Source: Halobacterium jilantaiense
GTDB lineage: Archaea; Halobacteriota; Halobacteria; Halobacteriales; Halobacteriaceae
Direction: 5' to 3'
Assembly (NCBI RefSeq): GCF_900110535.1
Contig: NZ_FOJA01000001.1
Coordinates: forward strand, 372,001-436,000
Length of the DNA stretch: 64,000 nt
Both the position numbers and the translations under genes were made by a program. The stretch's first letter is position 1; each line of letters opens with the position of its first letter. This document shows, in pieces, positions 1-64,000 of this stretch. Below the pieces are notes generated by a model, which was given only the letters and a program-made list of their open reading frames with translations, was not told the origin of the DNA and did not search any database.

Positions 1-190
1 TGGAGCGCCCGGCGACCCACATGCCCTCGGTGTCGGCGACCTTGAACACGTAGCCGATGACGAGGAAGATGCCGAGCATCCCCGAGACGAGAATGGCTGG
101 CAGCAGCTTGAACGAGACGTTCAGTCCTTCCGGGAGGATGCCGGCCTGCGCCGGAACAAGCCCGGCAGCCGCGGCGACGCCGGGGGTCAC
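1..190 (-). CDS. Sodium:solute symporter (acetate/solute permease type), N-terminal fragment
   Basis: Only the first ~63 codons are present; the gene continues past the left edge. Reading leftward from a GTG at 190, the protein has a short hydrophobic start, a transmembrane segment (LLPAILVSGMLGIFLVIGY) and then a VAGRS-like motif typical of the start of SSS-family permeases such as ActP. The GTG overlaps the TGA of the DUF4212 gene (GTGA), so the two are translationally coupled. DUF4212 proteins are the usual small partner of this subfamily, and two acetyl-CoA synthetase genes lie upstream, which makes acetate or another short organic acid the likely substrate (inference). Confidence 0.85.
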   Translation of the reverse strand, partial: MTPGVAAAAGLVPAQAGILPEGLNVSFKLLPAILVSGMLGIFLVIGYVFKVADTEGMWVAGRS

Positions 191-633
191 GCGCCGTCAC
201 CTCCGTGGGTGATGCCGTACTTCTCGTCGAGTTGGTCGCGCTTCCTGGCGTACCAGAACGCGAGAATCAGTGCGCCGCCCGGCGCGCCGATGGCGACCAG
301 GAAGTAGTGCAGCGGGAAGCCGATGACGGGCATCGTCGCCGTCATCGCGTCGGGCGCGAGCATCGTCGCCGTCACCGGGACGAAGACGACGACCGCCCAG
401 ATGGCGAACCCCGTCCAGATGATGCGGAGGTGGTCGCGCATGAACGGCGTGCTCGGGTTCAAGAGGTTCACTTCCGAGCTGAGGTAGTCGGTGTCGGCGT
501 GGGTCTGGCCGGCGCTCGCGACGCCGCCGTCAGACTTTAAGTCTGACGAGCCCCCGGTCGCTTCGCTCCCGGGGACGCCGTCGGCCGCAGCCGTCGGTTC
601 GTCCGTCGAATCGTGCGTGTCGTTGTCTGTCAT
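187..633 (-). CDS. DUF4212 domain protein, small subunit of sodium/solute symporter
   Basis: 148 aa. Residues ~60-148 are the DUF4212 core, with two transmembrane helices (IIWTGFAIWAVVVFVPV and FLVAIGAPGGALILAFWYA) and a charged C-terminus. Family knowledge: DUF4212 proteins pair with SSS permeases, and the permease gene follows directly with a GTGA overlap. The first ~55 residues are low-complexity, acidic and Ser/Gly-rich. They include GSSDLKSDGG, which is encoded by a perfect inverted repeat at 529-547, so part of the N-terminus looks like an in-frame insertion. Confidence 0.88.
   Translation of the reverse strand: MTDNDTHDSTDEPTAAADGVPGSEATGGSSDLKSDGGVASAGQTHADTDYLSSEVNLLNPSTPFMRDHLRIIWTGFAIWAVVVFVPVTATMLAPDAMTATMPVIGFPLHYFLVAIGAPGGALILAFWYARKRDQLDEKYGITHGGDGA
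529..547. repeat. Perfect inverted repeat inside the DUF4212 coding sequence
   Basis: GTCAGACTTTAAGTCTGAC has 9-bp arms around a central T, and the pairing extends by one more C-G pair on each side. Just downstream lies a second GC-rich imperfect hairpin (about 551-577, around TCGCTTCGCT). The repeat is translated in frame in the poorly conserved N-terminal region, as expected for a small palindromic mobile repeat tolerated in a linker (inference). Confidence 0.6.
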
Positions 634-735
634 TGTCGTTGTCGTAGTCGAGCCGCGTACGTGTCGTTTTCTGTCACGGTTCTCGCGTCCCGCAGGGTTG
701 TCTGCGTGTCTGTGACTGCCGAGAACGAGGAGCCG

Positions 736-2739
736 CTACTCCTCGCCGACCTTCGCCTGGATGTCCTCGACGACGTCCGGGTTGCGGAGCGTCGACGTGT
801 CACCCAGCTCTTCGCCGTTCGCGATGTCCTCGAGGAGCCGCCGCATGATCTTCCCGGAGCGCGTCTTCGGCAACTCCGGCGAGAACACGACCGCCTCCGG
901 CCGCGCGATGGGGCCGATTGCGTCCTCCACGCTCTCCACGATGCGGTCGCGGAGCTCGTCGGTGCCGTCCTGACCGTCCTCGGTGAGGACGTACGCGTAG
1001 ACGGCTTCTCCTTTCACGTCGTGGTCGCCGCCGACGACGGCGGCCTCGGCGACGCCCGCCACGTCGACGATGGCGGACTCGATCTCCATCGTGCCGAGGC
1101 GGTGCCCAGAGACGTTCAGCACGTCGTCGACGCGCCCGAGCACCGTGATGTAGCCGTCGCCGTCGATTTTCGCGCCGTCCTCCGGGAAGTACACCCAGTC
1201 GTCGGGGTCGTCGCTGTCCGTGTCCGAGTACTCCGCCCAGTACTCGTTCACGAACCGCTCGTCGTTCTTGTACAGCGTCTGGAGCATCCCCGGCCACGGC
1301 TTGTCGACTGTGAGATAGCCGGCGCGGCCGGCCTCGACCTCCTCGCCGGACACGTCGACGACGCGTGCGTCGACGCCGGGCAGCGGCCGGCCCGCCGACC
1401 CGGGCTTCATCGTGGAGACGCCGGGCAGTCCGGTGACCATCATGCCGCCGGTCTCGGTCTGCCACCACGTGTCCACGATGGGCGCGGACTCGTCGCCGAT
1501 GTGCTGGTAGTACCACTTCCAGGCGCGCGGATTGATGGGCTCGCCGACCGTCCCCAGCAAGCGCAGGCTGGAGAGGTCGTGCGCCTCGGGGTACTCCGTG
1601 CCCCACTTCATGAACGCGCGAATCGCCGTGGGCGCGGTGTAGAGTTGCGTGGCCTCGTACTCCTCGACGATCTCCCAGAGCCGGTCCTTCTCGGGGTGGT
1701 CCGGCGTGCCCTCGTACATCATCGTCGTCGTACCGAGCGCCAGCGGCCCGTAGACGATGTAGGAGTGGCCGGTAATCCAGCCGATGTCGGCCGAGCAGAA
1801 GTACGTGTCCTCGGGCTTGATGTCCAGGACCGCCTGACTCGTCCAGGCCGCCCAGGAGAGGTACCCGCCCGTGGAGTGTTTCACGCCCTTCGGCTCGCCG
1901 GTCGTCCCCGACGTGTACATCAGGAACAGCATGTCCGTCGCGTCGCGCTCGACCGGCTCGACCGTCGCGCCCTCGTGGTCGGCGACGAGGTCGTCGTAGT
2001 CGTGGCGGCCCTCGGGCAGGTCGTGCCCGAAGCTGTCGCCGTTCTTCCCGAGTCGGTCGACGACGACCACGTCGCTGACATCGTGGTCGACGCCGCCGAG
2101 ACCCTCGTCGGCCTTCTCGTAGTGGTCGAGGGGATCACCGCGCCGGTAGTAGCCGTCGCAGGTCACGAGGTACTCCGAGTCCGCGGCGTTCATCCGGGTC
2201 GCGAGCGCGTCCGCGGAGAACCCCGCGAACACGACCGAGTGCGGCGCACCGATGCGGGCGCACGCCAGCATGGCAATGGGGAGCTCGGGTACCATCGGCA
2301 TGTACATCGTGACGACGTCGTCCTCGCCGACGCCCATGTCCCGGAGCGCGGCCGCGAACTCGTTGACCTCTCGGTGGAGCTCCTCGTAGGTGAACGTCCG
2401 GTCGTCCTCGTCGACCGGCTCGCCGACCCACTCGATGGCGGCCTCGTCGCCGCGCTCGTCGAGGTGTCGGTCGAGGCAGTTCGCGCTCGCGTTCAGGCTG
2501 CCGCCCTCGAACCACTCGTAGAACGGCGGGTTCGAGTCGTCGAGCACCTGGTCGTACTCCGAGGACCAGTCCAGCAGGTCCGCCGCCCCCGTCCAGCACT
2601 CGGGCCAGTTCTGCTCGAACTCCTCGTAGATGCCGGAGTCCGAGACGTTGGCCTGGTCGACGAACTCCGCTGGCGGGTCGAACTCGTCCTGTTCCTCCAG
2701 TCTGGCCTCCAGTTCGGTGGATTCGGCCTCGTCTGTCAT
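736..2739 (-). CDS. acs: Acetyl-CoA synthetase (AMP-forming), copy 1
   Basis: 667 aa, full length for the family. It activates acetate to acetyl-CoA through an acetyl-AMP intermediate in the cytoplasm. The AMP-binding A3 motif YTSGTTGEPKGV lies near residue 275, WWQTETGG in the middle, and the C-terminal adenylating lysine in TRSGKIMRRLL near residue 628. The N-terminal ACAS region (FVDQANVSD through WFEGGSLNASANCLDRH) is intact. The gene sits just upstream of the DUF4212/SSS permease genes on the same strand, about 100 bp away, which suggests coupled acetate uptake and activation. Confidence 0.95.
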   Translation of the reverse strand: MTDEAESTELEARLEEQDEFDPPAEFVDQANVSDSGIYEEFEQNWPECWTGAADLLDWSSEYDQVLDDSNPPFYEWFEGGSLNASANCLDRHLDERGDEAAIEWVGEPVDEDDRTFTYEELHREVNEFAAALRDMGVGEDDVVTMYMPMVPELPIAMLACARIGAPHSVVFAGFSADALATRMNAADSEYLVTCDGYYRRGDPLDHYEKADEGLGGVDHDVSDVVVVDRLGKNGDSFGHDLPEGRHDYDDLVADHEGATVEPVERDATDMLFLMYTSGTTGEPKGVKHSTGGYLSWAAWTSQAVLDIKPEDTYFCSADIGWITGHSYIVYGPLALGTTTMMYEGTPDHPEKDRLWEIVEEYEATQLYTAPTAIRAFMKWGTEYPEAHDLSSLRLLGTVGEPINPRAWKWYYQHIGDESAPIVDTWWQTETGGMMVTGLPGVSTMKPGSAGRPLPGVDARVVDVSGEEVEAGRAGYLTVDKPWPGMLQTLYKNDERFVNEYWAEYSDTDSDDPDDWVYFPEDGAKIDGDGYITVLGRVDDVLNVSGHRLGTMEIESAIVDVAGVAEAAVVGGDHDVKGEAVYAYVLTEDGQDGTDELRDRIVESVEDAIGPIARPEAVVFSPELPKTRSGKIMRRLLEDIANGEELGDTSTLRNPDVVEDIQAKVGEE

Positions 2740-2849
2740 TGTCCAGTTCGATACACCCCGAGAACCGTGTTAAGAACGGGCGCTAATTATGCCAACCAGA
2801 CGCACGCGGCCCGGCGGCACCGCGACGACAGCTGGTAACCACCGAATCC

Positions 2850-2869
2850 GGAGACGGCGCGGCGTCTCC
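2850..2869. terminator. GC-rich hairpin between the BAT regulator and acs
   Basis: GGAGACG and CGTCTCC are perfect 7-bp arms around GCGCGG. It lies about 75 bp beyond the stop of the leftward BAT-type gene and about 110 bp before the acs start. It may end the regulator transcript or be a regulatory dyad. No T-tract follows, so the terminator reading is weak. Confidence 0.3.
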
Positions 2870-2944
2870 GCCGCCGACGCGCCGAGAGACGGCGTCCAGC
2901 AAACGTCGCCGAGAGGGGAACGCCGCGGCCGACTCCCTAGATAG

Positions 2945-4756
2945 TTAGTCTCTGTCGTCCCACGGGGATTCGGCAGCCCGACCGGCCGCGTCGTCGTCGA
3001 CGAACTCCGAGAGCAGCTTCTGCTGGGCGCGCCGCAGGTGGTTGTGCAGCGTTGGCGACGTGACGCCGATGGCGTCCGCGAGCTCCTCGGCGGTCGACCC
3101 GCGCGGCCACTCGAAGTACCCCGCGTGGAACGCCGCCCGCAGGACGGCGGCCTGCTTGTCCGTCAGGGACTCGTGGAGAGACGCGCGGAACGCGGTCGAA
3201 GTCTGGCCGGCGCGCTCGCGCTCGCGCTTCGACGCGAATTCGACGCCGGGGAACTCGGCGGCGAGGTCGTCAGCGAGCGCGCGCACGTCCGCCTCCGGAG
3301 ACACCTCGGCGACGACGCGCTCCCCGGACGGGTCCGCCGAGAGGTCCCGGACGGTCGCGCCGTGGGCGGCGAGTTCGGTCGCGAGGTCGCCGCCCGACAG
3401 CACGAGTTCGACCAGCGCCTCGTCGCCGTGGTCGCGGACCAGCCGGGAGTCCACGACCGCGTCGCGTTCCCCTGCCCACGACAGCACGGCGTCGGGGGTC
3501 GCGCCGTCGAGAGTGACGAAGAACACGAGCGAGCGGTCCTCGCCGGGGACGACGCCCTCGAACGAGAACGAGCAGCCGTGTTCGGCCGCGGCGCGCGCGA
3601 ACAGCGACGCCCCACCGACCTCGAAGGCGACCTCGACGACGGTGTCCGCGAGCAGGAGGCGGCGCTGCTCCGCGAGCGCGATGGCCTGCCCGACGTGCCG
3701 CCCGAGGTCCGCCAGCAGGGCGCGCTCGCGCTCTCCGAAGCCCTCGGCGGCCGCGCCGACGCCGAGCACGCCCCGCTGCGTGTCGCCGTCCGACAGCGGA
3801 ACGACAGCGGCCGCCCGGTAGCCGGCTGCGCTCACGTGCTCCCGGAGCCCCTCGAACTCGGGGGCCGCGCGGGCGTCCTCCACCACGCGCGGTTCGCCGG
3901 TGTCCACGACGGCGGCGACGGCCTCTGCGCCGCCCTCGCCGAGGGCCGGCGGCTGGTCGCCAGAGGCCACCACGTCGGGGGAGTCGGCGGCCGGTCGCGC
4001 GACCCACGCCGCCTCGTAGGCGTCGCCGTCGACGAGCGCGTCACAGACCGCCGTCTCGATGTCCTCGCGCGTCGCGGTCTCCCCCAGCACGTCGGTCACG
4101 GTGTGCACGGCGTCGAAGACGTCACCGAAGCGCGAGCCGTCCGGTTCCGTCGCTCTCGACGGCTGTTCGGGCGCGGGCTCCGTTCCGCTGAACGCCGCGG
4201 CGACGGCGTCCCGGCCGAGTGTCGTCGGGTCGACGTAGGGGTCGAGGCTGGCGAGCCGCGACCAGCCGCCGACGGCCGCCACGACGCGGGGGTCGACGCC
4301 CTCGTCGGCGAGCAGCCGCCGCGCGAAGAACGCGCGGAGCGTGCGGGTCGAAACCGCCCGCAGCCGAGGGGTGTCGGTCCGGTCGGCGGCGCGGTCGGCG
4401 ACGTCCGAGACGAGCATCTGGACGCGGCGCGCCGACACGTCGACGAGCCGGTCGTCGGCCGTCAGGTCGGCCGTCCGCGCGTACTGCCGGAGGTCGTGTT
4501 CGACGTCCGGCGGCAGGTAGGCATGGCGGTCGACGCCCTCCTCGGCGTCCGGCACGGCGAGGAAGTGGTGGTCGACGCCGTCGCGCTCGTGGCTCGCGGC
4601 GTCGCCCGGTCGCACCCGAGCCACCTCCGCGGGTGTGAGTCCGACTTCGGCGGCGAGCCGGAGCACGAGCTCCTCGCGGTGAGTCTCGGTCGCGCGCCGC
4701 AGCCGACGGTAGTCCGCGGCCGACAGCTCGGTCTGGTCGTCGCCTCGCGCAGTCAC
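2945..4756 (-). CDS. BAT/HTH_10 transcriptional regulator with N-terminal recombinase-like domain and GAF domain
   Basis: 603 aa, GTG start. The C-terminus (~545-590) is a clear HTH_10 domain: AAFHAGYFEWPRGSTAEELADAI, then TSPTLHNHLRRAQQKLL. Upstream of it is the bacterioopsin-activator-type sensor region, and around residues 215-370 a GAF-like module. Residues ~30-190 resemble a decayed tyrosine-recombinase catalytic domain (TLRAFFARRLL, then GVDPRVVAAVGGW, then DPYVDPT), with the HxxR histidine absent. It lies between two acs genes on the same strand, so acetate-responsive control of them is a reasonable inference, unproven. Confidence 0.85.
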   Translation of the reverse strand: MTARGDDQTELSAADYRRLRRATETHREELVLRLAAEVGLTPAEVARVRPGDAASHERDGVDHHFLAVPDAEEGVDRHAYLPPDVEHDLRQYARTADLTADDRLVDVSARRVQMLVSDVADRAADRTDTPRLRAVSTRTLRAFFARRLLADEGVDPRVVAAVGGWSRLASLDPYVDPTTLGRDAVAAAFSGTEPAPEQPSRATEPDGSRFGDVFDAVHTVTDVLGETATREDIETAVCDALVDGDAYEAAWVARPAADSPDVVASGDQPPALGEGGAEAVAAVVDTGEPRVVEDARAAPEFEGLREHVSAAGYRAAAVVPLSDGDTQRGVLGVGAAAEGFGERERALLADLGRHVGQAIALAEQRRLLLADTVVEVAFEVGGASLFARAAAEHGCSFSFEGVVPGEDRSLVFFVTLDGATPDAVLSWAGERDAVVDSRLVRDHGDEALVELVLSGGDLATELAAHGATVRDLSADPSGERVVAEVSPEADVRALADDLAAEFPGVEFASKRERERAGQTSTAFRASLHESLTDKQAAVLRAAFHAGYFEWPRGSTAEELADAIGVTSPTLHNHLRRAQQKLLSEFVDDDAAGRAAESPWDDRD

Positions 4757-4765
4757 GTTTCGCGG

Positions 4766-4772
4766 TAGTTTC
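4766..4772. promoter_or_regulatory. Half-site TAGTTTC next to the BAT-type regulator start
   Basis: TAGTTTC lies 10 bp upstream of the GTG at 4756. It matches one arm of the perfect dyad at 4868-4882. Two occurrences in a 120-bp control region suggest an autoregulatory operator (inference). Confidence 0.3.
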
Positions 4773-4867
4773 TAGCCCCGAACAATCAAAATTGTGTTTG
4801 CAGGCCCGAGACAGGCCTATTCCAGTCGCGCCGTACCGATTTCCGGCAAATAGTTTCGAGTTCGCCG

Positions 4868-4882
4868 TAGTTTCCGAAACTA
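4868..4882. promoter_or_regulatory. Perfect 7-1-7 dyad TAGTTTC-C-GAAACTA
   Basis: The dyad overlaps the stop codon of the upstream acs copy 2 (4880-4882) and lies 112 bp before the GTG of the BAT-type regulator. It is a candidate binding site for that regulator or another factor. Only the symmetry and position are observed; binding is inferred. Confidence 0.4.
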
Positions 4883-6844
4883 CTGCCGGAGGCCGTCGAG
4901 CGCCGACTCCAGTTCCCCCACGACCTCGGGGTTTCGGAGCGCGCTCGTGTCGCCCAAGTCGTCGTCGTGTGTGACGGCTTCCAGCAGGCGTCGCATCACT
5001 TTCCCGGAGCGCGTCTTCGGGAGGTCCGGCGTGAACACCACCACGTCCGGGGCCGCGATGCCACCGATTGCGTCCTCGACGGCGTCGTTGACCGCCGCCC
5101 GGAGCCGCTCCTCGTCGACGCCGCCCGCCGCGCTGACGTACGCGTAGACGGCTTCGCCCTTCGTGTCGTCGGGGCCGCTGACCACTGCGGCCTCCGCGAC
5201 GCCCTCCACGTCCGCGAGCACGCTCTCGATTTCCATCGTCCCGAAGCGGTGGCCGGCGACGTTCACCACGTCGTCCACGCGCCCGAGCAGCGTGACGTAG
5301 CCGTCCTCGTCGACGGTCGCGCCGTCCTCCGTGAAGTACGCCCAGTCGAAGCGCTCTAGCGACGGCCGGACGGGGCCGTGGTCGGCGAACCAGCCCTCGT
5401 TCTCGGCCATCGACAGCGGCATCCCCGGCCACGGCCGCGTGAGCACGAGATAGCCCGACTCACCGGGTTCCACGGGCTCGCCGTCGGCGTCCACGACTTC
5501 GGCCCCGACGCCCGGGAGCCTTCGGCCCGCCGACCCGGGCTTCATGTCGTCGACGCCCGGCAGCGTCGACACCATCATGCCGCCGGTCTCGGTCTGCCAC
5601 CACGTGTCCACGACGGGGCACTCGCCGTCCCCGATGTGGTCGTGGTACCACTTCCAGGCGCGCGGATTGATCGGCTCGCCGACCGTTCCCAGCAAGCGCA
5701 GACTCGAGAGGTCGTGCGCCTCGGGGTGTTCCTCGCCCCACTTCATGAACGCCCGCACCGCCGTCGGGGCCGTGTAGAACACGTCGACTGCGTTGCGCTC
5801 GATGAGGTCCCAGACGCGGTCCTTCTCGGGGTGGTCCGGCGTGCCCTCGTACAGCATCGTGGTCGCGCCGAGCGCGAGCGGCCCGTAGACGGTGTACGTG
5901 TGGCCCGTAATCCAGCCGATGTCCGCCGAACACCAGTGCGTGTCCTCCGGCCGCAAATCGAGGACAGCGTGGCTCGTCCACGCCGCGTGCGCGAGGTAGC
6001 CGCCGGTCGTGTGCCGCACGCCAGTCGGCTCGCCAGTCGTCCCCGACGTGTAGATGAGGAACAACTGGTCGCTCGCCGCCCGGGGGACGGGCTCCACGTC
6101 TGCGCCCCTGTGCTCGGTGACCAGGTCGTCGTAGTCGTGTTCGCCCTCTCCGAGCGGCGTCTCGCCCCCGAGGCGATCGACGACCACCGTCGCCTCGACG
6201 TCGCCGTCGCGCTCGATGGCGGCGTTGTCGGCCTTGTTCTTCTGGTGGATGGGTGCCCCGCGGCGATAGTAGCCGTCGCAGGTCACGAGGTACTCCGAGT
6301 CCGCGGCGTCCATCCGCGTCGCGAGCGCGTCCGCGGAGAACCCCGCGAACACCACGGAGTGGGGCGCGCCGATACGGGCACACGCCAGCATCGCTATCGG
6401 GAGCTCTGGCACGACTGGGAGGTAGAGTGTCACCACGTCGTCCTCCTCGACACCTAGGTCGCGGAGGGCGGCCGCGAACTCGTTGACTTCCCGGTGGAGG
6501 TCGAGATAGGAGTACGTCCGCGACTCCCCCAGTCGGCCTTCCCACTGGAGCGCGACCTGATTCTTCCGCTCGTCGAGGTGTCGGTCGAGACAGTTCGCGC
6601 TCGCGTTCAGGCTGCCGCCCTCGAACCACCGGAACGGCGGCCCGCCGCCGCCCAGCACTCGGTCGTAGTCGCTGTCCCAGTCGAGGAGGTCGGCCGCGCG
6701 CGCCCAGCACTCGGGCCAGTCAGCGTCGAAGGCCTCCCTGACGTCCGGTTCGGCGACGTTCGCCTGCTCGACGAACGACGCCGGCGGGGACACGCGCTCG
6801 TCGCTGAGCGCCCCCCGTGCGCCGTCGCGCTCGTCGTCCGGCAT
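4880..6844 (-). CDS. acs: Acetyl-CoA synthetase (AMP-forming), copy 2
   Basis: 654 aa from the ATG at 6844 (MPDDERDGARG). This start aligns with copy 1; the frame stays open upstream but reads as non-coding Arg/Ala-rich sequence. It has FVEQANVAEPDVREAF, WFEGGSLNASANCLDRH, WWQTETGG and the C-terminal TRSGKVMRRLL lysine (~613). The A3 loop reads TSGTTGEPTGV, so the usual lysine is threonine. Paralogous to copy 1 over its whole length. The altered loop may change activity or acyl preference (inference). A TATA-like TTTATTCG lies about 30 bp upstream of the start. Confidence 0.92.
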   Translation of the reverse strand: MPDDERDGARGALSDERVSPPASFVEQANVAEPDVREAFDADWPECWARAADLLDWDSDYDRVLGGGGPPFRWFEGGSLNASANCLDRHLDERKNQVALQWEGRLGESRTYSYLDLHREVNEFAAALRDLGVEEDDVVTLYLPVVPELPIAMLACARIGAPHSVVFAGFSADALATRMDAADSEYLVTCDGYYRRGAPIHQKNKADNAAIERDGDVEATVVVDRLGGETPLGEGEHDYDDLVTEHRGADVEPVPRAASDQLFLIYTSGTTGEPTGVRHTTGGYLAHAAWTSHAVLDLRPEDTHWCSADIGWITGHTYTVYGPLALGATTMLYEGTPDHPEKDRVWDLIERNAVDVFYTAPTAVRAFMKWGEEHPEAHDLSSLRLLGTVGEPINPRAWKWYHDHIGDGECPVVDTWWQTETGGMMVSTLPGVDDMKPGSAGRRLPGVGAEVVDADGEPVEPGESGYLVLTRPWPGMPLSMAENEGWFADHGPVRPSLERFDWAYFTEDGATVDEDGYVTLLGRVDDVVNVAGHRFGTMEIESVLADVEGVAEAAVVSGPDDTKGEAVYAYVSAAGGVDEERLRAAVNDAVEDAIGGIAAPDVVVFTPDLPKTRSGKVMRRLLEAVTHDDDLGDTSALRNPEVVGELESALDGLRQ

Positions 6845-6915
6845 TCGACTCCCAACTCGGCGCGGAACGCGAATAAACGTTCGGCCTGCGCCGACGCTCG
6901 GGGGCTCTATCTCCC

Positions 6916-7443
6916 TCAGTCCGTCCGCCCGACAGCCCCAGCCGCCGGCCGCCGCGTCCGCCACTCGCGAACGAGGAATATCCCGGCAGCGAACGCGAAG
7001 AGCCCGACTTCCAGCGCGGTCTCGCCGGTCAGCGAGAGCGTCCGGAAGTACGCGAGGATGCCGTGGTCGCCCGCCGGCTCCGGGAGCGCGAGCAGCGGCC
7101 ACGCGAGGAACGTCACGTCGCCGACCGCTCCCTCGGCCAGCGGGTAGACCACGTCACCGAGGATGTGCGCCGCCCACCCGACGAGCAGCGGTACCCCCAC
7201 GCTGACCGACCGCAGGACCGCAAGCACGACGGCGGCCGCAGCGAGCACGAGCAGCGAGTGCGCCGCGGCGCGCCCATAGGGCATGACTTCGAACGTCCAC
7301 GCCAGCGGCTTGTCCACGAGGTCGGGGAGCTGCGTGCCCACCGCGAGCGCGGCGAGCGCCGCGTAGTCGTCGTCGAGGTCCACCCTCGTCAGAAGCGGGA
7401 GCGCGAGCAGGTAGCCGAGACCGAGGTGTCCCCAGGGCCACAT
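6916..7443 (-). CDS. DUF457/YdjM-like membrane metal-dependent hydrolase
   Basis: 175 aa from the ATG at 7443 (MWPWGHLGLGYLLALP). The GHLGLGYLL start, an internal QLPDLVDKPLAW motif, AAHSLLVL and AAHILGDVVYPL give the His/Asp pattern of the DUF457 (LexA-binding, inner-membrane hydrolase-like) family. Four to five hydrophobic segments predict a multi-pass membrane protein. The frame is open upstream to 7827 but lacks protein character there. Substrate unknown. Confidence 0.75.
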   Translation of the reverse strand: MWPWGHLGLGYLLALPLLTRVDLDDDYAALAALAVGTQLPDLVDKPLAWTFEVMPYGRAAAHSLLVLAAAAVVLAVLRSVSVGVPLLVGWAAHILGDVVYPLAEGAVGDVTFLAWPLLALPEPAGDHGILAYFRTLSLTGETALEVGLFAFAAGIFLVREWRTRRPAAGAVGRTD

Positions 7444-7849
7444 CGTCTGCAAGGACGCAAACCGCGAGCAAAACCAGTTCGGTTCGGAATCGGTCCACGG
7501 ACCCGTAGATGCTTGCACCGCCGACAGATACCGCGCTGGCGGAGTCCCGTCCACATGCAGAGGCCAACACCAGATTCGGACAGTACTGCGGCCAGCAGCG
7601 ACACCGAAACGCGACGCCACCGCGTCGGGCAGAACGCCCCAGTTCGTCCCTGCCCCTCCGTCGAGATAACGGGTCGTAGAACTACTGCCGGTAGACTTAC
7701 CCGACCCGCGTTCGACGTCCGCAGCAACACCCACATGGTCCCGCATGGGTAATCGGCTTCGGCCCCAGAAGCAGCACGTGTGACGGAACCAGCCCTCAAA
7801 TCGTTGAACAGCCAAGCGACATGGCACGAACTACCAGCGCCCGCAATCG
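7444..7849. other. Intergenic region, no gene recognised
   Basis: 406 bp between divergent genes. Frames on both strands are open for more than 100 codons but are rich in Arg, Cys and Trp and lack a domain, a plausible start context or haloarchaeal acidity. The region should hold the promoters of the DUF457 gene and the lipoprotein gene; I see no convincing TATA box and no repeat. Confidence 0.5.
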
Positions 7850-8302
7850 ATGAACCGTCGAACGTTCCTCAGAGCGGCGGCCGCCAGTGGCGTCACTGCC
7901 ACGGCTGGCTGCCTCGGTTTCGGGACCCCTCCATCTCCGATTCGGGACCAGTCAATCGACGTACTCGACCGCGGCTGCGAAGAACGACAGCACACCGCGT
8001 CACTCGACTACGATGATACCGAGAATCGTCTCCAGATGACTGGCACGCTGTCCGGAACGCAGCGATGCGGGGATCTCTCGGTCGAATCAAACTACTTCGA
8101 GGAATCGAAGCACGTGGTTGTCGATGTAACTCCAGTTGATACGGTAAGCTGTCCCAATTGCACCCGATACTACCAATACGAGGCAGCGGTGTCGTTCCGG
8201 GAACGACCGTCGTCGATTTATCTGGCCCACTGGGAATCCTACGACCAACTCGGGGACTGGTGGTCGATGGGCGTGAACGCCACCAATAGTGACACGGCGT
8301 GA
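7850..8302 (+). CDS. Tat lipoprotein, unknown function
   Basis: 150 aa. MNRRTFLRAAAASGVTATAGC is a Tat signal (RRTFLR) ending in a lipobox with Cys21, so the mature protein should be lipid-anchored outside the membrane. The mature part has two CxxC-like features (RGCEERQHT, and VSCPNCTRYYQYEAAVSF) and a predicted beta-rich character. Family not recognised. It stands alone, with no co-directional neighbour. Confidence 0.75.
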   Translation: MNRRTFLRAAAASGVTATAGCLGFGTPPSPIRDQSIDVLDRGCEERQHTASLDYDDTENRLQMTGTLSGTQRCGDLSVESNYFEESKHVVVDVTPVDTVSCPNCTRYYQYEAAVSFRERPSSIYLAHWESYDQLGDWWSMGVNATNSDTA

Positions 8303-8315
8303 GTGCCACGGAAGT

Positions 8316-8481
8316 CACGCGTAGTCGGTAGAAGCTGAATAGGGGCCGGCCGCGATTGCGAACCGGATCTGATGTTCTCCGTCGTTCACGAACAGGCTGA
8401 TATTAGCGTTCTCGTCTGCCCCCGTTCGAGGACAACATCGAGGACCTCAGAGATCCCGGATGCCATATCGTACTCGTGATA
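8316..8481 (-). pseudogene. Frameshifted remnant of a haloarchaeal protein C-terminus
   Basis: On the minus strand the translation runs YHEYDMASGISEVLDVVLERG in one frame, then continues in another as GADENANISLFVNDGEHQ, then IRFAIAAGPYSASTDYA and a TGA at 8316-8318. The switch lies at a GGGGG run (CGGGGGCAG). The composition and C-ending codons are those of a real gene, but there is no intact frame. Identity unknown. Confidence 0.6.
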
Positions 8482-8541
8482 GTGTATAGAAAAAACGCTG
8501 AGGCACTTCAAAGCAGATTTGACATTCACAAAGTAAAATCT

Positions 8542-9144
8542 TCACCTCCTTGACGAAACAAAAGCCACGTAAGCGAGAACAACCAAGAGACCCACGACAA
8601 ACACGCAGAGGCCCGGATATTGGAAGAACAGCTCAGTCAGCGAACGCTGCTCACCATACCCACCTGCTCCAACCTGCTGCCAATCGGACGCTGGCTCCGC
8701 GAAGACGGCAACAGCGTACTCGACGAGCAAGCTGAAGAACGAGATGACACCAAGGATACTGAGAGCATTCTTGATCCGGGATCGGATACGCGACGTACGC
8801 TCTTCAGCAGCGAAGCTCAGAATCAGTGGGCTGTTCGTTGGACCGTAGACGTCCATGTCTTTCCCTCGTTTGGATACCCATGTGTCAACAGGCTCAACGA
8901 GACCTGCATCCTCCAGTTTGTTCAGATGATAGTGTGTATTCTGAAGTGACGTGTCCGTAACCTCCCGTAATTCGGACGGTGTCTGTGGGTCCTGCTGGAT
9001 CGCCGTGTAGATTTTGAGCGTCGTCTCGTCGCCTAGTGTCTCGAACAGTGAGATTGCATCCTTCTCGTTCATATCGACGATTCGGAGTGGCTCATTACGA
9101 CCGAGTGGGCGGTCGTTTTGTGCGAGGTCACGGGGTGAAGCCAT
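8542..9144 (-). CDS. Winged-helix (ArsR-like) regulator with two C-terminal membrane helices
   Basis: 200 aa. Residues ~25-90 form a winged-helix domain: AISLFETLGDETTLKIYTAI, TPSELREVTDTSLQNTHYHLNKLEDAGLV. Residues ~120-145 (ALSILGVISFFSLLVEYAVAVFA) and ~172-197 (YPGLCVFVVGLLVVLAYVAFV) are transmembrane, so this is a membrane-tethered DNA-binding protein. An internal ATG at 9072 (MNEKDAIS) is an alternative start. It is divergent from the secreted protease gene, so it may control it (inference). Confidence 0.82.
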   Translation of the reverse strand: MASPRDLAQNDRPLGRNEPLRIVDMNEKDAISLFETLGDETTLKIYTAIQQDPQTPSELREVTDTSLQNTHYHLNKLEDAGLVEPVDTWVSKRGKDMDVYGPTNSPLILSFAAEERTSRIRSRIKNALSILGVISFFSLLVEYAVAVFAEPASDWQQVGAGGYGEQRSLTELFFQYPGLCVFVVGLLVVLAYVAFVSSRR

Positions 9145-9307
9145 TCTCGTGTACTGGATTATGTCATGCTCACCTCACTTATCACAACCGCACGATCTCA
9201 TTGCCAGTTTCTCAGCGAGCCCACACTAAAAATCGCAATGTGAACGGTGTAGCAAGACTCCACATTTAATCAACTAGTTTTAAAAATAATTGTCGGCCTT
9301 CAGGTAC

Positions 9308-9320
9308 TCACTAGATAATG
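9308..9320 (+). promoter_or_regulatory. TCACTAGATAATG motif upstream of the serine protease gene
   Basis: This 13-bp sequence occurs again at 10634-10646 before the next Tat-secreted gene. Here it ends 33 bp before the ATG, within a locally AT-rich stretch, the position expected for a promoter element or activator site. Function inferred. Confidence 0.45.
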
Positions 9321-9353
9321 TAAGTACAATATATTGGCACTACGAAAACGAAC

Positions 9354-10478
9354 ATGTCGTCCAACGGCGGGAACGATAGTACAGAGACGCTTACTGTGTC
9401 TCGTCGAGGAGTAATCGCGAGTGTCGGTACTGCACTCACTCTCTCTGCAACCCCGGCTGTCGCCAAGAGAGATGACACCACGGAAATTCCATACGTCGTG
9501 ACAGATGACGAGGTGCTCAAGCACAAAAAGGTCCCTCAGCCGTGGCTGGAGCATACCCGACACGTTCTCCACGCGAGAGCCGATCTCGAGGACCCGGTCG
9601 AGCCAACGTCCGGTAGTCAGTCAGTTGGTGTCGCTCGGTCGTCGGAAACGTACGGCGGCAAGCCTGGACTCAAAATTCAGGTAGCAACTGACGCTCGCGC
9701 CCAATCTGTCGTGCCGTCGGATGTCAGAGGTGTCGAAGTCGAGGCCGTGGAAAAAGAGGACTGGCGGACGGCCTGCTACTACGATACTCCGGATAACATT
9801 ACTGGCGGTCTCCCCATCGAAGCTCGGTGGGAAGAGGGTGGCCAGTCGTACACTGGTTGGGGGACTGCGGGCTTGCCTGTAAAAGACAGTAATGGGAATG
9901 AACGACTACTCACGGCTGATCATCTCTGGGAGAACAAACCCTGTCAGTCCAGTGAAGGTGAGGAAGCCACACAGTACACGCAGGACTTCGGGAAGGTGGC
10001 AGAATCACAGGCCGAACCGGATTTTGCTCTCGTAGAGAAAACGAATAGCTCTTTGAGCCTATCGGATGGAATCCACGAAGAGAATCGCACGCTATCTGTC
10101 TCTGGATGGTTCCCGGAAGAGGCCATTAGTGAACTCGTCTCTGAGGGGAAATCCGTTCACAAAATGGGAGTCACGACTGGGAAGACGACGGGAACGATTG
10201 ACGCGATGAACCAGTCACTCGGGAACGGTTGTGGCAACCTCGAGAATCGGGGAGTGGTCGTCAACGGCATCGAAGTTGGCGAGGGAGATTCAGGTGGTCC
10301 GATGTACCGCATCGAGGACGTCCTCGGGACCAAACACGCCGTTCTCGTCGGCCACACAACTCACGCGACGAACATCAATGATACCGCGTCCTGTATCGGA
10401 GAGGACCGTGATATCGGCCGGAAGGCGGCTGGCCACGCTTGGTTCCACAAGAACAATGAGTACGACATCACCATCTGA
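9354..10478 (+). CDS. Tat-secreted chymotrypsin-like serine protease
   Basis: 374 aa. The Tat signal VSRRGVIASVGTALTLSATPAVA has no lipobox Cys, so the product is probably released. The catalytic triad is visible: His in LTADHLW (~189), Asp in EPDFALV (~222), Ser in EVGEGDSGGPMY (~312). A ~120-residue segment between signal and protease domain could be a propeptide. The fold resembles trypsin/alpha-lytic-type proteases rather than subtilases, which is the less common type of secreted protease in haloarchaea. The upstream 100 bp are unusually AT-rich for this genome. Confidence 0.85.
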   Translation: MSSNGGNDSTETLTVSRRGVIASVGTALTLSATPAVAKRDDTTEIPYVVTDDEVLKHKKVPQPWLEHTRHVLHARADLEDPVEPTSGSQSVGVARSSETYGGKPGLKIQVATDARAQSVVPSDVRGVEVEAVEKEDWRTACYYDTPDNITGGLPIEARWEEGGQSYTGWGTAGLPVKDSNGNERLLTADHLWENKPCQSSEGEEATQYTQDFGKVAESQAEPDFALVEKTNSSLSLSDGIHEENRTLSVSGWFPEEAISELVSEGKSVHKMGVTTGKTTGTIDAMNQSLGNGCGNLENRGVVVNGIEVGEGDSGGPMYRIEDVLGTKHAVLVGHTTHATNINDTASCIGEDRDIGRKAAGHAWFHKNNEYDITI

Positions 10479-10633
10479 GCATAATTACTATCTGAATACA
10501 GAACGGTAATCGGAACCATCAGACTGATTTCTTCTGGGATTTCACGGGCTGGTTTCGTTCAGAGGAGTTCAGTTGTTCAGGACATCGGAGTTTGTTCGTG
10601 TAGTGACCGTAGACCCACCCTGTGTGCAATATT

Positions 10634-10646
10634 TCACTAGATAATG
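10634..10646 (+). promoter_or_regulatory. Second TCACTAGATAATG motif, upstream of a Tat-secreted protein gene
   Basis: Identical over 13 bp to 9308-9320. It lies 58 bp before the preferred ATG at 10705 and 10 bp before an alternative ATG at 10657. If it is a promoter element, transcription would start near 10670, which favours the 10705 start. Confidence 0.45.
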
Positions 10647-10704
10647 GTATTGGATTATGACTTGTGTGGGTAGATGTGTTCGGGCAACCGAACACGAGAT
10701 AGAT

Positions 10705-11388
10705 ATGACAGGGAAGCGTCCCAATCGACAGAGCGAGCAGCCGAAGAGCAGCCGGAGAAGTGCCCTGAAAGTCGGCGGTGTCGCACTCGCATCCCTCGCC
10801 GGAATCGGTGGTGCGGGCGCGAGCTCGGCACTCGCCGGCGACGATGTCGATACCGACTTCGACCCCGACACTCGTGACGAAGTTGTTGGGTTCCTCAACG
10901 ACGTCGACGGACTCTCCGAACAGAAGCAGAACCGGTACGCGAAAGAACTGTCCAAGGCCCAGAAAGAGGCGATCGCGGACCTCTATATGAACGCCAACGT
11001 GGAGATCACCATGCACTCTGAACCGCGTGACCTCCAGGCCACGAACAGTTACACGACTGCGACCGAAGCCATCGAAGCGAAAGGGAAAGTTGCAGGCTTC
11101 GGCACGGTCTACGTTCACAAGCAGGTTCTCAGTTGGGACTACAACGGGGACGACTACAAAGACCCCTCTCAGGATCTCGAGTACTCGCTTCCTGGTCCGT
11201 ACGCGACGTTTCAGGGGAAGACCGAAGACGACATCGACGAGAATTCCTCTTCGTTCGTCGGATCTCTGTCCGCCGAGTACGCCTTCAAGCTCTTCGGAAT
11301 CGAGCGTGGTGGCGAGGCCACGATTGTCACCGAAGGGAAGGAGAATGGCGACTACGAAGTGATAGAGAAAGACGCGCCGACCAGCTGA
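10705..11388 (+). CDS. Tat-secreted protein of unknown function
   Basis: 227 aa from the ATG at 10705. A Tat signal (KSSRRSALKVGGVALASLAGIGGAGASSALAG region) is followed by an acidic, helical segment (DTDFDPDTRDEVVGFLNDVDGL) and a mixed region ending in EVIEKDAPTS. No Cys in the mature part, no lipobox, no recognised domain. It follows the serine protease in the same direction and shares its upstream 13-bp motif, so the two may be co-induced. A T-rich run follows the gene. Confidence 0.7.
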   Translation: MTGKRPNRQSEQPKSSRRSALKVGGVALASLAGIGGAGASSALAGDDVDTDFDPDTRDEVVGFLNDVDGLSEQKQNRYAKELSKAQKEAIADLYMNANVEITMHSEPRDLQATNSYTTATEAIEAKGKVAGFGTVYVHKQVLSWDYNGDDYKDPSQDLEYSLPGPYATFQGKTEDDIDENSSSFVGSLSAEYAFKLFGIERGGEATIVTEGKENGDYEVIEKDAPTS

Positions 11389-11415
11389 CTGCACCGGAGT
11401 CCACGAACACCCCCG

Positions 11416-11425
11416 TCTTGTTTTT
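11416..11425 (+). terminator. T-rich terminator-like run
   Basis: TCTTGTTTTT about 30 bp after the stop of the 10705 gene, in otherwise GC-rich DNA. Archaeal termination at oligo-T runs is well established. Confidence 0.45.
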
Positions 11426-11575
11426 AGTCCGAGCTGTTTCTGTGGTGGTGTCCGCTACTTGTAGCCCACTAAACGGCAAATATTTTACATTCATCCGCCA
11501 TATCGAGAATATGGTCCTCCAAGCAGACCGCCCACACCCGATTCGTGGTCTCGACACCCCGCAGGAGGGACTGCA

Positions 11576-12484
11576 ATGACTGCGATTCAGATGGCCGAGG
11601 TCACCAAACGCTACGGTGGCGAGCCAGCCGTCGTGGACCTCGACCTCACAGTCGACGACGGCATCGTCTACGGGTTCCTCGGGCCAAACGGTGCGGGAAA
11701 GTCCACCACCATCGACATGCTGATGAACTACACACGCCCGTCCACGGGCAGTATTACCGTTCTCGGACTGGACGCCCAAGAAGACGCCAGCCGCATTCAC
11801 GCTCGAACCGGCATCCTGCCTGACCGATTCGGCGTCTATCGCACCCTCACCGGACGCGAACACGTCAAATACGTCCTCGACGCTAACGACGCCATCGGAG
11901 ACCCTGAAGCAGTCCTCGACCGCGTCGGCCTCGGAGACGCAATCGACCAGCGTGCCGGCGGTTACTCGAAGGGCATGGAACAACGACTCGGGCTCGCAAT
12001 GGCAATCGCCGGCGAGCCCGAGCTTCTCGTTCTCGACGAACCGTTCTCCGGCCTCGACCCGTACGGCGTCCGACTGGTCAGGGAAGTCGTCGAGGAGGAA
12101 CGTGACCGGGGCGCGACTGTCTTCTTCTCCAGTCACGTCCTCGACCAAGTCGAACGGGTCTGTGACCAAGTTGGCTTGCTCGCCGACGGCCACCTGATTG
12201 CCGAAGGCACGCCGACGGAACTCCGTGACATAGCAGGTGTCCAGACCCGCCTCCGCATCGAAACGACCGACCACGACCCGGCGGTAGACGGTATCCGCGA
12301 CCTCGACGGCGTCACGGATGTCACTTATCAGGGCGGCGAACTCGTGGTCACGTGTCCACGAACTGCCGGCAACGAAATCCTGCGGCAACTGGAAGACGCA
12401 GGGGTCGGCATCCAGTCGTTCGACATCGACCACGGAACGACTGAGGATGCGTTCGTCGAACTGGCCGACGCCCGAGCGGATTAA
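11576..12484 (+). CDS. ABC transporter ATP-binding protein
   Basis: 302 aa. Walker A GPNGAGKST (~41-49), signature YSKGMEQRL (~135), Walker B ELLVLDEPFSGLDPYG (~150-165) and the H-loop in FFSSHVLDQVERV are all intact. The ~80-residue C-terminal extension is typical of ABC-2 exporter (CcmA/NatA-like) ATPases. The only nearby permease is the convergent gene at 12481-14355. The stop TAA overlaps that gene's stop within GATTAATC. A TATA-like AAATATTTTA lies about 95 bp upstream. Confidence 0.92.
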   Translation: MTAIQMAEVTKRYGGEPAVVDLDLTVDDGIVYGFLGPNGAGKSTTIDMLMNYTRPSTGSITVLGLDAQEDASRIHARTGILPDRFGVYRTLTGREHVKYVLDANDAIGDPEAVLDRVGLGDAIDQRAGGYSKGMEQRLGLAMAIAGEPELLVLDEPFSGLDPYGVRLVREVVEEERDRGATVFFSSHVLDQVERVCDQVGLLADGHLIAEGTPTELRDIAGVQTRLRIETTDHDPAVDGIRDLDGVTDVTYQGGELVVTCPRTAGNEILRQLEDAGVGIQSFDIDHGTTEDAFVELADARAD

Positions 12485-14355
12485 TCGATGCTTCGGCTGC
12501 GATAGATAACGACGGCGACCGCGAACGGAACGAGTACCCAGAGGAGTAATTCGACAAGGGCGACGGACGGATGCAGGTACCAGACCGGCACGTCGGAGCC
12601 ATACTCTAATTGTACGACTACCTGATTCGAGAAGTGATTCGGCTGGAGGTTACTGATAACTGCGGTGGCGGGAGCTGCGGAGTTCGGAACGTCGATAATC
12701 GCATTCGTCACGACGTTCGAGAGCTGGAACGGTGCGAGCCACCGGACGACCATGTAGAGGGGATTGCTCGGCGGGGAGAACCCAGAGACACTCGCTCCCG
12801 ACATCGCTCCGTAAAGCGTGTTCGAGAGTTGGAGCCACGTGACGTGGACTGCGGTGAAGACGAGAACCGCGAATCCGGCGACCGCTTGACTCCGCAGTAT
12901 CGTTGACAGCGACACGCCGATTCCAGCAATCACGGCGACGAACAGGACGGTGTACGAGAGGAAGGCAGCGAGTGTACCGAGGGGAACGACGCCGTACTGT
13001 GGGATTGCGACGAGGCAGGTGAGCACGACCGCGAGAACCATCGGAACAGCGAATGCGACCGCCCGGCCGAGAGTGAAGCCAACGAGGGTTTCCATGCGTG
13101 AGGTCGCGGTGCCGGCGGTGAACCGAATCGCGCCCGTGTCTCTGTCGTGAATCACAGCCCGGAACGTCCCGAAGAGCACACTGATTCCACCGATGAACGC
13201 CAGCGGTGTCTGAAGGACGGCCAGCGGAACGCGGGAGCCGAGCGCCTGCCGGACGTACGTGGGCTGTGAGAGACTGAGGAACGCGGCGACGAATACGAGC
13301 GCGCCGGCCACCCAGACGAGCGGACTGCGGGCGAGCCGATGAAATTCGCGACGGGCGAGTGGCTGCCACGAGCCGGGCAGCGACTCGGCGACGCGACCGC
13401 ATCCGGGCAGCCAACCGGAAGTTCGTCCACCGAGTCGGGGCAGCGATGGCACGGCGTCGACGAGGCGACGGAACGGTTCGGACCGACTTCGAGGGGCGAG
13501 GTCTCCCCGCTGGAATAGCGCAGTCCCGGCGACGAGTGCGAGCGCTGGCCACGCTAGTAGGAATCCCAACGCCCACCACGGGGAAATCGGCGGGGGCGTC
13601 GGGGCGAACTCCCCGGACTCACGTAGCGCGTCGGCGACCTGTGTGATGGCTCCATCAGCGCCAATCGGGACACTGAACAGCCAGTTTGTGAGGACTTGGA
13701 AGGCGCTTACAGGTGAGAGCCAGCCTGCTATCGCGAACGCCCTGGGGTGCGTGAGGTCGGTCCCAAGAGTACTACCAGTCGCGAACTGCCACAGAACGGG
13801 GAGCGTAATGCCATTCCAGAGGGTGAACGCAATGGTCACCACGGTCCCGAGAATGACTGCGCGGGTCGTCGACGAGCTGGCGGCCGAAAGCGCGACGATT
13901 AGTCCGGTCCACGCGAACACGTACGCCGCTGTGAGTGCGAGAAATCCGAGGGACAACAGCGGAGAAAAGTGGCCGTACTGGAACGTATCGTACCCAACTA
14001 CGAGTACGACAGCTACCAAGACTGGCGCGAGGAGTGCCATCCCGCGTCCGAGAACCATCCCCAGGACCAGGCGGGGGCGGGTCGTCTTGGTGCCGAGGAG
14101 GATTCGAGCGGTCCCGGATTCGCGTTCCCGAGTGATTGACCGAACGTTGATGATGGCAGCAGCGAAGGGAACGACGAATGCGACTGCGGGCTGTGCGTGA
14201 ATCAGCGGCATCGCGTTACCGATGATTCGTGTGCCTGCTGGGTCTGGTTGAGTCGTTAGTCGACTGAAAGCGATGACACACAGGGCGACGAGCCACGGGC
14301 CTTTCCCGCGCAGATGCCGCCGGCATTCAGTTCGTGCGATTGTCGTGGAGGGCAT
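12481..14355 (-). CDS. ABC-2 type permease (double-length)
   Basis: 624 aa with about 12 predicted membrane helices in two ABC-2-like halves. Each half begins with an amphipathic entry: ARTECRRHLRGKGPWLVALCV at the start, and ARREFHRLARSPLVWVAGALVF near the middle. RSITRERESGTARILL and VIHDRDTGAIRFTAGT are the conserved 'E/D-S/T-G-T' loop motifs of ABC-2 permeases. It is convergent with the ATPase and lies 71 bp downstream of a regulator on the same strand. Substrate unknown. Confidence 0.88.
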   Translation of the reverse strand: MPSTTIARTECRRHLRGKGPWLVALCVIAFSRLTTQPDPAGTRIIGNAMPLIHAQPAVAFVVPFAAAIINVRSITRERESGTARILLGTKTTRPRLVLGMVLGRGMALLAPVLVAVVLVVGYDTFQYGHFSPLLSLGFLALTAAYVFAWTGLIVALSAASSSTTRAVILGTVVTIAFTLWNGITLPVLWQFATGSTLGTDLTHPRAFAIAGWLSPVSAFQVLTNWLFSVPIGADGAITQVADALRESGEFAPTPPPISPWWALGFLLAWPALALVAGTALFQRGDLAPRSRSEPFRRLVDAVPSLPRLGGRTSGWLPGCGRVAESLPGSWQPLARREFHRLARSPLVWVAGALVFVAAFLSLSQPTYVRQALGSRVPLAVLQTPLAFIGGISVLFGTFRAVIHDRDTGAIRFTAGTATSRMETLVGFTLGRAVAFAVPMVLAVVLTCLVAIPQYGVVPLGTLAAFLSYTVLFVAVIAGIGVSLSTILRSQAVAGFAVLVFTAVHVTWLQLSNTLYGAMSGASVSGFSPPSNPLYMVVRWLAPFQLSNVVTNAIIDVPNSAAPATAVISNLQPNHFSNQVVVQLEYGSDVPVWYLHPSVALVELLLWVLVPFAVAVVIYRSRSID

Positions 14356-14426
14356 GTGTGGGATTCTGCTTGCGGGCGTCTGGTTCGGGGACTGTCTTCG
14401 CAGACCGGCTGCAATTCGAGCGCGAG

Positions 14427-15227
14427 TCAGGGACTGTGCCGTTCGAGCTGTCTTTCGTGGTCTGTCCGTTTCACTGGCGACGCTTCCGATTTAATTTTCG
14501 ATATTTTGTTTTCCGCCCACTGGACGGCCTGGGAATCGGTGTTCCGGATGACTGTGGACAAGTGATTCGAACCGGAGTACAGTGCGATATAGAGAATGGT
14601 GTCATCGACGAGAAAGAGACAGTAGTTCGGGAGGCGCTCCGCTGTATAGATTGTGTTACCTGATTCGATGCAGTCCAGAGTTCGGTCCTGTTGATTTTCC
14701 AGGAGAACGTCCAGGATATCGGTGTTAACGACTAACTCAGTGTCGGCGACGTCTCTGGCGCCATATTCGATGATTCGGTCGATATACGGCGGGAGGACGA
14801 CTCGCGTAACCCCGACGAGTTCGTCACAGCTCGAAACGTCCTCGTACATCGGCTCAATTCGCGTATACGGAGCGTGTTCTGGCGGTTCGAGGACAGTTCC
14901 GCCCTGAAACACGACTTCGTCTAAATCGGCGTCCCGTGGCAACGACAACAACTCACCTCTCGTGTCTTCGAGCGTAGCGAAAGACTCCGCTAACCCCGAA
15001 TATAGGTCGTATGCCACTCGCCCGGTGTAGGTCGGTTTACAGACGCCACTCTCTCGATGGACGAGCCCGTGGCTCTCGAGCTCTCGAATCGCACGGTCCA
15101 CTGTCGGACGCGATTTCGACACGCTCTCGACTAACGCTCGCTTTTCAGGGGAATCCTCACAGACCAACTGCAGGACCTCGAATCGTTTGTATACGACCTC
15201 GACTAGCTCTTCAGCCCCGCTAGACAT
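14427..15227 (-). CDS. HTH transcriptional regulator, haloarchaeal two-domain type
   Basis: 266 aa. An N-terminal winged helix (residues ~10-75: RALVESVSKSRPTVDRAIRELESHGLVHRE) is followed by a ~170-residue ligand- or partner-binding domain (from LYSGLAESFATLEDTRGELLSL to the end) of a kind common in haloarchaeal regulators of exporters. It precedes the ABC-2 permease in the same orientation, so it probably regulates the transporter. An internal basic tail (SPVKRTDHERQLERHSP) ends the protein. Confidence 0.82.
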   Translation of the reverse strand: MSSGAEELVEVVYKRFEVLQLVCEDSPEKRALVESVSKSRPTVDRAIRELESHGLVHRESGVCKPTYTGRVAYDLYSGLAESFATLEDTRGELLSLPRDADLDEVVFQGGTVLEPPEHAPYTRIEPMYEDVSSCDELVGVTRVVLPPYIDRIIEYGARDVADTELVVNTDILDVLLENQQDRTLDCIESGNTIYTAERLPNYCLFLVDDTILYIALYSGSNHLSTVIRNTDSQAVQWAENKISKIKSEASPVKRTDHERQLERHSP

Positions 15228-15391
15228 AGTTTGTAGTTCAAAACAGAATCAAATGAAGCGTGTGTAAGCTCAAATCGCGATTTGAACGTCCCACCGGCCT
15301 ACCGACTCTGGAGCCACACGAACGCGACGCGTCCGAGACTCACAACGAGAGCAGCCACAAAGAGACTGGGTCCGGGATTCTGAACTAACAC
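15228..15391. other. Intergenic stretch upstream of the HTH regulator
   Basis: Contains the presumed promoter of the leftward regulator and no intact gene. On the minus strand, a frame ending at TAG 15299-15301 would encode a membrane-helix-like tail (LFVAALVVSLGRVAFVWL), but it has no credible start. Confidence 0.4.
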
Positions 15392-15561
15392 CTCCGTAAT
15401 CCGAACGCCCCGGCTGGGGTCTCCCGCGACTACGTCGCGGTCTTCGATACGATCAACAACAACCCTGACTCGTGGAAGGACGACGATGTCATCGACGCGA
15501 CTGGGAACGCTCTCTAAAGACGGACTACTACAACAAGGGCTTCCTGAAGGAAATCTTCTGA
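15392..15561 (+). pseudogene. Remnant of a protein C-terminus with a frameshift
   Basis: Frame one reads GVSRDYVAVFDTINNNPDSW then KDDDVIDATGNAL to a TAA at 15515. The neighbouring frame continues KTDYYNKGFLKEIF to a TGA at 15559-15561. Codon choice (GAC, TAC, GTC, AAC) is strongly coding-like. It looks like the end of a solute-binding or similar extracytoplasmic protein, but I cannot name the family. No start and no N-terminus remain. Confidence 0.55.
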
Positions 15562-15609
15562 GGAAGCACCGCCCGAAAACTTTTATCAGACCAAAATCAT
15601 TTCCTCCCT

Positions 15610-16092
15610 ATGAGTAGTCCCGCCGCAACCGGCCGCAGAAGTATCGACGGAGCAATTACTGGATTTGCCATCATCGGCAGCCTCCTAGCGGTCGTGAGGG
15701 GGCTGCGAATCCTCAAAATGGGGAATCTGGACTTCGTTATCGCGATAGGCTTCCCTGCCGTAATCGCGACACTCGCGTACCTCCACTACAACCGGGACGA
15801 AGAACCCGCCATCACTGTCGCCCTCGGAATCTGGGGCGTTGTCGCCGGTGCGATTGCCCTGTTCGGCACTTTCTTCGTTGTCATGGATAACCCAGCTACC
15901 GTTTCGGACGCCCCGCTGAGCTCGTCGCTGTTCGCGAGCACGATTACTAACTTCGTGCTCGGTGTGGTTACGCTCTCTGGGCTGTACGCCGCCGCTGGGT
16001 CGTATAACTCCCGCGCGGCCGTACTGTTAGCTCCAGTGACACAGTTCATCGCATTCAGCCTCTCTGCCCTGCTCGTCCCTATCATCACGTAG
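15610..16092 (+). CDS. Multi-pass membrane protein, unknown
   Basis: 160 aa with four to five hydrophobic helices (AITGFAIIGSLLAVV, FVIAIGFPAVIATLAYL, VALGIWGVVAGAIALFGTFFVVM, TITNFVLGVVTLSGLYAAAG, LLAPVTQFIAFSLSALLVPII). Family not recognised. A TATA-like ACTTTTAT about 30 bp upstream fits a near-leaderless start. The next gene begins 4 bp after its stop, so the two form an operon. Confidence 0.72.
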   Translation: MSSPAATGRRSIDGAITGFAIIGSLLAVVRGLRILKMGNLDFVIAIGFPAVIATLAYLHYNRDEEPAITVALGIWGVVAGAIALFGTFFVVMDNPATVSDAPLSSSLFASTITNFVLGVVTLSGLYAAAGSYNSRAAVLLAPVTQFIAFSLSALLVPIIT

Positions 16093-16096
16093 ACCG

Positions 16097-16501
16097 ATGA
16101 GTGACAGACAACCACCAACTTTTGTTCGACGAACAGTACTCGCCGGTGCGGCTACCGGACTGCTCGGAGGAATCGCCGGCTGTCTCTCCGCGTCCCCCGA
16201 AGGCTCACCCGACTTGGTACTCATCAATCACAACGAGAATCCAGTCACAGCCACCGTCTCCGTGACCAACAGCAACGGAGAGACTCTCACCTCCACGGAG
16301 CTTGAAGTCCCAGTCGTCGAACGGAACACGGAACCAAATGCGTCGATCGACGACGTCTTCGAGAGCGATGGTCAGTACACCGTCTCCGTCGATGTCACAG
16401 ATGGGCCTTCAGCTACCGAAGAACTGGACGTGACAGGGACGGACGATGACTCGGATAGCCACTCGATAGAACTCGACGGTGGCGAGATTACGTTCTCATA
16501 G
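16097..16501 (+). CDS. Small Tat lipoprotein, unknown
   Basis: 134 aa. FVRRTVLAGAATGLLGGIAGC is a Tat signal with a lipobox Cys. The rest is an Ig-like beta region (LVLINHNENPVTATVSVTNS) with an acidic tail. It is in an operon with the preceding membrane protein (4-bp gap). The same reading frame stays open for 32 codons after the TAG stop (see the next entry). Confidence 0.72.
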   Translation: MSDRQPPTFVRRTVLAGAATGLLGGIAGCLSASPEGSPDLVLINHNENPVTATVSVTNSNGETLTSTELEVPVVERNTEPNASIDDVFESDGQYTVSVDVTDGPSATEELDVTGTDDDSDSHSIELDGGEITFS

Positions 16502-16600
16502 CAGCAGGCAGAATTACTCAATGCGGACGCCAAGGGTAGCTTCGACCGAAGCGTCTCGGAGTACGTCACGCGCGAGGGACTGCATCTGAATCCGGACTGA
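16502..16600 (+). pseudogene. In-frame coding-like tail after the lipoprotein stop codon
   Basis: Directly after the TAG at 16499-16501 the same frame reads AELLNADAKGSFDRSVSEYV then TREGLHLNPD and a TGA at 16598-16600, with typical coding codons and charge. It does not resemble the end of a lipoprotein and is more likely the C-terminal scar of a lost gene. Readthrough is a remote alternative. Confidence 0.4.
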
Positions 16601-16706
16601 CCACGGCACTTGGCAGGTCTCTCGGTTGAGACAGCTACTGAACACGGTAGCTGGCTCGGACTGGCCTCACCGGTCTGTTTAGTTTACCCAACGGGACCGC
16701 CGGTAG

Positions 16707-16720
16707 TTGGTACATACCAA
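16707..16720. promoter_or_regulatory. Dyad TTGGTACATACCAA upstream of the HTH_10 regulator
   Basis: Perfect 6-bp arms TTGGTA/TACCAA around CA, 38 bp before the ATG at 16758. A near copy (TTGGTACATGCCAA) lies at 17809-17822 before the next gene, 46 bp from its ATG. Candidate operator of the HTH_10 protein encoded between them (inference). Confidence 0.55.
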
Positions 16721-16757
16721 CCGAACCTATAGGAGTCCAGTTCCTAATCAGTCCCGT

Positions 16758-17543
16758 ATGCGGGAGTTCGTCTTCACAATCGAATACGAGAGGGGAGTCG
16801 ACGAGGTCATGGACCTGTTCATGGAAAATCCAGAGCTCCATGCCAGAACGACAGCGGTTCACGCGACGAGTGAATCGATGTGGCGTCTCGACCACGTTAC
16901 TGGTTCGAAAGAAGTTCTCGAAGCCTTCGACGACTTGCTCGGTCGCGTCACCCGCGATAACCAAACCACCGGGATGTGTGGGTCGCCCCTCGTAGAGTGG
17001 GACTACGAAATCCTCTCGAGTTCACAGACCCACCGCCTCGTCTATACGTCTCAGAAGGAGGGGACCGGCGTCCACTCGATTCCCCACGTCGCTGCAAAAC
17101 ACATCGGTGACGGATTGCTGATGCAAGCGGAACGCCGCGGAAATCAGTATCAGTGGCGGCTGCTCATGGACGACGAGGAGACGGTGGGAGCCATCTACGA
17201 CGAGGTCGAGCGCGGGCTCTGTGACGGGCTCTCCATCAACGTTCAGCGGTTGAGTGAACCGGAGTGTGGGATTGACAACGGGGTCCGCGAGGACGAACTG
17301 CCGCCCAAGCAACAGGCCGCCCTCGAAGCCGCAGCCGAGCACGGCTACTACGAGACGCCACGACGCAACTCTCTCCAGTCGATCGCAGACATGATTGACG
17401 TTCCGACGTCGACCCTCCAGTACCGCATCACGCGCGCCGAAGCGTGGCTCGCGACGGAGTTCGTCTCGGGTTCGCTCGGTGCCCAACCAGATGATCAGCG
17501 CGAACCAGAAGACATCCCACTCGAATCAGAAGGTGCGGCCTGA
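16758..17543 (+). CDS. HTH_10 (bacterioopsin-activator family) transcriptional regulator
   Basis: 261 aa from ATG 16758 (MREFVFTIEYERGVDEVMDLF). The earlier GTG at 16707 is unlikely because it would lie inside the dyad. The N-terminal ~170 residues are the BAT-associated sensor-type domain with no PAS or GAF. Residues ~185-240 are HTH_10: KQQAALEAAAEHGYYETPRR, then SIADMIDVPTSTLQYRITRAEAWL. The promoter holds the dyad TTGGTACATACCAA, repeated before the downstream gene, suggesting autoregulation plus control of that gene. Confidence 0.88.
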   Translation: MREFVFTIEYERGVDEVMDLFMENPELHARTTAVHATSESMWRLDHVTGSKEVLEAFDDLLGRVTRDNQTTGMCGSPLVEWDYEILSSSQTHRLVYTSQKEGTGVHSIPHVAAKHIGDGLLMQAERRGNQYQWRLLMDDEETVGAIYDEVERGLCDGLSINVQRLSEPECGIDNGVREDELPPKQQAALEAAAEHGYYETPRRNSLQSIADMIDVPTSTLQYRITRAEAWLATEFVSGSLGAQPDDQREPEDIPLESEGAA

Positions 17544-17808
17544 AGCAACCTAGCTGATATGTGACGACGAGATGCAGTCAGACGCCAGTTGATGCCGTCT
17601 GAGGCGTCCACTATGTGCCAACACGGTGAGTGGATCGGTCCCGAGACAGGGAGAGGTGGTAATTGAGAATGAGATTGATTGTGGTCCAGAGTAGCGAGTA
17701 GACGACAGTCTCGAACGCGAACACAGACGGTACGTGGGCTGTGATATACCCGAACTAGAGGTGAGAGCAGGCGAGTACGGAGTGTCCGTACTGGGGCGAT
17801 CTCGTCAG
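17544..17808. other. Intergenic region with one extra dyad, no gene seen
   Basis: No frame looks coding. It contains the inverted repeat GTACGG-AGTGT-CCGTAC at 17775-17791, 17 bp before the TTGGTAC dyad, and a GTGCCAA half-site-like sequence near 17612. Confidence 0.45.
17775..17791. promoter_or_regulatory. Inverted repeat GTACGG-N5-CCGTAC
   Basis: Perfect 6-bp arms with a 5-bp spacer, immediately upstream of the TTGGTACATGCCAA dyad. It may be a second operator or a hairpin. Only symmetry is observed. Confidence 0.3.
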
Positions 17809-17822
17809 TTGGTACATGCCAA
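17809..17822. promoter_or_regulatory. Dyad TTGGTACATGCCAA upstream of the 17868 gene
   Basis: Differs from the 16707-16720 dyad at one base. It lies 46 bp before the ATG at 17868. Confidence 0.5.
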
Positions 17823-17867
17823 GAACGAATCTTTGCTCGTGCAGTCACTACGATGCAGTGAGGAAAG

Positions 17868-18278
17868 ATGTCTCAGAGCGGAAACTCGCTTTCCTCGACG
17901 ACTACAACCCCAAATATGTCACAGGCACAATTCCAGTATGAGGTTCAGGACAACGTCGTGATATGGGACCTTTCGGATTGGACGGGAGACCCCGACGAGA
18001 TCGCAGATATCAAAGAGCAGTGGGTACGGGCTGCAAACAAGTCCCACATCACTGCGACCGTCACGAAGATCGGTGGCAGTCTTGACCTCGGGAGCGACAC
18101 ACAGTCACACATTGCAGAGATCTGGACAGACCTCGCCGAGGGGGCGTCGCTCGAAAAGAGCGCCGTCGTCTCGGACAGAATCAAAGCGATGGCAGTTCAG
18201 TCCAACCTCGACACCGGCGACTTCGAGACCGGACACTTCGAGACGGTCGACGAGGCAGTCGACTGGGCACAGGACTGA
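17868..18278 (+). CDS. Small cytoplasmic protein, STAS-like, unknown
   Basis: 136 aa, acidic, no signal or membrane segment. YEVQDNVVIWDLSDWTGDPDE and HITATVTKIGGSLDLGSDTQSHIAEIW suggest a small alpha/beta domain. The pattern resembles STAS/SpoIIAA-like folds, but this is an impression only. AGGAAAG precedes the ATG at a Shine-Dalgarno-like spacing. An internal ATG at 17916 is the other possible start. It shares a dyad with the preceding HTH_10 gene and is probably its target (inference). Confidence 0.65.
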   Translation: MSQSGNSLSSTTTTPNMSQAQFQYEVQDNVVIWDLSDWTGDPDEIADIKEQWVRAANKSHITATVTKIGGSLDLGSDTQSHIAEIWTDLAEGASLEKSAVVSDRIKAMAVQSNLDTGDFETGHFETVDEAVDWAQD

Positions 18279-18442
18279 GCTGACCACGTATCGGCGGCGG
18301 TAGGCAATACACCAGTTTCAAGCAGAATCTAGAGAACCACTCTGCGACGGTGTTCTGTACTGCTTCGCTGGCAGAGCCACAGCGAGCGTGAAGCGTACTA
18401 GAGTCGATACAACCCGCTTGTTGAACGCTCACTCACGGCCCA

Positions 18443-18449
18443 ATTTTAA
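18443..18449 (+). promoter_or_regulatory. TATA box of the 18476 membrane protein gene
   Basis: ATTTTAA lies 27-33 bp before the ATG at 18476, as expected for a leaderless haloarchaeal transcript. Confidence 0.5.
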
Positions 18450-18475
18450 CACGCTACACGTCCCACTCCTACCAA

Positions 18476-18886
18476 ATGAACGCACAAAACGCAACTCGAT
18501 ATCGGAGTGTTCGAGTCACTTCCTATATCTTGGCGGACTGTGTACTCTTCGTCACCGCACTTGTTAGTGGTCTCCTCAATGGAGTTCCACTCCCCAACGT
18601 GGCCCCAATCCCAGTTCAGGTGGACCTCTCGATTGTTGCGTTTGTCGTTCTCCCGATTGCCCTCACTCTCTCCGCGATCGCACGCGCAGCCACACGAGCA
18701 CCGACAGACATCGTTCTTGGGGCTCTCGCAGTGCCATGCCTGCTTGCCGGTCTCTTCGCACTCTACCAGCACGTTCTCGCGACTCCCGGTATCTACTGGG
18801 GTGGGTTGCTAACACTCGTCGCTGGTACGATACTGGCGTTTGCTGTCCTCGCAGACGCTGTCATCGAATATCTGGTTACCACTTGA
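18476..18886 (+). CDS. Four-helix membrane protein, unknown
   Basis: 136 aa with four hydrophobic helices (YILADCVLFVTALVSGLL, LSIVAFVVLPIALTLSAIA, IVLGALAVPCLLAGLFALY, GGLLTLVAGTILAFAVLADAVI). No family recognised. Monocistronic, with its own TATA box. Confidence 0.7.
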   Translation: MNAQNATRYRSVRVTSYILADCVLFVTALVSGLLNGVPLPNVAPIPVQVDLSIVAFVVLPIALTLSAIARAATRAPTDIVLGALAVPCLLAGLFALYQHVLATPGIYWGGLLTLVAGTILAFAVLADAVIEYLVTT

Positions 18887-19054
18887 GCGGCCCTACCCGA
18901 CCACGATATACTGCCCGAATCAGGTGGACTGGATTGGGCGTCCACGACGCGGAGAATAATCAGAGTGTGATGGAACTCTCTGCCGGTGTAGAATGCACTA
19001 GCAGGGCGTCAAAGCGGCTGTAGTGTATCCCACAGAAGAGAGGAGAACGCTCCT

Positions 19055-20305
19055 CTAGGGGGTGACTGTGTACATGAGAGCACCACTGCCTTTGGTGCTT
19101 CGAGCGGTGAAGAAAATCTGGTCCGACCCGATCGCAAGTGGGGATGAAATCGACTTTCTCGGTGTTGTGACTGCTGTTGTCGTCCGGTCGGAACGCGACA
19201 CTTGGGAAATTTCCACCGCTGCACAAACCAGGACCGAATTTTCCGTGACAACTGGTTGTTTCGATGATCCAAATGCTTCCGCAGACCACCGCCGTTCGCC
19301 TGTCTGTAAATCCAGCACGTGCAGTCCGATGTTCGACACAGGGAGGAATACACGGCCAGCATCAGTATCAACCGCAGGAGGAGCATTAGCATCACCAGCA
19401 GGAGGAGCATTAGCATCACCAGCAGGAGGAGCACTAGCATCACTATCAGTCGAATACTGCCACTCCTGTTCTCCGGTCTCTATATCGAAGGCGTGCAGCA
19501 CGCCGGTCACAACGTCGGTATGGAGAACCAAGCCACTTGCTGCGACTGGTTGACTAACAGCTGACGTTGTGTTGTTTGTCCAGTCGATTTCACCTGAGCT
19601 GGTATCGATGGCAACCAAGCCAGATTCGTCGTTGGACGACCGGGCGGCAACCACTTTGCTTCCGAGGGTTGCTAGTCCGAAGACGACACCGAGCTCAGGA
19701 GACGACCACTGTTTATCACCCGTGTATGCGTCCAAGGCGACAAGATTCTGCCCTGACCCGGTACTGACGATGATACTGTCTTCAACTTTCAGGTGTGTCT
19801 TGTAAAACCCACTACCGCCGACTGACTGTTCCCAGTGGAGTTCACCCGAATTTACGTCCAGTGCAGCGGTCGTTCCGCTCCCAGAGAAGATGGCTGTCTG
19901 GCCATAGACAGATGGCGTCGTGTAGCTAACGTGGTCTGAATTCTGCCAGTTTTCGTCTCCTGTTTCGGGGTCGATCCCGAAGACCCCACCCGACCCGTCG
20001 CCATCGCTTGTTCGGGATATGAGGAGGTTCTGACCTGCGAGGATTGGTGCGTCAGTACGGTCGGCGTTTCCTGCGGTGCAGAGCTGTTGACTCTGGAAGT
20101 CTGTTTCAGGAAACTGTATGTCAGCGAATGCCGTATTTGCCGGGTTCTGGCTTAACATCGGCCAAACCGAGTCAGTAGTGCCAAATTCGGGTTCCGATAG
20201 CGTTGCTGTGTCTGTCTCGTTACCGAAACGAGCACAGCCTGCAAGGGTGGTTATCCCACCTGCGGCGACACCAAGCAGCTCTCTGCGTGATAGTTGGAGG
20301 GGCAT
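19055..20305 (-). CDS. PQQ-like beta-propeller Tat lipoprotein
   Basis: 416 aa. SRRELLGVAAGGITTLAGC is a Tat signal with a lipobox. The body has repeated propeller blades with the W-docking style motifs of PQQ-like/quinoprotein repeats (VFGIDPETGDENWQ, TAALDVNSGELHWEQS, LVALDAYTGDKQWSS, LVAIDTSSGEIDWTN, LHAFDIETGEQEWQY, LHVLDLQTGERRW). The usual role is binding or scaffolding outside the membrane; no catalytic residues are apparent. A 24-bp tandem repeat encodes APPAGDAN units near residue 287-310, inserted between blades. Confidence 0.85.
   Translation of the reverse strand: MPLQLSRRELLGVAAGGITTLAGCARFGNETDTATLSEPEFGTTDSVWPMLSQNPANTAFADIQFPETDFQSQQLCTAGNADRTDAPILAGQNLLISRTSDGDGSGGVFGIDPETGDENWQNSDHVSYTTPSVYGQTAIFSGSGTTAALDVNSGELHWEQSVGGSGFYKTHLKVEDSIIVSTGSGQNLVALDAYTGDKQWSSPELGVVFGLATLGSKVVAARSSNDESGLVAIDTSSGEIDWTNNTTSAVSQPVAASGLVLHTDVVTGVLHAFDIETGEQEWQYSTDSDASAPPAGDANAPPAGDANAPPAVDTDAGRVFLPVSNIGLHVLDLQTGERRWSAEAFGSSKQPVVTENSVLVCAAVEISQVSRSDRTTTAVTTPRKSISSPLAIGSDQIFFTARSTKGSGALMYTVTP
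19374..19445. repeat. 24-bp tandem repeat, three units, in frame
   Basis: Units at 19374-19397, 19398-19421 and 19422-19445. The first two are identical and the third has diverged by a few bases. Each adds eight residues (APPAGDAN type) to the propeller lipoprotein, so copy-number change would keep the frame. Confidence 0.85.
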
Positions 20306-20510
20306 TATACAATCATGAAACCAAACGACGAAAAGAACTTTATGCCGGATACTGTTCAGACGGACCAGTAGCCGGTTCCGTACTCGCTTTCTTCGTGGTA
20401 GCCGTTCTCACCGATAATGGGGGGTATTGTCCGGGTTCCGCCACTAGCCAGTATTGTCGGTGGAATAGCGCCGATTTAGGGAGTCTCTGCGAGCCTCGAT
20501 GCACCGGTGC

Positions 20511-22238
20511 TCACTCGGGCCCCTGCCACCGAGCGACGACGCCGGTAGCGTCGTCGACTGTCGCGTAGACGGTCACCTCGTCGCCGTCCGGGCTCACTGC
20601 CGTCTCGAGCGTGGTGCCGGTTTCGACGGGGCTGTCGCTGGCCAGCGACCCTGTGCGGTCGGTGAAGACACCCGGTGCGTTCTGTGGCCGTGCGACGAGC
20701 GTCTCGGCACTGACGTCTGCGACGACCTCGACAGTCAGTGAGCCGTACTCACCGGAATTGGGCGATTCGTAGCTGAACGACAGGGCGTCTGTCGGAACCG
20801 CCCGGCTGGCTGCCGTCTCGGACAGTTCGTCGGTCGGAACGGACTGTGACGTGAGTTCCCCTGCGGCCCCGTCGTCGTCGACCACGGAGACGGTCACCGA
20901 GTCTCCGTTGGGGTCGACCTGAACGGCGACACTGTCCCCGGTCCCGATGGGGCGGTCCTGCGGCTGAATCTCAGTGTAGCCGCCCGACGCAGCGTCGACC
21001 CGGAGCGCCGCAGCGTCGGTCTCTTCGGTGACTGACACCCAGAGCTCGCCGAACTGCTGTTCACCGGGCGGTTCGTACTGGAAGGCCAGCGCGTCCGGAG
21101 AGACCAGTTCAGCAGCGTCCTCCTGCGAGAGCGCCCCAGATTCGGAACGCTGGCCGTTCGTCAGCCCCAGGCGCTGAAGCGTGTACGTGCCGTCCACCGT
21201 GATTCGGCCGTCGGTTGCACTGACAGACACCGAGTCTTCGACGGCTGCCGTCCCGAAGCGCGACTCGATCGTGTCCCGTCTGTCCTCGGTGCGGTCGTCG
21301 GCACTGAGCGCGAACTGCGAGGAGACGGTGTCCCCGCTGTCGCCGAAGGCGAGTGACGCGAGGCTGTCCTCGCCCGCACGCGGCTCGAAGTGGAGCTCGC
21401 CATCGAACGTCTCTCTGACACCGAGCGAACGGTCGCTGCGCGCCCCGATTTCACCGACCACGAGGTCACCAGCGCCCGCGAGTTCGAATAACTGCGCGAG
21501 GGTCTCGTCGGCCTCGAAGAAGCCAGCGTCTCGTCCGTTCCGACCAGTGATCAGCGCCTGGACGCGGTTGGCGTCTGGACCGACAACGACCGCCTCAGGT
21601 GAGACGGCGACCACCGGCGGGTCGTCGTCGAACGAATCCGGAATCTCGGCGGGCTCGTACTGGTCGTAGCCCTGCACCTGGTCGGTCTGCTCGTAGGCGA
21701 TACCCCACGTCTGGTCTGTGGGTTCGACCAACCGTTCGTCGAGGGTATCGGTGGCGAACGCCCCCTCAGCGACGATTGTCCGGTCGAGTACAGTCACCTC
21801 ACTGACCGTCGATTCTGATTCGGTCTCGGAGGAGATCGCAGACGTGAGCCCGGCGAACGAGAGCTGGAGCTGGCCGAGACCGATCACTGCCTGATTCAGT
21901 CGCAGCGGGTACGTGACCAGCGGGTCTTCGAGTGACTCGTCGAGCGCTGCATCGGACCCGATGGTCGGGACGGCGTCGAGGTCGGCGTACGCGAACAACA
22001 AGTCGTCGGCGGCGGTCCTCAGCCACTCGCCGTACGGGAGGTCAGTCGCCGGGTCGAACGACGCTGTCGTGGCGTTATCGGTTGTGCTGTCGCCGTCGGT
22101 GTCCTCACGGCCGAGACAGCCGGCCGCTGCTGCCATCGCAGCACCGACACCGAGTACGAACCGGCGTCGACTCTGGTTGGGTTGCGTCTCGCCACTGTCG
22201 CTGGTCGAACGCGGAGACGTGTCTGGGGAGCCGGTCAC
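20511..22238 (-). CDS. Large Tat lipoprotein with duplicated C-terminal domain, unknown
   Basis: 575 aa. SRRRFVLGVGAAMAAAAGC is a Tat signal with a lipobox, followed by an acidic Thr-rich linker. Residues ~45-390 form an unrecognised alpha/beta domain that is processed or scored around VVAVSPEAVVVGPDANRVQALI. The C-terminal ~190 residues hold two related beta modules: SPDALAFQYEPPGEQQFGELWVSV and VPTDALSFSYESPNSGEYGSLTVEV align, each followed by a VDPNGDSVTV/VSPDGDEVTV strand. No catalytic signature seen. Probably surface-anchored. Confidence 0.78.
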   Translation of the reverse strand: MTGSPDTSPRSTSDSGETQPNQSRRRFVLGVGAAMAAAAGCLGREDTDGDSTTDNATTASFDPATDLPYGEWLRTAADDLLFAYADLDAVPTIGSDAALDESLEDPLVTYPLRLNQAVIGLGQLQLSFAGLTSAISSETESESTVSEVTVLDRTIVAEGAFATDTLDERLVEPTDQTWGIAYEQTDQVQGYDQYEPAEIPDSFDDDPPVVAVSPEAVVVGPDANRVQALITGRNGRDAGFFEADETLAQLFELAGAGDLVVGEIGARSDRSLGVRETFDGELHFEPRAGEDSLASLAFGDSGDTVSSQFALSADDRTEDRRDTIESRFGTAAVEDSVSVSATDGRITVDGTYTLQRLGLTNGQRSESGALSQEDAAELVSPDALAFQYEPPGEQQFGELWVSVTEETDAAALRVDAASGGYTEIQPQDRPIGTGDSVAVQVDPNGDSVTVSVVDDDGAAGELTSQSVPTDELSETAASRAVPTDALSFSYESPNSGEYGSLTVEVVADVSAETLVARPQNAPGVFTDRTGSLASDSPVETGTTLETAVSPDGDEVTVYATVDDATGVVARWQGPE

Positions 22239-22421
22239 ACGAGAGGGTAGGGTATGCTGGATAACAAGCTCCCGAGCGTGGTTTCAGACCCAGCAACAGC
22301 GACGGACACAGCTTGTCAGGGTTCTCTCGGCCGCGTCGAGCGTGGGAGTATCACTCGCCGGTAGACGAGGAGGAACGTCGTCGGGGGAAGATTGAATCGC
22401 GTCGAGGACAAGTCCCGGGTA

Positions 22422-22529
22422 GTGTCGATAGACGACCTCAGCGCCGAACAGAAAGACATCGTAACGCAGTATCTCTTCTGGACCGCGGTCGCGGTCGTCG
22501 CGGGGTACGTGATGCTCGTCGTCCTCTAA
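22422..22529 (+). CDS. Single-pass membrane microprotein
   Basis: 35 aa from GTG 22422 (MSIDDLSAEQKDIVTQYLF, then WTAVAVVAGYVMLVVL, TAA). A TTG at 22392 would add ten residues. A polar acidic N-terminus and one membrane helix ending at the stop codon, with good coding codons. Function unknown. It lies between the large lipoprotein gene and a winged-helix regulator. Confidence 0.55.
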   Translation: MSIDDLSAEQKDIVTQYLFWTAVAVVAGYVMLVVL

Positions 22530-22598
22530 TCGGTGGACACCGAGGCCGAGGTGACCCAGCCGGGTCGACGAGAAGACTCGGCCAGAAGAACACCGCCG

Positions 22599-22943
22599 CT
22601 ACCCGTCGACCGTCGCTTCGAGTTCCCCGTCGTCGACCGTGACCGAGACGCTGTTCACAGTCGCTTCGTAGCGATTTCGGTGGTTGCCGTCCTCGGCGAC
22701 AGTGAGTTCGGCTGTGGCGAGTCCGGCATCGACGAGCGTGTTGAGGCGACGGTACACGGTCGCGCGGGAGACGTCGAGTTCCTCGGCAATCGACTGCCCG
22801 CACTTGGGTGCGGCAGCGATGGCTTCGAGCGTCTGGCGCGTGTGTTCGTCGCCGAAGAGGTCGAGGAGCTCCTCGGTCGACGGGTCTGGTTGGGTGGCCT
22901 GCGTCTCCTGACTCGGACCGCGCAGCGTAGCGTGAGTCGACAT
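22599..22943 (-). CDS. Winged-helix transcriptional regulator (ArsR/MarR-like)
   Basis: 114 aa. ELLDLFGDEHTRQTLEAIAA then GQSIAEELDVSRATVYRRLNTLVDAGL is a canonical haloarchaeal winged helix at residues ~25-75, followed by the wing (AELTVAEDGNHRNRYEATV) and a short beta tail. Cytoplasmic. The target is unknown; it is divergent from the HalX response regulator gene at 23098. Confidence 0.85.
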   Translation of the reverse strand: MSTHATLRGPSQETQATQPDPSTEELLDLFGDEHTRQTLEAIAAAPKCGQSIAEELDVSRATVYRRLNTLVDAGLATAELTVAEDGNHRNRYEATVNSVSVTVDDGELEATVDG

Positions 22944-23097
22944 ACTACGTTGGACGGCGGAGATCGAGTTGGGTTCTGCTGCCAGCTATCCAGACTGCGG
23001 AACGCAGCGCACTCTAGTTATGCAGACGGCCCCTGTGAGGAAAAGCCAACCAGTTATAGTCACAGAGAGTCGACAGTACGACAACAGCCCTGCCAGC

Positions 23098-23676
23098 ATG
23101 ACGGACTCCGAATCCTCCGCGGACGTGCGCGCTCTCGTCGTCGACGACGAGAAAGAAGTGGCCGACGCGTACGCGCTCCGCCTCCGTGGGTTCTGCTCGT
23201 TCGAGACCGCGTACGACGGCAGAGACGCCCTCGCCGTCGTCGAGGACGAAACGATAGACGTCGTGTTGCTGGACCGTCGCATGCCGGGGTTGTCGGGCGA
23301 CGAGGTGCTCGCCGAACTCGACGACCGCGACTACCGGGGTCGCGTCATCATGGTCACCGCGATCGACCCGGAGCTCGACGTCCTGGAACTGCCGTTCGAC
23401 GACTACCTCTGCAAGCCGGTCGACCAGGAAGACCTCCGGGACGCAGTCGACCAGCAGCGGCGCGTGCTCGCGTACGACCTGCTCGGCGAGTACTTCAGCG
23501 CGCAATCGAAACGCGAGGTCATCGAAGCCGAACTGCCGCCGGAGACACGCACGAACCACGAAGGCTACCAGTCGGTGTCGACACGCGCGGACACGCTGCG
23601 AGAACGCGTGGGCCGACTCCTCAACGACACCAGTGCGCTCGACGCGTTCGAGAGTATCGACCGCGGCAAACTCTGA
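23098..23676 (+). CDS. HalX-domain response regulator
   Basis: 192 aa from ATG 23098. The receiver (residues ~10-120) has the acidic pair LVVDDEK, the phospho-acceptor Asp in VVLLDRRMPG (~60), MVTAI and LCKPVD (Lys ~101). The C-terminal HalX region (~125-190) is a haloarchaeal helical output module without a classic DNA-binding motif. It is convergent with the PAS-GAF-HTH_10 gene, with stops 1 bp apart, and near the histidine kinase at 25256, a possible cognate kinase (inference). Confidence 0.9.
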   Translation: MTDSESSADVRALVVDDEKEVADAYALRLRGFCSFETAYDGRDALAVVEDETIDVVLLDRRMPGLSGDEVLAELDDRDYRGRVIMVTAIDPELDVLELPFDDYLCKPVDQEDLRDAVDQQRRVLAYDLLGEYFSAQSKREVIEAELPPETRTNHEGYQSVSTRADTLRERVGRLLNDTSALDAFESIDRGKL

Positions 23677-23677
23677 A

Positions 23678-25207
23678 TCACTGGCGTTCGCCGTCAGCCT
23701 CGAAGTACGCGTCGAGGAGCTTCCGCTGTCCGGTACGGAGATGGTGGAGCAGCGTCGACCCCGTGATGTCCAGCGAATCACCGACCTCCTCGGCGGTGCT
23801 GCCACGCGGTGACTCGAAGTAGTCGGCGAAGTACGCCGTCCGGAGCACCGTCTCCTGGCGTTCAGTCAGCTCGTCACCGACCTCGTCGCGGAACTCCCTG
23901 CTCGTCGACACCGAGTGTTCCCGTTCGCGTTTCGCTGTGACGCTCACGTCGTACTCTCGGGTGACCGCGTGCACCATCCGTCGAACGTCACTGCTCGCCG
24001 GTAGCTCGACGACGAGGCGGCCACTCCCGGACTCGAATTCCGCGGCTCGGACCGTGCCCCCGAGCGAGGTGACTGTCACCAGCGGGGTCTTCCCGGTCAC
24101 CGCGAGTTCTAGTCGGCTGCTGGGGTCGGCTCCGACGACGCGGCCGCGAGTGATACCCGCCGTCTCTTCGGCAGCGGCCGCCACCGCGGCCGCGTTCGCG
24201 TCGTCCGCCGAGACGTAGCACAGGAGTTCGTCCGCCTGCTCGGCGACGAGCCCATCGAGACTAAGCGTCGTGTCGGCACGTCGACTCAGCGACGCCAATG
24301 CCGTGTCACTCACGTCGAAGACGACCTCTGTCACCGTGTCCGAGAGCAAGAGACTCCGGTTCCGCGCTGCGGTCACGGCGAACCCAGCGACCTCCCCCAG
24401 CGTCTCGAAGCTGGTGCGCTCGCGCTCGGACACCGTGTCGAACTCGTCCGTGTAGACGCCGACGACGCCGTGGACGTTCGACCCGTATCGGAGCGGGATG
24501 GCCAGCGCCGACTGGACGCCGTCTGCGAACGCCGCTCGCCGTACCGGTCTCGGCACCTCGGGGTTCTCGGGGAGTTCCTGTCGGACTTCCAGTTGTCCCG
24601 TGTCGACGGCGACCTCCTCCGGGGTCTGCTCGCTGTCCGCGAGCGCGTCACGGACGGCGTCGAACGTTCTCTCGGTGTCGTCCGCAGCAGCACGGACTTC
24701 GAGTTCGTCGCCATCGACCGCGCGCTCGCCGACCCACGCGACCGTGAACAGTTCGGCCGCACCGAATGCCGCACAGATTGCGTCCGCAATCTCGTCACGG
24801 GACTGCGCACCGACGAGCCCCCGGAGCACGTCTGCGAGCACCCCCTCGACGACGGCGGTGCGGTCGCGTTCCGCCCGGAGGCGGCTCATCGCTTGTTCGC
24901 GACGCCGCCGGTCGGTCACGTCGGCCACGTAGACGGCCGCAGTCGTTTCGCCCGGCACCACCGTCACCGAGAGCCACTTGTCGGGTCCGGGATAGTACTG
25001 CTCGAAGTCGGTCTCGTCGATGGATTCGTCGGCGAACGCGGCGCGTAGGGGGTCTTCGACGGATTGCGGAAACGCGTCCGAGAGGGCGTCCCCGACTGGA
25101 CTATCCGTAACGAGGGTGTCCCGGACGGCGTCGTTGGCCGCTGCGATGATGCCGTCCTCGTTCACTTCGAGAACGCCGACTGGCGCACCGCGAAGGTGGT
25201 CATCCAT
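23678..25207 (-). CDS. PAS-GAF-BAT-HTH_10 transcriptional regulator
   Basis: 509 aa. A PAS domain (residues ~5-105: GVLEVNEDGIIAAANDAV, then GETTAAVYVADVTDRRRR), a GAF domain (~115-280: GLVGAQSRDEIADAICAAFG to FAVTAARNRSLLLSDTVTEVVF), the BAT-associated region (~285-440) and HTH_10 (~445-500: VLRTAYFADYFESPRGSTAEEV, TGSTLLHHLRTGQRKLLDAYF). Probably a ligand- or redox-sensing activator. Its start is about 50 bp downstream of the kinase gene on the same strand, so the two may be co-transcribed. Confidence 0.92.
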   Translation of the reverse strand: MDDHLRGAPVGVLEVNEDGIIAAANDAVRDTLVTDSPVGDALSDAFPQSVEDPLRAAFADESIDETDFEQYYPGPDKWLSVTVVPGETTAAVYVADVTDRRRREQAMSRLRAERDRTAVVEGVLADVLRGLVGAQSRDEIADAICAAFGAAELFTVAWVGERAVDGDELEVRAAADDTERTFDAVRDALADSEQTPEEVAVDTGQLEVRQELPENPEVPRPVRRAAFADGVQSALAIPLRYGSNVHGVVGVYTDEFDTVSERERTSFETLGEVAGFAVTAARNRSLLLSDTVTEVVFDVSDTALASLSRRADTTLSLDGLVAEQADELLCYVSADDANAAAVAAAAEETAGITRGRVVGADPSSRLELAVTGKTPLVTVTSLGGTVRAAEFESGSGRLVVELPASSDVRRMVHAVTREYDVSVTAKREREHSVSTSREFRDEVGDELTERQETVLRTAYFADYFESPRGSTAEEVGDSLDITGSTLLHHLRTGQRKLLDAYFEADGERQ

Positions 25208-25255
25208 CGCAACCGGCCTCTGTGAGCAGTCGACCCGTGTCAGTCGTGCTAGCGT

Positions 25256-26338
25256 TCAGCATCGGATTTCGAAGCGCGCACCGCCGTGTTCGGATTCGGT
25301 GACCGAGACCTGCCAGTCGTGCGCCTCGACGATGCGTTCGACAATTGCCAGGCCCAGCCCGGTTCCCTGTTCCGTTCGCGTGTACCCCGGTTCGAAGACC
25401 GTCTCCCGTTCGGACGGTGGAATCCCGTTGCCGTCGTCGGCGACGTAGACGCCGTTCTCGAGCGCGCCGACGGTCACCGTAATCGCCGCGCTCCCGTCGT
25501 CGGTCTGTCGCTCGCGGGCCCCGTCGCGGTGACCGTGTTCGACAGCGTCCTGCCGAGCCTGCGAGTCAGGACTCGTCGAGCCGTGCTCTACGGCGTCATC
25601 GGACTGCTCTGCAGTCCGATTGCGTGTCGAACCATGTTCGACAGCGTTCCGGAACAGGTTCTCGAACACTCGGCGGACGCGTCCCGGGTCGGCAGTCACT
25701 CGTGGGAGCGCGTCGGTGCTGTCGAGTTCGGCCGACTGCGTATCGACCGACTCCCACGCGTCGGCGACTGCTTCGGCCACGTCGACGTCCGGTTCCGGCT
25801 GCACGACCGCGTCCCCGCGTGCGAGCGTCAGAACATCCTGAATAAGTTGCTCCATTCGGTCGTGAGCCCGGGCCGCGGCGTCGAAGTGCTCGCTGTCTCC
25901 CGTCTCTTCGGCCGCTCGAAGCCGCGCCTTCGCCACGTCCAGCGGGTTCCGGAGGTCGTGCGTGAGTGCGCTCGCAACGGTCCCGATACCCACCGAATCA
26001 CCGCTTGCTCGCTCGCGTTCCACCGGTGAGAACACCAGAAACGGGCCGGATTGCTCGCCGACAGACCGCTGCAGGTGGTACGTCTGCGTCCCGTCCTGCG
26101 TGCTGAGCGTCGTCTCCACGCTGTCCCCGCGGACGACTCGGTCGACTGGGGGGCTGTCACTCGCGCTCAGTGTCGCAAGCAGGTCCTCAATCGGCGTTCC
26201 AGCCGCAGCGTCTCCGAACGCGTCCCCGAACGCGTCGTTGGTCGCTGTGACCGTCAGTCGGTCGTCTGCCTCGGTGTAGCGCACGACTGGCTGCGGAAGC
26301 GCGTCGATGGGAATCGAGACGCGCTCGTCGGCGGTCAT
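25256..26338 (-). CDS. Soluble PAS histidine kinase with repeat-expanded N-box
   Basis: 360 aa from ATG 26338 (MTADERVSIPIDALPQPVV). A PAS domain (~10-115), an H-box VASALTHDLRNPLDVAKARLR (phospho-His ~141), and a HATPase domain with N-box LFRNAVEHGS, G1 VADDGNGIP and G2 GTGLGLAIVERIV. No membrane segment. Inside the N-box the sequence AVEHGS recurs three times with ~16-17 residue spacing, an in-frame expansion (DNA repeat at 25531-25652). It precedes the HTH_10 gene on the same strand; a two-component pair with the HalX regulator is possible. Confidence 0.9.
   Translation of the reverse strand: MTADERVSIPIDALPQPVVRYTEADDRLTVTATNDAFGDAFGDAAAGTPIEDLLATLSASDSPPVDRVVRGDSVETTLSTQDGTQTYHLQRSVGEQSGPFLVFSPVERERASGDSVGIGTVASALTHDLRNPLDVAKARLRAAEETGDSEHFDAAARAHDRMEQLIQDVLTLARGDAVVQPEPDVDVAEAVADAWESVDTQSAELDSTDALPRVTADPGRVRRVFENLFRNAVEHGSTRNRTAEQSDDAVEHGSTSPDSQARQDAVEHGHRDGARERQTDDGSAAITVTVGALENGVYVADDGNGIPPSERETVFEPGYTRTEQGTGLGLAIVERIVEAHDWQVSVTESEHGGARFEIRC
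25531..25652. repeat. Degenerate ~50-bp tandem repeat in the kinase N-box
   Basis: Three imperfect units on the plus strand, with cores ACCGTGTTCGACAGCGTCC (25532), CCGTGCTCTACGGCGTCAT (25581) and ACCATGTTCGACAGCGTTCC (25631). They encode (N/D)AVEHGS plus Ser/Asn/Gln/Asp-rich spacers. Confidence 0.75.
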
Positions 26339-26559
26339 CACGCAGTCCCTCCCTCGGTATCGACCGCCGCCGTCCGCTGCGGCACGAGAGCGCCACTCGG
26401 CATACGTCAGCGTTGAACGGGGAGCCTCATTTAACGTTACTCCATGATTCCGAGTCTGCAACAGCCCCGGAAACGAACCGCGACGACACCAGACCGGGGT
26501 GGAAACGCGTCTCTGTCTCTCCTACGTTCGCGGAGAGCAGAGCCTCGACGGCCGACAGG

Positions 26560-27213
26560 CTACAGTTCCTCGTGCGGCTGGACCACGACGAACCCGCTGG
26601 CACCGTCGAAGTCCATCTGGAAGCGCTCACCGGACTCCTGACCGACCATGTCCGAGAGGTTCGTGTTCACCTCGACCTCGGGTGAGACGCCACTCCACGC
26701 GACCGTCGCGCTCGGGTCGGTCGACACCGGCGGTTCGAGAACGACCGGGTCACCGTGCGTGGTAATCGCGACTGTCCCGGGGCCTTCGAGATAGACGTTG
26801 GTGAAGCCGCCTGCGAACGAGCCGGCCAGACTGTCGATGGTGCTGATCTCGTAATCGACGCCGTCCTCGAACGCGAGTACGTCTTCGCCGTTGACTGTGA
26901 TGGCCTCACCGGCGTCGAGCTGCAGGACCTGTATCTTCTTCTGCTGGTCCGCGAGATAGACGTCTCCCTGCCCCTCGACAGTCATGACCGGCGTCCCTTC
27001 GCCGCTCGCGGCTTCCTTGAGGAATCCCTTGATTCCGCCTTCGGCTGAGGCCGAGCCGGTAAACGAGAGGTCTCCCGTGAACGCCACCATCGACCCTGCT
27101 TTTGCCACCAAGCTCCCGTCGACGGCGACGTCGAGCAGGTACTGGTTCTCGAGCTGGAACTGCTCGTCGCTCTCCGTCGGTCCGTGTTCGGACGTGAACT
27201 GTGAGACGTCCAT
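26560..27213 (-). CDS. AIM24/TIGR00266-type protein
   Basis: 217 aa. The beta-rich AIM24 fold is recognisable from QYLLDVAVDGSLVAKAGSMVA, GGIKGFLKEAASGEGTPVMTV, VYLADQQKKIQVLQLDAGEA, GGFTNVYLEGPGTVAITTHG and GERFQMDFDGASGFVVVQPHEE. Cytoplasmic or peripheral. The family is widespread but biochemically undefined in prokaryotes. Monocistronic, divergent from the 7TM kinase at 27362. Confidence 0.9.
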   Translation of the reverse strand: MDVSQFTSEHGPTESDEQFQLENQYLLDVAVDGSLVAKAGSMVAFTGDLSFTGSASAEGGIKGFLKEAASGEGTPVMTVEGQGDVYLADQQKKIQVLQLDAGEAITVNGEDVLAFEDGVDYEISTIDSLAGSFAGGFTNVYLEGPGTVAITTHGDPVVLEPPVSTDPSATVAWSGVSPEVEVNTNLSDMVGQESGERFQMDFDGASGFVVVQPHEEL

Positions 27214-27361
27214 ACGCTATCGCACTGCGGGCCGCCGGATAAATCCAGACCCGCTGTTTCAGCGCCAGCGAGCGAGCCCGTGAGCCACTCCGTTCAGAGT
27301 TGTCCCTAACCACCAGCTTCTTGTCGGCACTGCGAGTCAGTTCTGACTCGAACCAGAAGCG

Positions 27362-29017
27362 ATGGCCCTCCTCTCGACGCTCGCGTCGGTCACTGCACTC
27401 GCGACAGCCAGTGCGCTGTTCGGGTACGGCACGTGGCGGACGGCCCAGAACCGCGAGCGACCGAGCGCGGGCCCGCTGCTCGCAGTGCTCGGCCTGCTAA
27501 CGGTGTGGGCGCTCTTCGCACTCGGGAGTGTACTCCCCGTCCTGTCCGAACTCGACGTCGTCTCGACTGTGTTCTCCCTCGGTCATCTCGGTGCCGGGAT
27601 TGTCTTCCCCGGCGTCTGGGTCGTGTACGCGCTCAGCTACACCGGTCGCGGGAGCGGACTGAACGTGTGGCGGGTCGCGCTGTTCGTCCCGCTGGTGGTT
27701 CCGGCCGTGTTGAGTGGGGTCGTTCTCGCCGTCATGGAACCGGGAGAGTCGGCCGAGGTGCTGCTCGCCCCGCTGTTCGGAACGATACTGTTCCACGCCG
27801 TTGCCCTCCTCGTATACGGGGTGTACCGTCTCGTCAGATTCGGGTGGAGCCACCCGCGAATCGCCGAGCGACAGGTGGCTGTCGTGACCGGGGGCATCAC
27901 TGCACCCTATCTCCTCGTCGTGCTGTGGGACGGGTCGGTTCTCAGGGGTACGGACATCGGGCTGCTCGCCTCGGGCCTGCTGTTGGTCGCCGCAGTCCGC
28001 CGCTACCCGGTCGCGTCGGGCTTCCCGGAAGCCGACCACGTCGCCCGGACCCGAGTCGTCGAAACGCTCCAGGAAGCCGTCCTCGTCCTCGACTGGGACG
28101 ACCACGTGCTCGACGTGAACGACACGACAGCCGAGTGGTTCGGAACCACCGCGGACGCGATGGTCGGCGAGTCCGTCCACGGGGTCGTCGGCGGGCTCGC
28201 CGACACCGACCTCGCGGCGGGCGCGACAGGGCGAGTGTCACTGCAGACGGCGCGGGGCCGCCGCCGCTTCCAGTACAGCGTCTCCGCCGTCACCGACGCG
28301 TCAGACGGCGACGCGGGAGAGGTCGCGCGAACGCTGCTGCTGCGGGACGTGACGGGGAGCGTGACCCGCCAGCAGCGATTGACGGTGCTCAATCGAATCC
28401 TGCGACACAACGTCAGAAACAATCTGGATGCCGCGCTGGCGTACGCCGACCGCGTGACCGACGACGAGATGCGCGAAGGAATTACGGACAACGTGCGGGA
28501 GACGCTGGACGTCGCGTCGAAAGCCCGGGACGCGGAGGAAGTGATGAACTCGGTGACCGACGACTCGGAGCCGGTTCGGCTGGCCGACGTGGCAGCCACA
28601 GTCGCCGACCAGTTTCGGACCGGTGAGTACGCGGGCACAGTCTCGGTCACGTCTGTCGACGAGCCCGTCGTCCAGTCACACCGGTCGGTGGTTCGGCGCG
28701 TTCTCGTCGAACTCGTCGAGAACGCGTTCGTCCACAGCAGCGATTCGGTCGCAGTCGAGGTCGTCGTCCGTGACTGTGACGGCGAGTGGGCGGAAATCGT
28801 CGTCGCCGACGACGGTCCGGGAATCCCCGAGGAGGAGCGCGCAGTGCTCGCGTCCGGGACCGAAACGCAACTCGAACACGGCCACGGTATCGGGCTCTGG
28901 TTCGTGACGTGGGCCGTCACACGGCTGGGCGGCACAGTCGACTTCGAGGAGAACGACCCGTCGGGGAGCGTCGTCACCGTTCGTCTCACTGCGTCTGGGA
29001 ACCGTCAGTCGGCGTGA
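27362..29017 (+). CDS. 7TM-PAS sensor histidine kinase
   Basis: 551 aa. The N-terminal ~220 residues hold seven hydrophobic helices of the 'histidine kinase N-terminal 7TM' type. Then come a PAS domain (~225-330: VVETLQEAVLVLDWDDHVLDV), an H-box LNRILRHNVRNNLDAALAYA (His ~345) and a HATPase domain (LVELVENAFVHS, VVADDGPGIP, GHGIGLWFVTWAV). Paralogous over its length to the kinase at 30429-32120, on the other side of the GT87 gene. Senses an unknown membrane or extracellular signal. Confidence 0.92.
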   Translation: MALLSTLASVTALATASALFGYGTWRTAQNRERPSAGPLLAVLGLLTVWALFALGSVLPVLSELDVVSTVFSLGHLGAGIVFPGVWVVYALSYTGRGSGLNVWRVALFVPLVVPAVLSGVVLAVMEPGESAEVLLAPLFGTILFHAVALLVYGVYRLVRFGWSHPRIAERQVAVVTGGITAPYLLVVLWDGSVLRGTDIGLLASGLLLVAAVRRYPVASGFPEADHVARTRVVETLQEAVLVLDWDDHVLDVNDTTAEWFGTTADAMVGESVHGVVGGLADTDLAAGATGRVSLQTARGRRRFQYSVSAVTDASDGDAGEVARTLLLRDVTGSVTRQQRLTVLNRILRHNVRNNLDAALAYADRVTDDEMREGITDNVRETLDVASKARDAEEVMNSVTDDSEPVRLADVAATVADQFRTGEYAGTVSVTSVDEPVVQSHRSVVRRVLVELVENAFVHSSDSVAVEVVVRDCDGEWAEIVVADDGPGIPEEERAVLASGTETQLEHGHGIGLWFVTWAVTRLGGTVDFEENDPSGSVVTVRLTASGNRQSA

Positions 29018-29035
29018 CGCGGGCCGTCTCGCTCG

Positions 29036-30325
29036 TCAGTCGTCCGCCTTCGACACGGCACCCGAGTGGCGCGTCTGCGCGGTGTCGAACCCGCGCGCCC
29101 CACACCACGCGAGTATCGAGAGGCAGCCGAGCAGCGGGACAGAGACCACCGTGAGCGACGACGTTGCGACCGCCGAGACGGACTGCTGGACGGCCGTCGG
29201 CGTCCCGGCCGCGGCCAGCACCGCGCTGACCTGGGCTGGCTGTATCGGGAACGAGAGCGCAGCGAACCCGGCGAAGAGCAGCGGCTGGTGACGACCAGTG
29301 TCGAGGTAGAACAGACAGAGCACGGGGAAGTACAGGTAGAGAACGTACGTCGTGTTCGACGCCGGGGACACGACCAGTATCGCGGTGAGGAACGCGAGAA
29401 ACGTCGCGAGGCGGTCGGCGACCGTCGCTCCGCTGTTCGCGGCGCGCCACAGAACTGGTGTCACTAGCAGCACCGAAACCACGATGTACGTCACCGGCGG
29501 GACGGGCGGTAACAGCTGTGAGAGCGGCCGCGACAGGGACATCGCGAAGAAGTTCGGGGAGACCGTCTCGGCGAAGGCGTCGAGGCGGCTCCGGGAGGCA
29601 AGTACCGTCAGGAAGCGCCGGTAGGAGTCGACGCCGAAGAGGACGGCACCGACCGCGAGCCCAGTCACGCCCGTCGCAGTCGCGGCGGCAAGCGCCCGCC
29701 AAGCACGCCGATAGAGGAGCCACACGCCCAGAGCCGCGGGGAACATTTTCACGAGTGCTGCGGCTCCGAGCAGGGTCCCAGCGGCTGACTCCCGGCCGTA
29801 CTCGAGAGCGAGGAACGCGGACGCTAGGGCCAGTGCGACGAGTGTGTCGACTTGGCCGAGGCCGAGCGAGGCGGCGACCGGCGCGCTGCCGACACAACAT
29901 CCGGTAATCAGGAGGCGGTCCGAACTCGGAAGCCGACCCCGCTGGCGCTCGACGACGTGGACGACGAGAGCCGCGACGCCGAGCGCAGCAGCGACGTTGA
30001 CCACTGACTGGAGCGCGAACGCCACCAGCCAGTTCTCGACTGGGGCCAGCGGGAGGAACACGAGCACAGACGGCGGCGGATAGACGTACGTCACGCCCGT
30101 GATGCCGGTGTCGACGCCGACGAAGGAGCTGCCAGTTAGTGCTGCCGACGCAGCGGCGTAGTAGGCGTGGAAATCCCAGCCGAGGTACGTGGTCGGTGCA
30201 AGCACGAAGAAGTACAGCGGCACCAGCAGCCCGCCTGCGATACTCGCGAACAGGAGGGCTCGTCTCGGGTCCAGCCGGGAGAGACGGCGAATAGTGGAGG
30301 AGCCGATCAGGCGGCGGTTGGGCAT
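29036..30325 (-). CDS. GT87-type (DUF2029) membrane glycosyltransferase
   Basis: 429 aa from ATG 30325 (MPNRRLIGSSTIRRLSRLDP). About ten membrane helices. The catalytic-type loop YLGWDFHAYYAAASAAL (~38-55) has the Asp expected of GT-C/GT87 polyprenyl-phosphate-dependent mannosyl-like transferases, followed by YVYPPPSVLVFLPLAPV. Likely transfers a sugar from a lipid donor on the outer face of the membrane; acceptor unknown. It lies between two paralogous 7TM kinases. Confidence 0.82.
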   Translation of the reverse strand: MPNRRLIGSSTIRRLSRLDPRRALLFASIAGGLLVPLYFFVLAPTTYLGWDFHAYYAAASAALTGSSFVGVDTGITGVTYVYPPPSVLVFLPLAPVENWLVAFALQSVVNVAAALGVAALVVHVVERQRGRLPSSDRLLITGCCVGSAPVAASLGLGQVDTLVALALASAFLALEYGRESAAGTLLGAAALVKMFPAALGVWLLYRRAWRALAAATATGVTGLAVGAVLFGVDSYRRFLTVLASRSRLDAFAETVSPNFFAMSLSRPLSQLLPPVPPVTYIVVSVLLVTPVLWRAANSGATVADRLATFLAFLTAILVVSPASNTTYVLYLYFPVLCLFYLDTGRHQPLLFAGFAALSFPIQPAQVSAVLAAAGTPTAVQQSVSAVATSSLTVVSVPLLGCLSILAWCGARGFDTAQTRHSGAVSKADD

Positions 30326-30428
30326 CTTGTGGCGCTGCGACCCCCAGGGGGTTAAGAAGCGACGTGGTGTTGCAGGGGTAGAGAATTTGGTAGACACGCC
30401 GGCCTCGCCCGCCCCAATCTGGCGCGTT

Positions 30429-32120
30429 TCACCGCCGTGTTCGACGCGGAGTCTCACCACGGGGGAGACGCACACGGACGACACTGCCTTCGGAGTCGTT
30501 CGCTTCGATGGAGATCTCGCCGCCGAGTCGCGTCACGCTCCATTTGACGAGCCAGAGCCCGATGCCGTGGCCGTGTTTGAGCTGTGCTTCCGTCTCCTCG
30601 AACAGCACCTCCCGCTCGTGGTCGGGGATACCCGGACCGTCGTCCGCGACGACCACCGCTACCATCTGCTCTCCGCTCGCTCGGACAGTGATTTCGACAC
30701 GAGCTGGCGGCTCCTCCGTGTGTGTCACTGCGTTCTCGACGACCTCCGAAATCAGCGTGCGGACGACCGTTCGATGCGACAGAATCGATACCTCACTCGG
30801 ACTGTCGACGGTTACCTCACGGTCGGTCGCTTCCGACCGGTATTCGTCCGCGACATCGTTGACAACAGCGACGAGATCGACGCGCTCCGGCCTCCCCGTA
30901 CTCGTGTCCATTATCCGCTCTGCCTCTCTGGCTTTGTCACTGAGTTCGACGAGCTCGGTCGCGCTGTCACGAATTCCGGTCCGTAATGGCTCCTCGCTGA
31001 CGTGCCCGGCGTTCGCGAGGACGACGTCGAGCTGGTTCCGGACGTTGTGGCGTAGAATACGATTGAGGACGGTGAGGCGCTGCTCCCTCGTCTGCCGCTC
31101 GGTCACATCTCGAAGAACGACTGCGCGAGCCACCGGGTCGGCCTCGTCTGGGTCTTCGTTCTGCGCATCGACAGCCGACACGCTGTACTGGAACCGGCGG
31201 CGACCGTCCACTGTAGTGAGTGTCACGAGTCCGGTCTCACCCGATGAGAGGTCAGCGTCCGCCAGACCGTCCGCAACGGACTGAACCGGCTCCCCCACTA
31301 CGTCCTCTGTCGACGCGCCGAAGAGTTGCGCCATCGACTCGTTGGCGTCGACCACTTTCCCCTCCCAGCTGAGTACCACGACGGCCTCCTGAAGCGATTC
31401 GACGACGCGGGTCCGTGCGACGGACTCGGACGCTGGAAACCCAGTCAGCACCGGATATCGGCGCACCGCAAGCGTGAACAGCACACCAGACACCAGCAGC
31501 CCGGTGGTCGCGCCGCTGTCGACGATGCCCTGTCTCCCGAGCACGGTATCCAGATACGGTCCGCTTATCGCGCCCAGTAGCGCCACGACCTGCGCCGTCG
31601 GAAGCGCCGCATGCCGGTAGCCGAGCCGAGCGAGCACGAACGAGCCGTAGACCAGTGACGCGAGTATGTAGAAGAGCGCGGCGGCGAGCAGCGACAGCAA
31701 CACAGCCAGTATCAAACTCCCCTTAGCTTCGGCCGGGTCCGAGACGATGACAGCCATTATCGCGATGCCGAAGACGACGGGGAGGGCCGCACCGGAGAGG
31801 ATGAGCAGTCGCCGACGCGTCAACTTCGTGCCTCGACCAGCATACCCGAGGACGTAGACAGTCCACGCGACGGGAGCGAACAACGCCGGGAAGAGACTCG
31901 TGAACTCGATCGCGTCGGCCGCCTGCTGCCCCCAGAGCAATCCGCCGAACTCGCCACCGAGAGCCGCGACAGCCCACGCAGTCAGCGCACCGATGGTCCA
32001 CGCGAACATGGAGGCGTTCGGACGATTCCGGTTCCGGTAGACCGTCAGAGTCGTCCAGCCCAGCAGGCCTGCTGCCGTCGCGTCGAGCGCAATCGCGCTG
32101 ACTGTCTCGCCCAGCGGCAT
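30429..32120 (-). CDS. 7TM-PAS sensor histidine kinase, paralogue
   Basis: 563 aa. N-terminal 7TM region, PAS (~230-330: VVESLQEAVVVLSWEGKVVDA), H-box LNRILRHNVRNQLDVVLANAG (His ~345) and HATPase (LISEVVENAVTH, VVADDGPGIPDHER, GHGIGLWLVKWSV). Same architecture as the 27362 gene and clearly a duplicate. No response regulator is adjacent. It begins just downstream of an empty ~190-bp stretch. Confidence 0.92.
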   Translation of the reverse strand: MPLGETVSAIALDATAAGLLGWTTLTVYRNRNRPNASMFAWTIGALTAWAVAALGGEFGGLLWGQQAADAIEFTSLFPALFAPVAWTVYVLGYAGRGTKLTRRRLLILSGAALPVVFGIAIMAVIVSDPAEAKGSLILAVLLSLLAAALFYILASLVYGSFVLARLGYRHAALPTAQVVALLGAISGPYLDTVLGRQGIVDSGATTGLLVSGVLFTLAVRRYPVLTGFPASESVARTRVVESLQEAVVVLSWEGKVVDANESMAQLFGASTEDVVGEPVQSVADGLADADLSSGETGLVTLTTVDGRRRFQYSVSAVDAQNEDPDEADPVARAVVLRDVTERQTREQRLTVLNRILRHNVRNQLDVVLANAGHVSEEPLRTGIRDSATELVELSDKAREAERIMDTSTGRPERVDLVAVVNDVADEYRSEATDREVTVDSPSEVSILSHRTVVRTLISEVVENAVTHTEEPPARVEITVRASGEQMVAVVVADDGPGIPDHEREVLFEETEAQLKHGHGIGLWLVKWSVTRLGGEISIEANDSEGSVVRVRLPRGETPRRTRR

Positions 32121-32308
32121 CAGTGTTCATCCCGAAGAGTGGTCGAAGAAGCACTTGACGGTACCGAACAGGGCATCCAGCAGGAACGGTGATAGAAGCA
32201 AGCCCTCGAATCCCGTCTGAATACGAGCTGCGAACCTAGCACGTAGTGGACCGGTAATCGAACGGCCGAACTTGGTCAGTACCGTCTGCGAGCTGTCCGC
32301 AACGGCAG

Positions 32309-32806
32309 CTAGCAGATGGAGTACGAAGCGAAGAGTGCTCCATCATCTCGGATTCGTGCGAACGCGTTGCCGAAGCATTTGGTGGTTCGGATTTCGGTAT
32401 TCTCGGTAGTATTCAGCGCTGTGATGGCAACGTCGAAGGTCTCGATTCCCTCCGGCTCAATCTCCGCAACGTCGTATGCAGTGCGTTCCGAACCGGGTTC
32501 GAGAGCGTAGGTCTCGTTGTGGACTGTCGTGTTCGTGCCGCTACGGATGACTCGCACGTGGACATCTACACGCTGGTTCCAGTTATTCTCCAACTGCACA
32601 GAGTGGTGTGGGTCGGGTTGGTCGTCCAAACAACTCCATCCACAGACCGTCGTGGTTACTGTTCGGCTTGTCGTCGGTTCAGTCGTCGTTGGAACAGTGT
32701 CGGTCGTCGATGGCGAGTCTTGAGGTGCCGCGGCCGGCGATAGACAACCAGCAGTCAGGAATACCACCGCCAGCAGCATGGGGACCAATCGGGATGAAGA
32801 AGCCAT
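32309..32806 (-). CDS. Small lipoprotein, unknown
   Basis: 165 aa. A Sec-like signal MASSSRLVPMLLAVVFLTAGC with a lipobox Cys (no twin-arginine), a Thr/Ser/Pro-rich linker (SPSTTDTVPTTTEPTTSRTV), then a beta-sandwich-like domain with four Cys (VCGWSCLDDQ, TKCFGNAF, SYSIC). Similar in organisation to other haloarchaeal cell-surface lipoproteins with an Ig-like part. Confidence 0.72.
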   Translation of the reverse strand: MASSSRLVPMLLAVVFLTAGCLSPAAAPQDSPSTTDTVPTTTEPTTSRTVTTTVCGWSCLDDQPDPHHSVQLENNWNQRVDVHVRVIRSGTNTTVHNETYALEPGSERTAYDVAEIEPEGIETFDVAITALNTTENTEIRTTKCFGNAFARIRDDGALFASYSIC

Positions 32807-33093
32807 ATTGCGTGATTGTTGCAGCTAAGATGAAAGTTTTGTGTCGTCCTCTGTAGTCAGCAAAGATTACCGCAAATAATCGGCAAGTCCGGCATCCCGT
32901 TGTTGCGTGTCTTTTCTCCCACGCGTCACACTCTCTACGGAAGCTTAGTGGTATGTGACAGAAGTCGACAAGAATGTCTATGGACAGGTTCGTTTCACAT
33001 CTTCGTGTATGGAACACGATCTAGGTGGGTGTGCGTAGGGTTAGTTTTCTGACTCCCCACAAAGCGTTTCACTTACTGTCATCGAGGTGGAAT

Positions 33094-33696
33094 ATGCACA
33101 CGTCCTCGCGGTCAAAATTGTTGGTCGCCCTCTTTGTTATCTTGGTGACGGCCGGGTGTCTTGGAACCCCAATCGGGGATGGCCCACAGACGACAAGTGC
33201 CCACACTACGGCTGAGTCGGAATTGCCAGCCGAACCGATGAATAGCACGCTTACCGTAACAAAGACACTGAACGAGACGTACACGTACCACGAGAAGAAC
33301 GACACCATCGAATACATAGAGGAGTATCGGGTTGAGGAGAATACCACGTCAGGAGAGAGGGTGACGGAGCCAGTGTACGGGACTGCGGATGCGGACACGT
33401 GGCTCAAATATACAGCCCCATCAGTTGGAGCGAGCCAAGTTAATGGTGCCCTCAATACTCACTTCCAGAACCAGTCTCTGGAGCACATTTCTACGGCCTC
33501 CTATGAGAACTCAACGCTACAAATAGCAGTCGTATGGGAGCGATATGCGGTCGCTGACGTTACCGAAACACCGAGGATTCCACAAGACGCGCTACGCACT
33601 TATCTCCCAGACACCGTCGATGTGTCCCTCATTGTTGACGGAAGAGAATATACACATACGTATCCGGTCGTGGTAATTGAGCGAACAAAGCAATAA
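33094..33696 (+). CDS. Lipoprotein, unknown
   Basis: 200 aa from ATG 33094. Signal SKLLVALFVILVTAGC with a lipobox Cys at ~20, then a Thr-rich spacer and a mixed domain (LTVTKTLNETYTYHEKNDTI, VYGTADADTWLKYTAPSV, LPDTVDVSLIVDGREYTHTY). Several Asn-X-Ser/Thr sites. It ends near the tRNA-Lys gene. The region is less GC-rich than the flanks. Function unknown. Confidence 0.72.
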   Translation: MHTSSRSKLLVALFVILVTAGCLGTPIGDGPQTTSAHTTAESELPAEPMNSTLTVTKTLNETYTYHEKNDTIEYIEEYRVEENTTSGERVTEPVYGTADADTWLKYTAPSVGASQVNGALNTHFQNQSLEHISTASYENSTLQIAVVWERYAVADVTETPRIPQDALRTYLPDTVDVSLIVDGREYTHTYPVVVIERTKQ

Positions 33697-33819
33697 CTCC
33701 TGTACCTCGAAACGAACTAACGTCGAAAAACGAGCGTATCTGTACCGTCTAATCCCGAAACCCTACAAAGTAACAGCCAAGCCGCTAGCAGCCTGACTCA
33801 GTATCCGTCTTCGAGAAAG

Positions 33820-33893
33820 CGGGCCGGGCGCGATTTGAACACGCGACCGACGGATTAAGAGTCCGTCGCTCTGCCAGACTGAGCTACCGGCCC
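33820..33893 (-). tRNA. tRNA-Lys (CTT anticodon)
   Basis: On the minus strand a 7-bp acceptor stem GGGCCGG/CCGGCCC, D arm, anticodon stem ACGGA/TCCGT with loop CTCTTAA (anticodon CTT, reads AAG) and TTCAAAT T-loop form a full cloverleaf. The discriminator base is G; CCA is not encoded. A TATA-like TATTTTA is at the right distance upstream. Confidence 0.96.
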
Positions 33894-33922
33894 GAACGCA
33901 TCCAGTCCTTGCCGGGTGATAC

Positions 33923-33929
33923 TAAAATA
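33923..33929 (-). promoter_or_regulatory. TATA box for tRNA-Lys
   Basis: TATTTTA on the minus strand, 30-36 bp from the tRNA 5' end. Confidence 0.5.
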
Positions 33930-33986
33930 CGTTCTGATTCGGAACAATCACCGGCCGACGGTACCAGTAGGTGCGTTGAGATGATG

Positions 33987-34000
33987 TGGTTGGCCAACCA
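33987..34000. promoter_or_regulatory. Perfect 14-bp palindrome TGGTTGGCCAACCA
   Basis: A perfect palindrome in the 225-bp gap between the divergently arranged tRNA-Lys and RCK-DHH genes. It may be an operator for the RCK-DHH gene (inference from symmetry and position). Confidence 0.4.
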
Positions 34001-34118
34001 GCCCGTCAGCACGGACACGCGCTCAGTGACACTGATGCCCGACAGTTGAGCGTTGCGTGCCGCGTGACTGCGGGAGGTCGGAAAGGGTAAGTGACGGCCT
34101 CCGCAATTCGGGCACAAC

Positions 34119-35570
34119 ATGAGCAGCCGGGCCACCATCTCCTCGATGTCCACGTACGCCATTCTTGGCTGTGGCAGCGTGGGGCACGCCGTCGCAGAGG
34201 AGTTGGTCGAACGGGGGAAAGACGTCCTCATCGTCGACAAGGACGAGTCGCGGGTGGAGGCGCTCCGCGATCAAGACCTGAACGCACAGGTCGCGGACGT
34301 CCGGGACGAGGCGGTTGCGGGACTCGTCGAGGACCGCGACGTCGTCCTCATCATGGCGTCGGACGTCGACGCCAACGAGGCCGCGGTGGAGAACATCCGC
34401 GGCCGGAACGACGACCAGTTCGTGGTGGTGCGTGCGAGCGACCCAGTGACGAGTGACGAGCTCACCGAGCTCGGGGCGGACGTCGTCATCAATCCGTCGT
34501 CGGTCATCTCGGACGCGGCGCTGCGCGCGCTGGAGTCCGGCGAGCTCGAATACAAGGCCCGCCAGCTCGGCGACGTGGTGTCGGCGACTGAGGGCCGGCT
34601 TGCAATCGTCACACACGACAACCCTGACCCGGACTCGATTGCGGCCGCGGCCGCGCTGCAGGCCATCGCCGGCCACCTCGGCGTGGAGGCGGACATCCTC
34701 TACTTCGGGGACATCGGCCACCAGGAGAACCGCGCGTTCGTGAATCTGCTGGACATCGAGTTGACGCACTACGGCGACGTGGACATCGACGACTACGAGA
34801 CCGTCGCGCTCGTGGACCCGGCGAAGGCCGGCGAGGTCGAGGTAGACCGCGACGTCGACATCTTCATCGACCACTTCGAGTTCGAGGGCGACATCGAGGC
34901 GGAGTTCGCAGACGTCCGCCCGAACGTCTCCGCGACCTCCACCATCCTCACGAAGTACATCCAGGAGTTCGACCTCTCCGTCAGCCAGGCGGTCGCGACC
35001 GCGCTGCTGTACGGCATCCGCGCGGAGACGCTGGACTTCCGCCGGGACACGACGCCGGCGGACCTCACGGCGGCGGCGTACCTCTACCCGTTCGCGGACC
35101 ACGACACCCTCGAACAGGTGGAGTCCCCGAACATGAGCCCGGAGACCCTCGACGTGCTCGCCGAGGCCATCGCGAGCCGCGAGGTTCAGGGCAGCCACCT
35201 CGTGTCGAACGCGGGGTTCATCAGCGACCGGGACGCGCTCTCGCAGGCCGCCAGCCAGCTCCTGAATCTGGAGGGCATCACGACCACCGCGGTGTTCGGC
35301 ATCGTCGAGGACACCATCTACCTCGCCGCGCGCTCGAAGGACATCCGACTGAACATCGGGCGCGTGCTCGCCGACGCGTTCGTCGACATCGGGGAGTCCG
35401 CCGGTCACTCGACGCAGGCCAGCGCGGAGATTCCGCTCGGCATCTTCACCGGCATCGAGACGACCGAGGACAACCGCAACACGCTGCTGGAACTCACCGA
35501 GGAGGCGGTCACGCGGAAGCTCTTCGACGCGATGGGCGTCGAGTCCGAGAGCGGGAGCAACGGGAACTGA
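34119..35570 (+). CDS. RCK-DHH-DHHA1 phosphoesterase
   Basis: 483 aa. N-terminal RCK/TrkA-N Rossmann domain (YAILGCGSVGHAVAEELVER, then VLIVDKDESRVEALRDQDLN; residues ~10-140), then a DHH domain with VTHDNPDPDSIAAAAAL (~165) and FIDHFEF (DHH-like motif ~248), and a DHHA1-type C-terminus. Domain knowledge suggests a cytoplasmic phosphodiesterase, nucleic-acid or cyclic-di-nucleotide related, with nucleotide sensing by the RCK part; substrate unproven. An ATG at 34146 is an alternative start. Confidence 0.9.
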   Translation: MSSRATISSMSTYAILGCGSVGHAVAEELVERGKDVLIVDKDESRVEALRDQDLNAQVADVRDEAVAGLVEDRDVVLIMASDVDANEAAVENIRGRNDDQFVVVRASDPVTSDELTELGADVVINPSSVISDAALRALESGELEYKARQLGDVVSATEGRLAIVTHDNPDPDSIAAAAALQAIAGHLGVEADILYFGDIGHQENRAFVNLLDIELTHYGDVDIDDYETVALVDPAKAGEVEVDRDVDIFIDHFEFEGDIEAEFADVRPNVSATSTILTKYIQEFDLSVSQAVATALLYGIRAETLDFRRDTTPADLTAAAYLYPFADHDTLEQVESPNMSPETLDVLAEAIASREVQGSHLVSNAGFISDRDALSQAASQLLNLEGITTTAVFGIVEDTIYLAARSKDIRLNIGRVLADAFVDIGESAGHSTQASAEIPLGIFTGIETTEDNRNTLLELTEEAVTRKLFDAMGVESESGSNGN

Positions 35571-35602
35571 CGGCGCGTTGCGGTCGTCGGCACCGCCTCT
35601 CG

Positions 35603-36088
35603 ATGAGCGACGACTCGACACCTGACGGCGACGACCCCCGAGCTGAACTGTTCGTCCGTCCCTTCGGCTACGTCAACGATACGCCGGTCGTGCGGCGGCT
35701 CGGCGACAGAAACTGCTTCCTCGGGAACGCCACCGCGGCGTCACCCGACTGCGAGCGTACCTTCGAGCACGTGCTGTCGCTGACCGAGACGCCACAGCCG
35801 GCGACGACACACCACCGGCCGCTGACGGACGACGCGAACAACGACTGGGCCGCGTTCGCGGCCGCGGTCGACACCGCACGTCGACTGCTCGCGCGGGACG
35901 GGTCGCTGCTCGTGCACTGTGAAGCCGGCGTCTCGCGGAGCAGCGCGGTCGCCGCGGCGGCGCTCGCGGTCGCCGAGAGCCGTCCGTTCGTGGACGCCCT
36001 CCACGAGGTCCAGGACGCTCGCCCGCACGCCGTGCCGCACCCGGCGCTGCACGAACTCGGCGTCGAGTACGTCGCAGCACAGCAGTGA
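35603..36088 (+). CDS. Dual-specificity protein phosphatase
   Basis: 161 aa. The CX5R signature VHCEAGVSRSSAV has catalytic Cys106 and Arg112, and FLGNATAASPDCERTFEHVLSL provides the upstream general-acid region. The C-terminus (VPHPALHELGVEYV) matches DUSP-like archaeal phosphatases. Probable phosphotyrosine/serine phosphatase. It follows the RCK-DHH gene by 32 bp in the same direction, so they may share a transcript. Confidence 0.88.
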   Translation: MSDDSTPDGDDPRAELFVRPFGYVNDTPVVRRLGDRNCFLGNATAASPDCERTFEHVLSLTETPQPATTHHRPLTDDANNDWAAFAAAVDTARRLLARDGSLLVHCEAGVSRSSAVAAAALAVAESRPFVDALHEVQDARPHAVPHPALHELGVEYVAAQQ

Positions 36089-36109
36089 GAGAGCAGCGGC
36101 GTCGACGGT

Positions 36110-36400
36110 TCAGACCGCGACTTCGTCTTCCGGTTCGCCCGTGTCGTAGCGCTCGACGACGTCGTTGATGAGGACGACGTCGCCGACCGCGCGCACCCAG
36201 CGGTAGGGGACAATGACACCCTTCTTGCCGGTCATCTCGGGCGAGAACAGGTCGCGGTTGAGTTCGGAGAGCGCCAGTCCGGTGACGGTTTCGGCGTCCA
36301 GATTCAGCTGGATGTCCTCGACTTCGCCGACGAACACGCCGTTGTTGGAGTACACCTCGCGGCCGACCAGAGACGTAATCTCGTCTGCGTCTGCGTCCAT
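36110..36400 (-). CDS. PRC-barrel domain protein
   Basis: 96 aa from ATG 36400 (MDADADEITSLVGREVYSNN). A single PRC-barrel: EITSLVGREVYSNNGVFVGEVEDIQ, VIVPYRWVRAVGDVVLINDVV. In haloarchaea these small PRC proteins are cytoplasmic; some are linked to cell division (CdpB) or RNA metabolism. Which one this is cannot be told from sequence alone. The ATG is preceded by GC-rich DNA. Confidence 0.85.
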   Translation of the reverse strand: MDADADEITSLVGREVYSNNGVFVGEVEDIQLNLDAETVTGLALSELNRDLFSPEMTGKKGVIVPYRWVRAVGDVVLINDVVERYDTGEPEDEVAV

Positions 36401-36490
36401 GCTACGTGGATTGCGCGGGGGGAACCTTAAGTCTTGAAGCCGCGGATGACCGGCGTCAGACGCCCGCAACTGGCCTCCGCGCGGGCAGGG

Positions 36491-37627
36491 TCAGTCGAGG
36501 TCCGCGATGACGCCGCCGAGTGCGTCGAGGGCGGCGGCGGAGTGGTCGGGGGTGCGGCCGAGGCTCACTCGGACCCGCTCGCGGTCGTCGAAGAACCGGC
36601 CGGGGGCGACGAGCACACCCTCGTCCCAGGCGGCAGTCGCGAGTTCGTCGCCGTCCACGCCGTCGACGTCGAGGAACGCGTACGTCGAGCCGTCCGGGAC
36701 GACTGCGTCGACCGTGTCGTGGGCGTCGACGAACGACGCGAGGAGCGCGTGGTTCTCCGCGATGAGTCCGTGGGCGCGCTCCGTGAGCGCGTCGACGTTG
36801 TGGAACGCTCGCATCCCGAGCGCGCGACTCGGGCCGGCGTTCCCGGGGAGGTGGTAGAGGACCGAGCGGGCGCGTTCCACGAACTCGGGGTCGGCGATCA
36901 GCCAGCCGACGGAGAGGTCGCCGAGCCCGAAGAGCTTCGTGAGCGACCCGGTGACGACTGCGGCGTCGAGGTCTGCGGCGGTCGGTCCGCCGAACGGGCC
37001 GTCGTCCGTGTCCGAACCGAACGGCGCGTACACTTCGTCGACGAGGAGGCGCGCGTCGGCGTCGGCGGCGGCGGCAGCGGCCTCGGCGAGCGCGTCGTGG
37101 TCGGCGAGCCGACCGCTGGGGTTGTGGCGGTTGGTCACCGTAACGAGCTTCGTGTGCTCGTCGATGGCGGCGGCGACCCGGTCGGGGTCGAGAAGGTAGT
37201 CCTCGTCCTCCGGGCGCAGGAAGCGGTTCGTCGTTCCTCCGATGGCGCGCGGCGCTTCGACGAGCGGCTCGTACCCCGGCTTCTCGACGAGTGCGGTCGG
37301 CGCTGCGTCCTCGTCGCTGTCGCCGTCGTCCGGCTCACCGTCGCCGTTCGTGCCCGCGTCGGGGTAGAGCGCCGCGGCGGTCGCGACGAAGTTCGCTGTC
37401 GACGCCCCGGGCGTCACCAGCACGCGCTCCGGGTGGACGCCGTACTCGCCGGCAATCTGTGTCTCCAGCGTGGCACCGGCGGGCGGGTCGGAGAGCCCCT
37501 CCAGGGGCGCTGGGACGACCGTGGGTTCGTGGTCGCGGTCGCCGCGCAGGTCACTCGACCCGAGGTCGTAGAGCGCGACCTCCGGCCGGCCGGCGATCCA
37601 CTCGATGTAGTCCAGCCGCGGGAACAT
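36491..37627 (-). CDS. PLP-dependent class I/II aminotransferase
   Basis: 378 aa from ATG 37627 (MFPRLDYIEWIAGRPEVALYD). PLP-fold markers: TPGASTANFVATAAALYP, NRHNPSGRL, LLVDEVYAPF and the Schiff-base lysine in VTGSLTKLFGLGDLSVGWLI. A class I/II aminotransferase; the cobalamin-pathway CobD/HisC relatives share this shape, but the substrate cannot be assigned. A low-complexity insertion (DAGTNGDGEPDDGDSDEDAA) interrupts the N-terminal half, not seen in most homologous folds. Confidence 0.85.
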   Translation of the reverse strand: MFPRLDYIEWIAGRPEVALYDLGSSDLRGDRDHEPTVVPAPLEGLSDPPAGATLETQIAGEYGVHPERVLVTPGASTANFVATAAALYPDAGTNGDGEPDDGDSDEDAAPTALVEKPGYEPLVEAPRAIGGTTNRFLRPEDEDYLLDPDRVAAAIDEHTKLVTVTNRHNPSGRLADHDALAEAAAAAADADARLLVDEVYAPFGSDTDDGPFGGPTAADLDAAVVTGSLTKLFGLGDLSVGWLIADPEFVERARSVLYHLPGNAGPSRALGMRAFHNVDALTERAHGLIAENHALLASFVDAHDTVDAVVPDGSTYAFLDVDGVDGDELATAAWDEGVLVAPGRFFDDRERVRVSLGRTPDHSAAALDALGGVIADLD

Positions 37628-37659
37628 GTCTCGCAGTCCGGCGGCTGGCGGGAAAGAAG

Positions 37660-38019
37660 TTATCGCTTCGACCGGCCGGGCGGGAGGTCGTGGCTCGCGC
37701 GCTCGTCGAGCATCGCCTCGTACTGGCAGACGAGGATGCGGCAGTCCGACTGCGGAACCGCGGTGCAGAGCAGGTGGAGTTCGGCGTCCCGGTCGCTGTC
37801 GTAGTACCGCCGCGAGTCGGACTGGTCGAGGGACCCGGACAGCAGGTAGCCCGCGCAGCGACAGCACCAGCCCTGCTGGCAGTCCGCCGGCAGCCAGACG
37901 CCGGCGTTCCGGGCCGCCCACAGCACGTACTCGCCGTCCCGAACGTCGACGGCGACTGACTGGCCGTCCGCGTCGGTGCCACAGCCCTCGGGCACGACGA
38001 GTTCGACGGTGTAGGTCAC
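37660..38019 (-). CDS. 2Fe-2S ferredoxin, plant/halobacterial type
   Basis: 119 aa. The cluster ligands are visible: the CX4CX2C core in ADCQQGWCCRCAGYLLSG and the final Cys in LHLLCTAVPQSD. N-terminal VELVVPEGCGTDADGQSVAVDV is the beta-grasp start. Electron carrier, partner unknown; the Dps/ferritin-like gene lies 37 bp upstream on the same strand. Confidence 0.88.
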   Translation of the reverse strand: MTYTVELVVPEGCGTDADGQSVAVDVRDGEYVLWAARNAGVWLPADCQQGWCCRCAGYLLSGSLDQSDSRRYYDSDRDAELHLLCTAVPQSDCRILVCQYEAMLDERASHDLPPGRSKR

Positions 38020-38056
38020 GCCGCGTTCGGCGGCGTCTGCCCGTGGGTCGCCGCCG

Positions 38057-38692
38057 TCACGCCGAGTCGTTCATGCGGTTGTTCGTGGAGTACGGCGCGT
38101 CCCCGGGTTCGCCGCGCGCGAAGTGGCCGGCGGGGTTGGCTTCGCCGTCGCGCTCCCGGCTGAGGAGTTCGATGAACCACGCCTCGTGGTCGACCTCCTC
38201 GTTGTAGATGCGCTGGGCCATGTCGTACGTGCGGGGGTCGCAGTCGCGGGTCATGTCACAGACCTCCGCCCACGTCCGGATGGCACAGCGCTCGGCCTCC
38301 AGCAGCGTCTCCAGGATGTTCGCCGGCGTCGGGTCGTCGGGGAGGTAGGCGTCCGGGCAGGACGCGCGGTCGGCGAAATCCCGGATGTCGTTCGGGAGTT
38401 TGCCGCCGAGTTCGAACACTCGGGGCATCACGAGTTCGAAGTGCGCGCGGTCCTCCAGGCGCGCGTCCTCGGTAATCTCCTTGAGGTCCTCTTCTCCGGC
38501 GAGGAAACACCGGAGGTTCGTGTAGTAGTAGTACGTCGTGAACTCGGCTCCGATGGCGTCGATGAGCGTCTCTCGAATCTCCTCTGGGTCGCCGCCGCGC
38601 TCGCGCACGACCTCAGCCCCGACGCGCTTGGACGTGTCGCCGGGCTGGACGCTGCCGCTGCCGTGGCGTTTCTCGTCGGACATGGCACTCAC
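38057..38692 (-). CDS. Ferritin-like/Dps-like protein
   Basis: 211 aa. A four-helix ferritin-like core: [67 protein letters not shown] and [19 protein letters not shown] provide Glu/His ligands (E-xx-H, EVDHE). Paired Cys around [11 protein letters not shown] resemble the archaeal DPS-like (DPSL) Cys motif. Likely iron binding or peroxide detoxification. An internal ATG at 38683 is an equally likely start. The ferredoxin follows 37 bp downstream. Confidence 0.82.
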
Positions 38693-38848
38693 ACGTACTC
38701 GGAGCGGCCCCTTAGTGGCCTTCAGCCGACAGAATTCGCGTTGGCGGCCAGACGGTTCCCGGACGGTGGCAGCCTACGCACAGCGGCGACTCGCCCGGAA
38801 GACGAGACCACCGGAAACCGTTTGCCGACGGCGCTCCCTACCCGAGTT

Positions 38849-41149
38849 GTGGACGACCTCGCCGACTGGCTCCGGGGACGGCCGTGGTACGTCGACCAGA
38901 TTGTCGACGAGCGAACGCGCCCGGGTCGCGACGCCCGAACGCGGGACATCGACGTCGAAGGCCGCCTCGACTCGGCGCTCGCCGACCGGGGCATCGACGC
39001 CCTCTACGAACATCAGGCAGACGCTGTCGAGGCGGTCAGGGACGGCCGTGACGTGGTCATCGCAACCCCGACGGCGAGCGGGAAGAGCCTCGCGTACACG
39101 GTGCCGGCGTTCGAGCGCGCGATGGACCACGGCGGCCGCACGCTCTACCTCGGCCCGCAGAACGCGCTCGTCGCGGACCAGTCAGACACCCTCTCGGGCC
39201 TCGCGAGAGACCTCGGGTTCGGCAGCCGCGTGCAGGTCGACACCTACACCGGCCGGCTGTCGAAATCCGAGAAGCGGAGCGTCCGCGACAGACAGCCGAC
39301 GGTCCTGCTGTCGAATCCCGACATGCTGCACTACGCCCTGCTCCCGCACGCCCACCGGCTCTGGGAGTGGTTCTTCTCGGGGCTGGAGACGGTCGTGATA
39401 GACGAGGTCCACGAGTACCGCGGCGTCTTCGGCGGCCACGTCTCGCTGTTGCTGCGGCGGCTCCGCAGGGTCTGCGAGCGGTTCGACGCCGATCCCCAGT
39501 TCGTCTGCTGCTCGGCGACCATCGGCAACCCAGTCGAGCACGCCAGCCGCGTCACCGGCAAGGACGAGTCGGGGTTCCGGCTCGTCGACGAGGACACCAG
39601 CGCCACGGGCGACACGCACTGGTTCGTCTGGAACCCCCCGAAGCAGGACGGTGGGGAGGGACGGCGGCGCTCCTCACACGTCGAAACCCGCCACCTGATG
39701 GCGGACTTCGTCTCCGAGGGCTACCAGACGCTCGCCTTCACGCGCTCCCGGCAGGGGGCCGAACGCAACGCCACCGCGACGAGCGACGACCTCCGCGAGC
39801 GCGGCGAACACGACCTCGCAGACGACATCGCCGCCTATCAGGGCTCCCTGACCGACGACCGCCGCCGCAGCCTCGAAGCCGGGCTCCACGACGGCAGCCT
39901 CCGGGGCGTCTGGAGCACGAACGCGCTCGAACTCGGCGTCGACGTGGGCGGCCTCGACGCCGTCCTGCTGGACGGCTACCCCGGCACCCGGATGAACACG
40001 TTCCAGCGCGCCGGCCGGGCGGGCCGCGGCACCGACGACGCCGCCGTCGTCCTCGTCGCGGGCGAGGACCAGCTCGACCAGTACGTCGCCGCCAACCCGG
40101 GGGCGCTGTTCGACGGCGACCCGGAGCGCGCGGTGGTCGACCCCGCAAACGAGTTCCTGCTCGACGACCACCTGCGGTGTGCGGCCAGCGAGAACTGGCT
40201 GAAGCCCGAGGACCGCGAGTACTTCCCGCGGTTCGAGGAGCGAGTGAAGCGCCTCGAATCTGCGGGGGACCTCGAACAGCGCGCGACGAAGTACGGACTG
40301 CGGTGGGTCGACGACACCGACGGCAGCCCCCAGCACGAGATGAGCCTGCGCACCATCGACGACGCCGAGGTCCAGTTGCTCGACCCGAGCAACGACACGC
40401 TCGCCACCCTGGAACAGGCGGACGCGGTGCGGGACGCCCACCCGGGCGCAATCTACCACCACCAGGGCCAGCGCTACGAGGTCTCGGACCTCGACCTCGA
40501 CCGGGGCGTGGCGAAGCTCTCCCCGACGTGGGCCGACCACTACACGCGGGTGCTCACCGAGAAGGACATCGAGGTGCACGCAGACCTCGACGAACGCACG
40601 CCGTTCGGCAGAGACGACGTTCCGGTCGGGTTCGCGGACATCACACTCACGACGCAGGTCACGGGCTACCAGCGCCGGGACGCCAAGCGCGGCGAAGCCC
40701 TCGACACCATCTCGCTCGACATGCCGCCCCAGGAACTGGAGACGAAGGCGCTGTACTTCGCGCTGCCCCCCGACATAGAGCAGCAGTTGCTCGCCGGCGG
40801 CGACCTCCCGGGCGGCATCCACGCCGCCGAACACGCGCTCATCTCGATGTTCCCGACGGAGTTCCTCTGCGACCGCGGCGACATCGGCGGCCTGTCGACG
40901 CCGGTCCACCCCCACACGGGTCGGCCGACCATCTTCGTCTACGACGGCTACCCGGGCGGCGTCGGCCTCACCCGCGAGGGCTTCCGGGCGATGGGGAGTC
41001 TGGCCGACAGCACGCTCTCGATGCTCCGAGCGTGTGACTGCGCGGACGGCTGTCCGGCGTGCGTGCAGTCCCCGCAGTGCGGGAACGCCAACGACCCACT
41101 GGACAAGGACCTCGCAGTCGACTGTCTGGCTGCGCTCACCGGAGACTGA
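38849..41149 (+). CDS. MrfA/YprA-like DEAD/DEAH helicase with DUF1998
   Basis: 766 aa from GTG 38849 (VDDLADWLRGRPWYVDQIVDE); earlier in-frame codons run over the ferritin gene on the other strand. Walker A ATPTASGKS (~73), DEVH box in VVIDEVHEYRG (~183), SATIG, helicase C motifs VWSTNALELGVDVGGLDAV and FQRAGRAGRG, and a C-terminal DUF1998 Cys cluster CDCADGCPACVQSPQCG (~728-745). Relatives include the MrfA mitomycin-repair helicase. The last 14 bp overlap the convergent membrane-protein gene. Confidence 0.92.
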   Translation: MDDLADWLRGRPWYVDQIVDERTRPGRDARTRDIDVEGRLDSALADRGIDALYEHQADAVEAVRDGRDVVIATPTASGKSLAYTVPAFERAMDHGGRTLYLGPQNALVADQSDTLSGLARDLGFGSRVQVDTYTGRLSKSEKRSVRDRQPTVLLSNPDMLHYALLPHAHRLWEWFFSGLETVVIDEVHEYRGVFGGHVSLLLRRLRRVCERFDADPQFVCCSATIGNPVEHASRVTGKDESGFRLVDEDTSATGDTHWFVWNPPKQDGGEGRRRSSHVETRHLMADFVSEGYQTLAFTRSRQGAERNATATSDDLRERGEHDLADDIAAYQGSLTDDRRRSLEAGLHDGSLRGVWSTNALELGVDVGGLDAVLLDGYPGTRMNTFQRAGRAGRGTDDAAVVLVAGEDQLDQYVAANPGALFDGDPERAVVDPANEFLLDDHLRCAASENWLKPEDREYFPRFEERVKRLESAGDLEQRATKYGLRWVDDTDGSPQHEMSLRTIDDAEVQLLDPSNDTLATLEQADAVRDAHPGAIYHHQGQRYEVSDLDLDRGVAKLSPTWADHYTRVLTEKDIEVHADLDERTPFGRDDVPVGFADITLTTQVTGYQRRDAKRGEALDTISLDMPPQELETKALYFALPPDIEQQLLAGGDLPGGIHAAEHALISMFPTEFLCDRGDIGGLSTPVHPHTGRPTIFVYDGYPGGVGLTREGFRAMGSLADSTLSMLRACDCADGCPACVQSPQCGNANDPLDKDLAVDCLAALTGD

Positions 41150-42041
41150 ACGCGACGGCCGACCGGTCGAGGACGGCCAGAGAGTGGTACCGGAGGAACG
41201 TCATCGTCGGCACGCTCACCGCGCCGACGGCGAGCAGGCCGACGACAGCCGCCACCGCGAGTGACAGCGCGCCGAGCGGCGACACCGCGCCGACGAACAG
41301 ACCGCCGAGGCCGAACGGCACGGCGACGACGGCCACCGCGAAGCCCAGCGCGAGACTCGCGCCGAACAGCAACACGGCCTTCACGAGCACGTAGACGCCG
41401 AACTGCCGCCAGTCAGCGCGGACCTCGGGCCAGAGCCGCCGCCAGCCCGCGACGACACCGACGCCGTCGTCGACCATCAGCGGCACCACGAACGCCGTCG
41501 TGAACTCCGAAGCGACCGCGGACGCAGCGCCGACGACCGCCGCCAGCGGCACCGTGACGACCAGCAGCGCGAGCCAGGCCACCGGTCCGACGAGCAGGGC
41601 TGCGGCGACGGGGGCGACGACGAGCGCCACCGCGAGGAGGCCCGCGAACACCACGGCGAGCCGGAAACCGAGCAGCCGCAGTCCCGCCCCCAGCCACCGA
41701 CGGAACGGTGTCGCGACCCGCACGTCACGGGAGCGTGCGACGTCCACGAGGACGAACTCCATGACTGCGCCGACGGCCGCGACGACGGCCGCAGCGGCGA
41801 CCAAGGCCGCGCCGAGCAGGGCGAACGCGGCGACGAACTCCCCGACCGTGTACTCTCGCGTGAACTCCACGACCGCTTCCGGCGGGGCTTCGGCGGAGAA
41901 CGTCGGGGTCTGGGGCGCGGACAGCCCCGCGAACGCCGTGATGACCGCAAGCCGGAGCCACGCCCCCAGGTCGAACGGCAACAGGAGGTCGCGGGTCTCC
42001 GCGAACGCCTCGTCGAGCGCGTCGACGGCGTACCACCTCAT
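41136..42041 (-). CDS. Multi-pass membrane protein, DUF7544-type
   Basis: 301 aa from ATG 42041 (MRWYAVDALDEAFAETRDLLLPFDLGAWLRLAVI). The WYAVDALDEAFAETRDLLLPFDLG start and about six helices match the haloarchaeal DUF7544-like family. The middle (ARSRDVRVATPFRRWLGAGLRLLGF) is a conserved amphipathic loop. Function unknown. It overlaps the helicase tail by 14 bp, convergently. Confidence 0.78.
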   Translation of the reverse strand: MRWYAVDALDEAFAETRDLLLPFDLGAWLRLAVITAFAGLSAPQTPTFSAEAPPEAVVEFTREYTVGEFVAAFALLGAALVAAAAVVAAVGAVMEFVLVDVARSRDVRVATPFRRWLGAGLRLLGFRLAVVFAGLLAVALVVAPVAAALLVGPVAWLALLVVTVPLAAVVGAASAVASEFTTAFVVPLMVDDGVGVVAGWRRLWPEVRADWRQFGVYVLVKAVLLFGASLALGFAVAVVAVPFGLGGLFVGAVSPLGALSLAVAAVVGLLAVGAVSVPTMTFLRYHSLAVLDRSAVAFSLR

Positions 42042-42093
42042 GCAGACGCGTTCACCGCCGGCCGCGAAAAAAGTGCAGGAGAGAGCCGTGCGC

Positions 42094-43569
42094 CTACTTC
42101 CGCTTCTTCTTCTTCCCCTTCTTCTCGCCGTTGCCGCCGTCGCTGGCGGCTTCCACGAGCGCTTCGAGGTCGAGGTGGCCGGCACCGTGGTAGGTCTCGC
42201 CCTCGTCCGGCAGGCTCGCGGTTTCTCGGACGAGTGACTCGACCGCCTCGACGCTGGCGTCCGGCCGCAGTGACCGGACGAGTGCGACCGCACCGGTGAC
42301 CTGCGGCGCGGCCATCGAGGTGCCGGCTTTCCAGCCGTAGCCCGCGACGACCTCCCCGTCCGGAGTGGTCTCGTTGACCGTCGAGTACACGAGGTCGTTG
42401 TACGCGTCGGCGTTCCCGGCGCTGATGGCGTCGACGTCGTAGTTCCCGCCGCCCGCGCTCACGTCGACCGCAGACCCGTAGTTCGTGTACGGTGCCGGGT
42501 CGGTCGTCGGCTCGTCGAGGCGGTTGCCGGTGAGCCACTTGGCCTCGTTGTCGCTGTGCTTGCCGCCCCAGCCGTAGCCGATGGGGCCGGTCGCGCTCAC
42601 GCCGAAGACGCCGTCGGCCTCCGTCGGGAGGCTGAGCGTGTTCTCGGCGTCCATGTCCAGCGACGCGTTGCCCGCGGAGTTGACGATTACCGTCCCCTGC
42701 GAGCGGACGTACGCCGCGACCTGACTGATGATCTGCTCCAGCGCGATCAGGCTCGGATACTCGACGGTGTCGGCGACCGTGTACCCGACGCTGTAGTTGA
42801 TCGCGTCACAGCCGACCTGGGCGGCGTACTGCCAGCCGGCGAGACCGTCGCCTGCGTAGCCCTGCAGTCCGGAGAACATCCGGACGGCGACGATTTCGGT
42901 GTCCGGGGCCGTTCCGAGGACACCGCCACCGGGGCCGTCGTTGTCGTTCGTCGCGGCGATCGTGCCCGCGACGTGGGTGCCGTGGCTCCCCGCGCCGTTC
43001 GGACGGAAGTCGAAGCCGTCGCCCGTGATGTTCTTCGAGAGGTCCGCGTTCACCACGCCCGCCAGGTCGGGGTGGTCGTCGTACACGCCGGAGTCGACGA
43101 CGGCGACGCGGGTCCCCTCGCCTGTCGCCGTGTCGTGGACGAAGTTGCCGCCGCCGGGCTTGTCGGTGAGTTCGCCGCTGAGGTCCTGCTCGCGTTTGTC
43201 CCACTGGTACTCGGTGTTGCTCGCCGGCCCGTCGTGGTTGTGGCTCGCGGAGTCACCCGCGGCAGTCGGGCCAGCGGCGTCGACGACCGCACCGGCTTCG
43301 TCGTCGCTGCGGTCGATTTTCACGTCTGGCGCGGTCGCCGTCGCGCTCCCGACCCGGGACTGGTCGCCGCGAGCGACCAGCACGTCGGCCGCCGAGAGGT
43401 CGTGGATGACTTCCACGTCCTCGGGAACGTCACCCCGATCTACTTTCCGGAGATTGATGAGGAATCGCTCGTCGGCGCTCGTCGCCGACGCGCCCCCCGC
43501 CCCGACCGCGAGCCCGCTCAGTGCTACGCCCGTGCCCTTCAGAAACGTCCGCCTGTGATAGCCTGCCAT
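42094..43569 (-). CDS. Subtilisin-family (S8) serine protease, Tat-exported
   Basis: 491 aa. Tat signal MAGYHRRTFLKGTGVALSGLAVGAGG region, an I9-like propeptide (~45-105), then the peptidase S8 domain with Asp in VAVVDSGVYDDH (~157), His in GSHGTHVAGT (~196), oxyanion Asn in IVNSAGNAS and Ser in AGTSMAAPQVTGA (~418). Halolysin-like extracellular protease. The tail ends with GEKKGKKKKRK, an extreme Lys run in an acidic proteome. Confidence 0.93.
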   Translation of the reverse strand: MAGYHRRTFLKGTGVALSGLAVGAGGASATSADERFLINLRKVDRGDVPEDVEVIHDLSAADVLVARGDQSRVGSATATAPDVKIDRSDDEAGAVVDAAGPTAAGDSASHNHDGPASNTEYQWDKREQDLSGELTDKPGGGNFVHDTATGEGTRVAVVDSGVYDDHPDLAGVVNADLSKNITGDGFDFRPNGAGSHGTHVAGTIAATNDNDGPGGGVLGTAPDTEIVAVRMFSGLQGYAGDGLAGWQYAAQVGCDAINYSVGYTVADTVEYPSLIALEQIISQVAAYVRSQGTVIVNSAGNASLDMDAENTLSLPTEADGVFGVSATGPIGYGWGGKHSDNEAKWLTGNRLDEPTTDPAPYTNYGSAVDVSAGGGNYDVDAISAGNADAYNDLVYSTVNETTPDGEVVAGYGWKAGTSMAAPQVTGAVALVRSLRPDASVEAVESLVRETASLPDEGETYHGAGHLDLEALVEAASDGGNGEKKGKKKKRK

Positions 43570-43730
43570 GGCTACTGTTTCCGTTTCTTTTGACCTACAA
43601 AATACGTTCCGACTGAAAATAGAAACTTAAATTTTAGTGACAGGTGACCGCTGGCTTCGAGAGGGGGGTCTGAGTACGTCGACCGGCGACCGCGACAAGA
43701 CTTTAGACGGCGCACAGCTAACCCCAGTGC

Positions 43731-44381
43731 ATGGTATCCGGTGGCGACCAGGACGACGACCGCGTACTCTCCCCCGAGGAACTCGACATCGAGGAACAGG
43801 AGGAGGTCGCGGCAATCGGGGAGGGCCGCTACGTCATCGGTCCCGACGGCCCGCCGAACGCACCCGCGGAGAGCGAACGCGAGGACACCGACGACGGCTC
43901 CGACGCCGAGAGCCAGGGGAACGCCGGCGCGCCGGAGCCAGCCGCGAGCCAGGAGGCGTCCGAACCACAGACCCAATCACAGTCCAGAGCGCCACCGCAG
44001 ACCCAGACGCCGCCCGAACCACAGGTGACGGGCCGAGACGTCAAAGAGTGGCTCGGCGAGGAACTGGAGAGCCACGACGCACAGTACGCCTACCACATCG
44101 CCGCGAAGTACGGCGACAGCGTCGCCCACCAGCAGCTCGCGACCGACGACGTCGGTGCCGCGTTCGACGGCCTCCTCGTGTGGTACGCCCGCCAGCTCGC
44201 GGGGTCCACGTCCATCGACCGCGCGCTCGGCATCCTTCTCGGGGAGTCCAGCGTCCAGGTGAAGTACCCGACGAAGCGACTCGTCGCCTATCTGGAAGCC
44301 AACGACCTCGGCCCCGAGGACTCCATCCGGGAGCTCGTCGAGACCGTCGACGAACAGGACGGCCTGTCGTTCCCCCGGTAG
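43731..44381 (+). CDS. DUF7500-type conserved protein upstream of cheW
   Basis: 216 aa. Residues 1-40 (VLSPEELDIEEQEEVAAIGEGRYVIGPDG) form a short conserved motif, 45-100 are a Gln/Pro/Glu-rich disordered linker (QTQSQSRAPPQTQTPPEPQ), and 100-216 are a helical domain (VKEWLGEELESHDAQYAYHIAAKYG, LVWYARQLAGSTSIDRALGILL). Not recognised beyond that. It lies 99 bp before cheW in the same direction, so a role in the motility locus is possible but unproven. Confidence 0.72.
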   Translation: MVSGGDQDDDRVLSPEELDIEEQEEVAAIGEGRYVIGPDGPPNAPAESEREDTDDGSDAESQGNAGAPEPAASQEASEPQTQSQSRAPPQTQTPPEPQVTGRDVKEWLGEELESHDAQYAYHIAAKYGDSVAHQQLATDDVGAAFDGLLVWYARQLAGSTSIDRALGILLGESSVQVKYPTKRLVAYLEANDLGPEDSIRELVETVDEQDGLSFPR

Positions 44382-44480
44382 CGCCGGCCGTCGCGCGCGC
44401 TCGAGCGAGGCGAACGCCGATTCCTGTCGGCCGTACCCACGAAACAGTTTTGAGTCTGCTCTCCCCTGTTTCAGCCACTG

Positions 44481-45017
44481 ATGAACCTCGAAGACGCCGA
44501 CCAGGTGGTCGAGGACGCCGCACACGTCGTGGAGTTCCAGCTCGGCGACGAGGTCTGCGCCATCGACATCGGCGCAGTCGACAGCATCGTCGAATCCAAG
44601 CAGGTCACTCGCGTGCCCCGGGCACCCGATGCCGTCGAGGGCGTGATGGACCTGCGCGGAGAGACCACCGCCATCGTCGACCCACGGGAGTTCCTCGCCA
44701 TCGAGGGCGACCTCTCCTCGGACAACATCCTCGTGCTGGACCGCGCCGACGACAAGCAGAAGATCGGCCTGCGTGTCGCGGAGGTCACGGAGGTCTCGGG
44801 GTACGCCGAACACCAGATCGACCGCGGCGACCGGCTGGAACGCATCGGCACGTCCGCAATCGAGAGCGAACTCGTCCGCGGCGTCATCCGGAAAGGCGCG
44901 ACGCCGCCCGGCGAGGAAGACGCTCCGGACGACGAGGTCCAGCTCGTGCTGTGGCTGGACATCGACAAACTCATCGACGCTGTGTCGGCGGACGAGAACG
45001 CGGACAATCAGGTCTGA
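44481..45017 (+). CDS. cheW: CheW, chemotaxis coupling protein
   Basis: 178 aa. The CheW domain shows VVEFQLGDEVCAIDIGAVDSI, VTRVPRAPDAVEGVMDLRGET and ILVLDRADDKQKIGLRVAEV, with the last ~35 residues (EEDAPDDEVQLVLWLDIDKL) as the C-terminal strand. It links transducers to CheA in the cytoplasmic arrays. cheY follows 46 bp later with its own TATA box. Confidence 0.95.
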   Translation: MNLEDADQVVEDAAHVVEFQLGDEVCAIDIGAVDSIVESKQVTRVPRAPDAVEGVMDLRGETTAIVDPREFLAIEGDLSSDNILVLDRADDKQKIGLRVAEVTEVSGYAEHQIDRGDRLERIGTSAIESELVRGVIRKGATPPGEEDAPDDEVQLVLWLDIDKLIDAVSADENADNQV

Positions 45018-45033
45018 TAATCGGTCAGTTGGG

Positions 45034-45040
45034 TTTATTA
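45034..45040 (+). promoter_or_regulatory. TATA box before cheY
   Basis: TTTATTA ends 24 bp before the cheY ATG at 45064, so the cheY-to-cheR operon has its own leaderless-type promoter separate from cheW. Confidence 0.5.
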
Positions 45041-45063
45041 GCCCCTTCGCTCAAAGGCTGGGC

Positions 45064-45426
45064 ATGGCGAAGCAGGTCTTACTGGTAGACGACTCCGAAT
45101 TTATGCGGAATCTCCTCCGAGAGATTCTCGAAGAGGAGTTCGAAATCGCAGACGAAGCCGAGAACGGGGTCGAGGCAGTCGAGATGTACAAAGAGTACGA
45201 GCCCGACCTCGTCATGATGGACATCGTGATGCCCATCCGGGACGGCATCGAGGCGACATCCGAGATCAAGGAGTTCGACTCGAGCGCCCACGTCATCATG
45301 TGTACCAGCATCGGCCAAGAGGAGAAGATGAAGAAGGCCGTGAAGGCGGGGGCCGACGGCTACATCACGAAGCCCTTCCAGAAGCCCAGTGTGATGGACG
45401 CCATCTCCGACGTGCTCACGGCATGA
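45064..45426 (+). CDS. cheY: CheY, chemotaxis response regulator
   Basis: 120 aa. Receiver domain with acidic pocket D9-D10 (LLVDDSEF), phospho-acceptor D53 in MMDIVMP, T/S in CTSIGQEEK and K103 in YITKPFQK. In haloarchaea CheY-P binds CheF at the motor. The stop overlaps the cheB start (ATGA). The ATG is chosen because the TATA box is 24-30 bp upstream. Confidence 0.97.
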   Translation: MAKQVLLVDDSEFMRNLLREILEEEFEIADEAENGVEAVEMYKEYEPDLVMMDIVMPIRDGIEATSEIKEFDSSAHVIMCTSIGQEEKMKKAVKAGADGYITKPFQKPSVMDAISDVLTA

Positions 45427-46463
45427 CGCGGGCGCTGGTGGTCGACGACTCGCACTTCATGCGAACCGTCATCAGCGACATCCTCGAAGACGGGGGCGTC
45501 GAGGTCGTCGCCACCGCAGAGAACGGCGTTCGAGCCGTCGAGCAGGTCGAGTCTGTCGAGCCCGACGTGGTGACGATGGACGTGGAGATGCCGGAGATGA
45601 ACGGCATCGAGGCCGTCGAGGAGATTATGGACCGGCAGCCGACGCCAGTGTTGATGGTGTCGGCGCTGACGACGGAGGACGCCGAAGCGAGTCTGGAGGC
45701 GATGCAGAAGGGCGCTATCGACACGTTCGCGAAGCCCGGCGGGACAATCTCCACGGAGCTCTCCGGCCACAGCGAGGAACTGGTCGCGGCCGTCGAGCGC
45801 GTCGCGGCAGCCGACCCGACTGCGGGCCACGACGTCGACATGGAACCGGCGGCGTCTCCGGAGACGGCCACCGAGTACGTTAACAACCCCACGCTACTCA
45901 TCGGGGCGTCGACGGGCGGGCCGAACGTCGTCGAGTCGATTCTGGCGTCGCTCCCGCGGGAGGCTGACTTCCGGGTGCTGGTCGTCCAGCACATGCCGGA
46001 CCAGTTCACGACCCGGTTCGCGGACCGGCTGGACAGCGCGAGCGAGTACGACATCAGCGAGGCCGAGGACGGCTCGCGAATCGGTGGTGGCGAGGGGCTG
46101 GTCGCGGCCGGCGACTACCACATGCGCGTCTCGGGCTACTCAAACGGCCGTCTGCGGGTTCGGCTGGACCAGAGCGAGCGCCGCCACAGCGTCCGGCCCG
46201 CAATCGACGTGACCTTCGAGAGCGCGGCCGAACGGGTCACGGACCCGCTCGTCGGCGTCGTGCTGACGGGGATGGGAAGCGACGGCGCGGACGGCATCCG
46301 GGCCGTCAAGGAGGCCGGCGGCACGACCCTGGCGCAGGACGAGGCGACCAGCGCCGTGTTCGGCATCCCGGAGCGCGCCATCGAGACCGGCTGCGTCGAC
46401 GAGGTGCTGCCGGCGGACCGCCTGACCGAGGGCATCGCGGATTCAGTACGGAGGAGTACGTGA
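45423..46463 (+). CDS. cheB: CheB, protein-glutamate methylesterase/deamidase
   Basis: 346 aa from the ATGA overlap with cheY. Receiver with D53 (VTMDVEMP), linker, then the methylesterase with Ser163 in GASTGGPN, His190 in VVQHMPDQ and Asp287 in MGSDGADG, the complete CheB triad. Demethylates transducer glutamates after phosphorylation by CheA. Confidence 0.97.
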   Translation: MTRALVVDDSHFMRTVISDILEDGGVEVVATAENGVRAVEQVESVEPDVVTMDVEMPEMNGIEAVEEIMDRQPTPVLMVSALTTEDAEASLEAMQKGAIDTFAKPGGTISTELSGHSEELVAAVERVAAADPTAGHDVDMEPAASPETATEYVNNPTLLIGASTGGPNVVESILASLPREADFRVLVVQHMPDQFTTRFADRLDSASEYDISEAEDGSRIGGGEGLVAAGDYHMRVSGYSNGRLRVRLDQSERRHSVRPAIDVTFESAAERVTDPLVGVVLTGMGSDGADGIRAVKEAGGTTLAQDEATSAVFGIPERAIETGCVDEVLPADRLTEGIADSVRRST

Positions 46464-46464
46464 C

Positions 46465-48489
46465 ATGGACGACTACCTCGAAGCGTTCGTTCGCGAAGGA
46501 GAAGAGCACGTAACCAGCCTCAACAACGCCCTGCTGGAACTGGAGTCCGACCCGGGCAACGAGGAGGCGATGGACGAAATCTTCCGGACTGCCCACACGC
46601 TGAAAGGGAACTTCGGCGCGATGGGATTCGAGGACGCCAGCGACCTCGCGCACGCCGTCGAGGACCTCCTCGACGAGATGCGACAGGGAGACCTCAGCGT
46701 GACCGGCGACCGGATGGACGTCGTGTTCGCGGGCATCGACGACATCGAGGCCTGCCTCGACGACATCGAGGCCAACGGCGAGGTCACCCGCGACGTGACT
46801 GACACCATCGAGGCCGTCCGGGGCGTCCTCGAAGCCGCCGACGAGGACAGTGACGGCGCCGATGCGGCGGACGCCGAGGCGTCCGCGCCGACCGCGAGCG
46901 TCGACCCGACGACGATCGTCGACGCCGACGTCATCGAGGACAGCGACCGTCCCGTCTATCACGTCCGCGTGGACATGAGCGACTCCCAGATGAAGGGCGT
47001 CGACGGGATGTTCGTCCTGGAGGAGGCGACCGAGACGTTCGACCTGCTCGGGTCTGAGCCGTCCCCGGACGCCATCAACGACGGCGACTACGAGGACGGC
47101 TTCGACCTCGTCGTGGCGACCGAGCAGACCGACATCGAGGAGACGGTCCACTCGTTCCCGAAGCTCACGGACGCGACCGTCACCGAAATCGACGGCGACG
47201 ACGCGGCCGGCGACGACGAGTCTGCGACCGCCGACGCGGACGAAGCCACCGAAGCCGACGCGGCAGACGACGCCGACGACGATTCCGGCGCGTCCAGCAG
47301 TGGCGGGGGCGGCGACGACGGAGACGACGGCTCCTCGGCCATCGACAACACGGACACCGAAATCCAGTCCGTGCGCGTGGACGTCGACCAGCTCGACGAA
47401 CTCCACGGGCTCGTCGAACAACTCGTCACCACGCGCATCAAGCTCCGGCGGGGCGTCGAGGACAGCGACCGGCAGGTGTTCGACGAGCTCGACGAACTCG
47501 ACAAGATATCGGGGAGCCTCCAAGACACCGTGATGGACATGCGGCTCGTCCCGATGAAGAAGATCGTCGGGAAGTTCCCGCGGCTCGTCCGGGACCTCGC
47601 CCGCGAGCAGAGCAAGGACATCGACTTCGTCGTTGAGGGCGACGATGTCGAACTCGACCGCACCATCCTCACGGAGATCAGCGACCCGCTGATGCACCTG
47701 CTGCGGAACGCCGTCGACCACGGCATCGAGCAGCCCGAGGTGCGCGAGGAGAACGGCAAGGACCCCGAGGGCACCATCACGCTGTCCGCGGAGCGCGACC
47801 GCGACCGCGTGCTCATTCAGGTCCGGGACGACGGTGCCGGCATCGACCACGAGACGATGCGGGAGAAAGCCGTCGAGAAGGGCGTCAAGTCCCAGGAGGA
47901 AGTTCAGGAGATGAGCGACGACGCCGTCGAAGACCTCGTCTTCCACCCCGGCTTCTCCACGAACGACGAGGTGACGGACGTCTCGGGACGCGGCGTCGGC
48001 ATGGACGTCGTCCGGGACACGGTGACGCGCCTGGACGGCAGCGTCTCGGTCGACAGCGTCCCCGGCGAGGGGACGACGTTCACGATGACGCTGCCGGTGA
48101 CGGTGGCCATCGTGAAGGTGTTGTTCGTGGAGAGCGGCGGCGAGGAGTACGGCATCCCTATCAAGACCGTCGACGAGATTTCGCGGATGAAGCCGGTCAA
48201 ACGCGTCGACGGGGAGGAGGTCATCACCTACGACGAGACGGTCTACCCGCTCGTCCGGCTTGGGAACGCGCTGAACGTCCCCGGGGAGACGAAGAACGGC
48301 GACGGGATGCTCGTCCGCATCCGGGACTCGGAGCGCCAAGTCGCCGTCCACTGCGACGACGTCCGCGGCCAGGAGGAGGTCGTCGTCAAGCCCTTCGAGG
48401 GCATCCTCTCGGGCATTCCCGGACTGTCGGGTGCCGCGGTGCTCGGTGAGGGCGACGTGGTGACCATCCTGGACGTGGCGACGCTGTAA
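46465..48489 (+). CDS. cheA: CheA, chemotaxis histidine kinase
   Basis: 674 aa. P1 Hpt domain with phospho-His44 in RTAHTLKGN, a P2-like CheY-binding domain (~150-240), a long Asp/Glu/Ser/Gly linker (~245-295), the P3 dimerisation region, P4 HATPase (LRNAVDHGIE, DDGAGIDHE, GRGVGMDVV) and the P5 CheW-like domain (ending PGLSGAAVLGEGDVVTILDVATL). Follows cheB with a 1-bp gap. Confidence 0.97.
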   Translation: MDDYLEAFVREGEEHVTSLNNALLELESDPGNEEAMDEIFRTAHTLKGNFGAMGFEDASDLAHAVEDLLDEMRQGDLSVTGDRMDVVFAGIDDIEACLDDIEANGEVTRDVTDTIEAVRGVLEAADEDSDGADAADAEASAPTASVDPTTIVDADVIEDSDRPVYHVRVDMSDSQMKGVDGMFVLEEATETFDLLGSEPSPDAINDGDYEDGFDLVVATEQTDIEETVHSFPKLTDATVTEIDGDDAAGDDESATADADEATEADAADDADDDSGASSSGGGGDDGDDGSSAIDNTDTEIQSVRVDVDQLDELHGLVEQLVTTRIKLRRGVEDSDRQVFDELDELDKISGSLQDTVMDMRLVPMKKIVGKFPRLVRDLAREQSKDIDFVVEGDDVELDRTILTEISDPLMHLLRNAVDHGIEQPEVREENGKDPEGTITLSAERDRDRVLIQVRDDGAGIDHETMREKAVEKGVKSQEEVQEMSDDAVEDLVFHPGFSTNDEVTDVSGRGVGMDVVRDTVTRLDGSVSVDSVPGEGTTFTMTLPVTVAIVKVLFVESGGEEYGIPIKTVDEISRMKPVKRVDGEEVITYDETVYPLVRLGNALNVPGETKNGDGMLVRIRDSERQVAVHCDDVRGQEEVVVKPFEGILSGIPGLSGAAVLGEGDVVTILDVATL

Positions 48490-48491
48490 CT

Positions 48492-49079
48492 ATGAGTACG
48501 ATGATCGACATACGACGGCTGCAGACGGTGAACGAACTCGCCCAGGAGGGGGCGTCGACGGTCGCTGAGAACATGAGTCAGCTGACCGGCGTCGAGACGG
48601 AGATGCAGATCACGAAGATCAACGTCATCGACGTCGAGGACCTCGGCGCGCACCTGGGGTCGGCCAAACAGGTCGGTGTGAACGTCCCCCTGAAAGAGCA
48701 GCCCTACGGCTCCGTGCTCGTGCTCTTCGACGACGAGAGCGCGCGCCGGGTCGCAGGCACCATGATGGGCGGCATCGAGAGCGACGGCGGCGGGTACAGT
48801 GACATGGAGCGTTCCGCCATCCGGGAGGTCGGGAACATCATGACCAGCGGCTTCATCGACGGCTGGGCGAACGTGCTCGGCCGCACCATCGACATCTCGA
48901 CGCCGCAGCTCATCCGGGCGTCCGGCGAGGACATCGCCGCGCACTGCGTCGACCCCGGCGAGCACGAGATCGCGATGGTGTTCGACGCGACACTGCACGC
49001 CCCGGACGCGGACGTCGAGGCGAAAATCTACTCGTTCCCAGACATCGAGGCGTTCGTGTCGATGATCAATAACATCTGA
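48492..49079 (+). CDS. cheC: CheC, CheY-P phosphatase-family protein
   Basis: 195 aa. The second phosphatase motif is intact (RSAIREVGNIMTSGFIDGWANVL, with E and N), while the first helix reads NELAQEGASTVAENMSQLTG, where the E-x-x-N asparagine is replaced by Gln. The CheC fold is otherwise complete. Presumed to dephosphorylate CheY-P and/or bind CheD. The stop overlaps the next start (TGATG). Confidence 0.92.
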   Translation: MSTMIDIRRLQTVNELAQEGASTVAENMSQLTGVETEMQITKINVIDVEDLGAHLGSAKQVGVNVPLKEQPYGSVLVLFDDESARRVAGTMMGGIESDGGGYSDMERSAIREVGNIMTSGFIDGWANVLGRTIDISTPQLIRASGEDIAAHCVDPGEHEIAMVFDATLHAPDADVEAKIYSFPDIEAFVSMINNI

Positions 49080-50278
49080 TGCGCGTAGACCTCGACGCAG
49101 TCGCGTCCTTCAGTCAGACGGGCGACGAGGGTGGCCAGCGGGCCGCGGACTCGCTGGAAGGCCTGACTGGCATCCCCGCGACCTGCGAACTGACCCGGAC
49201 GACGCTCGTGGACGCGGACGGTCTCTCGGTGTTCCTCGGCACGACGAGCGAGCGCGTCACCGTCTCGTTCGACGGTGCGCTGGCGGGGCGCGCGGTGCTG
49301 TCGTTCGACGAGACGTTCGCCGACCACGTCGCCGACGAGCTCGGCGTCGGTGCCGAACTGGCACTCCCGGAAGTCGCGAACATCCTCACGAGCGGCTTCG
49401 TCGACGCGTGGGCGGCAGACGGCGAGGACACCATCGAAATCCAGCCGCCTGAGCGCATCAGCAGCGAGCAGGACGTCGTTCAGGAAGCAGCGGTCCTCGA
49501 CGACTGCGCGTTCGTCTTCGAGAGCCGAGTGGTGCTCTCGGGGACCCGCGGGACGTGCCGGTTCGCGGTGCTGCCGGACGTGGACTCCTTCGAGTCGTAC
49601 GTCGCCGAGTCGGACGCCGAGTTCTCGCTGGCCGACCTCGCGGCCCACATCCGGGTGGCGTCGGTCAGCGCGGACGCCGTCGCCTCGCATCTCGAAGCGA
49701 TGACCGGCGTCGACGCCACGCTCGTCGAGTCACACGTCGACTTCGTGCCGGTCGAACGGGTGCCGTCGCTGCTCGACGACGCCGCCTACGAGGGAGCCAT
49801 CTTCGAGAGCGAAGGCGTCGTCGACAGCGTCGTCGCCATCCTCTTCGACGAGGCCGAACCCGGGGCAGTGGCGGCGCTCCTGCTCGACGACCCGGACGCC
49901 GGCTCCGCGATGGCCGAGAGCGCGATCACCGAACTCGGAAACATCACCGCGAGCGGCTTCCTCGACGAGTGGGCGAACGCGCTCGAGACGACCATCGACA
50001 TCTCCACCCCCTCGCACGTCCGGGACGCGGGTACGGCCGTCCTCGACACCGTCGCGGCGGCGTACGGCGAGCTCGCGGACACCATCGCCGTCGTGAACGC
50101 GAGCATCGAACTCGGGCCGGACGTGACCTGCCGCGTCTGCACGTTCCCCAGCCCAGAGGACGCCGACCAGCTCGGGGACATCGCCGACGGCCTCGCCGAG
50201 GACACGAGTGACGAGGACGCTATCGACGCCGTGTTCGGCGACGACACCGGTGACGACGACGCAGGTGAAGACGCGTGA
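49079..50278 (+). CDS. cheC: Double CheC-domain protein
   Basis: 399 aa made of two CheC-type units (1-200 and 205-385). Unit 1 carries LPEVANILTSGFVDAW and unit 2 ITELGNITASGFLDEWANAL, each keeping the E-x-x-N of one active site, while the first-site helix is degenerate in both. The acidic tail DEDAIDAVFGDDTGDDDAG is unstructured. Likely an adaptation or CheD-binding partner. Overlaps cheD by GTGA. Confidence 0.9.
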   Translation: MRVDLDAVASFSQTGDEGGQRAADSLEGLTGIPATCELTRTTLVDADGLSVFLGTTSERVTVSFDGALAGRAVLSFDETFADHVADELGVGAELALPEVANILTSGFVDAWAADGEDTIEIQPPERISSEQDVVQEAAVLDDCAFVFESRVVLSGTRGTCRFAVLPDVDSFESYVAESDAEFSLADLAAHIRVASVSADAVASHLEAMTGVDATLVESHVDFVPVERVPSLLDDAAYEGAIFESEGVVDSVVAILFDEAEPGAVAALLLDDPDAGSAMAESAITELGNITASGFLDEWANALETTIDISTPSHVRDAGTAVLDTVAAAYGELADTIAVVNASIELGPDVTCRVCTFPSPEDADQLGDIADGLAEDTSDEDAIDAVFGDDTGDDDAGEDA

Positions 50279-50739
50279 CTATCCGAGTCGGTGTCGCGGA
50301 CTGGCGGGTGACCGACGACGATTCCCTGCTGGTCACGAGCGGGCTCGGCTCCTGTGTCGCGGTCGCTGTCCACGACGCGGACGCCGAAGTCGGCGGCCTC
50401 CTGCACGCGATGCTCCCGGAGGCCGACGGCCCGGTCGAAAACCCCGCGAAGTACGTGGACTCCGGCCTCGACGAGATGCTGTCGGCGATGATGCGACTGG
50501 GTGCGTCTCCGGGCAACCTCATCGCGAAGCTGGCGGGCGGCTCCTCGATGCTCGACCTCTCCATCGGGGACAGCGTAGGTGCACGCAACGTCGCCGCGGC
50601 GGAGCGAGCGCTCGCGGACGCGGGCATCGACTTGCTCTCGTCCGAGACCGGTGGGGACAGTGGTCGGTCGGTGTCCTTTAGTCCGACGAGCGGCGACGTG
50701 ACGATAGATAGAGTGGATGCAGAGGTGCTCGTAATTTGA
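50275..50739 (+). CDS. cheD: CheD, chemoreceptor glutamine deamidase
   Basis: 154 aa, GTG start in the GTGA overlap. The catalytic triad is visible: Cys27 ([10 protein letters not shown]), His44 (LLHAML) and Thr21 (LLVTSGLGS), at the same numbering as the characterised bacterial CheD. Deamidates Gln in transducers and is controlled by CheC in other taxa. Confidence 0.95.
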
Positions 50740-51542
50740 CAGAATTTGGAGACTTACTCGACTTCGTCGAGAACGAAACCGGCTTCGCCACCAGCTACTA
50801 CGACGAATCCTACCTCGACCGGCGGATATCGGCCCGCATGCGTCGACGGGGCGTCGACACCTACGGCGAGTACCTCGACCTCCTCCGCGAAGACGACGCC
50901 GGCGAACGCGCCGAGCTCCTCGACACGCTCTCCGTGAACGTCACCCAGTTCTTCCGCGACGAGAAGGTCTGGGCCGCGCTCCGGGACGTACTTGTCGAGA
51001 CCGCCGACGACGTCCGCACGGTCGACATCTGGAGCGCGGCGTGCGCCGACGGCCGCGAACCGTACTCCATCGCGATGCTCGCCCTCGACGCCGGCCTCGA
51101 CCCACGGAACGTGAACATCCTCGCGACTGACATCGACGAAGACGCGCTCTCCCGTGCACGCGCGGGCTGGTACGAGAGTACGCGCACCGCGGACATCAGC
51201 GACCAACTGAGCTTCCTCGATAACCCCGGCGAGTACGTGGACCGCGACGGCGACCGCGGCTTCCAGGTCGCCGACCACGTCAAGGACCTCGTCACGTTCG
51301 AGCGCCACGACCTCATCACGGACGACCCGAAATCCGGGTTCGACCTCGTCGCGTGCCGGAACGTCTGCATCTACATCGACAAGCAGTACAAACTCCCCAT
51401 CCTCGACACGGTCAGCCAGTCCATCCGGGAGGGCGGCCACCTCGTCCTCGGACAGACCGAGACCCTCCCCGGTGAAGTCAAAGAACGGTTCGAGGCGGCC
51501 GACCCACGCATCCGCATCTACCGTCGGGTGCCCGACACCTGA
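50736..51542 (+). CDS. cheR: CheR, transducer methyltransferase
   Basis: 268 aa. TTG start within a TTGA overlap with the cheD stop, the only start that gives a full N-terminal CheR helix bundle ([21 protein letters not shown]). SAM-binding core: [37 protein letters not shown]. Methylates glutamates of transducers. Last gene of the run that starts with cheY. Confidence 0.95.
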
Positions 51543-51632
51543 ACGAACCGGGCGTCACCCCCACCGTCGTCAGGGCAGAGGAGTAACGCTTATTCGCTCG
51601 CCACGACGACAGGTAACTGAACCTCGGGGGAC

Positions 51633-52493
51633 ATGTCGGAATCAGCTATCGCGGACTTCGTCTCGTCGTTCATTCCGGACACCGCCACGCACGCCGAGCC
51701 GGTGCGTGGCCGTGTCGTGATGAGCAAACGCCGCATCGTGCTCGCGACAGACGACGCGAAAACCACCATCCCCCTGCAAGGCGTCTTCGACGTCCAACAC
51801 GAGACAGCTCCCGGCGACCTCGCGCGCTTCTTCGAGGACACCGTCACAATCGCCTACGAGCGCGACGACCAGCGCCACGTCGCCGTCGTCGAGGGCGGCG
51901 GCGACACGGTCGACCGTTTCGTCACGCTCGTCTTCAAGGGCCTCCTGCACGGCACGTCCGTCTACGTCAAGCACCCCGCGCGCCGGGGCGGCCGCGTCAC
52001 CGACCAGTCGTTCCAAGCGGGTAATCTCGCGCTCGCGCCCGGGAAACTCGTCATCAAGGGCACCGGCGCGACCGTCGACCTGTCGACGGTCTCGGACTTC
52101 GAACGAGTCGAGCGCGACCTGAACGGCACGAATCGCCAGCTACTGTCCGTCCGCCACATGGGTGACGCCGGACCCATCACCACCGAACTCGCGCTGGACT
52201 CCGGGCGGAAGATGAATCTCCTCGGTCGCTACATCCGCCTGCAGTACACCCACCTCAAGCAGGAGCTCAAGGACGTCTCGCTCACGGACGAAGAGATCGA
52301 GGCGCTGGTCGCAACCTACTCCAGTGGCCCCGACGCGAGCCTCGCCGGCGTCCTCGGCGTCGACGCGTCACGAGTCACGATGCTGCTCAACGACCTCATC
52401 GAGAAAGACCTCGTCGCCGACGACGACGGCATCACGCTCACCTCGCTCGGCCGAGCCGCCGTCAGCGAACACATCGAAGACGTCAACTTCTGA
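51633..52493 (+). CDS. cheF1: CheF1, archaeal chemotaxis-to-archaellum adaptor
   Basis: 286 aa. CheF (DUF439) family: N-terminal VRGRVVMSKRRIVLATDDAK and middle VYVKHPARRGGRVTDQSFQ domains, and a C-terminal winged-helix-like part (LTDEEIEALVATYSSGPDASLAG, MLLNDLIEKDLVADD). Known in H. salinarum to bind CheY-P and the archaellar motor proteins. Same direction as cheR, 90 bp after it, with a CTTATTCG TATA-like box, so likely its own transcript. Confidence 0.92.
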   Translation: MSESAIADFVSSFIPDTATHAEPVRGRVVMSKRRIVLATDDAKTTIPLQGVFDVQHETAPGDLARFFEDTVTIAYERDDQRHVAVVEGGGDTVDRFVTLVFKGLLHGTSVYVKHPARRGGRVTDQSFQAGNLALAPGKLVIKGTGATVDLSTVSDFERVERDLNGTNRQLLSVRHMGDAGPITTELALDSGRKMNLLGRYIRLQYTHLKQELKDVSLTDEEIEALVATYSSGPDASLAGVLGVDASRVTMLLNDLIEKDLVADDDGITLTSLGRAAVSEHIEDVNF

Positions 52494-52523
52494 GACCGAG
52501 CCGCGGACCGCATCACGCGGGCG

Positions 52524-53396
52524 CTACTCTTCGTTGATCGCTTCGCTCGCGATGTTCCGGCCGCGCGTCTTCATCGTCACCTCGCGTCGCTTGCGTACCT
52601 CCTCGAGGACGTCGACCTCGATGAGGCGCTCGAAAATGCTCTCGACTTCGTCGACGTCCATCCCCAGGAAATCCGGAATCTCGAACGACGACACGCCCGA
52701 GTACAGCGCCATCAGCACGCGCTTCTCCGTCTCGGAGAGCTCCACGGACCCCTGGCTCTTCTGTGCCTCTTTCGTCAGCAGTGACTCCAGAATGGACGCC
52801 GTGTGCGTATCGGTCGCGAAGTACGTCTGCACGCTCGTGTCCTGGTCGACGGTATGCTCGACCTTCAACACGGGCTTCTTCTGGCCGTTCACGTCGAGCG
52901 ACGCCGCCTCCGCCGACCCCACGTCGTCGAGCTCGACGGAGACGAACGACCCGTTCGACATCGCGACGCTCAACTCTTCCTCGTCGACCTTGATGCGAGC
53001 GCGCTCGAACTGCTCGTCTGTCACCACACCGCCCTTCACCGCCGGGTGTTTCACCTGTAGCTCGGTCTGGTCGAGTAACGCGCCGTAGAGCTTGCTCTCG
53101 AACGTCTCCGTGTTGCTGCCGAGCGAAACCAGCACGACGCTCTCCGAACTCATCCGGATGCTCACGTAGTCACCGACCTCTGCGACGGTCTGGTTCACGT
53201 CGTAGCGGCCGCTCAGGCCCTGCACCTCCGACAGTGGAAGGTTTCGCTTCCCGTCGTTGCCGGCGAGCACGATGCGCTTGTTCGAGAGGAGGATGCGCCC
53301 GTTCGTCCACTGGGCGTCCTTCATGCGCCGGCCGTCCTTCACCGCCTGCAGGAACTTTCCTGACCCGTCGGCTATCTTGTACTCGGACTCGCTCAT
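52524..53396 (-). CDS. cheF2: CheF2, second archaeal chemotaxis adaptor
   Basis: 290 aa. Paralogue of CheF1: WTNGRILLSNKRIVLAGNDGK, LQVKHPAVKGGVVTDEQFERAR and ending TEKRVLMALYSGVSSFEIPDFLGMDVDEV, with a winged-helix C-terminus. Convergent with cheF1, 30 bp apart. Two CheF proteins are also encoded next to each other in H. salinarum, where the second is less well defined functionally. Confidence 0.9.
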   Translation of the reverse strand: MSESEYKIADGSGKFLQAVKDGRRMKDAQWTNGRILLSNKRIVLAGNDGKRNLPLSEVQGLSGRYDVNQTVAEVGDYVSIRMSSESVVLVSLGSNTETFESKLYGALLDQTELQVKHPAVKGGVVTDEQFERARIKVDEEELSVAMSNGSFVSVELDDVGSAEAASLDVNGQKKPVLKVEHTVDQDTSVQTYFATDTHTASILESLLTKEAQKSQGSVELSETEKRVLMALYSGVSSFEIPDFLGMDVDEVESIFERLIEVDVLEEVRKRREVTMKTRGRNIASEAINEE

Positions 53397-53540
53397 TCCT
53401 CACCTGCGGCCGCAACCGCCGAGATGCCCCCGTTGGCTCTACGCCGACACGACCCAGCCGTACTCATTCACACATCCCTTTTCAACTGGCGTATTTAATG
53501 CTTTGCGTGCAATTCTCGCCTCTGAAACCGCCAGCGTGAG

Positions 53541-54761
53541 CTACGTGTGCCCACCGAGTTTCGATATCGCCGAGAACGACCGCCGCCGGACTTCCTCGCT
53601 CTCAGTCTCCTCCACGAGTCGCTCCAGCCGCTGGCGTGACCGGTCACCGCCGACTTTCCCGAGCGCGAACGCCGCCATCGCGACCGCGTCTTCCCCGTAC
53701 TCGTCGGTCTCCACGACCTCCAGCAGCGACGTCTCCACGGACGCCCCGCCGATTTCGGAGAGCCCGGTCGCCGCGAACTGTGCGATGAGGTCGTCGTCCT
53801 CTCCGAGCAGATCCCGAAGCGCCTCGATAGCGTCCATCTTCGTCCGCTGGTCGCCAGCCACGCGACCCAGCATCCACGTCGCATTCCGGCGCTGGTGGAG
53901 CTGCGTTCCCTCCTCGATGATCTCGATGAGCGACTCCACGATGCTCGGGTCCGACCGCGCCGCCATCCGGTCGACGATGGTCTCCCGGAGTTCGTGGCTC
54001 TGGTCCGGCGGAACGTTCGAGAGAATCTCGATCAGAGAGAACACGGCCGCCCGCCGCACCAGGTCGCTCTGGTCGCCGAGGCGCTCCACGAGCGCGTCCA
54101 CCGGCTCGGCCGTCCCGAACTTCCCCAGCGAGCTGACTGCCGTCCGACGCATCGCCTCGCTGTCGTCCTCGACGACGGACAGCAGCCCACTCAAGGCCTC
54201 ATCCGTCGTCAGCCGGCCCAGTGACTCGGCGGCCTCCCGGCGGACCTTCAGGGGCTCGCCGTGCAGGCAGTCCACCAGCACGCCGGTCGCTGCCGGCTGC
54301 TCCACGCGACCCAGTGCGCGAGCAATCCGGGCCCGCACGCCGGGGTGCTCCTCGCGTTGCAGCCGCTGCGCGAGTGGCCTCGCGGAGTCCTCCACGCCGA
54401 GCAGCCCGAGCACGTTCGCAGACGCCATCCGTAGTTCGGGGGTCTCGGAGCCCAGGCTCTCCACGAACGCTTCTGCCTGCGCCCACGTCGCACCCGACTC
54501 GGGGACTTCTTTCCCCAGCCCCCGCATCAGCGCGTCGACCGCCTCCTGCTGTGTCAACGCGTCGATGGCCGCCGCCCGCACGGTCTCGTGGTCGTCGCTC
54601 ATCGCGTCGACCAGCGCCTCTAACCCCTCGGACCCCGGCTCGTCGAGGTTCCCCAGGATTTCGGCGGCGCGTCGACGCACCGTCTCCTTCTCGCTCTCCT
54701 GGAGCAACTCCACGAGCTTCTCGACGTCGCCGGAGCGCTCCAGTCCGTACAGCGATGGCAC
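53541..54761 (-). CDS. HEAT/PBS-repeat protein of the che-archaellum locus
   Basis: 406 aa made almost wholly of ~31-residue helical HEAT/PBS-lyase-like repeats (LLQESEKETVRRRAAEILGNL, MSDDHETVRAAAIDALTQ, QREEHPGVRARIARALGRV and others). No catalytic residue. A HEAT-repeat protein at this place in H. salinarum interacts with CheF and motor proteins, so a scaffold role is likely here. It lies between cheF2 and the archaellin genes, same strand. Confidence 0.9.
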   Translation of the reverse strand: MPSLYGLERSGDVEKLVELLQESEKETVRRRAAEILGNLDEPGSEGLEALVDAMSDDHETVRAAAIDALTQQEAVDALMRGLGKEVPESGATWAQAEAFVESLGSETPELRMASANVLGLLGVEDSARPLAQRLQREEHPGVRARIARALGRVEQPAATGVLVDCLHGEPLKVRREAAESLGRLTTDEALSGLLSVVEDDSEAMRRTAVSSLGKFGTAEPVDALVERLGDQSDLVRRAAVFSLIEILSNVPPDQSHELRETIVDRMAARSDPSIVESLIEIIEEGTQLHQRRNATWMLGRVAGDQRTKMDAIEALRDLLGEDDDLIAQFAATGLSEIGGASVETSLLEVVETDEYGEDAVAMAAFALGKVGGDRSRQRLERLVEETESEEVRRRSFSAISKLGGHT

Positions 54762-54831
54762 GACTAGTGGAACGCGACGCGACTACAAAATGATGACGTT
54801 CAGAAAGCGGTCCGGGAAGGGGCGATCCGTC

Positions 54832-55434
54832 TTACAGGTTGACGGCGTTCTTGTCCTTCAGGGACTCGGGAACGTTCGCCCAGTAGGACGTTTTCGAACC
54901 GTACTGCGTCGTGACGGTCAGCTGGACCTCGTCGCCGGCTCCGAGACCGCTCGTGATACCGGATGTTGAGCCGTTGCCAGCGAACATGATGACCTTGATG
55001 CGGTCGGACTGCTGGACCAGCACGTTGTCGTTGTTGCCCTTGATTGCCGTCGTGTTGAACGTGTCACTGTCAGCACTCTGTGCATCGCCCAACGACCCGT
55101 GAGTCAGTGTGAGAGCCTTGTCTGGGCCGATCCATTGGATTGTGGACTTGCTGAGGTTGATGTTGTCGGCACCTGCGGCCTGACGCACCGTCAGGTTCGC
55201 GTAGTCGACCGTCTCGCTGGTGACGTTGCCGTAGGCGGAGACGACGTCGATACGATTAGAGACCTGTGCGGAGGCTTCCTCGCCAGTCGCTGCACCCTTC
55301 GACTGGAGGAACCCAGCAGTATTAATGAGGACGCCAGCGGCGATCGCTGCGACCAGCACCATCGCGATGAACACGATGAGCGTGCCGATCCCGACCTGAC
55401 CCCGCTCGTCCTCGTCGTTGATGAACTCGAACAT
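54832..55434 (-). CDS. arlB: Archaellin B3 (third tandem copy)
   Basis: 200 aa. Class III signal [12 protein letters not shown], cleaved before [22 protein letters not shown], the assembly helix. The N- and C-terminal ~60 residues match the other two archaellins; the middle differs. Asn-X-Ser/Thr sites (NVTSET, NLTVRQ, NLSKST) are potential N-glycosylation points. Last of the three copies. Confidence 0.95.
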
Positions 55435-55438
55435 TAGT

Positions 55439-56026
55439 TTAGAGGTTCACCGCGTTCTTGTCTTTGAGGGACTCGGGAACGTTCGCCCAGTAGGACGTTT
55501 TCGAACCGTACTGGGTGGTCAGCGTGAGCTGGACCTCCTCGCCCGCCTTCAGCCCGTCCGTCGTGATGGATGCCGAATCCATGACGACTTTCAGGCGGTC
55601 GGACTGGTCGACGAGCACGGGGTTGTTGTTGCCCTTGATCTGCTCGGTCGTGAAGTTCTCAGCGTTGGCCGCACCGCTGTCGTAGACGAGGGTGGTGGCG
55701 GTGTCCGGGCCGATCCACTGGATGGTGGACTTGCTGAGGTTGATGTTGTCGGCACCTGCAGCCTGCCGAACCGTCAGGTTCACGTAGTCCACAGTCTCGC
55801 CGTCAGTTGAATTAACGTTGCCGTATGCGGAGACGACGTTGATGCGATTGGAGACCTGTGCGGAGGCTTCCTCGCCAGTCGCTGCACCCTTTGACTGGAG
55901 GAACCCAGCAGTATTAATGAGGACGCCGGCGGCGATCGCCGCGACCAGCACCATCGCGATGAACACGATGAGTGTGCCAATCCCGACCTGACCGCGCTCG
56001 TCCTCGTCGTTGATAAATTCGAACAT
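55439..56026 (-). CDS. arlB: Archaellin B2 (second tandem copy)
   Basis: 195 aa. Same signal and assembly helix as its neighbours and the same C-terminal [17 protein letters not shown]. The middle diverges ([30 protein letters not shown]). Only 4 bp separate it from archaellin B1, so one transcript is likely. Confidence 0.95.
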
Positions 56027-56030
56027 TGGT

Positions 56031-56615
56031 TTAGAGGTTCACCGCGTTCTTGTCCTTCAGGGACTCGGGAACGTTCGCCCAGTAGGACGTTTTCGAACCG
56101 TACTGGGTCGTAATCGTCAGCTGAACCTCGTCACCGGCGGAGAGGTTGGACGCAAAGGTGCTAGGCTGGATGACAATCTTGATGCGGTCGGACTGCTGGA
56201 CCAGCACGTTGTCGTTGTTGCCCTTGATTGCCGTCGTGTTGAACGAGTCACCACTCATGTTTGCGACCGTAGCGTCGGTGTGCGTCAGCGTCGTGGCCGT
56301 GTTCGGGCCGATCCACTGGATAGTGGACTTGCTGAGGTTGATGTTGTCAGCCCCTGCGGCCTGACGCACCGTCAGGTTCGCGAAGTCGACCGACTCGCTG
56401 GTGACGTTGCCGTAGGCGGAGACGACGTCGATACGGTTAGAGACCTGTGCACTGGCTTCCTCGCCAGTCGCTGCGCCTTTGGACTGGAGGAAGCCGGCCG
56501 TGTTGATGAGGACGCCGGCGGCGATTGCCGCGACCAGCACCATCGCGATGAACACGATGAGTGTGCCAATCCCGACCTGACCGCGCTCGTCCTCGTCGTT
56601 GATGAATTCGAACAT
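56031..56615 (-). CDS. arlB: Archaellin B1 (first tandem copy)
   Basis: 194 aa. First archaellin of the tandem operon. Signal [12 protein letters not shown], assembly helix, glycosylation sequons NVTSES, NLTVRQ, NLSKST, NMSGDS. The promoter is upstream at 56685-56694. Gene order and sequence match the flgB1-3 set of Halobacterium. Confidence 0.95.
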
Positions 56616-56684
56616 TGTTTCGGTTGTTATCTGCCCCCACCCGGTCCGGGCATCTGGGGCTTACCACCACAAATCGGGTATCTC

Positions 56685-56694
56685 TACAAAAAGG
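56685..56694 (-). promoter_or_regulatory. TATA-like box of the archaellin operon
   Basis: CTTTTTGTAG on the minus strand, ~70 bp before the B1 ATG, giving an untranslated leader of ~45 nt; it is flanked by CTAC/GTAG half-repeats. The 161-bp gap to the 56777 gene is a divergent promoter region. Confidence 0.45.
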
Positions 56695-56776
56695 TAGGGG
56701 TGCGGTTATCACCAGTGAAAACCACGAAATCGGCGCGTACCGAACCGTTAAGCGGCTGTTGGTGTTCGGGAGAAAT

Positions 56777-57016
56777 ATGGAGAACGTGGACTTCGACGCA
56801 ATCCGCCACAGAGTGAAACTACTCGAAGATACGGGTGATTCTCGCCTGTTCGACAACCGAGACGACGTTCAGTGCCCCGTCTGCGAGCGCCCCTTCGACG
56901 AAGCGCTCGAGACAGAGCGGCGAACAGAACAGTTGAGCCCGCAGAGCGACCTGTCGTTCTGCCTCGTCAACGGAACGGACAAAATAATCCTATTCACGCA
57001 CGCGACCGATTCTTAG
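56777..57016 (+). CDS. Small CxxC 'flagella cluster' protein (DUF7385-like)
   Basis: 79 aa from ATG 56777 (MENVDFDAIRHRVKLLEDTGD). A zinc-ribbon-like CPVCERPFDE (Cys ~36 and ~39) lies in the middle. The rest is an alpha/beta segment ending TDKIILFTHATDS. A TATA-like CGTTAAG ~27 bp upstream supports this start over upstream ones. Proteins of this kind are annotated next to archaellins in other haloarchaea; function not known. Confidence 0.75.
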   Translation: MENVDFDAIRHRVKLLEDTGDSRLFDNRDDVQCPVCERPFDEALETERRTEQLSPQSDLSFCLVNGTDKIILFTHATDS

Positions 57017-57038
57017 AGATGATACCGGGTGGGAAACA

Positions 57039-57045
57039 TTTTATA
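57039..57045 (+). promoter_or_regulatory. TATA box that decides the transducer start
   Basis: TTTTATA is 26-32 bp before the ATG at 57071, so that ATG is the start. The upstream GTG at 57029 would lie before the TATA box and is not used. Confidence 0.6.
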
Positions 57046-57070
57046 CGTGGTTGCTGCCAACTACCGACGA

Positions 57071-58954
57071 ATGTTGAGCATCCTTCGCAAATTGCTTCGC
57101 CGGCAGTCCACGACGCCGGCACCGGACGGCGGCACCGAAGTCGGTGCCGTGTCTATCGACGAACCCGGCCGTGGCGGGTCAGCGCTCCGGGAGCGCTACG
57201 ATGTCGACGCAGTACACCTCGACCCCGAACTACCCGAAGAGGCGAACGATCACCTCGGGTCGCTGTTCGAGGATCAGAGCCCGAGCACCGAATCGTACGT
57301 TCCCGCCTATCAGGCTGCCGCGGTCTCCCCGAGTGAGTTCGTATCGGCCCACCGTGCAGCCGTCGACGGCGTCGTCGATGCGGCGTTCGACCAACTCCGT
57401 GAAGAGGGCGTCGACGAGGCCGCGATCGCGCGCGCTGAGAGCCAGATTCGCTTCGGGATGCACAAGGTCGTCGAGGACGCCGCTGATGGCGTCGCAGCTT
57501 TCGACACGGGCGAGGAGGATGAAGAAGAACTGAACGTCGAAGACGACGAACTCCTCGACGGCGTCGGGATGCCCGTGTTCATGCTCGATGCCGACGGCGA
57601 GGTCGTGGCGTGGAACCAGGCCCTCGCGGAGCTCACGAAGTGTTCGGCCAAGGAAGCCCTCGGCCTGCAGCACGCGAGCGAAGGATTCTACCCGGACGGC
57701 CGCCGGGCTATGACTCTCGCGGACAAGGTCGTCGAGGCACCGGAGACCGCCGACACCGAGTTCGACGTCGAGCGTGCCGACGCGACGAACGCACTGTACG
57801 TGGACTCGAGTACGATGGTGACCGCGGACGGCGAGGAGCGCGACATCCGGTTCAAGGCCAGCCCCATCTTCGACGACGACGGCGAGCTGATGGCTGTCGT
57901 CGAGACCGTCGAAGACCGCACTGAAGACATCCGTCGGGCGGATGCGGTCGAGGGGCTCGTCACCGAGCTGAGTTCGACCATCGACGCGCTATCGAACGGT
58001 CACCTGGAGCGCCGCGCGTCGTTCGAACACCAGGGCATCATCGACAAGCGGCTCGTGAACGTCGTCGACGACCTGAATGGAATGGCGGATCAGTTCGAGC
58101 GTCTCGTCGGGCAGGTCGACGGACAGACTCAGGAGCTCGCCGAATCCATCCGGCGCGCGACCGACGACGCCAACGAGATCGCGGAGACCGTGAACGAGCA
58201 GAACGACATGCTGTCGGGTGCGGCCAGCGAGATGGAGAACTTCTCGGCGAGCATGGAAGAGGTCGCGGCGAGCTCCGACCAGGTAGCGTCCGCAGCAGAG
58301 CAGGCCCAGGCCGCCGCCAAGAGCGGATTGGACGCCAGTGAGGGAGCGAGCCGGGCGACTAACGAGGTCATCGACATCAGCGACGACCTCGTGGACAGCG
58401 TCTCCGAGCTGGAGTCGAAGATGGAGGAAATCGAGGGCGTCGTCGAGGTCATCGCGGAAGTCGCCGACCAGACGAATCTCCTCGCACTGAACGCGAATAT
58501 CGAAGCGGCGCGTGCAGGTGAGGCCGGCAGCGGGTTCGCCGTCGTCGCCGACGAGGTCAAGGAGCTCGCGAACGAAACGCGTGAACACACGGAACGTATC
58601 GCTGAGCGCATCGACGACGTCCAGCAGCAGGCCAACGAGACCGTGTTGGCCGTCGAGGAATCCCACGAGCAGATTCACCGGGCTGGCGACGAGATCGACG
58701 ACGCGCTGACTGCACTCGAGGAAATCGCTGAGTCGGTCGACGAGGCGGCGACCGGCATCACCGAGGTCGCACGGGCGAACGACGAGCAGGCGTCGACCGT
58801 CGAGGACGTCATCGTCACAATCGAAGAAGTGCAGGGGCAGGCCCGCGAAGCCGCCGACGCGTCCGAGCGCATCGTCTCCGCGACGAGAAACCAGTCGGAG
58901 GCGGTCGCGGAGCTGAGCGATCGCGTCGACAGACTCACCAACGATAGCCAATGA
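57071..58954 (+). CDS. Cytoplasmic methyl-accepting transducer (Htr15-like)
   Basis: 627 aa from ATG 57071. No membrane helix. Residues ~35-150 form a helical N-terminal domain, ~165-290 a PAS domain ([26 protein letters not shown] to [14 protein letters not shown]), then a HAMP-like coil and the MCP signalling domain with the hairpin [21 protein letters not shown], followed by [21 protein letters not shown]. Senses an intracellular signal. The stop overlaps the arlD start (ATGA), unusual for a transducer. The gene order resembles the Htr15 locus of H. salinarum. Confidence 0.93.
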
Positions 58955-59421
58955 CGCTGAACCCACGCGAGTACGATCCCGAGGAGTTGCGCAGTGCGGC
59001 CAGAGCTGGCGGGGACGAGAACATCCGGGAGCTGAAAGAACGCCTGAAAGAGCACGAGCAGACCACCGAGGAGTCGGTGCGTTCGGAACAGCTGAAACAG
59101 CTGTTGTTCATGCATTCGAGCGCGTCCGAGGCTGAGCTCGAGCGCCCGTACTTGGAGTCGATGCCGGGGAAGTACGCGGCCGAAATCACGCTGTTCGAGT
59201 GGCTGGACTTCCTGCTGGAACGGGGCGGCGTGAAGCGCGCGCTGAAGGCAATTGAGTACTACGAGACCATCGGGTGGGTGAGCGAGAGCGCCGCCGAACG
59301 CCTGCAGAGTCACGTTCGCGGCTTCTCGGGGCCTGCAGACGACAACTCACACACCGACCTGGAGATGGCGGACCACGTGCTGAGCCTGGTGTACATCGCC
59401 CGGCTGTCGTCGATGGAGTGA
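58951..59421 (+). CDS. arlD: ArlD/FlaE-domain archaellum protein
   Basis: 156 aa. The FlaE-type domain is marked by [57 protein letters not shown]-terminal coiled region ([21 protein letters not shown]). Cytoplasmic part of the archaellar motor/Che interface. ATGA overlap with the transducer gene. Confidence 0.9.
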
Positions 59422-59490
59422 GCAGTAGCTGTTCACGTTCGATTAACTTCCCCGTGCCCGATTCATCTATCTGAGAACTGGGGGAGAACA

Positions 59491-59497
59491 TTAATTA
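59491..59497 (+). promoter_or_regulatory. TATA box of the arlCE operon
   Basis: TTAATTA lies 26-32 bp before the ATG at 59523, supporting that start and excluding the GTG at 59499. Confidence 0.55.
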
Positions 59498-59522
59498 CGT
59501 GGGGCCCTCGTTATCTCACCCG

Positions 59523-60992
59523 ATGACGATTATCGACCTCACCCCGACTGTGGCTGTCTTCCTGCAGTTCGGGGCACTGGCCGTCGGGATGGCCAGTTGG
59601 CTCGACGACGAGGGGTCAGGGGACTCCGGCGGTGGCGGTGAGGGCGACGACTTCGACGTTGACGACGACTTCGACGACGACTTCGACGACGACTTCGGGT
59701 CGTTCGACGACATGGACAGCGGCGGTGGTGGCGATGGTGCGGGTGCCGCGGATTCGTCTGTCAACGAGCTCGAGAACCGCATCGAGGAACTCGAAACCGA
59801 AGTCTCGAACGTCGCGTCGAAGGCCAACACCGTCCGGAGCGAGAACGAACAGATAAGCGAGAGCGTCGAGGACGTCGAGGAGAACGTCCGAAAGCTTCTG
59901 GAGATCTACGAGATGGTCACGCGCGGCGTGAACCCGTTCGTCGACGACGTCGACCCGAACGCGGCTGGGGGCGGTCCGGGCGCGGGAGACCAGAGCTTCG
60001 GGCTGTTCGACGAGGACGAGGACGACGGAGCTGCCGACGACGACCTCGACTCCGATGTCGCGGACGCGGAGGCCGAGGAGTTCTTCGAGGACGACGCCTT
60101 CGACGACGACTTCGAGGAAGAGGAAGGCGACGACATGGGTGGCTTCGACGACGACTTCGAGGAGGACGCAGACGACGGGATGATGGACGACGATATGGGC
60201 GGTTTCGACGATGACTTCGAGGAGGGCGACGACATGATGGACGACGACATGGGCGGTTTCGACGATGACTTCGAGGAGTCGGAGGAAGACGAAGACGAGA
60301 TGATGGGCGACGACCTCGGGGACGAGGGCGAAGAGGCCGCCGGAGACGGTGGCGGAACGTCCTTCGAGGAGCTCAAAGAGGAGTACGAGTCCGGGGACGC
60401 TGACTGGGCCGAGGGCGAAGCGCCGGAGGACGAGGGCATCGAGGCCGAGAACAAGCCCGATATCGGGTTCGACGACTCGGACTTGGAGGCCGACGCCGAG
60501 GACGACGCTGAGCCAACTGACCTCGAGCCCGAACCAGAGCCGGAACCTGAGCCTGAGCCAGAGCCGGAACCTGAGCCCGAACCGTCTATCGACGAGGCGG
60601 CGGGCGCAGCGCCCGGCCCGGGGCTGGCACTCGGTGGCGACGACGGCCCGCACCTGGCGGAGCCGCCGAAGGGATACCTCTCGGACGTGATTTGTCTGGA
60701 GTGGCTCGACTACTTGCTGACCGAGTTCGGGCCGAAGAACACCGTCCGCACCATCAACTACTACGAGCGCATCGGCTGGATCGGAGAGCCAGTTCGCGAT
60801 CAGCTCTTTGACTTCCTGGAGGGGCTCACCGACTCGGACTACCTCTACCGAGAGGAGTTCGGGAGCACCGAGTTGACGATGGACGACCACCTGAAGAGCC
60901 TCGACTACATCGAGGAGCTGACCAGCGAAGACATCGAGCGGGTCATAGTCGACCGGTGCGAGGACCTCCACAGGAATGGGATTCAGCGTTAG
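59523..60992 (+). CDS. arlCE: ArlCE (FlaCE) fused archaellum cytoplasmic protein
   Basis: 489 aa from ATG 59523. N-terminal hydrophobic helix (LTPTVAVFLQFGALAVGM), an acidic coil, the FlaC/D coiled-coil (NELENRIEELETEVSNVASK), then repeated GGFDDDFEE blocks (~four to five), an (EP)n run, and a C-terminal FlaE domain (GYLSDVICLEWLDYLLTEFGP). Cytosolic ring/switch component. The length is inflated by low-complexity Asp/Glu expansions between FlaC and FlaE parts. Confidence 0.93.
   Translation: MTIIDLTPTVAVFLQFGALAVGMASWLDDEGSGDSGGGGEGDDFDVDDDFDDDFDDDFGSFDDMDSGGGGDGAGAADSSVNELENRIEELETEVSNVASKANTVRSENEQISESVEDVEENVRKLLEIYEMVTRGVNPFVDDVDPNAAGGGPGAGDQSFGLFDEDEDDGAADDDLDSDVADAEAEEFFEDDAFDDDFEEEEGDDMGGFDDDFEEDADDGMMDDDMGGFDDDFEEGDDMMDDDMGGFDDDFEESEEDEDEMMGDDLGDEGEEAAGDGGGTSFEELKEEYESGDADWAEGEAPEDEGIEAENKPDIGFDDSDLEADAEDDAEPTDLEPEPEPEPEPEPEPEPEPEPSIDEAAGAAPGPGLALGGDDGPHLAEPPKGYLSDVICLEWLDYLLTEFGPKNTVRTINYYERIGWIGEPVRDQLFDFLEGLTDSDYLYREEFGSTELTMDDHLKSLDYIEELTSEDIERVIVDRCEDLHRNGIQR
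60130..60290. repeat. Tandem repeat encoding acidic GGFDDDFEE blocks in ArlCE
   Basis: Repeated GACGACATGGGCGG followed by TTTCGACGATGACTTCGAGG units in frame, with small spacers. A second low-complexity stretch at 60525-60590 encodes alternating Glu-Pro. Confidence 0.8.
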
Positions 60993-61425
60993 TGGCTCCG
61001 CGGCGATTCTGTTCATCGCCGCGTTCGTCAGCGTCGGTATCCTGTACTCGGCTGCGTTCAACGGCTACGAGCAGGTCCAGGATGCGGAGAGCGCTCGCAA
61101 CGACAGAGTGCTGGAAGCGAAGAACACCGCCATCGAGGTTGCGAACGTCAGCTACAATGATTCGAGCGGGAACGGAAAGTTGACCGTGAACGTGACGAAC
61201 AACGGGTCGACGACATTGTCGGTGTCGGGCACAGACCTGATTACTGACGGGAGCTACGTTTCCGACGGTGCGTACATTCAGGCGGAGAGTTCGGTCGACG
61301 GGAACAGCGAGACCGACCTCTGGCTGCCGGGGGAGACGTACTCGATGACCGTCTACCAGGAACCCGAACCGAGCCGAGTCAAGGTTGTCACGTCGAACGG
61401 CGTGGCGGCGACGGAGGTGGTGTGA
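60976..61425 (+). CDS. arlF: ArlF (FlaF), archaellum stator component
   Basis: 149 aa. N-terminal membrane helix (SGSAAILFIAAFVSVGILYS), then a beta-sandwich exterior domain (NGKLTVNVTNNGSTTLSVSGT, ESSVDGNSETDLWLPGETYSM). Overlaps the arlCE tail by 17 bp. Together with ArlG it forms the pseudo-periplasmic stator. Confidence 0.92.
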   Translation: MGFSVSGSAAILFIAAFVSVGILYSAAFNGYEQVQDAESARNDRVLEAKNTAIEVANVSYNDSSGNGKLTVNVTNNGSTTLSVSGTDLITDGSYVSDGAYIQAESSVDGNSETDLWLPGETYSMTVYQEPEPSRVKVVTSNGVAATEVV

Positions 61426-61878
61426 GTGGCTAGCGTGTCCTCGTCGACGCTAATCATATTCATCGCGTCGATTCTGGTGGCCGCGTCAGTTGCGGGGACG
61501 ATGACGAGCGGCGTGCAGCGGCTGAGCGGTGCGTTGAGCGACCGGAGCGTCGACGTCAGTACGAACATCGAGACGGACGTCGAGATCATCAGCGATCCGG
61601 GGAGTCCGGGATCGGTGTACAACGAGACCGACTCCGAACTGACGCTGCTGGTGAAGAACACGGGCTCGAAGTCCCTGCCGGCTGCGCCGGGGACCTTCGA
61701 CATCATCGTCGACGGCGAGTACGCCACGAATCTGACGGTGACGGTCGTCGACGGGTCCAGCTGGAGCCCCGGCAACGTCGTGCGCGTGGACGCGTCGGGC
61801 GTGAGCCTGTCGAATGGCGACCACCGTGTGGTGGTCATCGTGAACGACGATCGCGAGGTGCTGGAGCTGAGAACATGA
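61426..61878 (+). CDS. arlG: ArlG (FlaG), archaellum stator component
   Basis: 150 aa, GTG start directly after the arlF stop. N-terminal helix ([20 protein letters not shown]), followed by a beta-sandwich ([21 protein letters not shown]). ATGA overlap with arlH. Confidence 0.92.
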
Positions 61879-62645
61879 GCACTCGTACTCTCTACTCGCT
61901 CGGACTCGACGAGCACGACCGGTTGAACAACGAGCTAGGTGGCGGCATCCCGGGCGGCAGTATCGTCCTCATCGAGGGCGACTACGGCGCTGGGAAGTCC
62001 GCGATGAGCCAGCGGTTCTCCTACGGGCTCTGTGAGGAGGGGAACTCGGTGACGCTCGTGTCGACGGAGTTGACCGTCAGGGGGTTCATCGACCAGATGC
62101 ACTCACTGAGTTACGACGTCGAAGAACACCTCCTGAACGAGGACCTGCTGTTCTTGGAGGCAGACGTGGACACCGGCGGGAGCGCACTGCGCGGTGGCGC
62201 CGGCACCGAAGAGGACGACAGCAGCCGTCGGAAGCTCCTGAAGCGCCTGATGGAGGCAGACAAGATGTGGGACGCGGACGTGGTGGTCGTCGACACGTTC
62301 GACGCCATCCTCCGGAACGACCCGAACTTCGAGGCGCTAGTCCGCCAGAACGAGGAGCGGCAAGCCGCCCTCGAAATTATCTCTTTCTTTAGGGATCTGG
62401 TCTCGCAAGGAAAGGTCATCGTTTTGACTGTGGACCCCTCTACTGTTGACGAGGAGGCAATCGGGCCGTTCCGGTCGATTGCCGACGTCTACCTAGAGCT
62501 ACAGATGGTGGAAGTCGGGAACGACGTCCGTCGGTCCATCGCCGTCAGGCGGTTCGCGGGGATGGGCGAGCAGGTCGGTGACACAATCGGGTACTCGGTT
62601 CGGTCCGGTACAGGTATCGTCATCGAGAGCCGTAGTGTGGCGTAA
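61875..62645 (+). CDS. arlH: ArlH (FlaH), RecA-like archaellum ATP-binding protein
   Basis: 256 aa. KaiC/RecA-like fold with Walker [12 protein letters not shown] (~34-44) and Walker [13 protein letters not shown]. Sits at the base of the motor and regulates ArlI. Start from the ATGA overlap with arlG. Confidence 0.95.
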
Positions 62646-62657
62646 GGAGAACCTACC

Positions 62658-64000
62658 ATGGCAGATCACGGGAATCGGCAAATCGGTCACGAACTCCGGG
62701 AGACAGCGACCCGCTACACGCACCTCCGGGAGTACCTCCAGCGGTTCAAGCAGTTCACGGGCGAGTTCCCGGAGCTGATCGACGAACCGACCGACGACTG
62801 GGAAGCCGACAAGCCGAACGTCGTCTACCCCGTGGGTGGCCCGATTTACTGTCACGTGTACGGCGACCTAGGCAAGGACACGAAGTACTACACCATCGAG
62901 CCGGAGCTCTCCGGCCCGGAGGCGACCGTCTTCAAGAACGTCCAGGAGCGCATCCTGGAGAAGTCGGTGAACAAGCCGGCACCTGAGGCGGAGGCGGAGT
63001 ACGACGACCGTATCGAGGAGCTCCTGGAGGAGACGGTACGGATTTCGGACGACAAGTCCGAGGACGTCTTCCACCGCGTCCGGCAGTTGCCGAACAACCT
63101 CGGGTCGCTGGTGAAGAACTTCGACGCGTCGTCGGTCGCCGACCAGATGGTGGGGACGGACGACGACAGGGGACAGATGTCGCTGGATTCGGGCGACCTC
63201 TCCACCGAGCAGGTGGCGGCCGGAGCGCGGAAGGTCGCGTCGAAGCCCCGGAACTTCGCGAACCAGTTCCGGGCGGCCGTGCCGATGGTGCGGGAAGCTC
63301 TCGAAGAGGCGTTCGGGTTCGGTCGCATCCCGGTGTCGGAGACGACCTACGAGAACATCCGCTACCAGCTGAACCGCGACATCGTCGGGTTCGGACCGCT
63401 GGAACCGGTGATGCGTGACCCGTACAACGAGGACATTCACGTCATCGGCCCGAACGGCTGTTACGTGGACCACGGGACGTACGGGATGCTGGAGACGACC
63501 GTGGACTTCGGGACGCCCCAGGAGTTCGACGGTTGGCTTCGGAACATGGGCGAGCGGATGGGCGACCCGGTCTCCGACAGCGACCCGATTGTTGACTCGA
63601 CGCTGCCCGACGGCTCCCGTATCAACATCATCTACAGCGACGACGTGTCGCTGAAGGGGCCGTCGCTCACCATCCGTCAGGGCGACGACGTGCCGCTGTC
63701 CGTCGGCCAGATTACGAAGTGGGGGACGCTCTCCCCCGAACTGTCTGCGTACCTCTGGCTCTGCCTGGAGAACGAGCAGACGGTGTTCGTGGTCGGGGAG
63801 ACGGCGTCCGGGAAGACGACGACGCTGAACTCCATCATGGCGTTCATCCCCCGGGACTCGAAGATCTACACCGCGGAGGACACCGCGGAGGTCATTCCCC
63901 CCCACGACACCTGGCAGCAGCTCCTCACCCGGGAGGGGCAGGGCGAGAACTCCGCGGACGTGGACATGTTCGACCTGGTCGCGGCCGCGCTGCGTTCCCG
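62658..64000 (+). CDS. arlI: ArlI (FlaI), archaellum motor ATPase, 3'-truncated by window end
   Basis: At least 447 codons; the gene runs past the window. ATG 62658 with a GGAG Shine-Dalgarno at 62646-62649. Type II/IV secretion-like hexameric ATPase: N-terminal domain to ~270 including ENIRYQLNRDIVGFGPLEPVM, then DPIVDSTLPDGSRINI, Walker A GETASGKTTT (~380) and the Asp box around IYTAEDTAEV. Drives assembly and rotation of the archaellum. arlJ is expected next. Confidence 0.96.
   Translation, partial: MADHGNRQIGHELRETATRYTHLREYLQRFKQFTGEFPELIDEPTDDWEADKPNVVYPVGGPIYCHVYGDLGKDTKYYTIEPELSGPEATVFKNVQERILEKSVNKPAPEAEAEYDDRIEELLEETVRISDDKSEDVFHRVRQLPNNLGSLVKNFDASSVADQMVGTDDDRGQMSLDSGDLSTEQVAAGARKVASKPRNFANQFRAAVPMVREALEEAFGFGRIPVSETTYENIRYQLNRDIVGFGPLEPVMRDPYNEDIHVIGPNGCYVDHGTYGMLETTVDFGTPQEFDGWLRNMGERMGDPVSDSDPIVDSTLPDGSRINIIYSDDVSLKGPSLTIRQGDDVPLSVGQITKWGTLSPELSAYLWLCLENEQTVFVVGETASGKTTTLNSIMAFIPRDSKIYTAEDTAEVIPPHDTWQQLLTREGQGENSADVDMFDLVAAALRS

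Follow-up and report, generated by a model that had tools for sequence, protein, structure and literature searches.

The in-frame repeats in a histidine kinase gene of Halobacterium jilantaiense are probably (about 0.85, judged from sequence) insertions of a small haloarchaeal mobile DNA element that has no transposase of its own. Behind this reading stand a two-hairpin structure with covariation, many genic and intergenic sites, orthologs with and without the element, one insertion of exactly 99 nt, and the presence of the element in both orientations relative to genes. The gene lies in the window, that is, the whole stretch of 64,000 nt that was analysed.

The kinase gene and its repeat array

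The protein of the host open reading frame (ORF) gave both HisKA and HATPase_c in a domain search, and its translation around the N-box is ..FENLFRNAVEHGSTRNRTAEQSDDAVEHGSTSPDSQARQDAVEHGHRDGARERQTDDGSAAITVTVG... The repeat region (25526-25648, minus strand) reads in frame as NAVEHGST-RNRTAEQSD (9 aa)-DAVEHGST-SPDSQARQ (8 aa)-DAVEHGHRDG; the motif copies start at 25648, 25597 and 25549, so that the units measure 51 and 48 nt. In-frame copies of the N-box motif had been claimed in a sequence-only reading of this DNA, and they are indeed present on the minus strand. The span that it gave (25531-25652) is correct within a few bases, and its three copies stand, except that the third, listed as AVEHGS, is AVEHG-H. 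The features are as follows.

25256..26461, minus strand: histidine kinase host gene (HisKA + HATPase_c); ORF start TTG at 26461, with the ATG at 26338 as the likelier start
25598..25648, minus strand: unit 1, 51 nt, type B, NAVEHGSTRNRTAEQSD; its opening codons probably serve as the N-box
25625..25643, minus strand: hairpin 1 of unit 1, TGTCGAAC-ATG-GTTCGACA
25598..25620, minus strand: hairpin 2 of unit 1, ATCGGACTG-CAGAG-CAGTCCGAT
25550..25597, minus strand: unit 2, 48 nt, type A, DAVEHGSTSPDSQARQ; matches models R1 and R2 (see below)
25574..25592, minus strand: hairpin 1 of unit 2, CGTAGAGC-ACG-GCTCGACG, with one mismatch, GTA/TCG
25547..25572, minus strand: hairpin 2 of unit 2, stem GTCCTG..CAGGAC, with one inner mismatch
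25533..25549, minus strand: the repeated segment for the third time, GACGCTGTCGAACACGG (DAVEHG); the native reading picks up again here

Each kinase unit, 48 or 51 bp in length, consists of two DNA hairpins, with hairpin 1 encoding VEHGST. The repeats are unlike one another, with 12, 16 and 14 of the 18 leading bases common to the pairs, and the array was absent from the output of Tandem Repeats Finder at a score of at least 40. The same program listed two other tandem repeats in the window, at 60128-60309 (54-bp period) and 19358-19443 (24-bp period). Folded as DNA, the coding strand of the array reached -40.3 kcal/mol, compared with -29.2 +/- 3.2 kcal/mol for 200 dinucleotide shuffles (z -3.46). 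When the protein was held constant, this fold energy was reached by 8 of 1000 codon-usage resamplings and by none of 1000 permutations of the array's own codons.

We then consider the kinase itself. Six residues (N110, D180, G182, G184, G206, and G208), among them the Asn of the N-box and the G1- and G2-box glycines, were invariant in an alignment of 48 kinases. In the AlphaFold2 model of the window kinase (pLDDT 84, pTM 0.75), the N-box helix spans residues 97-115 and contains N110..H114, which belong to the first copy; the next strand spans 166-172, and residues 116-165 carry no secondary structure, with pLDDT dropping to <55 (mean 46-53 in the blocks of 121-160). With the N-box Asn kept in the helix and the G1 and G2 glycines kept, the host appears, by sequence and predicted structure, to be a HisKA/HATPase_c kinase. 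Hence the model agrees with the earlier suggestion that the first copy could serve as the N-box: that copy most probably does the work, and the remaining copies would form an exposed loop. An effect of the insert on kinase activity, also proposed there, is not borne out, as the model gives a simple exposed loop, the outcome named beforehand as counting against it. The copy number does differ between kinases, with 1 to 5 VE[HRQ] motifs between the N-box and the G1 box in the 59 kinases surveyed. The Asn codon is retained in the first copy and GAC is found nearly always in the later ones, a pattern that fits a junction immediately behind AACG.

Covariation in the hairpin arms

Among 36 aligned units, 89.6% of the cells were paired, and 62 paired cells had changed on both sides versus 5 on one side; none of 500 shuffles was as high, and slid structures were 27-40% paired. 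About one tenth of the pairs are broken in alignment A1, and unit 2 of the window is mismatched in both hairpins. The rows of another alignment, A4, were chosen for their hairpins (98% paired, with 105 two-sided and 9 one-sided cells) and are not counted as pairing evidence. Covariance model R1, built from 36 type-A units, and similar searches favour pairing, so a separate pattern was used that allows all 16 wobble combinations equally. In this pattern-neutral set, which includes a few chance bacterial matches, 118 of the 153 matches were self-complementary versus 41.8 expected from column composition, and the odds ratios were 25 and 21 at the paired wobble sites versus about 4-5 at the unpaired controls. 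Hairpin 2 was perfectly complementary in 96 of 153 units (11.3 expected), and its changes alter amino acids. Similarly, in loci chosen by protein similarity alone, V3-S3 was complementary in 22/28 (13.0 expected) and E3-G3 in 26/28 (14.2 expected).

Across all loci, most of which were gathered with pairing-biased DNA patterns or covariance models, the Val codon was accompanied by the pairing-restoring Ser codon in 363 of 415 cases versus 183 expected (GTC-TCG 169, GTG-TCC 174, GTA-TCT 10, and GTT-TCA 10), and an AGY serine codon was never found at the hairpin 1 Ser in these 415 loci. The covariation counts are not independent, owing to shared descent and gene conversion, and the neutral tests draw on 153 and 28 cases. 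Covariation of synonymous codons for a reason at the DNA level, as in these units, is rare. In addition, neighbouring units in arrays such as L035, L041, and L047 often carry different synonymous hairpin 1 alleles, a diversity that would reduce deletions between direct repeats of identical sequence.

A further explanation is that selection on the peptide alone, for an acidic, salt-adapted flexible linker, accounts for the recurrence. Haloarchaeal proteins tend to be rich in Asp, Ser, and Gln, and the inserts are likewise. The synonymous covariation and the intergenic and antisense copies speak against this idea, which we give next to no chance; as the sole cause, it is refuted by the synonymous-site result. 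Alternatively, the hairpins might act in mRNA, for instance in translation or decay, as would suit their stable folds and the location of some copies in transcribed regions. The coding-strand mismatches, however, are A.C in 52 cases versus G.T in 17, which is the reverse of what mRNA folding favours and argues against an mRNA structure. Moreover, 13 of 18 coding copies are antisense, and an Rfam search of six loci at E <= 1 returned two tRNAs and three weak, unrelated models, with no family matching the element. An RNA element is therefore very unlikely, and mRNA structure was rejected as the main reason for the hairpins.

Distribution of the element and its insertion sites

The VEHGSTS pattern occurred at 32 places in 19 of 292 genomes of the class, with 0 in the control. 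Model R1 at E <= 0.01 matched 295 of 391 genomes of the class, representing 70 of 86 genera. When 246 genomes drawn from the phylum were searched with a model at E <= 1e-4, 23 gave matches, all of them in the window's order, with kinship on record for few of the other 223. The named records with clear elements were haloarchaea, while the few bacterial records were chance pattern matches. The element was also found on plasmids of Haloarcula, Natrinema, and others (13 records); viral contigs and phage records gave no match when scanned, which leaves virus-borne copies unsupported.

R1 proved too narrow, and its weaker matches, which showed that the hairpin 1 sequence is free in other members, led to model R2. 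The consensus of the wider family is RACRCCG-[H1]-CGAGCC-[CTNNN-TCGCT.CGCTC-NNNAG]-GGACR, and the N-box units are one branch of it. Elements whose hairpin 1 is free share conserved CGAGCC and TC/TC positions, which are unpaired. A strict two-hairpin scan of 2.0 Mb of loci, enriched by the earlier searches, found 158 elements (127 of the VEHGST type and 31 others) and none in the reversed control. At E <= 0.001, R2 matched 31 of 35 relatives, with 11 places in the window's own genome; one genome (G396) had 75 matches, the next highest of the other 34 having 29. In the window, R2 matched at E < 1e-10 in two places, unit 2 of the kinase and 524-579 (+), both of which are among the 25 rows from which R2 was built or close to them.

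524..579, plus strand: second element of the superfamily, near-perfect, with a free hairpin 1, CGTCAGACT-TTA-AGTCTGACG; R2 E-value 2e-15 (the R2 alignment includes this element)

This second element lies in antisense orientation within the N-terminal part of a DUF4212 protein (ORF 187..633, minus strand), where it is read as DGVPGSEATGGSSDLKSDGG, and it fails the strict scan as its left junction is shifted by two bases. Fifty places in the window's genus, taken by rank from the R1 and R2 hit lists rather than at random and with genes from a codon-score caller rather than annotation, comprised 32 intergenic, 13 antisense, and 5 sense copies (one of the latter in an N-box). The element length in R2 coordinates was divisible by three in 16 of 17 coding copies versus 19 of 31 intergenic ones (p 0.018).

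Several individual copies are also worth recording. An intergenic subfamily (L445, L446, L450, L495-L497, L500, L515, and L516) has flanks TACRCC..GGACGCYAAAA and a hairpin 1 of the GGGAGAGC/GCTCTCCC kind, and is possibly placed at gene ends. At another intergenic locus (L451, 807-864), the element directly adjoins the 5' end of a tRNA gene and is flanked on either side by ACACCGGC. Elements also lie in an MBL-fold hydrolase annotated in Haloarcula hispanica (L464/L535), antisense in a P-type ATPase of Natrinema versiforme (L536), in a gene that we take from its motifs to be Kae1-like (L460), and antisense in a presumably ThDP-enzyme-like gene, likewise named from motifs (L456).

The loci formed 222 distinct clusters, comprising 191 automatically recognized kinases and 31 others. 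Sorted by reading, the latter contained 10 kinases, 12 chance or unrelated cases, and 9 element-bearing clusters outside the N-box, at 8 distinct sites. One sense-element copy lies apparently between genes; the following carry a sense element in frame.

CbiE-like methylase (PF00590)
VLRF1-like release factor (PF18859)
Rieske protein (PF00355)
Ornithine cyclodeaminase, OCD (PF02423)
Cgi121 protein (PF08617)
REC-PAS linker of a kinase (PF00072)
Unassigned Natrinema protein, with a weak PF13565 match

A REC-PAS kinase on a metagenome contig (L109, reverse-strand offset 5855) is thrown out of frame by a unit whose hairpin-2 loop is shortened; this may be an error or a pseudogene. Empty sites were found in orthologs for six of the sites, namely OCD, Cgi121, VLRF1-like, CbiE, Rieske, and L077. 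OCD is the clearest case: the site is empty in genome G407 and filled in G309 by exactly 99 nt, made up of a C and an A unit, and the flanks of the two are 96.4% (715 nt upstream) and 96.7% (120 nt downstream) identical. At one Rieske site, sister species differ, having B, B+C, A+B, a unit that is shortened or has decayed, or none. GACG marks the junction in 6/6 empty sites read, and the right end of the filled sites is GGAC or GGAT in 5/6, the Rieske B unit having CGAC.

These sites bear on the origin by replication slippage that the sequence-only reading had proposed, namely that a local in-frame tandem repeat tunes kinase activity by changing its copy number. Its units are in tandem and in frame, kinases differ in having 1 to 5 motifs, and one genome (G093) shows five successive 48-nt model matches, four of them with equal score. 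Nevertheless, the two units of the window are of different types (B and A) and fold as hairpins with covarying arms; the same architecture recurs intergenically and in unrelated genes whose orthologs include empty sites; G023, the closest ortholog at 60% identity, has the same number, order, and types of units; and the insert is modelled as a disordered loop, which does not favour tuning. On this evidence, slippage is highly improbable, and a slippage repeat was rejected.

Possible mechanism and relation to known systems

As a mobile element, the unit would be CCG-[hairpin 1]-CGAGCC-[hairpin 2]-GGACR and would insert 3' of a short RACG motif. Its right end would re-create this RACG target, so that further copies could be added in tandem. 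Kinases may tolerate the copies because their length is a multiple of three, because the loop after the N-box accepts changes in length, and because hairpin 1 encodes VEHG, such that an insertion between AACG and CCGTCGAGCAC would rebuild NAVEHG exactly. The least certain step is why the hairpins are kept: a trans-acting transposase of single-stranded hairpins (IS200/IS605- or RAYT-like) might need them, or else template switching that they prompt. We rated the two candidate agents, an HUH-type transposase in trans and template switching at short homologies, about equal.

The former would give a single-strand-hairpin mobile element in whose kinase branch the hairpin mimics the host N-box codons, so that insertion splits and then rebuilds the ATP-binding motif and the element spreads through paralogous kinases at little cost. 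Target mimicry in an active site would then be its strategy, and the hairpin would be retained via matched synonymous codon changes. We put forward this fuller scenario tentatively, at somewhat short of even odds. The array is stable in the closest ortholog of the window kinase, which counts against mobility.

The latter would do without a transposase: template switching and ectopic gene conversion at homology or microhomology between N-boxes and arrays would have spread the units, and quasipalindrome correction rather than selection would keep the arms complementary. Kinase N-boxes and the end of the element share RACGCCGTCGARCAC, the direct repeats at the flanks measure between 4 and about 15 bp, both flanks in G017 are GACGCCCTCGAACGC, and the flanks are mosaic, with N first and D last. 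At the Rieske site of L390, the upstream flank looks target-derived, which fits homology-driven exchange as well as transposition. However, the homology at OCD and Cgi121 is only about 4-5 bp, the conserved unpaired CGAGCC and TC/TC positions suggest recognition, and many intergenic copies have unrelated flanks. This route is possible, though we would not wager on it at evens.

If this reading is right, the element would be a widespread archaeal addition to the small number of selfish DNAs known from inside protein-coding genes. As it is common (70/86 genera sampled at E <= 0.01) and young, judging from the species pairs with filled and empty sites, its mobility could be tested in transformable haloarchaea. 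Furthermore, these inserts go unlabelled where haloarchaeal kinases and conserved proteins (Cgi121, Kae1-like, and CbiE) are aligned and annotated.

A search of the openly accessible literature yielded no description of the element. Mitochondrial genomes contain mobile double-hairpin elements made of two adjacent hairpins, which differ from the haloarchaeal one in being organellar and of other sequence. A classical MITE was rejected, as the ends are direct (RACG...GGACR) rather than inverted, with neither TIR nor a fixed target duplication. Among haloarchaea, the PATEs and SMRs of Haloquadratum walsbyi are described as transposase-free, the PATEs having palindromes near their ends, no target duplication, and lengths down to 52 bp (PMC3119063). 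The present element may have hairpins near its ends, a short fixed target motif that is re-created at the right end, and no duplication of fixed length, with GACG in 6/6 empty sites, and its flanking repeats also allow homology-driven exchange; the passages on PATEs and SMRs mention neither in-frame coding copies nor N-box targeting, which sets the two apart by description.

REP elements and REPtrons involve small tetranucleotide-tagged hairpins thought to be mobilised in trans by HUH tyrosine transposases (RAYT) (PMC3733652). As described in that article, in which no word begins with 'Halo', they differ from the haloarchaeal element in tag and hairpins and are mainly extragenic. PARCELs are tandem palindromic coding repeats, also thought to be mobile, of which none was reported from archaeal genomes in the relevant passages; in contrast to the haloarchaeal units, their repeat is 25-residue and amphipathic, and many lie in membrane proteins (PMC2996958).

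The closest likeness in description is to Rickettsia palindromic elements (RPEs) and the coding palindromes of Wolbachia and Methanocaldococcus jannaschii, which are reported as short palindromic in-frame repeats in unrelated protein genes, usually in unstructured segments (PMC2996958, PMC10969869). The haloarchaeal element is likewise short, palindromic, repeated, and in frame in several unrelated genes while absent in their orthologs, the features by which the Rickettsia type is recognised. RPEs are given as about 150 bp (PMC10969869), whereas the haloarchaeal element has 45-57 bp, two hairpins, fixed CGAGCC and RACG junctions, and tandem arrays, and one of its branches is concentrated in a single active-site motif.

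Follow-up and report, generated by a model that had tools for sequence, protein, structure and literature searches.

Gene content and conservation of the htr15-arlD locus

The window (the whole 64,000-nucleotide stretch of DNA analysed) belongs to the che/arl cluster of a 2.95-Mb Halobacterium genome, and the window features given with coordinates here lie on its forward (+) strand. The original prediction had placed a transducer gene and arlD within 57071–59421, and these coordinates proved exact, with the transducer gene at 57071–58954 and arlD at 58951–59421. The first gene, htr15, encodes a cytosolic methyl-accepting transducer of 627 amino acids plus stop, and the second, arlD (flaD), encodes an archaellum switch-complex protein of 156 amino acids. 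All the Pfam assignments were above cut-off, with E-values of 7e-43 (MCPsignal) and 8e-12 (PAS_4) for Htr15 and 1.4e-28 (Arch_fla_DE, PF04659) for ArlD. The latter was the sole Pfam domain of ArlD (99 bits, residues 64–153 of 156), whose gene is located in the arl cluster. Downstream, arlCE (59523–60992; FlaC_arch and Arch_fla_DE matches) is the transcription unit that follows in the arl block.

A gene for a small CPVC-type protein of the DUF7385 family (56777–57016; Pfam 3e-24) is located upstream of htr15. In the Halobacterium loci probed with its sequence, it sat 5' of htr15 next to the archaellin genes, with htr15 on its other side, and it is a conserved neighbour of htr15 that is separate from the htr15 promoter. 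Genes for DUF7385 proteins were also seen close to arl genes of further haloarchaeal families (L097 and L080), and a role as a motility-linked zinc protein is possible.

Judged by sequence and gene order, the product of 57071–58954 is orthologous to Htr15 of H. salinarum, with which it shares ~71% identity across the full protein, the same place, the same domains and the ATGA junction. The order of archaellins, DUF7385, htr15, arlD, arlCE, arlF, arlG, arlH and arlI in H. salinarum DSM 3754 was identical to that in the window. In H. salinarum, Htr15 is listed as OE2392R (PMC3579733) and VNG0958G (PMC2880973), where it is described as a cytosolic transducer with zero transmembrane helices and a signal that is not known. 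Since Htr15 and the gene order are on record for H. salinarum, the genes and the locus are already known; the published accounts, as far as their available parts go, carry no discussion of the overlap with arlD.

Domain architecture of Htr15

The MCP signalling domain of Htr15 (residues 421–588, 58331–58834) matched PF00015 with 146.8 bits against a cut-off of 34.6 (E-value 7.2e-43), and its hairpin tip, a 28-residue segment for CheA/CheW contact, was nearly invariant across the alignment (A1). A PAS domain (residues 159–285, 57545–57925) was recognized by PAS_4 (8.1e-12) and PAS (3.9e-9) and by Foldseek matches to PAS/LOV structures, while the full-length model matched mostly MCP and PAS structures. 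No transmembrane helix was detected in Htr15, the best 19-residue Kyte-Doolittle mean being 1.04 versus 1.9–3.0 in clearly membrane-bound paralogues. The predicted description of a membrane-free, PAS-bearing transducer was therefore right as to the PAS domain, the MCP domain and the missing transmembrane helix, but "membrane-free" may be incomplete in view of a cationic amphipathic N-terminus. PADLOC matches were dismissed as coiled-coil noise, and the NCBIfam MCP equivalogs were rejected for Htr15 with scores far under their cut-offs.

The N-terminal cationic amphipathic helix (residues 2–11, 57074–57103) is a candidate membrane or docking peptide whose character was conserved in 13 representative orthologues. 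Within these sequences, the hydrophobic moment exceeded that of shuffles (p=0.0002), and the helix was rich in K/R (21% versus 6% in the rest) and poor in D/E (5% versus 25%). Most of the orthologues examined had a DGG motif directly after a short N-terminal amphipathic helix; AlphaFold confidence was low at the helix. The helix resembles membrane-targeting amphipathic helices, and the conserved N-terminus suggests that at least some of the haloarchaeal receptors regarded as cytosolic may instead be peripherally attached to the membrane. The N-termini of two other soluble MCPs in the same genome, MTNVYKSVWRLG (L121) and MFEFITSLVPG (L126), likewise have the look of short amphipathic or hydrophobic segments. 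Tethering through the N-terminus may be widespread in cytosolic Htrs.

Between this helix and the PAS domain lies a helical domain (approximately residues 33–146, 57167–57508), modelled by AlphaFold with a pLDDT of ~84–95 over residues 41–140. No Foldseek match to the N-terminal domain reached E<=0.001. The best-probability match was the HemAT sensor 1or4 (E=3), and globin sensors recurred among the top fold matches, none of them significant. By hhalign, the profile of the domain could be aligned to the distal half of the HemAT globin (P 0.04–0.19), with a consistent register that places a Tyr at the proximal His position in the window protein; the conserved proximal His was missing from the helical domain of Halobacterium Htr15. 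A profile search of the domain against the PDB returned unconvincing helical matches only. The N-terminus of the window protein had no Pfam match, and weak Apolipoprotein/Protoglobin matches to this domain occurred in some members. Htr15 was thus rejected as a HemAT-type globin-coupled sensor because of the missing Pfam match, the Tyr in place of the proximal His and the non-significant fold matches. As a lead from these models, the domain is possibly a haem-less relic of a globin sensor.

Promoters and the overlap between htr15 and arlD

A TATA box (TTTTATA, 57039–57045) with a GGGGGAAAC-like element before it precedes the two genes. Its 3' end is 25 nt before the htr15 ATG, a spacing that suits a leaderless start at 57071. 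Alignment of the promoters from ten intact Halobacterium loci revealed that the TATA box was retained together with the GGGGGAAAC-like element and the spacing to the ATG; both elements were also kept at the pseudogene locus of a further genome, G120, and the box reads TTTTGTA in H. salinarum. An in-frame GTG at 57029 was rejected as the start codon, as it would put the TATA box within the gene. The TATA-defined start at 57071 that had been predicted is hence favoured by the conserved promoter.

The downstream arlCE gene has a promoter of its own, GAGAACTGGGGGAGAACATTAATTA (59473–59497), composed of a direct repeat of GAGAAC plus a TATA-like ATTAATTA. Its core was identical in 7/7 Halobacterium loci compared, and the element occurred at a single site in the genome even when 3 mismatches were allowed. 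Given this separate, perfectly conserved promoter, htr15-arlD is most readily regarded as a bicistronic unit distinct from arlCE. The two repeats (GAGAAC-N5-GAGAAC, 11-bp spacing) are perfectly conserved immediately 5' of ATTAATTA, an arrangement that looks like a regulator site.

The stop codon of htr15 overlaps the start of arlD in the predicted ATGA, which was confirmed at 58951–58954. A pattern search located arlD in 13/13 Halobacterium genomes examined, and 12 of them had an intact MCP frame overlapping arlD (4 nt in ten genomes, 1 nt in the other two); the overlap is therefore not due to chance. Overlaps of 4 nt were also present at three further junctions of this che/arl block (cheC3/cheD, cheD/cheR and arlG/arlH), and AUGA is the most frequent overlap in H. 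volcanii (PMC6728339). The htr15/arlD overlap is thus conserved yet not exceptional, an ordinary operon arrangement. In Haloferax, the downstream gene of AUGA-overlap pairs is strictly dependent on upstream translation (PMC6728339), so translational coupling of htr15 and arlD is likely by analogy. The shared promoter and the conserved overlap, together with this haloarchaeal precedent in the case of coupling, support both the operon and the translational coupling that had been proposed.

Distribution of the gene pair and decay of htr15 in G120

The thirteenth Halobacterium genome (G120, a single draft assembly) had only ~510 bp between DUF7385 and arlD. Its htr15 was a collapsed pseudogene, recognizable over the first 71 codons at ~40% identity (E-values down to 3e-10) and then interrupted by stops, and neither the PAS domain nor the MCP core was recovered between DUF7385 and arlD. 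The sole DNA at this htr15 locus that could be aligned to relatives was the promoter and start region (75–86% over 69–93 bp). ArlD was intact with 76% identity, as were arlCE, arlF, arlG, arlH and arlI. CheR was not found in G120, one CheW copy contained an internal stop, and a single MCP was left. Htr15 therefore decays along with chemotaxis and not with the motor in this genome, which represents a natural experiment separating loss of the receptor from loss of the sampled motor genes. Retention of the promoter beside a decayed htr15 and an intact arlD supports one promoter serving arlD, while the persistence of arlD and the sampled motor genes next to a dead htr15 speaks against Htr15 being a partner that ArlD requires.

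Conservation of the operon, which the original prediction had put forward for checking, held within the genus but not outside it: the overlap was present in 12/13 Halobacterium genomes, whereas no MCP adjoined arlD in ~30 other genera sampled, and a general MCP-arlD synteny was rejected. In two sister genera examined, the slot 5' of arlD was occupied by a gene either for a protein of integral-membrane type or for a divergent exported one, as identified from sequence reading alone. Orthologues of Htr15 in six Halorussus species and one Haladaptatus share the N-terminal helix, the helical domain, the PAS domain and the MCP domain, and are likewise encoded in a che/archaellin region. Unlike Halobacterium htr15, however, these genes lie co-directionally between HEAT_PBS and cheF2 and not beside arlD, and no overlap with cheF2 was seen in the 7 loci. 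Among the matches listed, a hand tally placed Htr15-like receptors within ~25 kb of cheF or arlDE in ~7/21 genera sampled (rough binomial 2e-5 to 2e-3, uncorrected for phylogeny). On this basis the Htr15-type receptor appears to be a recurrent resident of motility clusters, of which contact with arlD is the Halobacterium version. Two Haloferax volcanii proteins annotated as Htr15 (HVO_0555 and HVO_3005) are regulated together with the mot/che genes but, unlike htr15 in the window, are encoded outside the mot/che gene cluster (PMC10716476).

Possible functional relationship between Htr15 and the archaellum motor

We consider it probable (about 0.78) that htr15 and arlD form a genus-level bicistron in which ArlD is co-expressed with an ordinary array receptor. 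A chemoreceptor gene of the che/arl cluster would have come into the slot immediately 5' of arlD, giving rise to the bicistronic unit of the genus. One leaderless mRNA from the htr15 promoter would cover both genes, and ribosomes terminating on htr15 would reinitiate at the ATGA as the main route of arlD translation. Htr15 and ArlD would hence be co-expressed, and the overlap would be explained as an expression-level link that probably co-ordinates their production. By the same route, Halobacterium alleles of htr15 that carry nonsense mutations or insertions would be expected to have a polar effect on ArlD, which genetic studies could mistake for a motility function of the receptor. The PAS/helical N-terminal module of Htr15 would sense a cytoplasmic cue of redox or metabolic type, and the receptor would modulate CheA through CheW2/CheW1 from within the array, with CheY-P then acting on the motor via CheF and ArlCDE. 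Chemoreceptor genes also reside inside a motility operon in E. coli tar-tap, where they share a transcript with motility or chemotaxis genes but are not part of the motor; the neighbours of tar-tap are che genes, whereas the gene downstream of htr15 encodes a switch-complex protein.

The same gene arrangement could have arisen by neutral operon accretion, in which a receptor gene happened to arrive 5' of arlD and the overlap is kept only because arlD has lost its own start signals, leaving a coupling of no regulatory value. The different genes that fill this slot in sister genera, the abundance of 4-nt overlaps in the che/arl block and the promoter kept in G120 after the receptor had decayed would all fit such an origin. 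The recurrence of Htr15-like receptors near cheF/arlDE in about a third of the genera tallied, however, suggests selection for co-residence with motility clusters, and we regard neutral accretion as unlikely, though the better placed of the alternatives.

The original prediction went further in proposing that coupling may fix the receptor-to-motor ratio and place Htr15 close to the motor, as a physical link to the archaellum base. In such a model, coupled synthesis would allow Htr15 to bind ArlD either as a nascent chain or once complete. In general terms, the strongest point for such a partnership is the enrichment of complex subunits among gene pairs with short overlaps (45% of close pairs in H. 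volcanii; PMC10666635), which mildly favours it and counts against an ordinary array receptor. The recurrence of orthologues near che/arl interface genes (HEAT_PBS and cheF2 in Halorussus and Haladaptatus) weighs in the same direction, as CheF is the motor-side adaptor and docks on ArlCDE (PMC9126983). In the H. salinarum pull-down study, Htr15 was recovered with CheW2 more than with CheW1, and with CheY, which fished no other cytosolic group-3 Htr (PMC3579733). The recovery by CheY would suit a receptor at the motor, and the same data, in which Htr15 was not co-purified with CheA, weaken the case for membership in an active array.

These points are outweighed by the evidence against a motor-bound receptor. 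Recovery of Htr15 with CheW2, CheW1 and CheY in the H. salinarum pull-downs (PMC3579733) itself speaks for an array receptor. Adjacency to arlD is restricted to one genus, and Htr15 does not behave as a stable part of the motor or switch, its gene being absent from the side of arlD in the ~30 other genera and dead in G120, where arlD and the sampled motor genes are intact. FlaD was reported with CheF2 (OE2404R) in H. salinarum, and no Htr is named as a FlaD partner in the available parts of that interaction account (PMC2666748). In Haloferax, FlaD-GFP and CheW both form polar foci, with partial or no overlap, and ArlD (FlaD) and CheW foci each position without the other (PMC6509185), which by analogy argues against a linkage of array and motor. 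No docking segment was identified in Htr15. The physical link to the motor is thus not supported, in contrast to co-expression, and a receptor tied to the archaellum base is improbable. An elaboration, in which the N-terminal amphipathic helix tethers Htr15 to the membrane at the archaellum base and co-translational capture by ArlD (by CheF in Halorussus) puts the sensor on the switch complex as a local route bypassing the polar array, is the least probable of all.

Htr15-like receptors of another haloarchaeal family (L106, L107, L015, L108 and L021) terminate in an extended acidic tail with GGF(E/Q)F, which is reminiscent of the CheR/CheB-tethering pentapeptide; Halobacterium Htr15 is without such a tail. 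The acidic linker of ArlCE (59523–60992) contains a repeated MGGFDDDFEE motif that is similar to the GGF-F tail of those receptors.
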